Shown: piece by piece, positions 1 through 26,923 of the stretch
Layout of the letters: each line of letters opens with the position of its first letter
How positions within the stretch are numbered: position 1 is the stretch's first letter
Notes under the pieces: model-generated
Database searches by the model: none
What the model was told of the DNA's origin: nothing
What the model saw: only the letters and a program-made list of their open reading frames with translations
Virus record (IMG/VR): IMGVR_UViG_3300049479_000300
Location: 1 to 26,923 of that record
Length of the DNA stretch: 26,923 nucleotides
Source of the DNA: a virus
Reading direction: 5' to 3' (one strand)
Program-made: the position numbers and the translations under genes

Positions 1-2397
1 TGTGTTGATAACAATTGTCTCTTGTCTAAGTCTGCTTTGAAATAATAAATATCTACCAAATCTCCACGCCTGTTCCTGGCTCGTACAAGCAAATGAAGTC
101 AGTTCATCAAATACTTCTGCATTGTCTTCGTTGTACCCGCTATCATAAACAACTCTCTCCGCCACATTCCATCCAGCAGATGGGTCGATATATTTTACCT
201 TTACCCCATGAGCTCTTTGAGAGTAATTCCTAGATGCTGTAAATCCCCAAGAGTTTCTTGGAGTAAATATTTGAACAGGAATAGTTTTCTGTTTGTCTAT
301 CAATACCCCATATTTACCGTCTATTAAAGTAAGTGCGGCATTGGCCGCTCCGCAAACTTGGCCTAAGATATCTTTAGTCGTAGTCGCAAAATCCAGTACA
401 AAGTCACAAGAAGTCCTTGGGTCAAAGTACGAATGCCCTGAAGGAGCGGTAGGTATTTGATCGCAATATGCGGCCCATTCTTGAATAGACGGGAGATGTA
501 GTCTGGTTTTATCAATAGGCCTTTTGTTTATTTCTCCAGTGAGAATGTCACAAAATACCCAAGCTGGATTACTAGTGGTTTGTTTTACCCAAGTAGACCC
601 ATTGTAAACGGGGAGCACAGAAGACACTATTCCCGATAAATTTCTGATGGAGCCGTTTAGTTGGTTAGTGGCCCTAATTCTTACTTCTAAAAATACATGC
701 CTTTTATCTGTAAGGATTGGGAGCCTACTAAATCTGGTATTTAATTCTCCCCAGATTAATCCATCTATAGTTTTATAAGAGTATGAGGAGGTAGATTTTA
801 TTCTTCTCACCCTTACCTTGTATTGGCCAGCATCTCTTGGAGTGAATCTTAAAGTAGAATAAAATGTTGTATTAGTATTTGCAGTAATCTTGGCCCTAGT
901 TAAATAAGGCATCTTTTTAAAAATTCTTTTAGCCGTGGCTCCGTATGAAAATAGTGGAGCCGACCAGACTCCCGGAGATGTCGAAGAAGAGGAGTAAGCA
1001 AAAAGAGGGATGGAGGACTGGAGCGGTTCCACTAATGTATAGATAGAATATCCTGAAGTAGTGTGGGCAGCTATTGAAGCCACTTTCCCTATGACTGTAC
1101 CGTTGAATGCCAAGTAATTCCCTACAGAGGCTTGACCTGTTTTAAAAACTATCGAGGCTGTCCCTTTTTCCAAGCCGTAGCTTAGGCTTCTCATTTTTGT
1201 AGAAGCATTGGAGAAGAAGGATACCTGACTTATGATTCCAAGCTGGCTATAAACACCATTAGGAAATACTCCCGGAGGGTGTAAATCTACGGAGATATCT
1301 TTGTATGCTTGATCCCCTCCGACAAATTTAAAATCAGACACATAATCTATGTCTGCAAAACCCTTCCAGTTCTCTGTCCCTACTTTTGCGAAATGGACTT
1401 CTAGTTCGATACTTCTTGTAGATGTCTTACCTTCCGAATTAAGAGCATATAGTCCAGATGGATTTACAAAAGTAAGAACTATTTCCTGAGACGATCCGTC
1501 TGTATTTACAGCAGTTGTTCTAGTCGTCTCATATTCATCTACGGGGTCTCCGGCATCTTTATTCCCGTCTAAAACATATCCAACTGGGTCGGGGGATTGG
1601 TCCCCCTTGTAAAGCTCAAAGGATTTTTTAACCCCTTCATCCCACTCCCCCTCATCGGTATCGGGCCTATTGAGGTCTACAAAATTGTAAGACACATCAG
1701 AGAAGTCCTCTAATTTAGTTTCCCCGATTCTTAGGTCAGAAACTTTTGCTGGACCAAATCCAAAATCATAAATGGCGTACATCCACTGAATCATATCCCC
1801 AGACTGTTCACTGGCCTCTAATTCAAAGTATGGGTTAGCTGCAACTGTGGGAAACATCTTATGGTTCCCATACACCTTAGGTACAAAACCTAATTTGTTG
1901 GTTGAGTTAGACTGAGAGGTAATAGCATACGCTTGGGACTCTTCTTTAGTTTTAGTTGAAGATACGTTGTTTATATCAGGAGGAGGGAATGCGGAGTTTA
2001 ATGCTACCGTAGTCGCAATTGAAGCCGCTCCGGCGACTGTCCCAGATATGAAAGCCCCTGCTGCACCTCCGCCGAATGCCGCAGGAGGATAATATGCAGA
2101 CACCGCTATGGTAACTGCTATCACGGCCAGTGTTTTTAAGGCTTGTCCAGACTCCCCGTCTGTTAAAGCGGGGGCAATCATAACTATATCATCTTGCTTT
2201 AATCTTCTAATTGGCCAGAAGTCCTTATCAACAAACACCCCATTGATTAATACCCAGAATAATTCGTTAGATGGCTTAGATAGTGGGACCCCTTTAAATG
2301 CTCTTTCAACTGCCTCTGAAACTAATTCTCCATCCACTATTGGAAGAGTTTTATCTCCTGAACTGTCGCCCATCGAGGCAAGTCTAATTCTAATCAT
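1..2397 (-). CDS. Tail tip / host-specificity protein J-like hub, N-terminal 799 codons (runs off the window)
   Basis: The frame starts with ATG at 2397, overlaps the previous stop in ATGA, and stays open to base 1, so the C-terminus is missing. It would form the central hub at the tail tip that contacts the host receptor. The first 75 or so residues look like a small beta-rich domain. A glycine/alanine-rich hydrophobic stretch follows (near residues 85-130), then a Pro-Pro-Asp linker. This layout resembles the separate lambda tail assembly protein I. The J-like part starts near residue 150 with LGFVPKVYGNHKMFP. The last codons in view (WRFGRYLLFQSRLRQETI) match the Gly-Arg-Tyr/Arg-Leu-Arg region typical of J proteins. 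Position after tape measure, M-, L- and K-like genes supports the call. The reading as an I-J fusion is inference. Confidence 0.88.
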   Translation of the reverse strand, partial: MIRIRLASMGDSSGDKTLPIVDGELVSEAVERAFKGVPLSKPSNELFWVLINGVFVDKDFWPIRRLKQDDIVMIAPALTDGESGQALKTLAVIAVTIAVSAYYPPAAFGGGAAGAFISGTVAGAASIATTVALNSAFPPPDINNVSSTKTKEESQAYAITSQSNSTNKLGFVPKVYGNHKMFPTVAANPYFELEASEQSGDMIQWMYAIYDFGFGPAKVSDLRIGETKLEDFSDVSYNFVDLNRPDTDEGEWDEGVKKSFELYKGDQSPDPVGYVLDGNKDAGDPVDEYETTRTTAVNTDGSSQEIVLTFVNPSGLYALNSEGKTSTRSIELEVHFAKVGTENWKGFADIDYVSDFKFVGGDQAYKDISVDLHPPGVFPNGVYSQLGIISQVSFFSNASTKMRSLSYGLEKGTASIVFKTGQASVGNYLAFNGTVIGKVASIAAHTTSGYSIYTLVEPLQSSIPLFAYSSSSTSPGVWSAPLFSYGATAKRIFKKMPYLTRAKITANTNTTFYSTLRFTPRDAGQYKVRVRRIKSTSSYSYKTIDGLIWGELNTRFSRLPILTDKRHVFLEVRIRATNQLNGSIRNLSGIVSSVLPVYNGSTWVKQTTSNPAWVFCDILTGEINKRPIDKTRLHLPSIQEWAAYCDQIPTAPSGHSYFDPRTSCDFVLDFATTTKDILGQVCGAANAALTLIDGKYGVLIDKQKTIPVQIFTPRNSWGFTASRNYSQRAHGVKVKYIDPSAGWNVAERVVYDSGYNEDNAEVFDELTSFACTSQEQAWRFGRYLLFQSRLRQETIVINT

Positions 2398-2777
2398 TTA
2401 GCTCCCGGAATTCTGTATGCGCCGGAAATCATCCTACTCCATCTATTCACCCGGTCAATAATACTCCCACTACCCTTCATGGTATGAAGCATTCTTCCCT
2501 CTCCGAGATAGATAGCAATATGACACTCTATGCCGTACAGACTAATTATTAAAATATCCCCAAAAGAATATTCTCCTTCGACTTTACTAAAGTCTTGGGC
2601 ATTTGTGTAAATCAGATTTTTGACTTCATTCCTGTCTGGAACTGGCCCCTCAAAATAATGCTTTAATTCTATGTTAAACACTTGCTGATAAAATTGTTTG
2701 GCCAACTTCCAGCAATCCATCTTCTCGTAGGACACTCCTACCAAATTAGAAAATGCCGGGATATATTGATGGTACAT
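2394..2777 (-). CDS. Tail-tip NlpC/P60 cysteine peptidase (lambda K-like)
   Basis: This 127-residue protein is an NlpC/P60 papain-fold peptidase, expected to cut peptidoglycan during DNA entry as a tail-tip component. Cys22 lies in MDCWKLAKQFY, the family's catalytic Asp-Cys-Trp context. His86 in ECHIAIYLGEGRM matches the His box, and His98 in MLHT may be the third polar residue. The lambda K N-terminal JAMM-type domain is absent, so this is the short single-domain form. The ATG has GGAG four bases upstream. The gene overlaps the L-like gene by 32 bases in another frame and its TGA overlaps the J start. Position between L-like and J-like genes agrees with the motif call. Confidence 0.87.
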   Translation of the reverse strand: MYHQYIPAFSNLVGVSYEKMDCWKLAKQFYQQVFNIELKHYFEGPVPDRNEVKNLIYTNAQDFSKVEGEYSFGDILIISLYGIECHIAIYLGEGRMLHTMKGSGSIIDRVNRWSRMISGAYRIPGAK

Positions 2778-3216
2778 ATTTCTCCGAAGTTATTTCTGTG
2801 TTTAGAAATCCATCCATTATTAATACTGCTGATATTCTAGATTTATTATAGTTGATCTGATGTATGGCCAACTCCCCTAGCTCAATTTGAACTGCGTCTG
2901 GGATGGAGGCCAAAACCATTTCTAACTTTACCCCAATTGGGGTAGTGACTGACCTAATCTCATCTAAGATTTCAAGTCCAACATTGTCGAACTCCATACG
3001 GACTTCTCTGGCAGACTCTCCGTCATCTACTGGTAGAGTTATCTTAACCGGGAAAGCTGAGAAGGTTTCTCCTCTTGACACAATGTCAACTGAGTTATTT
3101 ACAAGACGTATAGTAGAAAATGATTCGTGTGTGAGTGTAATCAATGTTAAGAACGGATCATTTGATTCTTGAGTAAAAAGTTGGGCGAGTAGTTCAGGGG
3201 AAAGTGCAGCAGTCAT
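2746..3216 (-). CDS. Minor tail protein, DUF1833-like (lambda L-like position)
   Basis: A beta-rich protein of 156 residues from the chosen ATG at 3216. That ATG overlaps the upstream TGA in ATGA and has GGGAG about 11 bases before it. An ATG 18 bases further upstream (3234) lacks a ribosome binding site. The middle of the protein (THESFSTIRLVNNSVDIVS, then FSAFPVKITLPVDDGE and VRMEFDNVGLEILDEIR) follows the pattern of DUF1833 phage tail proteins. In lambda-type tails the L protein sits at the tail tip under the tape measure. The family call is from remembered pattern and the tail-tip role is from synteny with the neighbouring NlpC/P60 and J genes. Confidence 0.75.
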   Translation of the reverse strand: MTAALSPELLAQLFTQESNDPFLTLITLTHESFSTIRLVNNSVDIVSRGETFSAFPVKITLPVDDGESAREVRMEFDNVGLEILDEIRSVTTPIGVKLEMVLASIPDAVQIELGELAIHQINYNKSRISAVLIMDGFLNTEITSEKYVPSIYPGIF

Positions 3217-3569
3217 TGGGCTAAGATCTCCCATACCATAGAGACCACATAGTTACCTCCCCCAATGCTCCTAACAGATGGAGCTCCTACGAATCTAAAA
3301 TCCTGAGGAGCCCCAGTGATGGGATGGTTAAATGTAAAAAGTGTAACTCCACCATTAAGAGTTACATCGTAAAAAGTTTTAAAGACTGAATACTCGCCCG
3401 AGGTAACATTAATTGAACATGTTACTAAGTCGGTTGATTTAGTCATTCTTCTTCTTACTTTAACAGGCCCAACGTCCATGTCAGACCTTAAAACTGTTTC
3501 TCCAATTTGAAATGAGAAAGAGTCTTCATTTAATTTATCCTGTAAGGATACTGGCCAAGCTACTGCCAT
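3213..3569 (-). CDS. Minor tail protein (lambda M-like position)
   Basis: A 118-residue protein starting MAVAWPVSLQDKL. The segment RSDMDVGPVKVRRRMT and the later FNHPITGAPQDFRFVG match a recurring small phage tail protein pattern: a 'DVGPxKxRRR' block followed by a beta-rich domain ending in a 'DP.TG....FRF' block. It follows the tape measure directly, three bases after its stop, and its TGA overlaps the next start. It is likely a distal-tail or tail-tip component in the position of lambda M. No signal peptide or membrane segment is seen. I have no stronger evidence for its exact role. Confidence 0.7.
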   Translation of the reverse strand: MAVAWPVSLQDKLNEDSFSFQIGETVLRSDMDVGPVKVRRRMTKSTDLVTCSINVTSGEYSVFKTFYDVTLNGGVTLFTFNHPITGAPQDFRFVGAPSVRSIGGGNYVVSMVWEILAQ

Positions 3570-3571
3570 GA

Positions 3572-5899
3572 TTAATTACCCCTTCTTCTTATTCCGTAGT
3601 TTGACTGGAAAGTCTTATCCAAAGAGCCGTTTTGTAGGCTCTCTTTTACTTTTGATCTGATGAGAAGTTCTATTTGCTTCTCTCCGTTTGGCCCGGATGT
3701 TTCTTGAGTAGTGACATCAACAGGGGCATTATTATTTATATTCACTATGACAGGAGAAGAGGTAGCATGAACTCCCAGCTTTCCCCCTGAGCCTCTTGAA
3801 AGAGGCATGATAGCCTCGCTTCCAGCTTCTCCGGCTAGGCCCAAATTCCCGGACCCATACGAGAAAGCTGTGGGACTGTTTAAAATTCCCCCTGAAGCAA
3901 ATCTTTTAGCCCCATTTAGAAATGCTCCGCCGTTTGCGAACGGGGCCATATAAGTAGCGGGCCCTGAGGAAATTCCTCCCGAAGTGGCTCCAGCAGCCCC
4001 GGCTCCTGTGCCGCTTGAGAAAAGATTGGAGAAGAATCCTGCTATTCCTTCAGAACTTCCAGACACCCCTTGAGCCAGTGGCTTAAGGACTGCCATTCTG
4101 ATTACCATTCTATTTACTTCATCAAGGACGGATTGAGCGAATTCTGTGAAATTAGCTTTACCCTTTTTAGTGAATTCGACTAAGTGATCTTCTAGCCCAT
4201 TGAATACAGTGGTTACTGATTTCGCTACAAACTCACTTGTAGTTTCTACTTGAGAGAAGAAAGCGTAGGCACCTGATCTTAAAGCAGCCTCAGGTCTGAA
4301 TCTGTCTCCAAGTTTCACTACAGCATCATCGTACTCATAGAGAGAAATTTTACCTGCCTCTAATTGGATATTTAGTTCATCCATTTTATTGGCAGCTATT
4401 CTATCATTAAACATTCCAACTGCTATAGAACTATCCTGGAATGTTTTATTTATCTCCGTTTTCTCTATTCCAATAAGAGCCTCTTTATATGCAAGGAGAT
4501 CTGTGGCCCCATCTTTAAATGCTCTATTGGCCTCATTTTGTTTTACAACATTAAGTCTATTGAAATATTCTTCGACCCCAATAGATCCTGCCAAGTAGAG
4601 TGCATTTAATTCCTTTAAAATATCTTTAAGTTTATCGGCTTCGCTAGTCTGATCTTTTAAATTGGGCAGGACTACTCTCTTATTCTCCCTAGATTTTAAA
4701 TCTGCCAGCAAATCCCTATTAGTCTCCGCCAGCGGCTTAAATGTGGGCAGTTTAGCGTCTTTTAATTTCCCAAGGAGTGTTAACGAATCTCTTAAAACTC
4801 CAACGTATTTAACCCATTTATTTGTATCCGCGAAGTCGTCTGCCCATCTTCCAACACTTGGAAGACTTCTTGCGAATGTGTCCCAGGCGGTCTGTAGGTC
4901 TCCAAATTTAAATGCCAAGAAAGATAAAGCAGACCCAAGTAATATGGCTCCTCTGATCCACGGATTCAATGCCGCAAATCCAGTTATCACCGTTTGAAGT
5001 CCGGCAAATAGTGCCGGAAGTTTTAAGGCTAATAATGCCGCCAATGCTAGAGTAAGGCCCTGGATACTTCCAGTAAGGGTGTTTACTACAGTGGCAAATT
5101 TTTCAGATAATTTAAATTCTTTATTTAATTCATTAAGCCCTATCTTTAAATCATTCATCGCAACAGTTAAAGTCTGCCCGAATGTCTGACCCAATGCTGC
5201 GGCTTTCCCGTTTATCGCATTGAAGTTAGTGAAAAGAGGTTTTAACACCTTATTTGTTGTCAGTTGTCCAGTCTCGGCCATTTTTAATAACTGGCCTCTT
5301 GTTACTCCTAAAGATTCACTCAATAGGTTAGCGTACTCTGCATTCTGAGATAAAACGGAAATTAATTCTTGGCCCCTTAAAGCCCCTCTAGCGAGTGCTT
5401 GTGAAAATTGAACTTGGGCCCCGGCAGCTTCTTCTACGGTAGCACCAGATATCCTAAATGTGTTTTGGATAGCTTCTGTTATCATCAATAGTTGATCTGA
5501 GTCTAATCCGGCTTCTTTTGCAGATACCGCGAATCTGGAATAAGTAGTAGCCAGAGCATCTACAGAGGTCTTTGTTCTATTGGCAACATCCCTAAGATCT
5601 GACATTGTCTTTGAAGCCGATTCAGAACTCCCCGTAAATACTTTAATTCGATTCTCAAGGCTCTGCATAGAGTCTGCAATTCCTACTATTTCTCTAATAG
5701 AAAAGGCGGCTAACATAGAGGTGAAAGCATTGGTAAGAAATCCTACGTCCCCAGCCAATCTTTTGACGTTCCTGTTCATCCCGCCAATTTCATTAGCCAT
5801 TCGTTTAACTTCAGGAGCTCCGTCGGTTGTCACCTTTATGTCTATTTGCCGTACTTCTTTGCTCACTAGACTTCCCCCTAACGCAGTCGAGAAGGACAT
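3572..5899 (-). CDS. Tail tape measure protein
   Basis: At 775 residues this is the second-largest protein in the window after the truncated J. It would set tail length and help DNA entry. The N-terminal half contains the tape-measure N-terminal domain pattern, from SLENRIKVFTGSSESASKT through ALARGALRGQELISVLSQNA to GQLTTNKVLKPLF (about residues 80-225). A hydrophobic region with two or three possible membrane segments lies near residues 280-335 (LALAALLALKLPALFAGLQ). Helical, charged sequence follows. The C-terminal region is Gly/Ala/Ser-rich and ends with a basic RRRGN tail. It lies right after the G/GT chaperone genes, whose frameshifted extension overlaps its first 89 bases. Upstream of the ATG no strong Shine-Dalgarno sequence is seen, so translation may be coupled to GT. 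Confidence 0.93.
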   Translation of the reverse strand: MSFSTALGGSLVSKEVRQIDIKVTTDGAPEVKRMANEIGGMNRNVKRLAGDVGFLTNAFTSMLAAFSIREIVGIADSMQSLENRIKVFTGSSESASKTMSDLRDVANRTKTSVDALATTYSRFAVSAKEAGLDSDQLLMITEAIQNTFRISGATVEEAAGAQVQFSQALARGALRGQELISVLSQNAEYANLLSESLGVTRGQLLKMAETGQLTTNKVLKPLFTNFNAINGKAAALGQTFGQTLTVAMNDLKIGLNELNKEFKLSEKFATVVNTLTGSIQGLTLALAALLALKLPALFAGLQTVITGFAALNPWIRGAILLGSALSFLAFKFGDLQTAWDTFARSLPSVGRWADDFADTNKWVKYVGVLRDSLTLLGKLKDAKLPTFKPLAETNRDLLADLKSRENKRVVLPNLKDQTSEADKLKDILKELNALYLAGSIGVEEYFNRLNVVKQNEANRAFKDGATDLLAYKEALIGIEKTEINKTFQDSSIAVGMFNDRIAANKMDELNIQLEAGKISLYEYDDAVVKLGDRFRPEAALRSGAYAFFSQVETTSEFVAKSVTTVFNGLEDHLVEFTKKGKANFTEFAQSVLDEVNRMVIRMAVLKPLAQGVSGSSEGIAGFFSNLFSSGTGAGAAGATSGGISSGPATYMAPFANGGAFLNGAKRFASGGILNSPTAFSYGSGNLGLAGEAGSEAIMPLSRGSGGKLGVHATSSPVIVNINNNAPVDVTTQETSGPNGEKQIELLIRSKVKESLQNGSLDKTFQSNYGIRRRGN

Positions 5900-6571
5900 T
5901 ATCCATTACCCGCATAAGATAGTGGAACTCTTCAAAGTCCTCTATCTGGTAAAGCCTCGCATACTCCACAATAGCTGTAAAGGGAATTGGGCCCATATCC
6001 ATACCCAGACTTCGACAAGTGCCAAGCTCAGAGAACGCTTCGACATAGAAGAGGAAAGGGCCTACTTCCGGCTCTTCGTCCTCTGGCTTGACTAAACCTT
6101 TTTGAACTAATTTATAATAATACCCAGACCGAATGTGGTCCCCCCAACGATACGACCATTTGACGTATCGTATTAGGAGTTTCCCAATTCTTCTCGGAAG
6201 TTTTTAGTGTCGCTGGCCATTTCGATTAGCGTGTTAGCCAACTCAGGCAGATTGTTTAGAAATTCTACGGCCACTTCCTTACTAAAAGGAGTGATCTTTC
6301 CATCGATCTCCACGCCCTCCCAGTCAACCATACAAGAATTTACAAATACTTTATTTTGTATTTCTCTTTCTTTGTCTGGAGATAGGGAACCTAATTCAAT
6401 AAGTCTAGCGTAGGGTTTATAGTGTTTTGCAATTGCTGCTTTAATTGCTGTGGCATTATTCCCACCAAATCTTTTAACTAGGAATCTAGTCTTCTCAGTA
6501 AGAGAAAACCAAATACCGCTATTTTCAAGATCCGCAGAATTTTTAAAAAGTGTGTCTAAATTCGTTCTCAT
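5811..6571 (-). CDS. Tail assembly chaperone GT, product of -1 frameshift (joined 6571-6179 and 6179-5811)
   Basis: Ribosomes slipping back one base on GGGAAAC (6185-6179) leave the G frame at residue 131 and continue in a frame that stays open to TGA at 5811, giving about 253 residues. The extension begins LLIRYVKWSYRWGDHIR and ends in a helical region with MGPIPFTAIVEYARL and LMRVMDNVLLD, followed by a polar basic tail. This is the layout of lambda G (140 residues) and GT (279 residues), chaperones that bind the tape measure during tail assembly. The frame between G and the start of the smaller ATG ORF at 6002 has no stop. That is direct evidence that the second part is expressed as a fusion rather than alone. 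The extension overlaps the tape measure start by 89 bases. Confidence 0.85.
6147..6171 (-). promoter_or_regulatory. Frameshift-stimulating stem-loop
   Basis: Seven bases after the slippery heptamer, the mRNA can form a perfect 8-bp stem, ACGATACG paired with CGTATCGT, around a nine-base loop (TCAAATGGT). Spacing of 5-9 bases to a stem is typical for -1 frameshift stimulators. The role is inferred from position. Confidence 0.72.
6173..6571 (-). CDS. Tail assembly chaperone G
   Basis: A 132-residue, mostly helical soluble protein between tail tube and tape measure, the invariable place of the lambda G-type chaperone in long-tailed phages. The start ATG at 6571 has GGGAG five bases upstream. 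The last residues, EELGNS, contain the slippery codons GGA AAC directly before the TCC TAA end. Most ribosomes would stop here, and a minority would continue as GT. Sequence identity to known G proteins cannot be judged by eye. The call rests on position, length and the frameshift apparatus. Confidence 0.88.
   Translation of the reverse strand: MRTNLDTLFKNSADLENSGIWFSLTEKTRFLVKRFGGNNATAIKAAIAKHYKPYARLIELGSLSPDKEREIQNKVFVNSCMVDWEGVEIDGKITPFSKEVAVEFLNNLPELANTLIEMASDTKNFREELGNS
6179..6185 (-). promoter_or_regulatory. Programmed -1 ribosomal frameshift slippery heptamer GGGAAAC
   Basis: On the mRNA strand the sequence reads TTG GGA AAC TCC TAA in the G frame. G GGA AAC fits the X XXY YYZ rule exactly (X=G, Y=A, Z=C), differing only in the last base from lambda's GGGAAAG. 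The zero-frame stop is two codons later. The -1 frame then stays open for 122 codons. Confidence 0.88.
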
Positions 6572-6585
6572 TATTTCTCCCTTCA

Positions 6586-6629
6586 GAAATAAAACCCGAG
6601 ACTAGGTGAGTGACCAACCTAGCCCCGGA
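6586..6629 (-). terminator. Intrinsic terminator after the tail tube gene
   Basis: On the minus strand a 13-bp stem (CCGGGGCTAGGT pairing with ACCTAGTCTCGG, with G-U wobbles) encloses a nine-base loop. TTTTATTTC follows. It lies between the tail tube stop and the G chaperone start. This would lower expression of the chaperone and tape measure genes relative to the highly needed tube protein. Confidence 0.8.
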
Positions 6630-6665
6630 CAAAACAAAGGATATTCTTGATTTAAGTATAGGGTA

Positions 6666-7853
6666 TTAGCCTCTGAAGATGTAAAGAGATTTCTCTCCTG
6701 TAGCTCCGACTTTGGCACTGCCAGTCATGTTAAGCATAACATCTTGGTTAGGGCCTCCAGCAGACGGATCTTCAAAAGATACCTGAATAGCTGGCATGTA
6801 GAACGCATACCATCCTCCGGCATTCTTAACCATGAAGGCTAAAGAAAAAGAGTCTTGAGTAAGTTTTTTACTAAGAACTTGCCAAGAATCAGCGTTTAAA
6901 TATGTAGCCATATCGATACCGATTTGAGCAGTTCCAGCAGAGTAGTCTTTAGGAGCCACATCCCCAATAACATTCTGAGCATTCAAGTTATTGTTAAGGC
7001 TGATAGCTACTGACTGAATGTCAAAAGTAGTTACCGCATCAAAAGAACCCTGAACGTCTGAAGCTAAAATCGGCATGTCTACAGAACCATTTAAAGTATT
7101 TGTAGTAGCCGCTGCATTTAATGTTCTAGCGTTTGTGATTAAGTCAGTTACGTTAGTTACTGCCTGATAGTCATTTCCAGAGAACTTAAATGTCCCAGAG
7201 ATTAATTCTCCGAAAGCAACATTTAGATCCATTCCATTGACGATCATTCCTCGATAATTGATACCATATTGAACTGCCAAATCTGTGAATTTCTTCTCAA
7301 TAGAAAAAGATTTTTTAGTTGTTCCGATTGATAGTTTATCTGCCAACTTATAAGCAGTTCCAGTTCCGACCTCATCTGCAATTCCAGCAGGGCCTACGAA
7401 TTCTAAAGTAGTGGCATCGACAACTGTCCCTACACAAATAACTGTGTTATTGCCCGCTGTAGAAAATCCAGAAAGAGTGATAAAATCTCCCTGCTGAATT
7501 CCCGCTGTTATCCAGCTTCCAGAAGATCTTGTTAAAACTGCGCCAGCGATTTCTAAATCTACCGTGACAAGAGCAGAGGTTACCCAATCAGAATACATAG
7601 CAGAGGCCATGAATTTTTCTAGGACTGATTCTTTTGCCAATTCAAAACCAAGATCCCCACCTACTGTTAAGCCAGTCACAATCTGTCCGCTTGATAGACG
7701 GTCAGTTCTGATCTGTTGACTTTCTACTGTGTCTGGAGTTCCAGATAGAGATTCAGAAATGAATCTTACAGTGTCGAAATTTCCTGCACCAGGAGTTACT
7801 CCATAGGTGACTTCTTCAATACAAGCTACTCTTACTGCATTTGATGAACCCAT
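6666..7853 (-). CDS. Major tail tube protein
   Basis: A 395-residue beta-rich protein that would polymerise into the tail tube. The N-terminus (VRVACIEEVTYGVTPGAGNF, then SESLSGTPDTVESQQIRTDR and VGGDLGFELA) is the pattern of the Phage_tube_2 type tail tube family. The middle part, near residues 90-170, looks like an inserted beta domain, which is common in that family. The ATG has AGGAG eight bases upstream. The gene lies after the tail terminator and before the G/GT chaperones, and a strong terminator follows it. No truncation or frameshift is seen. Confidence 0.87.
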   Translation of the reverse strand: MGSSNAVRVACIEEVTYGVTPGAGNFDTVRFISESLSGTPDTVESQQIRTDRLSSGQIVTGLTVGGDLGFELAKESVLEKFMASAMYSDWVTSALVTVDLEIAGAVLTRSSGSWITAGIQQGDFITLSGFSTAGNNTVICVGTVVDATTLEFVGPAGIADEVGTGTAYKLADKLSIGTTKKSFSIEKKFTDLAVQYGINYRGMIVNGMDLNVAFGELISGTFKFSGNDYQAVTNVTDLITNARTLNAAATTNTLNGSVDMPILASDVQGSFDAVTTFDIQSVAISLNNNLNAQNVIGDVAPKDYSAGTAQIGIDMATYLNADSWQVLSKKLTQDSFSLAFMVKNAGGWYAFYMPAIQVSFEDPSAGGPNQDVMLNMTGSAKVGATGEKSLYIFRG

Positions 7854-7874
7854 TTAAAAATCTCCTCTATAAAA

Positions 7875-8327
7875 TTAAAGTTCAAAATCTCTTTCAAAAC
7901 TAACAAAGAAAGCTGCGGCCATATATCCGCCTTCAAAACTTAGAGTAGCCCCTCCTCCGAAATTTGGGGGAGAAACACTCTCAATTATCATCTGCCCTAT
8001 TCTTCTACCTCTGAGTAGATCTCTTAGGGTTTCTGCTCTCGTTAAAATACTACCCGATACTCCGAGTTTGGCAACATCCACTACATGAAAATATATTGTC
8101 CCGGTCTCTCTGTATTTCCCCTGAGCGTTATCTGAGGCTAAAGTGATAGGAATTTCTTCCCCTCCGATAAAATCTAGACCTAGCCAAGGGTCGTTTGTAG
8201 TAATCCCGGCGGCTATTACCATGTCATCCATTGTGGAATACTGACTAGATACATCGATTACTGTCTCAGTTGGGGCATTGGTATTTAGGAAACTAATTAT
8301 CTGATTTCTAACGTAAGCTGAACTCAC
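7875..8327 (-). CDS. Tail terminator protein (probable)
   Basis: A 150-residue protein starting with GTG, which overlaps the previous gene's TAG in TAGTG. The N-terminal helix SAYVRNQIISFLNT and the following beta-rich body, including a RETGTIYFHVVDVAKLG segment and helix SILTRAETLRDLLRGRRI, agree with the lambda U-type tail terminator fold. That protein caps the tail tube and contacts the neck. It lies directly before the tail tube gene, as expected. The sequence-level family match is only moderate, and position carries most of the weight. Confidence 0.68.
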   Translation of the reverse strand: MSSAYVRNQIISFLNTNAPTETVIDVSSQYSTMDDMVIAAGITTNDPWLGLDFIGGEEIPITLASDNAQGKYRETGTIYFHVVDVAKLGVSGSILTRAETLRDLLRGRRIGQMIIESVSPPNFGGGATLSFEGGYMAAAFFVSFERDFEL

Positions 8328-9157
8328 TATGCCTCCGCAATAAAGGTTACAACTATTGAAGGGTAAACATACGCCCTGGCCGGACCCTTATCGCTCTTTC
8401 TTAGGTTAAATTTTTTCTTCCCTAAGACCGATCCGGTTCTTTTGTTGCGAATAGTTACCCTGTCCAACTGTAAGGTCGATCCAGATATAAAATCAAACTT
8501 AAGACGATACTTACCTTTGTCTTCTCTTCTAATGCTGCGATACGCCAAATAATAGGCACCGTTTGGGGCAGAGAAATGAGTTTTTATTTTATTATATTGG
8601 GACCTAGTTTTCTTAGAATATTTTTGAAATCTCTCTGAAGTAGACCCAGCCCTGACTCCAAGTCTTTCTAATCGTCTGGCGTATGGGGTAATGTTAACAA
8701 ATATTAATCTATCCCCTGGGACCACTTTTGGCCTACTGGAAAGCCATGATGAAAGCTCGGAGATACTCCTAGCTACCGTGACACCTTTAAATAGGACGTA
8801 GTTATGGTCGATGTATGTTCCAGTAACTACTTTTGATCTCTCTAATATGGCTTTGTACATGTCCAGGATATCTTCAGTGGCTACCGATGAATCATATCTA
8901 GAAATACTAATTTTACCAAACGGGTTAACTTTCTCTACTGGCTTTGTGAACGATCCGTCTACTCTCGTGATGTATTCTTTCTTTGGAAATCCCCTGGCCT
9001 GTTCTTCTCTTAAAGCATTATGGGCTACTTGTATTAAAGTGCTTCTTAAATATCCCATGAATTTATCTAGGGTAACTTTTCCCCCTAGGTCTTTATCAAC
9101 ATTATAAAGACCTATCTTTCCATTATCTCTTATGGAGATATCAAAGGAAAATCCCAA
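8327..9157 (-). CDS. Neck / tail-completion region protein of unknown family
   Basis: I do not recognise this 276-residue protein. It is basic and soluble, with no signal or membrane segment. A lysine/arginine-rich central part lies near residues 165-205 and the C-terminal part is beta-rich (KFDFISGSTLQLDRVTIRN). The start is TTG at 9157 with AAGGA about ten bases upstream, because no in-frame ATG is close. It ends with TAG directly followed by TGA, a tandem stop. It sits between head closure and tail terminator, the place of HK97 gp10-like or lambda Z-like tail completion proteins, so a neck role is likely but unproven. Confidence 0.7.
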   Translation of the reverse strand: MGFSFDISIRDNGKIGLYNVDKDLGGKVTLDKFMGYLRSTLIQVAHNALREEQARGFPKKEYITRVDGSFTKPVEKVNPFGKISISRYDSSVATEDILDMYKAILERSKVVTGTYIDHNYVLFKGVTVARSISELSSWLSSRPKVVPGDRLIFVNITPYARRLERLGVRAGSTSERFQKYSKKTRSQYNKIKTHFSAPNGAYYLAYRSIRREDKGKYRLKFDFISGSTLQLDRVTIRNKRTGSVLGKKKFNLRKSDKGPARAYVYPSIVVTFIAEA

Positions 9158-9481
9158 TTAAGATGTCCTTATTCTGAATCCGCAAATTTCTCCTCCAAGG
9201 GAGAACATCTCTCGGACTTCTGAAATAGTTACTGTCCCAAATTCTGCATCTGTAATTCTATCGCCACGTTTTATTTCCGGGTATCCAGAGGCAACAAGAT
9301 TAGTTTTAGAAACTACAAACTCTCTTCCCTCTATTACGGCCTCAGAAATTCCCGCCAAGTTTCTAAAATAGTTTGAAGGACTGACTTGAATAGTGGCCGT
9401 AAATGCCGTAGCTGGGCGAGAAATAGTTACCGTTCTATGGTGCATGGAAAGCATAATATCAAGGGCTTGTCTAATCGACAT
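9158..9481 (-). CDS. Head closure / head-tail joining protein (probable)
   Basis: A small beta-rich protein of 107 residues from the ATG at 9481, or 109 from the ATG at 9487. The GGGGAG ribosome binding site lies about eight bases before 9481 and only about one base before 9487, so I prefer 9481. The segment FVVSKTNLVASGYPEIKRGDRI followed by FGTVTISEVREMF has the pattern of head-closure and stopper proteins with an OB-like barrel. It starts inside the end of the connector gene and is followed immediately by the neck-region protein. The function is from size, order and fold impression. Confidence 0.65.
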   Translation of the reverse strand: MSIRQALDIMLSMHHRTVTISRPATAFTATIQVSPSNYFRNLAGISEAVIEGREFVVSKTNLVASGYPEIKRGDRITDAEFGTVTISEVREMFSLGGEICGFRIRTS

Positions 9482-10094
9482 ACTCATTCTCCCCTGTTAG
9501 GACTGCTCTTTCACTTCTATATCTATCAATAACATTTGTAAAGTTTCCGAATAGGGCTCCGAATCCTCGTGCCCTACTGTTAGCCTCTAGGGTGTAATCA
9601 AATTGTACAGATATAGTCCCTGGGATGGATACGCTTTGAACGTCGCTTCCGAAGTTTAAAGAAATTCCGGCCTTCTTTTTATTGTATCTTTCTTCGACAA
9701 TTGATTTCACTGCCATAGATAAAGGCCCCGGAATGGTGTCAAATCCAGCGTCGTATGTCACCACTAGCTCGTCAGCACATCCGAAGAATCCTTGTCCTAG
9801 ATTTCTAAATATTTGCCCAGAGGGTTTTAGAAATCGGAAATCAGTTATCGCCACCCCGTCTGCCTCGATAGATGTAATTGTCTTTATGGGGTATTGAGCA
9901 GTTTTAAATCTAGAAAAATCGTTTGGATATTCTTCTCGGTAGAATCTTTGTACATAAGATCCGGCATTAAAAATCCTGCCACAATAGTTTTCAATGGCTT
10001 CGGAGACTAGTGTAAGTTGTTCTGTGAGAAAAGTGTCATCCGAAGTGCCAACTATTCCCAGGTATGCTTTCATATCTGCAAGAGAAACTAACAT
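9471..10094 (-). CDS. Head-tail connector protein (HK97 gp6-like)
   Basis: A 207-residue protein whose N-terminus, LADMKAYLGIVGTSDDTFLTEQLTLVSEAIENYCGR, is the helical signature of phage gp6-like head-tail connector (adaptor) proteins. These proteins form a ring under the portal. A beta-rich middle (FYREEYPNDFSRFKTAQYP, ITSIEADGVAIT) and a helix with SMAVKSIVEERYNKKKAG follow. AAGGAG lies seven bases before the ATG. It ends in TAG, and the head-closure gene starts before that stop. It begins the neck module, which here is separated from the portal gene by more than 5 kb of fibre-type genes. Confidence 0.83.
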   Translation of the reverse strand: MLVSLADMKAYLGIVGTSDDTFLTEQLTLVSEAIENYCGRIFNAGSYVQRFYREEYPNDFSRFKTAQYPIKTITSIEADGVAITDFRFLKPSGQIFRNLGQGFFGCADELVVTYDAGFDTIPGPLSMAVKSIVEERYNKKKAGISLNFGSDVQSVSIPGTISVQFDYTLEANSRARGFGALFGNFTNVIDRYRSERAVLTGENEYVD

Positions 10095-10636
10095 TACAAA
10101 TCTCCTTCTACCTTGTAGGCCACTTCTTTTAAAGATCTAAAGCAATCTTTTAAAGTTACCATATCGAAATATTTATCAGATTTCCAAAGTCCATAAGCAT
10201 CAAAATACCTAGCTACCCATTCAGAACAAACCTGCCTTCGTTTCCCATTTACAGTTTTCTTCCATTCATTGGCCCCAAACCATTGAGTAAGTATTTCAAG
10301 GGCATCCCAGAAAAGCTGTCCTCTGGAGTACTTTGTTTTGTAAATAGTTGGGCTAAATTTGTAGGCGATGTCATCTACTAATAATAATGAGTTCAAATAA
10401 TTGTCTTGTAAGTGGGGTATCTCTATAGATAGATCAGCTATTATTTTATAGTGTTTCAGCCACTCGGAGGCTGGTCTAATTCTAAACCCTCCCCCCGTCA
10501 TATCAGAGACCATATACGATCCGTCCGACATTGGGTGAAATACTCCTACATGGGAGCATCCTTCCACTGCCTCTAGAATTCTAGCTAAAACGGCCCACCA
10601 ATCTTTTCTACTTACGAATACCGCTCTTGTTTTCAT
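10094..10636 (-). CDS. Permuted NlpC/P60 (YiiX-like) papain-fold protein
   Basis: A 180-residue protein in which the likely catalytic His comes before the Cys. His29 is in GCSHVGVFHP, and Cys137 is in RRQVCSEWVARYFDAYGLW. This order is that of circularly permuted NlpC/P60 enzymes such as YiiX-like proteins, which act as amidases or peptidases. Tyr, Asp and Trp residues around the Cys fit the family. No signal peptide is seen. The stop overlaps the connector start by three bases, and the start overlaps the upstream TGA. Whether it cuts peptidoglycan, a cross-link or something else cannot be told. Confidence 0.68.
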   Translation of the reverse strand: MKTRAVFVSRKDWWAVLARILEAVEGCSHVGVFHPMSDGSYMVSDMTGGGFRIRPASEWLKHYKIIADLSIEIPHLQDNYLNSLLLVDDIAYKFSPTIYKTKYSRGQLFWDALEILTQWFGANEWKKTVNGKRRQVCSEWVARYFDAYGLWKSDKYFDMVTLKDCFRSLKEVAYKVEGDL

Positions 10637-11088
10637 AAGTATAAATGCTCCTGAAGTTTGCCAATGATCTGCATTTTAATATCCATTGTCACTAGCGGAT
10701 TAGTCATAGCCATAACCTTAGACTGAGCCAACTCAAAAGAAAGCCCTAAAATATCGTCCATTGCTGCTTTGAATTCCGCATCTTGAGTGAGTGAAATCAA
10801 TTGTGCAGTAGTCCAAAGTCCAGATCGAAGCCTTGCTTTATTATCTGCTGCAATTTCGCCTATAAGCGTGTCTCTTACTTCGGCTCTTTTTGCCATAGTG
10901 ACCTTATCCTTTTCATTCAAAATCAAAGGATCGTAAATTACTTTCAGTGCTGCAAACTCTTCATCAGTTACTAAAATTGCATTATCTGGTAGTGGATCTC
11001 CGTCATTATAGAACCAAGAAACCCAAGGACACTCTGGTGGTAAGTTTTGATTGTCTGGATTTTTTTCCTGAGCAATATAGGCGATCAT
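10633..11088 (-). CDS. Hypothetical protein, possibly a fibre-associated chaperone
   Basis: A 151-residue acidic protein. The N-terminal third is rich in Pro/Trp/Asp (PPECPWVSWFYNDGDPLPDN). The rest is predicted helical, with AKRAEVRDTLIGEIAADNKARLRSGLW. It follows the fibre gene with a four-base ATGA overlap and AAGGA six bases before the ATG. Small proteins placed directly after a fibre gene often help fibre folding or assembly, which is only suggestive here. I do not recognise a domain. Confidence 0.6.
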   Translation of the reverse strand: MIAYIAQEKNPDNQNLPPECPWVSWFYNDGDPLPDNAILVTDEEFAALKVIYDPLILNEKDKVTMAKRAEVRDTLIGEIAADNKARLRSGLWTTAQLISLTQDAEFKAAMDDILGLSFELAQSKVMAMTNPLVTMDIKMQIIGKLQEHLYL

Positions 11089-12293
11089 GTTACGTCCTTA
11101 TAAATACATAAAGAGTTATCTAAAACTTGTACCTGCGAACCGTTAACCTCAGATAAAAAGATAGGATAGATTTGTCCACTTACTGTACAGATAAAAATAC
11201 CTTCAATTTCAGCAACAGTTGGTTGTGTTCCAGCAGAAGAAGTCGCAGCAATATTCGTATTGAAAGCAGATAATGGCCCAGCAATTTTATTTGTAGTCGA
11301 TGCGGTTACGGATTGAACAACCTCACCTACAAAATTTACAGTTCCGGTAGCTGTTCCACCAATGCCAGGTCTAAATCCTGTAGTAGTTGCGTTAGATATA
11401 TGTCTTAAAGTCCACTTAACTCGATATACTCGACCAGCTACAACGTTAACTGCCAACTCAGGGCAGGTCACATAAGTGGCATTAGAAGTATTTGAATAAA
11501 TAGTTGTGCTTCTTAGAAAAACATCGTTAGTAATACCGTCCAATTTTGTCTTATCAGCAGCACTCATAAATCCAGCCACAGAAGTCGTAGCATCAGGATG
11601 AATGTGACCAAGTGCTGAGTATAAAAGATCGTTCTCGGCTTGAGTCTGATACTGTGGATGTGGATCTAAAGCGGCCTCATGCGTAGAAATTGCAGCGTTA
11701 ACTCTAGCATCAGCAGCAGCATTAAAATCCGAAATTGTCGCAGCTAACTGAGTCCCGGTGTGATTAGTTCTATTTCTGTTGTTTGTATCTCGTGTATTTA
11801 GCTGAGTAGGTGTCTCGTATCCATTAGGGTTAGACGCATCATACTTAGCGTTTAAAGCTACCTGAGTAGCTGTTGAAATTGGTTTGTTAATATCTGATGT
11901 ATTATCTACATTCCCTAGCCCTACTTGTGACTTAGTAACACCGTGAGGATTAGAAGTGTTAGCAATATGCGCGTCGATCACAGCATGAGAATTAGTCCCG
12001 CGATTAGAAATTTGAGTGTGATCAATTGCTGACTGAATAACTGAGAGAGTTAGAATATCAGAAGCATCATTGTAAGTAGCAGTAATAGAGCCACTTGATT
12101 GAATCAAAGCGCCTACAATATCTTGAACCTCTTCTGCTGTGATACCCGTCGATAGTGTATGCTCAACATTATCAGAACCCTTATATTTAAGAGACCCACT
12201 ATCAAACCAAAAGTACGCTTCTCCAGCAGTTGGCACTTCCGCTGGGTTAGATCTTGTACCAAAAATTATGGCCCTATCTATAGCTACACTCAT
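11085..12293 (-). CDS. Fibre-like protein with phage tail-fibre repeat motifs
   Basis: A protein of 402 residues from the ATG at 12293, which overlaps the upstream TGA and has GAGG five bases before it. An ATG 15 bases further upstream (12308) is less likely. It contains the tail-fibre repeat signature SNPHGVTKSQVGLGNVDNTSD (here near residues 115-135). It also has a DPHPQYQTQAENDLLYS segment and an ADKTKLDGI segment, all common in phage fibres. The C-terminal ~130 residues are a beta-rich, Thr/Ser/Val-rich domain that may be the receptor-facing head. Its place before the neck genes, far from the J gene, is unusual for a tail fibre, so a head or neck fibre is possible. Confidence 0.8.
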   Translation of the reverse strand: MSVAIDRAIIFGTRSNPAEVPTAGEAYFWFDSGSLKYKGSDNVEHTLSTGITAEEVQDIVGALIQSSGSITATYNDASDILTLSVIQSAIDHTQISNRGTNSHAVIDAHIANTSNPHGVTKSQVGLGNVDNTSDINKPISTATQVALNAKYDASNPNGYETPTQLNTRDTNNRNRTNHTGTQLAATISDFNAAADARVNAAISTHEAALDPHPQYQTQAENDLLYSALGHIHPDATTSVAGFMSAADKTKLDGITNDVFLRSTTIYSNTSNATYVTCPELAVNVVAGRVYRVKWTLRHISNATTTGFRPGIGGTATGTVNFVGEVVQSVTASTTNKIAGPLSAFNTNIAATSSAGTQPTVAEIEGIFICTVSGQIYPIFLSEVNGSQVQVLDNSLCIYKDVT

Positions 12294-12532
12294 ACCAACC
12301 TCAAACATCCGTTAATTACTAAACACCCCTTTAATTCTAAGTGAGTGGTTAGCATATTCTGTCCTTCTGCTATTATTGCAGACACCCCAGAATTTATTTT
12401 ATGATACGGGAGAGTGGCGGAGTTTCCCCCAGTAAATCCCACATCCTGAATAGCCGTTAGAAGGTCATACTCTGTAGGGTATGAATACTCTTCTCCATCT
12501 ACTTCAAGGACTGCGACTTTAATTACTTTCAC
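12290..12532 (-). CDS. Small hypothetical protein in the fibre cassette
   Basis: An 80-residue protein with a GTG start at 12532, preceded by GAGGG three or four bases away. The sequence has VAVLEVDGEEYSYPTEYD near the start and two cysteines near the end (KGCLVINGCLRLV). No known domain is recognised and there is no signal peptide or clear membrane segment. The stop overlaps the fibre gene start by four bases, so the two are probably translationally coupled. Confidence 0.6.
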   Translation of the reverse strand: MKVIKVAVLEVDGEEYSYPTEYDLLTAIQDVGFTGGNSATLPYHKINSGVSAIIAEGQNMLTTHLELKGCLVINGCLRLV

Positions 12533-12549
12533 TTTCCCTCTTTTACCAA

Positions 12550-12573
12550 TAGGCCCCAGTCTCCTGGGGACTA
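12550..12573 (-). promoter_or_regulatory. GNRA-capped hairpin between two fibre-type genes
   Basis: The mRNA can form CCCCAG-GAGA-CTGGGG, a perfect six-bp stem with a GAGA (GNRA) tetraloop. Three further pairs (TAG with CTA) lie beyond one mismatch. No run of U follows, so it is not a classical terminator. It lies just after the stop of the 463-residue fibre gene and could stabilise the mRNA 3' end or attenuate transcription. Confidence 0.5.
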
Positions 12574-12581
12574 TTTAGTTA

Positions 12582-13973
12582 TTAAGCATTTTTCTTAATG
12601 AATTCTATTTCTACGTGTAAGTCTGTTGTATTTTTAGCTACCCCAATTTTCCACACATGGCTTCCTCCTCCTGAAGGAATAGTAGAAGAAAGAGCAGACC
12701 CATTCCAATAAATGATATCCCCGGCAGTAGCTCCAGATAGAACTCCAGTTACTACAGTATCATTGGCCAATACTTTTACTGGGGATGTGGCCACTTCAGT
12801 AGTGGATGCTACCCCTACTATTCTGGCAGCGTTTGTTAATGAAGTATATTTCAGGGCGGTGTCATTAGAAGACACATATACTGGGTGCCCGGCAGTAGTT
12901 CCCCCAACTCCGGCCACATACTCAACTCCCTGTTGAGAAATTTGTCCGTATAGTTCCTGTATTGCCCCTTCTACATCTACTTGAGAAGTAAATCCGCCAA
13001 CATCCGCAATTGGGATATCTACAGCAGAAACTTGTCCAGCCCCAGTTCCGAAATCGATCATGGTATCCTTAACACCGTCTGCTTTAATTTGTACCGCATC
13101 AGATACAACCTCTAAGCCTCCCGCTGCCGCAGGATTGACCGAAAGAACTCCGGCCAGAAAGCTAAGGCCCGCTCCAGCAGCACCAGAATCTATTCTGATA
13201 TCATTTCCTACTTTAACTAATCCCGTAGATGCTGTAGTGGCCTCAAAGCTCTTAGCCTCCCAAGCAGTCCCCGACCAGAAATAAAGAACAGTAGGCTCAT
13301 TATCCACGGCTACGGCCATTCCAGTAGTGGCGGTTGTAAATATCCAAGAAGACCCATTGTACTCAGCTATTTTATCCTCTTGGCCTACCCATGCTCCAGT
13401 AGCAGTAGCTATAACTAAATACCTATCTCCAGATACAGGAGACCCTGGAGGATTCGCTGATCTTGAAATAACTGAGTCCTGCCACTCAATACCCATAGCT
13501 AAAGCATCTACTTTGTCGTCTACATATTTTTTATCTACTAATTCTTTATCGTCAGCAAAAGAAGGGTGGACGGAATAACTTACTTTACCAGTGAATGCTC
13601 TCGTTCCATCAGCCTTTGTATAGATAGTGTGGTCATCGTCTCCAAGCCCTATAAGGCCGCCATGATCTATGGAAGATGTAATTGCTGCCACATCAACAAG
13701 ATCATTCACATATCCACTTGCTCCGGTTTTAACTGGCTTCCCAGCGTCGGCAGCACCAGCGGTTGAGGATATAAATTCAGTCTCTCTGAAGTAAATACTG
13801 TCATGACTGTGGGCTGAAGTTCCATCCGATCCGCCAACTAGGGCCCCCAAAAGTCCGTCTGTTAGTTCATTATTAGCCGTTTTTAAAGACGCCATTTTAA
13901 TGGAGTCTGATGCCTCACTGTGCTCCTGCTGATACCCGTCTGCATTTATGTATAAAACTTTAATGTCCGCCAT
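12582..13973 (-). CDS. Fibre-like structural protein with DUF2793-like domain
   Basis: A 463-residue protein. Residues around 104-128 read HGGLIGLGDDDHTIYTKADG and then TRAFTG, a motif common at the shaft of phage fibres. Residues about 160-240 (DSVISRSANPPGSPVSGDRY, ATGAWVGQEDKIAEYNGSSW, LYFWSGTAWEA) match the DUF2793 pattern found in phage tail and fibre proteins. The remainder is beta-rich and rich in Ala/Gly/Ser/Thr/Val, typical of virion surface proteins. The ATG has GGAGG about six bases upstream. It sits in the fibre cassette between portal and connector. Assignment to head, neck or tail fibre cannot be decided. Confidence 0.78.
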   Translation of the reverse strand: MADIKVLYINADGYQQEHSEASDSIKMASLKTANNELTDGLLGALVGGSDGTSAHSHDSIYFRETEFISSTAGAADAGKPVKTGASGYVNDLVDVAAITSSIDHGGLIGLGDDDHTIYTKADGTRAFTGKVSYSVHPSFADDKELVDKKYVDDKVDALAMGIEWQDSVISRSANPPGSPVSGDRYLVIATATGAWVGQEDKIAEYNGSSWIFTTATTGMAVAVDNEPTVLYFWSGTAWEAKSFEATTASTGLVKVGNDIRIDSGAAGAGLSFLAGVLSVNPAAAGGLEVVSDAVQIKADGVKDTMIDFGTGAGQVSAVDIPIADVGGFTSQVDVEGAIQELYGQISQQGVEYVAGVGGTTAGHPVYVSSNDTALKYTSLTNAARIVGVASTTEVATSPVKVLANDTVVTGVLSGATAGDIIYWNGSALSSTIPSGGGSHVWKIGVAKNTTDLHVEIEFIKKNA

Positions 13974-13988
13974 TTAATCCTCCAATGA

Positions 13989-14393
13989 TTATTTATGTAT
14001 TTCCCCAGTTACCGGATTGTACCCCATGCCCGCACCCTCTTTAAATCCATATACCTTAAAAAGATCCTTTTTTACGTTCTCAAAGGATAATTTCAATTTA
14101 GTGTACTGATCTGACTTATCTTGAACAAGCATCTTCTGTTTCTCTATTTTCTGGTCTAGGAGTATTTTTTCTAGAACCATATTCTTTAGGGCCTGTTCTT
14201 CTACATGCATATACAGCTTGGCGTTCTCTATATCCCTTACTGTAGTCTCTATTTGAAGTAGATGTGAGGGGTCTAAATACATCGGAAACTCGGGCACCTC
14301 ATTGGCCTCTTTGATATCGTCTTGTTCTTTCACTTTCCCTGAAACTGACTTTTTAACCTTCGATTTTCTTGAAGAATTGCTTGTGCTGGCCAT
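13989..14393 (-). CDS. Coiled-coil protein of unknown function
   Basis: A 134-residue protein with a basic Ser/Lys-rich N-terminus and a long charged helix. The helix runs about from residue 45 to 118, with segments such as KLYMHVEEQALKNMVLEK and LLDQKIEKQKMLVQDK, and has strong coiled-coil character. It ends with GYNPVTGEIHK. GGAG lies about ten bases before the ATG. It sits between the collagen-like and the DUF2793-bearing fibre genes, so it may be a structural linker or assembly factor. I do not recognise the family. Confidence 0.68.
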   Translation of the reverse strand: MASTSNSSRKSKVKKSVSGKVKEQDDIKEANEVPEFPMYLDPSHLLQIETTVRDIENAKLYMHVEEQALKNMVLEKILLDQKIEKQKMLVQDKSDQYTKLKLSFENVKKDLFKVYGFKEGAGMGYNPVTGEIHK

Positions 14394-14398
14394 TGTGT

Positions 14399-15739
14399 TT
14401 ACGCTCCTATTGCCACTGGTTGAGATACTCTAACGAATACTTCAGTCCCTCCCAAGGATGTCCCACAAACTGTGTGAAATCCCGAGGTTCTTTTGGTATC
14501 CGTAATCCCCCCAACAGTATCTAAAAATACTGGGGAGTTTAAAGAAAATACTGAAAATGCTGCATTGGATATAACTCCCATTAATATTACAGTAACAGTC
14601 TGTCCAGCCAATGCGTCATTCCCGGCAAACCCTAGGACAACTGAGTCTTGAAAAGTTCCGCTGGCATCCGCAAGACTAACATTTGTTGGGCTGTCTGCTT
14701 TAAGGGCGTCCCCGGATAATATGTCCTCAGAAGCTATTCTGGATACAGCCAGTTTCACAGCGGAGTCGGTAGTTCCCCCTCCGGTTTCTGTGGTTACTTT
14801 AGTTACTATTGTCTGGGAGATTATTTCCTGTTTGGGTAAGTCTATTTTATTCGTTTCTAGGATTTCTCCGTCAGACATTTCAAAACTGAAAGAAAGTTCT
14901 CTTCCAGTCTTCTCGGCCCTGACTTCCACTATGGTGGGAGCGTCTTTTCCGTCGACTCCATCTTTACCAGATCTTCCAATAACTCCTTCAGATCCAGGAA
15001 GTCCCCTTGGCCCAGTATCCCCCTTTAGACCCTGTGGCCCAGTATCCCCTTTGGCCCCATCTCTTCCTGGCTTCCCTCTTTGTCCTCTTGACCCACGAAG
15101 GGAAAATCTTTCCTCTTCTGTTAAGTCAGAGAACTTTATTTTCAGGGAGTTCTTATCTTCTTCGGTTAAATCAGAAAACTTTAATTTTAATTCAGTCTTC
15201 TCTTCCTCAGTGAAGTCCGAGAATTTTGGCCTTAGAGACTCGAAGTACTCTCTGTGTTCTTCAAATACGAATCCCTTCCCCTGAGAACCTCTTTGTCCTC
15301 TGGGTCCCTTGGGCCCCACTAAAGATAATTTCTCTTCGTCCGTAAGATCGGTGAATTTTAGTTTTAGTGATTCAGAAATTTCTTTTAAATATTCAACGAC
15401 CATTGACCGAATGGTTTCTTGGTGTTTACTAAAAACAAAACTCTCTCCATTGTCCCCCTTTGGGCCTTTGAGAGAATTTATTTCTTCTTCAGTTAAATCT
15501 TTAAATTTTAATGAGGCTTCTTTAATCCAGGATTTTAGGAATTCTTCATTTTCTTCTAAGGAGAAATCTTTTCCGTCTCTACCGTCTTTTCCGTTCTTTC
15601 CGTTAATTCCGTCTGTACCGTCCCTACCATCTCTTCCCTTTGGGCCTCTAGGCCCAGTGAAATTGGTAGAAGACTCTAGAGAGGCAAACCTCTCCTCCAT
15701 CTTCTTAATAATGAGGGCCAGTAGGACTTCTAATTCCAT
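14399..15739 (-). CDS. Collagen-like fibre protein with KFSDLTEEE repeats
   Basis: A 446-residue protein with four Gly-X-Y collagen-like blocks, at about residues 29-58, 92-98, 142-156 and 216-266 (for example GPRGPKGRDGRDGTDG). Between them the 13-residue unit KF[S/K/T]D[L/F]TEEE..SL occurs five times, near residues 78, 128, 172, 187 and 202. The last three copies lie 15 residues apart. The N-terminus is a short helix likely to trimerise, and the C-terminal ~170 residues are beta-rich. Such collagen-like trimers occur in phage tail fibres and head spikes. It begins four bases after the portal stop, so it is part of the head operon. Confidence 0.85.
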   Translation of the reverse strand: MELEVLLALIIKKMEERFASLESSTNFTGPRGPKGRDGRDGTDGINGKNGKDGRDGKDFSLEENEEFLKSWIKEASLKFKDLTEEEINSLKGPKGDNGESFVFSKHQETIRSMVVEYLKEISESLKLKFTDLTDEEKLSLVGPKGPRGQRGSQGKGFVFEEHREYFESLRPKFSDFTEEEKTELKLKFSDLTEEDKNSLKIKFSDLTEEERFSLRGSRGQRGKPGRDGAKGDTGPQGLKGDTGPRGLPGSEGVIGRSGKDGVDGKDAPTIVEVRAEKTGRELSFSFEMSDGEILETNKIDLPKQEIISQTIVTKVTTETGGGTTDSAVKLAVSRIASEDILSGDALKADSPTNVSLADASGTFQDSVVLGFAGNDALAGQTVTVILMGVISNAAFSVFSLNSPVFLDTVGGITDTKRTSGFHTVCGTSLGGTEVFVRVSQPVAIGA

Positions 15740-15743
15740 CTAA

Positions 15744-17027
15744 TTACTTTCTTTGAAGAAAGCTGATTACTTCATTTTTTAATTTCTTATCTTCTGGTGA
15801 AGATGCCGGAGTAGTTTCTTTAGGCCTTACTTGAGCATCAATTACTTCATCTATCCTATCAGAAGGTGTGAAGTTATTTACAGCGACGAAATATCTGTCT
15901 CCTCCAGAGTATGGGGCCATGCCCTCTTTCTCTCTAATTTCATTTGGAGTTATAGCCGCTGCTTGCATCATCTTAGAGAAGTAATTAGCTCTTGTAGTCA
16001 TATCTCCTCTATGTACAGAGTAAAGATCCACTTGAGTATATTTTCCGCCGTATCTGTAATTTAATAATTTAATATCCGCCTGTAGCTCCAAGATTTTGGC
16101 CCACGCATCTAGGGTATCAGTTACAACCTCAAGAGAACTATTCTCCTGATTATTATATGTGGCTGCTGTGGTGTCGTATAGTTTAGTGGGTGGAACCCCT
16201 AGGAATCTTGCAATCTCTACAACTGAGAATTTTCGTGATTCTAAGAACTGAAGGACATTTGGGTCCATGTTAACTGGAGAAAATTTAATCCCTTCTTCAA
16301 GGACAGCCACTCCAGCAGCCTTACGCCCTCCGTGGGCTGAAGTCCAAGACTCTTTTAGTCTTACTGCCGCTTCTTCCGAAAGAGTTCCTGGAACTTCTAA
16401 TACTCCCGAAGGTATGCCTCCATTACCAAAAAGATTATTGGCCATTCGATTGGCCCCTAAAGATATACCTAAAGTATCCGCACCGTAGGCCACAATTCCT
16501 TGTCCTAATAGCCCATCTTTTGTGTGAAAGTTTCTAATGTGAAAAACATCTTTGGCCTGGAGGTACACATCTTCTCCATTGGTCCCGCCTTTTAAAACCC
16601 TGTAGACTAATTTCCCATCCGGGAGTCTGTATGGATCTACTGAACCTTGGGGAAGTGGCCAAATTGCTACCGGGGCCCCAATCATATTTCTCTCAATCTC
16701 TGCATAAGAGTTACCATGTATAAGAGCCTGTTGAACCATCCACAATCTAAAACTCATAGAATCCATTTCTGGATTCGGGGACATATCTAGGAGGGTCATT
16801 ATCCTATCGGTATAAAGAATATTGTTTTTAGAGTCCTTAACTTCCCAAGGAAGTTTTGCTATTTGAGTAGAGATATACATCAATCCTCGATAGAATGCCG
16901 AGACTTGCATAGAGCTATCTTCATTAACTGCTATTCCAGCAGAAATAGAAAATGCTCTTCTTGCTGTCCCGATCTGTTCTCTCTTAAATATTAGTTTGCT
17001 GAAAAAAGACATAAGAGGAAACTTCAT
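15744..17027 (-). CDS. Portal protein (HK97 family)
   Basis: A 427-residue protein that would form the dodecameric portal ring for DNA packaging and ejection. It shows the HK97 portal family pattern: FYRGLMYISTQIAKLPWEV near residue 45, HGNSYAEIERN near 114, DVFHIRNFHTKDGLLGQG near 160, and FLGVPPTKLYD near 270. The C-terminus is polar. AGGAG lies eight bases before the ATG. In HK97 the portal precedes protease and capsid, whereas here it follows capsid, decoration and an 80-residue protein. The length is normal and there is no truncation. Confidence 0.92.
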   Translation of the reverse strand: MKFPLMSFFSKLIFKREQIGTARRAFSISAGIAVNEDSSMQVSAFYRGLMYISTQIAKLPWEVKDSKNNILYTDRIMTLLDMSPNPEMDSMSFRLWMVQQALIHGNSYAEIERNMIGAPVAIWPLPQGSVDPYRLPDGKLVYRVLKGGTNGEDVYLQAKDVFHIRNFHTKDGLLGQGIVAYGADTLGISLGANRMANNLFGNGGIPSGVLEVPGTLSEEAAVRLKESWTSAHGGRKAAGVAVLEEGIKFSPVNMDPNVLQFLESRKFSVVEIARFLGVPPTKLYDTTAATYNNQENSSLEVVTDTLDAWAKILELQADIKLLNYRYGGKYTQVDLYSVHRGDMTTRANYFSKMMQAAAITPNEIREKEGMAPYSGGDRYFVAVNNFTPSDRIDEVIDAQVRPKETTPASSPEDKKLKNEVISFLQRK

Positions 17028-17058
17028 CGAACCAACTCCTAGAGAATGAGTTTATATT

Positions 17059-17301
17059 TTACTTTTTCTTAGAGGCTTTCGCCTTAGGCTTTTCGACTTC
17101 TTCTAGGTCGCTGCCTAGAATATCTTGCTCTGGTAATACGGGAGTTACAACTACTTCCTCTTTCTCAACGTAAGGAATAGCTTTACCTCTTTTAATCCAT
17201 CTGTTTGCGTAACCAAGCTCTTCTGGAACATCCGCAATCTGGCCTTTAGAATAGACACAATGTCCTTCGTAAAATGCATCTTCAATAAATTTCAATTTCA
17301 T
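17059..17301 (-). CDS. Small head-region protein of unknown function
   Basis: An 80-residue protein. The N-terminal half (FYEGHCVYSKGQIADVPEEL followed by RWIKRGKAIPY) looks like a small beta domain seen in many phage head modules. The C-terminal half is acidic, then ends in a basic KAKASKKK tail. GGAGGG lies about four bases before the ATG. It sits between the decoration-like gene and the portal, after a strong hairpin terminator. Function is unknown. Confidence 0.68.
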   Translation of the reverse strand: MKLKFIEDAFYEGHCVYSKGQIADVPEELGYANRWIKRGKAIPYVEKEEVVVTPVLPEQDILGSDLEEVEKPKAKASKKK

Positions 17302-17313
17302 AAACCCTCCAAA

Positions 17314-17346
17314 TAAAAATAGGGAACTTTTAGCCCCCTATTTTTA
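17314..17346 (-). terminator. Intrinsic terminator after the decoration-like gene
   Basis: A perfect 11-bp inverted repeat, TAAAAATAGGG with CCCTATTTTTA, with an 11-base loop. On the minus strand the T-run is part of the 3' arm. The symmetric A/T arms make it able to work in both directions. It separates the highly expressed capsid and decoration-like genes from the portal operon. Confidence 0.8.
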
Positions 17347-17371
17347 CACCTGTTTAAGGTATGTCAAACTA

Positions 17372-17851
17372 TTATAGAGCTACAGCGTACGCTGGCTTAT
17401 GTCTGCAATCAGACATAATATAGCAAGCTGCGCCAATTTTAGCTGCACCTGAGTCTGCAATGTCTACGCTAAAGTGAGCGTAACCATTGTCTGTGTCTAA
17501 CTGATCTCCAGAAATCTCGAATACAACTACACCTGCGTTAGCTGCGAAAACTGAAGAGATGTCAAACATAGAAGCAGCAGAAGGCTCAACTTTTGTGAAC
17601 TCAGTAGCAGCGCCAGCCTTATGGAAGTAAGGGTTAGCAACAGTAAGAACTTTTGAAGTTCCACCTGAAGCCGCGGTGTGTTGGTTCAATGTTACTTGAA
17701 CAGTCGCACCAACAGAAGCGCCCATTGCCAAAAGTACGGCTACTTTATCCCCTTTTGCTAGGCTGATTCTAGCGCCAGTAATAGCCGCAGTATTTAGATC
17801 TACTGGGTCCATTACTTTCTTAATATTTTTTTCTTCTAATAAGTAATTCAT
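17372..17851 (-). CDS. Probable head decoration / structural protein
   Basis: A 159-residue Ala/Gly/Val-rich, beta-rich protein without signal peptide. It has ARISLAKGDKVAVLLAMGAS, VQVTLNQHTAASGGTSKVL and a C-terminal end with CYIMSDCRHKPAYAVAL. It follows the capsid gene, is framed by two strong terminators, and has AGGAG eight bases before its ATG. These are signs of a high-copy virion protein. Similar proteins occur beside HK97-type capsid genes, but I cannot name the family with certainty. Confidence 0.65.
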   Translation of the reverse strand: MNYLLEEKNIKKVMDPVDLNTAAITGARISLAKGDKVAVLLAMGASVGATVQVTLNQHTAASGGTSKVLTVANPYFHKAGAATEFTKVEPSAASMFDISSVFAANAGVVVFEISGDQLDTDNGYAHFSVDIADSGAAKIGAACYIMSDCRHKPAYAVAL

Positions 17852-17864
17852 TTTTAAATCTCCT

Positions 17865-17896
17865 AAAAATTGTGGGGCCCAGATTATCTAGGCCCC
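17865..17896 (-). terminator. Intrinsic terminator after the major capsid gene
   Basis: On the minus strand GGGGCCTAGA-TAA-TCTGGGCCCC forms a ten-bp stem with one T-G wobble and a three-base loop. ACAATTTTT follows. It starts six bases after the capsid stop codon. Readthrough would be needed for the next gene, unless that gene has its own promoter. Confidence 0.82.
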
Positions 17897-17902
17897 GTTA
17901 AA

Positions 17903-19189
17903 TTATCTGTCTTGTAAAGTTACAAAGCCTGAAGTCTGGAAGGCACCGTACTCAGTAGAGATTGGTGACTTAAACGGACAGTGGCCAGCAAGTCTCATTG
18001 TAAACTTGAACGCAGCTTCAGAAGTGCTGAAGTAAACGTGAGTAGACATTTCAGACTTGATGCCAGCAGTTTTGTAAGCTGTGTACATGTAGCTTAGGTC
18101 AGCAAGGACGATATCGCCCTCATCGCCAAGAGCCTTAACACCGCCAAGCATTGGCTTCAAAGGAATTCCAAAAAGAGTTCCGTAAGAAGCTCCAGAAATA
18201 CCAGTTGTAGGCAAGTAAGCAGGAACACCATTAGCAACGTCAAACTTCATAGTTCTAAGTTGTGGCAATACAGCCGGGTTAACTAACCATACTGCTTTAC
18301 CGATAGAACCAGGAACAATGCGGCCAAACATGTTATTGATGTTTTCAAAAACAATAGTGTCAGCAACTTGACCAACTTCTTTAGCTACCTGGATCTTGAA
18401 TGCAGAGTTCAACAAACCAAGAGGCATACCAGCACCGTTACCGCTGATGATAGCGTTATTGATTTTGTTAACCATTGCAGCAGGAGCCTCGCCTTTAATC
18501 CAAGACTCTAATGCTGGAGCGTCTTCAAGAAGCTCTTCAGTAACTCTTACCATCGCAGTAAGTTTATGAAGCTTCATAGTAGTTTCGCCAAAGCTTGCCT
18601 TAGATTCTGTAGCAGCTACAGCCTCTCCATCCCAGTAAGCTTTCACATGAGATGAATCCCAAGGAGAAGCTTCGTGAGTTGGTAAAGTTAAGTTATTTGA
18701 AGAAGTTTGGAACTGACGAGTCATAGGAAGTAAAGACTCATCGCCGTTTACTTTATTATGAATCTATGATCGGTAATAAGAAGGGATCAAGAAACCGCCC
18801 TCTTCCCCGATAGCCTCTTTCATTCCAGCAGCCTGGATTGTAAGACGCTTATCGACATTTGAATTACCAGAAAGAGCAGCTTTAGCTACCGCTTTAAAGA
18901 ATTCACCTTGGTTGTTAAACCCGCCTTTAGGGTCAAGGATTCTTCGATCTTCACCAACTTCTGCTTTAACAGGAGTAGGAGCTACTTTACGAGTGCTCTC
19001 TCCAGCTTTAGCAGACATAGCCTCGATCTTCTCGGCAGTCTCAATTTGCTTTTTAGTTGTTTCGAACTCAGCATGAAGTGCATCTACTTCAGACATTTGT
19101 TCGTCGTTAAAACTTCCGTCTTGTGCTTTCAAGCCATCTAACTTAGCTAAGATTCCAGCAAGTTTAGCTCGTAATTGTTCTAAATTCAT
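17903..19189 (-). CDS. HK97-fold major capsid protein, frame interrupted by one in-frame TAG (429 codons)
   Basis: Read through the TAG at 18766-18764, this frame gives 428 residues, a normal length for an HK97-type capsid protein. Residues 1-80 are a helical, charged scaffold-like delta domain. GEEGGFLIPSYYRS (about 128-141) is the usual junction to the mature shell protein. After the TAG come IHNKVNGDESLLPMTRQF and SSNNLTLP, the expected next helix and strand. The E-loop-like AYWDGEAVAATESKASFGET, LEDAPALESWI and the C-terminal domain follow. The part after the TAG has no ribosome binding site. The next in-frame ATG (18724) lies inside the conserved helix-to-strand segment, so separate translation of residues 156-428 is unlikely. 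AGGAG is seven bases before the first ATG. The gene follows the prohead protease and a strong terminator follows it. No other capsid gene exists in the window. The TAG may be a mutation, an error or a suppressed codon. Confidence 0.9.
18764..18766 (-). other. In-frame amber codon (TAG) within the major capsid gene
   Basis: The codons around it read TAC CGA TCA TAG ATT CAT AAT. The frame is identical on both sides: 13 sense codons separate the TAG from the next in-frame ATG at 18724. TAG is a true stop for five other genes here (stops at 8327, 9471, 19239, 25269 and 25755), and no other large gene has an internal TAG. A single C-to-T change from CAG (Gln) would create it. Confidence 0.92.
18764..19189 (-). 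CDS. N-terminal capsid product that ends at the in-frame TAG (delta/scaffold domain)
   Basis: If the TAG is obeyed, the product is 141 residues: the helical scaffold-like domain (EQLRAKLAGILAKLDGLKAQ at the start) plus only the first residues of the shell part, ending SYYRS. In HK97 the delta domain directs assembly and is removed by the protease. This fragment would therefore be almost pure scaffold without a shell domain. Whether such a free product is made, or is useful, is unknown. Confidence 0.55.
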   Translation of the reverse strand: MNLEQLRAKLAGILAKLDGLKAQDGSFNDEQMSEVDALHAEFETTKKQIETAEKIEAMSAKAGESTRKVAPTPVKAEVGEDRRILDPKGGFNNQGEFFKAVAKAALSGNSNVDKRLTIQAAGMKEAIGEEGGFLIPSYYRS

Positions 19190-19238
19190 TTTCTTTCTCC
19201 TATAGAAAGTTGTTTAAATAAATAGAGAGGTCGCTGCG

Positions 19239-19955
19239 CTATTTTTTATTGCGAGCTAATTCAGCCTCAATTTTTAATCTCAAATCTTTAATTTTGTCGT
19301 TTGTAGCAACGACATCTGTCTTAATGTTCTTAGGCATTTTGTGAATCCACAAAGATGCTTTATCTAGAACACTTGCCGCAATTGGCATTGTCTCTTGGAA
19401 TGAACTATCGGCAAATCCTTCTTCGATAGCCATCTCCGCTCCCATCCAAGTTTCTGCATGGAGCATGTCTCTAATTTCTGGTCTGCTCTTTTTGGTCTTC
19501 TTCGCATAAACAGAAATAAGTTCTTCCTCAATAGCGTTAAGCCTATCGATCATGTTCTCGAAGTCCCTTGAATTCCCTGACGCTATGCTCCACGGGGAGT
19601 GGATCATGTATTGAGCACCTTCCCCCATGATGAGTTCGTCTCCTGCTAGTGCTATAACAGAGGCAATAGATGCGGCCATCCCGTCAACATAACAAGTTAC
19701 CTTGGCAGGGTGTTGTTTAAGTCTGTTAAAAATAGTGAACCCTTCAAATACATCTCCGCCAGGAGAATTAATTCTAACTATAATATCTTTTACAGTAGGC
19801 TCTAATTTCTTAAGTTCTTCTGAAAATTGTTTAGCTGTAATGCTGTCTTCAAACCAAGACTGGCCAATAGCCCCGTATAAATAAATCTCTGCCTTTGTGG
19901 CTGATTTATTTTTGATTTCAAAAGGCTGTTGTCTATTAGGCAGTTTTTGAGGCAT
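19239..19955 (-). CDS. Prohead protease, ClpP-like serine peptidase
   Basis: A 238-residue S14 (ClpP-type) protein, as used by many HK97-like phages to trim capsid scaffold domains during head maturation. After AEIYLYGAIG it has RINSPGGDVFEG (oxyanion region, about 61-72), the nucleophile Ser96 in DGMAASIASVIALAGD, and His119 in YMIHSPW. The following helix with EIRDMLHAETWMGAEMAIEEG completes the family pattern. The C-terminus ends in charged helix and a TAG stop. AGGAGGG lies about five bases before the ATG, and a promoter-like sequence lies just upstream. The substrate is most likely the adjacent capsid protein. Confidence 0.92.
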   Translation of the reverse strand: MPQKLPNRQQPFEIKNKSATKAEIYLYGAIGQSWFEDSITAKQFSEELKKLEPTVKDIIVRINSPGGDVFEGFTIFNRLKQHPAKVTCYVDGMAASIASVIALAGDELIMGEGAQYMIHSPWSIASGNSRDFENMIDRLNAIEEELISVYAKKTKKSRPEIRDMLHAETWMGAEMAIEEGFADSSFQETMPIAASVLDKASLWIHKMPKNIKTDVVATNDKIKDLRLKIEAELARNKK

Positions 19956-19973
19956 ATATGCCCTCCTGCCAAA

Positions 19974-20002
19974 ATCCTAAGAATGTAAATATTTCAAGTC
20001 AA
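19974..20002 (-). promoter_or_regulatory. Candidate sigma70-like promoter for the capsid operon
   Basis: Reading the minus strand, TTGACT, a 17-base spacer and TAGGAT lie in the short gap between large terminase and protease. The -35 box is one mismatch from TTGACA and the spacing is ideal, but the -10 box matches only four of six bases. The position would allow extra transcription of protease and capsid. Confidence 0.42.
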
Positions 20003-20011
20003 TTAGATTAT

Positions 20012-21688
20012 TTAGAAAGCTATGATTCCCCTGGACTCATAAACGCTTTCCGCCTGATCTTTCTGAATCCAAGAAGCTAATGCCATGATCACGGCTATGG
20101 CCGGATCAATCTTCAGTCTCTCGTGGGATTTTTTAGGGTAGACATTTCCAGCAGCATCCTCTTTGCAAACGACATTCCCAATGGCCCATCTCAGAAGTGG
20201 CGACCCATTGTGTCTAACTTTTCCTTCTCTAATTAAAGCATCAAGCCTCTTAGTTGGTTCAGATAAATTGGAAGTGTTGAACCTAAATTCAACCATATTG
20301 AGTCTTTCTTTTGTTAATTTTTGGGCAAACTCTGTGGCATTCCACGGGTCGAAAAGAACATCCACCACTTTAACTTTCTTAGACTGGGCTAAAACTTCTG
20401 CCCGAATCTGGTCGTAATCTATGGCCTCTCCTCTGGTTTGGTTTAGGTATCCTTTACCAACGCAATCCACATAAAGGGAATTATTAGAATTCTTAACCGT
20501 TTCTTCGGGAATGTAAGAAGTATCTAGGATATAATAAAGACCATCTTTTTTGAAAACATAGGCAATCGAAGTTAAGTCTATTTTAGATGCCAGGTCTATC
20601 CCGACCATACATCTCTCTCCTCGCATCTTTTCAAAAGTTAATTCCGTATCGGCGCATTGATCCCATTTATAGGTATCAAAAAATGCCCTGGCTTCACTTA
20701 ACCATATATTAAGGTTTTTAACTTTAAAGTTAGCTAGGTCGCTTGGGACCTCTTTGGCTTTCTTGGCCGTGGCCTCGAAAGTTATCGGGTCTACTGATAC
20801 CCCGTAATTTGGGTTAGCTTTTCTCCAAGTTTTCTCGTCGAAGATATCGTCCCCTTCATCAATCGTATAGACTAGGGAGAAAAAAGTATCGTCCTCTACT
20901 TCCCCTAATGCCACTCTTTTAGCGTAACTCGATTGGGTAAATCCCACTCCCTCAACATCAAACCCGGCTGTGGTTATACATAAAAGAAGGGAGTCCCTTC
21001 TCTTTTTCATCCCGGAAAATATAACATCGAAAAGATCTCTGGATACCGCATGGAGCTCATCCATTATGGCTAAAACGTCCTTTAATCCATCCAAAGATTT
21101 TGAATCTGAAGATAGTGCCTTCATTAACGAATTGGACTTCTCATGAGTTATCTTGTGGGCTAGGACTTTTGTTCCTGTCGATTTTAGGAACTGTTTATTC
21201 TTAGATGCCATATTTCTAGCCACATCTAGGACTATTCTAGCCTGGTCTACTTTTGTGGCCACGCATGATATCTCATTCCCTGCTGGATTATCTAGGGATA
21301 AGAAATACAGACCAAGTTGTGAGGCCATAAGGGATTTTCCCTGGCCACGGGGGATTTCTATGTGGGCAGTACGATATCTTCTGTATCCAGTTATTGGGTT
21401 TATGAATCCCATAATATTCATAAACATAAAATTCTGCCACGGCTCGTAGACTATATTTTTAGTCCCCCATTCCCCGTTAACGTGCTCAAATTTTTGAGAG
21501 AGCCTTAAATACCTCTCTGCTACATCTTTGTCGAACGGGTATCTACTTAGGTCTTTAAAAAATCTATTACAAGCCCCAATAATATATTGGCAGTTGGGTA
21601 TCTTCCCCTCAACTACATCTATGGCATATTGGTATCCTGAATAGACATACGGATAGTCCTTAGGATTTACGGGGTTTTTTAATCCCAC
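20012..21688 (-). CDS. terL: Terminase large subunit
   Basis: A 558-residue packaging motor and headful or cos nuclease. The ATPase has Walker A RGQGKS at residues 114-119, Walker B VLAIMDE at 205-211 and the coupling motif CITTAG at 237-242. The nuclease domain has candidate metal ligands Asp365 in MVGIDLASK, Asp447 in VLFDPWN and Asp528 in RLKIDPAIA. This fits the YmfN-like large terminase group (COG4626). The start is GTG and overlaps the small terminase stop. The length is normal and no motif is missing. Confidence 0.95.
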   Translation of the reverse strand: MGLKNPVNPKDYPYVYSGYQYAIDVVEGKIPNCQYIIGACNRFFKDLSRYPFDKDVAERYLRLSQKFEHVNGEWGTKNIVYEPWQNFMFMNIMGFINPITGYRRYRTAHIEIPRGQGKSLMASQLGLYFLSLDNPAGNEISCVATKVDQARIVLDVARNMASKNKQFLKSTGTKVLAHKITHEKSNSLMKALSSDSKSLDGLKDVLAIMDELHAVSRDLFDVIFSGMKKRRDSLLLCITTAGFDVEGVGFTQSSYAKRVALGEVEDDTFFSLVYTIDEGDDIFDEKTWRKANPNYGVSVDPITFEATAKKAKEVPSDLANFKVKNLNIWLSEARAFFDTYKWDQCADTELTFEKMRGERCMVGIDLASKIDLTSIAYVFKKDGLYYILDTSYIPEETVKNSNNSLYVDCVGKGYLNQTRGEAIDYDQIRAEVLAQSKKVKVVDVLFDPWNATEFAQKLTKERLNMVEFRFNTSNLSEPTKRLDALIREGKVRHNGSPLLRWAIGNVVCKEDAAGNVYPKKSHERLKIDPAIAVIMALASWIQKDQAESVYESRGIIAF

Positions 21689-22101
21689 TCATCCTCTTCT
21701 TCCCCAGTATTAAAATCAGTATCTTTTACTAGCAATAGTCCAAGAGTTTTAGAGTAAGACCGTATCTCAGACCTACACCTGTTTATCTGAGTTACTTCTG
21801 GCCTGATCTTTATTTGGACGCCGTTTCTACCCTCTCCGGTCTCATAGGTATATCCTAGTCTTTTAACATCGAGTCTGAGTCTGTCGTACTCAACGTAAAG
21901 ATCACACAGAACTTCCAATTGGTGGAGATGTCCCGGCTTGAAATTTTCCCTAGTGGTTATTTCGTGGATTAATTTATTCCATACTTTAGAGAAGTCGGCA
22001 TCCGATCTAGGGGATCTAAATCTCTTATCCACTTTCTGGACTCCCAGCGTTCCCGATATTTTACTTACAATCTCCTCAGGAGATTCTTTCTTCTTTGTCA
22101 T
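21679..22101 (-). CDS. terS: Terminase small subunit, P27-like
   Basis: A 140-residue protein that would recognise phage DNA and feed it to the large terminase. The helical core FKPGHLHQLEVLCDLYVEYD and the later EVTQINRCRSEIRSYSKTLGLL follow the P27-type small terminase pattern, which ends in 'LGL'. The N-terminus is basic and polar, and the C-terminus is very acidic (NTGEEEDEWD). The start overlaps the nuclease gene stop by four bases, and the end overlaps the large subunit start by ten. Confidence 0.87.
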   Translation of the reverse strand: MTKKKESPEEIVSKISGTLGVQKVDKRFRSPRSDADFSKVWNKLIHEITTRENFKPGHLHQLEVLCDLYVEYDRLRLDVKRLGYTYETGEGRNGVQIKIRPEVTQINRCRSEIRSYSKTLGLLLVKDTDFNTGEEEDEWD

Positions 22102-22727
22102 TTGATCTCTTCAACTGATTTAATACCTGGATAAAGTGCCGCTAATCCGGCATCAACCAGGGCTTTGTTAATAGACTCGTTAGAGTCTTGTCTTCTGATA
22201 ATAGAGATCCATCTGCCGAAAGAGTCTTGCTTCATAGAGTCTATCTCGACTTCTTTCCCCATAACTTCCCTAAATAGAAATTCAGTAGAGAGCATATCAT
22301 GCTCTGGGGCGTCTATTCCGAATAGTCTAAATGTCTGTCTGGTTTTAATTCTAAAACCTAAATCCACCTCTGCTACTAAAGTATCCCCATCAATAACTCT
22401 CTGGACTTGCCCTAAAAATCGCATATATCCTCTCTCCTCCGGGTGTTGTGCATAATTATGCAACATCATCGTAGCAGCTAGGGATTCTCTCTGTCTATCC
22501 TTAGCTTGGCTTTGAATAAGGGCATTGGGAGTTTTGAGGGGTTCACTGGCACTGTGTGGATAAATCTCTTCAGATCTTTGGAGTATATTACGTGGAATAA
22601 CCAGGGAACCATCCTTGATCTCCGAAAGATCAGGTAGCCCCCGTGGCGTAGGAAAAGGTATAATGATAGGATTAAGCAGTTCGTCAAACCCACGAAATGA
22701 GTCTATCGTATGGAGCATAGGAGTCAC
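22098..22727 (-). CDS. Staphylococcal-nuclease-like (thermonuclease-type) protein
   Basis: A 209-residue protein whose C-terminal half (about 104-200) is an SNase domain. It has GQVQRVIDGDTLVAEVDL with Asp113 and Asp116, RLFGIDAPE with Arg134, Asp139 and Glu142, and FGRW with Arg172. These match the metal-binding and catalytic Arg/Asp/Glu positions of the family. It then has KALVDAGLAALYP. The first 100 residues are a proline-rich extension of unknown role, with no signal peptide, so it should act inside the cell. The start may be GTG at 22727, which overlaps the previous TGA, or ATG at 22718. It is directly joined to the terminase genes. Confidence 0.85.
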   Translation of the reverse strand: MTPMLHTIDSFRGFDELLNPIIIPFPTPRGLPDLSEIKDGSLVIPRNILQRSEEIYPHSASEPLKTPNALIQSQAKDRQRESLAATMMLHNYAQHPEERGYMRFLGQVQRVIDGDTLVAEVDLGFRIKTRQTFRLFGIDAPEHDMLSTEFLFREVMGKEVEIDSMKQDSFGRWISIIRRQDSNESINKALVDAGLAALYPGIKSVEEIK

Positions 22728-22852
22728 CTGTCCTCTAGTCTGGTTTGATTAGGGGAAATTTTCTCGCATTGACTAGTAGTATTCACTAAAAACATTAGAA
22801 ATAGCATAACTACTAAAAGGAGCATGGACTCTTGAGTGATTTCAAATTTCAT
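22724..22852 (-). CDS. Tiny single-pass membrane protein, 42 residues
   Basis: The ATG at 22852 overlaps the preceding gene's TGA (ATATGA), and the TGA overlaps the nuclease GTG start. It therefore fills the gap between those genes exactly. The sequence begins MKFEITQESM, continues with one hydrophobic helix (LLLVVMLFLMFLV) and ends with a polar tail containing one Cys. No lipobox is seen. The function is unknown. Small membrane proteins of this kind can serve lysis or exclusion, but nothing here decides it. Confidence 0.62.
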   Translation of the reverse strand: MKFEITQESMLLLVVMLFLMFLVNTTSQCEKISPNQTRLEDR

Positions 22853-23085
22853 ATAATTCCTTTAAAATAATTTTTAATCTCATCTAAAGAGGATGCCGAG
22901 TACATTCCCCTATCTATTATTTGTATTCTTAGCTGATCGAAAATAACTACTTTATGAAGAGATAGTTCATCCCGCAAGCTTTCTAATTGTTTTAACTGGT
23001 CTTGTGTAATTGGCTCTTTAGCAGATATTAAAAGAATTTTATCTTTTATTTCTTCCTTATCCACAAAATTGAATATTGTCTTCAT
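22849..23085 (-). CDS. Small hypothetical protein, 78 residues
   Basis: Read from the ATG at 23085, with GGGGA six bases upstream. A TTG 12 bases further upstream is less likely. The protein is charged and soluble: MKTIFNFVDKEEIKDKILLI, a Lys/Glu-rich helix with TQDQLKQLESLRDELSLHK, then a beta-type VVIFDQLRIQIIDRG. No family is recognised. The stop overlaps the start of the 42-residue membrane protein. Confidence 0.65.
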   Translation of the reverse strand: MKTIFNFVDKEEIKDKILLISAKEPITQDQLKQLESLRDELSLHKVVIFDQLRIQIIDRGMYSASSLDEIKNYFKGII

Positions 23086-23086
23086 T

Positions 23087-23203
23087 TTATTCCCCAAAAG
23101 CTATGTAGATATGCCATTTATAAAAAACAATAAGAAGTGCAACATTGCTAATTACGCATCCAATTGACCAGCTATTAGGAGGGTTTTTTACTGTGATTTT
23201 CAT
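23087..23203 (-). CDS. Tiny single-pass membrane protein, 38 residues
   Basis: The ATG at 23203 has AGGAG eight bases upstream. Another ATG six bases earlier is too close to that site. The protein starts MKITVKNPPNSW, has one hydrophobic segment (IGCVISNVALLIVFY) and ends KWHIYIAFGE. Its TAA lies one base before the next gene's ATG. Function is unknown. It is the first gene after the GGAGCN repeat array. Confidence 0.6.
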   Translation of the reverse strand: MKITVKNPPNSWSIGCVISNVALLIVFYKWHIYIAFGE

Positions 23204-23228
23204 ATTCATTTCTCCTGTTATTCAATCC

Positions 23229-23336
23229 CGCTCCAGCTCCAGCTCCCGCTCCTGCTCCAGCTCCCGCTCCAGCTCCCGCTCCCGCTCCTGCTCCTGCTCC
23301 AGCTCCTGCTCCTGCTCCCGCTCCTGCTCCAGCTCC
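23229..23336 (-). repeat. Tandem array of 18 GGAGCN hexamers
   Basis: On the transcribed strand there are 18 uninterrupted GGAGCN units (NGCTCC on the plus strand). The last base is G, A or T six times each and never C. No frame through it has both a start codon and a ribosome binding site, and stops lie directly before it in two minus-strand frames. It lies between two small genes. Each unit contains GGAG, a Shine-Dalgarno-like core. Its GC content is far above that of its surroundings. Confidence 0.95.
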
Positions 23337-23359
23337 AGCCTTCTCTAGCTATTACCTGG

Positions 23360-23482
23360 TTATTTTTTCCACGCTTTCACATGATTACATTGGTAGCAAA
23401 TTTGCTCCCCATATCTAGGGTAATAGTGAATACCTATGCGGCATCTAATACTGTTTAAAAAACTAACTATCTTATCACTCAT
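23360..23482 (-). CDS. Small zinc-ribbon-like protein, 40 residues
   Basis: The ATG at 23482 has AAGGAAGGGG about seven bases upstream, a better start than the upstream alternative at 23626, which lies inside another coding gene. The sequence MSDKIVSFLNSIRCRIGIHY is followed by YGEQICYQCNHVKAWKK. The Cys-X4-His and Cys-X2-Cys set (Cys14, His19, Cys29, Cys32) could bind zinc. Small phage proteins with a CxxGxH...CxxC layout are common, but their role is not known to me. Confidence 0.62.
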   Translation of the reverse strand: MSDKIVSFLNSIRCRIGIHYYPRYGEQICYQCNHVKAWKK

Positions 23483-23510
23483 CCCTAAACCCCTTCCTTC
23501 TGCTCGCTGG

Positions 23511-23657
23511 TCATTCTTCACCTTCTTCTGTAGACATATCGCCTTCAAGTAATGCGAAATATTCAAAGTCTTGAAAAGATAATAAACCCCCGAAACATAC
23601 CACCAGAATCCAAAACTGAGTTCCATCTAAGGCCATTAGCCAATTCCATAAATTCAT
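23511..23657 (-). CDS. Tiny single-pass membrane protein, 48 residues
   Basis: The ATG at 23657 overlaps the helicase stop (ATGA). The protein begins MNLWNWLMALDGTQ, has one hydrophobic helix (FWILVVCFGGLLSF) and ends in an acidic tail (STEEGEE). The layout suggests an inner-membrane protein with a short amphipathic N-terminus. Its frame competes with a longer ORF at 23360-23626, which I reject. Function is unknown. Confidence 0.62.
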   Translation of the reverse strand: MNLWNWLMALDGTQFWILVVCFGGLLSFQDFEYFALLEGDMSTEEGEE

Positions 23658-25264
23658 AATTCATCCTCCCCAGCACTTCCCTCGTCTAAAACACTTCCAA
23701 CATACTTAGCTCCAAAAGTTCTTAGAAAATCCTCATTAGGGATAATTACATACCTTCTTCTAGACTTGGCCCTGGCTCCGTACTTATCTATAAATTCCTG
23801 ATTCGTTAGCTCCCTAGTAGAAGCGACGGTATGGGTACCTTTGTGCCTATAGTCCCTTAAGAAGTTATCAATAGTGTCTCTTCTATTTACTGAGCTAATC
23901 CCGCGCTTTTCCATATCCGCAAAAATATCTCCAGCGGGAATTTCTACGCCAATTTCCCCATTATTTTTAACATGCTGAATAAGCTCATTCGCCCAAAGGG
24001 GTATTCCAATCTCAGTTACCGTAAAGAAGTATTCTCCCTTAATCGGCTCCTCTGAAGTCCTAGTCGGCTTTCTATGAAGTATCCACTCTCCAAACTCTGC
24101 CACTTCTGCCATAATTGCTGGGTCTTCATTTTTAATACCCTCTGAAATCTTGGCCACTTCATTTGCTGGGATTATTTTAAGAAGGCTATCTGAAGCCACG
24201 CTAGGGATAGAAAATCGTCTTTCCGAAGGACCCACTTTAAACTCTTCTAATTTATTTAATAAAAATATCATTGAAAAATGGGCGCTGGTTGTAAAAGGGT
24301 CCCTGCCCTTTTGTTCCACGGAAATCTTCTTATTCATCCAGGCTTTAATTTTATTCACTGCTTTATTATTTTCCACGGCCACTTCTTCAAATACGATAAG
24401 TCTTGAGGTCTCAAGCTGGGGATTAAACTTATCGGTCAATACGGCCTCAGATACGAACTCCGTATTTCTACTTCCAATTATCGCCTCAATGACAGAAACA
24501 GCAGTGGATTTACCTGTTCCTCTATGCCCTGCCAAAACCAGGGCAGTCCCACATCTTGAGACCATTGCATAGTGAATCCAATCAAATACAGCCTCCCTCT
24601 CATAAGGAACTGGGAATAAATGATCGAATAACTTCTTTATCCATCCTGCGTATCTTGGAGCAGCCTTTAACTTTCTCCATTCCGGGGGATCATATAAATT
24701 TATCATATCCATAGGCTCCCCCAGATCGTCTACACCCGGGTAAATTTTATCGGGGATATATGGGTTAAATATGGTCTCACAATATTTTATATCTGGAGAC
24801 TCTTCTACCATCTTCCGGTTCAGTCCCAGCCTAGATAATATGGTTTGAATACTATACTCATGGCTATTAACCACCCTCTCTTTATCAGTGTTGTATAGGA
24901 CTATAGTACACCCGCCCTTACTGGCAGACTCTTTATCCGCATAATAGCTCCTCCTGGCAGATTTATAGATCAATATCTTCCCGTGGTTTGCTTTAGCGTT
25001 CTCCACTTCTAACTCCATTTCTTCTAGGGCCTCAGTGACTCGATTAATCATTTTTTCAAAACTCTTCATGCTCCAAGGAATAGTTAAGGTCTCAAAAATC
25101 ACAGACGCGGCGTCCTTAACAAGTTTCTCTTGGTCCTGTTTAGTCAGTTTCCCGCCCTTGTAGGTTTTTACCCCCTTCTCAGATACTCCTTGGTACCCTA
25201 GAGAAGCTAGGGCGGCATATATATCCTCTGCCGATACTTCAGATTCTTTATTGATTATAGACAT
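23654..25264 (-). CDS. SF3-type replicative helicase (DUF5906/D5-like AAA+)
   Basis: A 536-residue protein for phage DNA replication. Walker A is GHRGTGKST at 246-254 and Walker B is RLIVFEEV at 288-295. The region NKKISVEQKGRDPFTTSAHF leads to the SF3 motif C-like SMIFLLNK, whose Asn is at 337. Arg349 and Arg350 in SERRF may be arginine fingers. Upstream, MINLYDPPEW near 187 is typical of DUF5906 primase-helicase-like proteins. The first ~180 residues may carry a primase-related or DNA-binding domain, but no primase catalytic triad is recognised. GGAGGG lies about ten bases before the ATG. It sits near an iteron-rich gap that may be its origin. Confidence 0.87.
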   Translation of the reverse strand: MSIINKESEVSAEDIYAALASLGYQGVSEKGVKTYKGGKLTKQDQEKLVKDAASVIFETLTIPWSMKSFEKMINRVTEALEEMELEVENAKANHGKILIYKSARRSYYADKESASKGGCTIVLYNTDKERVVNSHEYSIQTILSRLGLNRKMVEESPDIKYCETIFNPYIPDKIYPGVDDLGEPMDMINLYDPPEWRKLKAAPRYAGWIKKLFDHLFPVPYEREAVFDWIHYAMVSRCGTALVLAGHRGTGKSTAVSVIEAIIGSRNTEFVSEAVLTDKFNPQLETSRLIVFEEVAVENNKAVNKIKAWMNKKISVEQKGRDPFTTSAHFSMIFLLNKLEEFKVGPSERRFSIPSVASDSLLKIIPANEVAKISEGIKNEDPAIMAEVAEFGEWILHRKPTRTSEEPIKGEYFFTVTEIGIPLWANELIQHVKNNGEIGVEIPAGDIFADMEKRGISSVNRRDTIDNFLRDYRHKGTHTVASTRELTNQEFIDKYGARAKSRRRYVIIPNEDFLRTFGAKYVGSVLDEGSAGEDEL

Positions 25265-25268
25265 TGGC

Positions 25269-25481
25269 CTATATCCCTCCGATTGATGTTCTTATGGTAA
25301 GTGTATCTTTTAGGTAGCTACTGATTTGGGAATACTCCCCGAAATTAGCATTGTCAACCTGGCTGTAATTTGGTAAAGTCATTTTGCCGGAGTATATCTC
25401 CTTGGGCAGTATCAAAACCCTTTTCGGGCCGCTACTCCCAAAGGGACTCCCTTGGAGATATATGTAGGCCTTGCAACGCAA
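25269..25481 (-). CDS. Hypothetical small protein, start uncertain
   Basis: The frame is open from an upstream TAA to TAG at 25269, just before the helicase ribosome binding site. The only start giving 70 residues is a TTG at 25481, inside an iteron and without a ribosome binding site. The first ATG (25382) gives 37 residues, MTLPNYSQVDNANFGEYSQI and onward, with AAGGAG 15 bases upstream, which is far. The longer form contains GSPFGSSGPKRVLILPKEIY. No domain is recognised. It may be real because of its tight fit to the helicase gene, or part of a leader. Confidence 0.4.
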   Translation of the reverse strand: MRCKAYIYLQGSPFGSSGPKRVLILPKEIYSGKMTLPNYSQVDNANFGEYSQISSYLKDTLTIRTSIGGI

Positions 25482-25754
25482 CGGAAAAGGGGTAAACTCG
25501 TTGTGACACCACTTAAGTTATTGAAAACATTTGAAAAAATGCTCAAAAAAAGCGACGATGCAACGATTTTGAAAAAAATTTGGAATTTGGCTCACAAAAA
25601 AAAATATATATAAAAGATACAGAAATGGAAACGTTGCAGTTGTTTTTTGGTTGAATTCAACAACGCAACGATGCAACGACTTTTTCTTAGTCAGTATAAA
25701 AAATAAATTAAATTTTAAAATAAGTCCGAAAACCGTTGAATCGTTGCGTTGTTG
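25473..25754. promoter_or_regulatory. AT-rich iteron region, candidate replication origin or control region
   Basis: GCAACG occurs five times on the plus strand (25473, 25478, 25560, 25665, 25673) and twice inverted (25632, 25742). ACGATGCAACGA is repeated directly at 25555 and 25668. CAACAACGCAACGAT at 25658-25672 has a perfect inverted copy at 25740-25754. GTTGAATTCAAC at 25650-25661 is a palindrome. Long A/T runs lie between (about 25590-25616 and 25690-25722). This combination of iterons, inverted repeat and easily melted DNA beside an SF3 helicase gene is typical of origins. A regulator-binding region is the alternative. The stretch 25482-25754 holds no supported gene. Confidence 0.6.
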
Positions 25755-26072
25755 CTATTTCTTTATAAAGTTCTCAAAGATGTAGGTTGAGAAGGTCTCA
25801 CAGATAACCTCCTGAAGGTTTAATGGGATGTCAGTCTGATTTAGTCCAGTCCGCTCAAATAGGGCATGGTTGAGCTCGTGGATCAATGTCTTGATTTTGG
25901 TCTCCTCTAACTGGGCCTTAGAGATTTGGATCTTATACCCCTCATGGAAGAATATCCCATAAGCCCGTTGCCCGTTCTCCAGGACTATCTCATCAACCAT
26001 AGTTATTTCTGGAACTACCCCAAAGATCACATATTTCTTTTTTAGCCATTTGGTATATTTGGTGGGTTTCAT
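25755..26072 (-). CDS. Small HExxH zinc-metallopeptidase-like protein
   Basis: A 105-residue protein with the motif TLIHELNHALFE (about residues 62-73), the HExxH zinc site, followed by ICETFSTYIFENF, whose Glu could be the third ligand. The layout resembles small phage SprT- or ImmA/IrrE-like metallopeptidase domains, but it is short and lacks other domains. No signal peptide is seen, so it should be cytoplasmic. Its ATG overlaps the 37-residue ORF's TGA. It ends in TAG inside the last base pairs next to the iteron region. A target cannot be inferred. Confidence 0.75.
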   Translation of the reverse strand: MKPTKYTKWLKKKYVIFGVVPEITMVDEIVLENGQRAYGIFFHEGYKIQISKAQLEETKIKTLIHELNHALFERTGLNQTDIPLNLQEVICETFSTYIFENFIKK

Positions 26073-26182
26073 GGTCGGGCCCCGGTGACATATCTGGGGT
26101 TAGGTGCAATCTGACTTTTTATGGTCGCCTCAGTAGGACCTGGCCAAATAGCCTTTTCGGGGCCCGATTTAAAGTCTGCCAT
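26069..26182 (-). CDS. Small hypothetical protein, 37 residues
   Basis: The ATG at 26182 overlaps the phosphoesterase TAA (TAATG), and the TGA overlaps the metallopeptidase ATG (ATGA). The ORF therefore tiles the gap exactly. The protein begins MADFKSGPEKAIWPGPTEAT and ends PNPRYVTGARP. It is proline-rich and polar, with no membrane segment. No domain is recognised. The perfect end-to-end overlap is the main evidence that it is translated. Confidence 0.55.
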   Translation of the reverse strand: MADFKSGPEKAIWPGPTEATIKSQIAPNPRYVTGARP

Positions 26183-26886
26183 TATACTATCCTCCCAATC
26201 CATCTATTTTTACTGTTTAAGACCATTGGTATTAATCTGGGGATACCGTCTAGGATTATTGTGGCCCCAAGGATTGGTTTGTTAATATTAAGTTTAGAGT
26301 AGCTATAGGCCAAACTGTCATTATCAATCAGGCAGCCCGAGTTTACTCCCCAAAGAAGGCCCTTTTCTCTGCTTGTCCAATATCTGACCTCAAATCGCTC
26401 GTGGTAGTGGCCCTGGGCCACACACATCCCCATAGCCTGACTTACCTTAAGGACATCCGCAGAACGCCCGTGGCAGACGTATAGGAGCTTCCCATTGCTC
26501 ATTTTGACTATGAGGTCATTATGCCAAACCCAACCCTTAGGGGCCTCAAGTATGTCTCGCATGTCTTTCATCACTTTTACAGGAAGTCCGTGGTACCTAA
26601 TCTTTCTAAGAACTAGGCTTCCGTGATTACTATCCACTAAATCCATTTTAGGGAAAAGTTTGTAAAGTGGCTTAAGCCTATTGATGGCAGCTTGAAGTTC
26701 GTCCCCGGGGGAGTAGAGCTCACCTTCGTGCTGATGAAAGCTCCAACTGTGCCCATCTATCTCATCACCCAGGTTTATGACTTTATCCGGTTTGTATTTC
26801 TTGGAGATAGCAGAAAGAAATGCCACGATATCCGGGGCGTTATAAGGGAAATGTTGATCTGGAATCAGCAATATCGACTTATACAT
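26182..26886 (-). CDS. Calcineurin-like metallophosphoesterase
   Basis: A 234-residue protein with the metallophosphoesterase metal-binding blocks in order: IPDQHFPY (Asp-X-His), NLGDEIDG (Gly-Asp), DSNHGSL (Asn-His), YVCHGRS (His) and QGHYHERF (Gly-His-X-His). It could hydrolyse phosphomonoesters or phosphodiesters, but the substrate cannot be inferred. Phages often carry such a gene near replication genes. I chose the ATG at 26886. A TTG one codon earlier is possible. It overlaps the end of an upstream frame. Confidence 0.85.
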   Translation of the reverse strand: MYKSILLIPDQHFPYNAPDIVAFLSAISKKYKPDKVINLGDEIDGHSWSFHQHEGELYSPGDELQAAINRLKPLYKLFPKMDLVDSNHGSLVLRKIRYHGLPVKVMKDMRDILEAPKGWVWHNDLIVKMSNGKLLYVCHGRSADVLKVSQAMGMCVAQGHYHERFEVRYWTSREKGLLWGVNSGCLIDNDSLAYSYSKLNINKPILGATIILDGIPRLIPMVLNSKNRWIGRIV

Positions 26887-26923
26887 CAAGACTATATTGA
26901 TGCCTATTTTGTAGGTGTTTTAG
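26879..26923 (-). CDS. C-terminal end of an upstream gene (partial)
   Basis: One frame entering from the right edge is open for 14 codons and ends ...RHQYSLDV at TAA (26881-26879). This stop overlaps the phosphoesterase start in the manner seen across this gene cluster. The other two frames have stops in this short piece. Nothing can be said about the product. Confidence 0.35.
   Translation of the reverse strand, partial: LKHLQNRHQYSLDV

Follow-up and report, generated by a model that had tools for sequence, protein, structure and literature searches.

What does an amber codon inside the major capsid gene of this phage represent? The DNA analysed here, called the window throughout, is a linear piece of the genome of an uncultivated tailed phage, 26,923 bases long. 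Its major capsid frame (17903..19189) lies on the minus strand and runs from an ATG at 19189, preceded by AGGAGA, through 428 codons to a terminal TAA. The sole internal stop of this HK97-fold frame is a TAG at 18766-18764, confirming the sequence-only reading, which had described one TAG in an otherwise continuous capsid frame. The elements of the gene are listed below.

18764..18766, minus strand: in-frame TAG, codon 142 of the major capsid gene (the plus strand reads CTA)
18767..19189, minus strand: 5' part of the capsid gene, 141 aa, comprising the scaffold (delta-like) domain and the first N-arm residues
17903..18763, minus strand: 3' part of the capsid gene, comprising the remaining N-arm, the E-loop and the P and A domains of the HK97 fold, ending in TAA
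18722..18724, minus strand: first in-frame ATG past the TAG, codon 156, within the fold and without a clear ribosome site
17874..17896, minus strand: strong, GC-rich, terminator-like hairpin GGGGCCTAGATAATCTGGGCCCC with a T-rich tail, right after the capsid stop

Over the 286 codons 3' of the TAG, the capsid frame contains no stop, whereas each of the other five frames contains 11-31. The read-through product matches Pfam Phage_capsid (PF05065) over residues 131-403 (2.8e-43) and the major head protein family phrog_10 (7.8e-61), and it has a profile match to HK97 gp5 chains; the 3' part alone still matches Phage_capsid at 5e-40. The absence of stops together with the Pfam and PHROG matches indicates that the frame past the TAG is clearly coding, and the codons there complete the HK97-fold sequence as expected from the sequence alone. 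The two halves of the gene have the same base composition (GC 0.426 and 0.430), which argues that the frame has not decayed. The open reading frame 3' of the TAG starts at the ATG at 18724; as the earlier reading had it, this start falls within the conserved fold and lacks a clear ribosome site. As a possible restart it is poorly conserved, with Met at this position in only 1 of 34 relatives.

An AlphaFold2 model of the capsid protein was built with 34 relatives (mean pLDDT 78). Residues 1-62 are helical, residues 65-79 and 121-130 are modelled with low confidence, and the GGFLIP motif follows at 131-136. Foldseek retrieved 8fqk, 8cfa and 6tb9 at 1e-12 to 1e-14, the model resembling HK97 Prohead I, Prohead II and the RcGTA capsid. 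Just upstream of the capsid gene lies a head maturation protease gene (phrog_94, 7e-77). Among HK97-type capsid proteins carrying a fused scaffold domain, this one is ordinary. Codon 142 sits in a short helix (137-147) past the conserved GGFLIP motif, and the profile alignment to HK97 gp5, in which query residue 153 stands opposite residue 140 of 3qpr, assigns it to the N-arm. In HK97, the N-arm is cleaved at K103/S104 (PMC10275583). The model and the gp5 alignment therefore place the stop slightly inside the shell part. It had been described as falling right after the scaffold domain; it is indeed near the end of that domain, but about 11 residues past the start of GGFLIP and not exactly at the boundary. 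A working gene in the population would be one uninterrupted frame from which ribosomes would make the 428-residue protein. Its N-terminal scaffold domain would direct procapsid assembly and would then be removed by the protease encoded next door. If the nonsense mutation is real, the sampled genome would make no shell unless helped.

All recognisable genes of the window are on the minus strand. They comprise the terminase small and large subunits, head protease, capsid, two small genes, portal, fibre-like genes, head-tail connectors, tail chaperone, tape measure and tail tip. The following three genes flank the capsid gene.

19239..19955, minus strand: head maturation (ClpP/S49-like) protease gene, just upstream of the capsid gene, ending in a normal TAG
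20012..21688, minus strand: terminase large subunit gene, intact, used as a query for relatives
15744..17027, minus strand: portal gene, intact, used as a query for relatives

Across 15744-21688 the order is terminase, protease, capsid, two small genes and portal, so the portal gene is downstream of the capsid gene. Relatives fetched by the portal, such as L027 and L028, have the same order, and L002 differs in having terminase-portal-protease-capsid.

Relatives were fetched by alignment of the portal, terminase and capsid proteins (E up to 1e-20), yielding 121 distinct capsid sequences. Fetching by portal and terminase is independent of whether the capsid gene is whole, and since some of the fetched loci are near duplicates, the counts use distinct sequences. 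A stop at codon 142 was found in 0 of the 121 (four of which do not cover the codon). The residues at this position are E (39), A (21), T (16), N (9) and D (7), with S, G, Q, R, K, M, I and H as further variants; the site tolerates many residues, at least 13 in relatives, always as a sense codon. The ten closest relatives that span it (50-63% identical) have E in seven cases, D in two and A in one. CAG, proposed as the precursor of the TAG, is therefore not the likeliest one, as the closest relatives mostly carry a glutamate codon. Direct capsid protein searches of viral_contigs and genome_contigs found no close relative. No conspecific contig emerged from these searches or from two exact DNA scans near the codon, which may omit the records closest to the window's own; in the scans, only the contig of L028, whose capsid protein is 63% identical, has a common stretch, of 21 nt. 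One capsid relative (L038, RXKB01000049.1; 46% identical) comes from a 16 kb contig assigned to a Candidatus Dependentiae MAG and may offer a clue to which hosts this phage group infects.

We then considered whether TAG is a working stop here. Four clear genes of the window end in TAG (8327-9157, 9471-10094, 19239-19955 and 25755-26072). TAG had been called a normal stop for five other genes; the usage holds and the count does not, as the fifth open reading frame (25269-25481) is doubtful. In relatives with at least 44% identity, TAG is the terminal codon of 9 of 47 capsid, 11 of 41 terminase, 12 of 52 portal and 19 of 51 protease genes; the capsid genes concerned include those of three of the closest relatives. 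In the window's lineage, TAG functions as a stop.

These counts bear directly on the idea that the phage reads TAG as glutamine (genetic code 15) in its late genes. Phages with this code exist, and capsid genes are among the recoded ones (PMC9523058, PMC11210395). However, such phages carry the change in many genes (PMC9523058, PMC11210395), whereas among 7,990 codons of the window 241 encode Gln and a single one is an in-frame TAG. A TAG share of 5% among Gln codons would predict about 13. The standard code already gives nearly all genes their full length, and reading TAG as glutamine would restore a single conserved gene while TAG ends several others. Recoding is already contradicted by the stop counts and, with the codon counts, was ruled out; we give it next to no chance.

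Alternatively, the TAG may be real, with a suppressor tRNA inserting an amino acid there and allowing enough full-length capsid protein to be made; this tRNA would come from the host or from a part of the phage outside the sequenced fragment. With its tolerance, site 142 could accept whatever amino acid was inserted, and the remaining genome is intact. The base after the TAG is A, and an A following the stop favours amber suppression in E. coli. The window being a fragment, a phage tRNA could also lie outside it. A tRNA with a CUA anticodon had been named as a check, but no tRNA was found in the 26,923 bases of the window, in 28 + 19 relative loci (47 in total; ARAGORN) or, by tRNA-family search, in six whole relative contigs, including ones of 37 kb and 55 kb. 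Furthermore, TAG ends four clear genes, and readthrough would add about 25 codons to the adjacent protease; here too, the 5% usage would predict about 13 in-frame TAGs and not one. The option of a tRNA-read codon thus gains no support from the tRNA searches or the stop usage, and we consider it unlikely.

A further option was deliberate partial readthrough, in which most ribosomes stop at the TAG and free the scaffold domain, and a minority read through to make the full-length capsid protein. In its favour, the scaffold domain lies on one side of the stop and most of the shell on the other, and there is a hairpin about 20 nt downstream of the stop. The 84 nt from the TAG onward fold to -13.0 kcal/mol (z -2.0), a value reached by 4 of 200 shuffles; in the hairpin, the DES codons pair with the TR codons. 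However, the hairpin is modest, and L028 can form part of it with a sense codon at position 142, so that it was rejected as a readthrough element tied to the stop. Amber codons are read through at low levels when unassisted, and the shell protein is required in hundreds of copies. The stop itself is conserved in none of the 121 relatives. In addition, HK97 capsid protein aggregates when the scaffold domain is not attached (PMC10275583), so making the two halves separately would not obviously help. Programmed readthrough is accordingly highly improbable. The same low standing applies to the idea that the capsid N-arm contains a leaky amber particular to this lineage, which would free scaffold beside full-length capsid protein through a natural amber-suppressing host. 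A stop that was real and read through would offer a new means of setting the ratio of scaffold to shell and would point to natural suppressor hosts. Overall, a regulatory role of the amber codon is very unlikely.

We next asked how often core genes are broken in related contigs. Four of them (capsid, terminase, portal and protease) were inspected in the fetched relative loci, counting distinct copies and leaving out stops near match ends in L156, L171 and L247. Clear breaks occur in 3 of 539 copies, or 0.6% per gene (95% interval 0.1-1.6%), and all three are frameshifts, two in capsid genes (L092 and L089) and one in a terminase gene (L152). At this rate, 15% (3-37%) of 28-gene contigs would be expected to carry at least one break, and the window's lone stop fits this background. 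An apparent terminase break in L033 (L033:1304-2352, IMGVR_UViG_3300028045_001860) was dropped from the base rate, as it proved to be a long in-frame, intein-like insert in the large subunit gene, placed in the Walker A motif (GNGK/ALCLNTD ... IPTHN/SLMASQ). The frameshift in L092 (L092:1112-2366, IMGVR_UViG_3300008120_004893) splits the capsid gene near residue 157, in a contig of 4.9 kb; its proximity to the window's stop at 142 is probably a coincidence or an assembly error. A pattern uniting this break position with the ATG at codon 156 was not accepted, the one being a frameshift in so short a contig and the other a Met present in 1 of 34 relatives.

The sequence around the stop is itself unusual. 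With the stop set neutral, residues 137-145 form the most deviant of the 407 9-mers in the window's capsid protein, the deviant residues being Tyr138 (D or E in 33 of 34 relatives) and Asn145 (usually Lys). This hints at a small run of wrong bases; the hint is weak because the worst 9-mer is more deviant still in 10 of the 34 other sequences. Speaking against a contig of poor quality overall, no other gene has an obvious break. Alignment with the relatives' contigs L028/L044 and L037/L045 covers most of the length of genes across the window and reveals no second break, which makes a generally decayed prophage unlikely. Comparable genes are otherwise full length, and neither a bacterial flank nor an Rfam match was recognised within the window.

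Taken together, we infer that the base at the TAG is wrong or recent. With a probability of about 0.83, the codon is an isolated and non-adaptive change to an HK97-type capsid gene that is otherwise ordinary, due either to a consensus error or to recent inactivation by mutation. An erroneous base in the metagenomic contig's consensus leads, at roughly even odds; the reading that the sampled genome truly carries a recent nonsense mutation comes second and is less probable, followed by host suppression and, last, programmed readthrough. The first option of the sequence-only reading is thus favoured as a mutation or sequencing error and loses its prophage component. The background rate of breaks leads one to expect single nonsense codons in individual metagenomic contigs, and relatives should be compared before such a codon is given a biological reading.

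Compared with known systems, the gene is like those of the HK97 gp5 type in its fold, its N-terminal helical scaffold-like region and the protease gene just upstream; unlike its relatives, which have none, it has one TAG in the N-arm. With the phages that read TAG as glutamine (code 15; crAss-like and others) it shares a TAG inside a late structural gene. About half of the phages predicted to use code 15 encode a suppressor tRNA with a CUA anticodon (PMC11210395); here, in contrast, the TAG is single, TAG still ends genes, and no suppressor tRNA was seen in this fragment or in the relatives scanned. The locus also resembles the isolated in-frame stops of prokaryotic genes described by Belinky et al. 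2021 (PMC7918605), which are common and in many cases artefacts: there is a single stop, orthologues have sense codons, and the frame is conserved on both sides. Real in-frame stops shared between species tend to persist for a short evolutionary time (PMC7918605). The set of Belinky et al. was filtered for stops present in two or more species (PMC7918605), whereas the stop described here occurs in one contig only.
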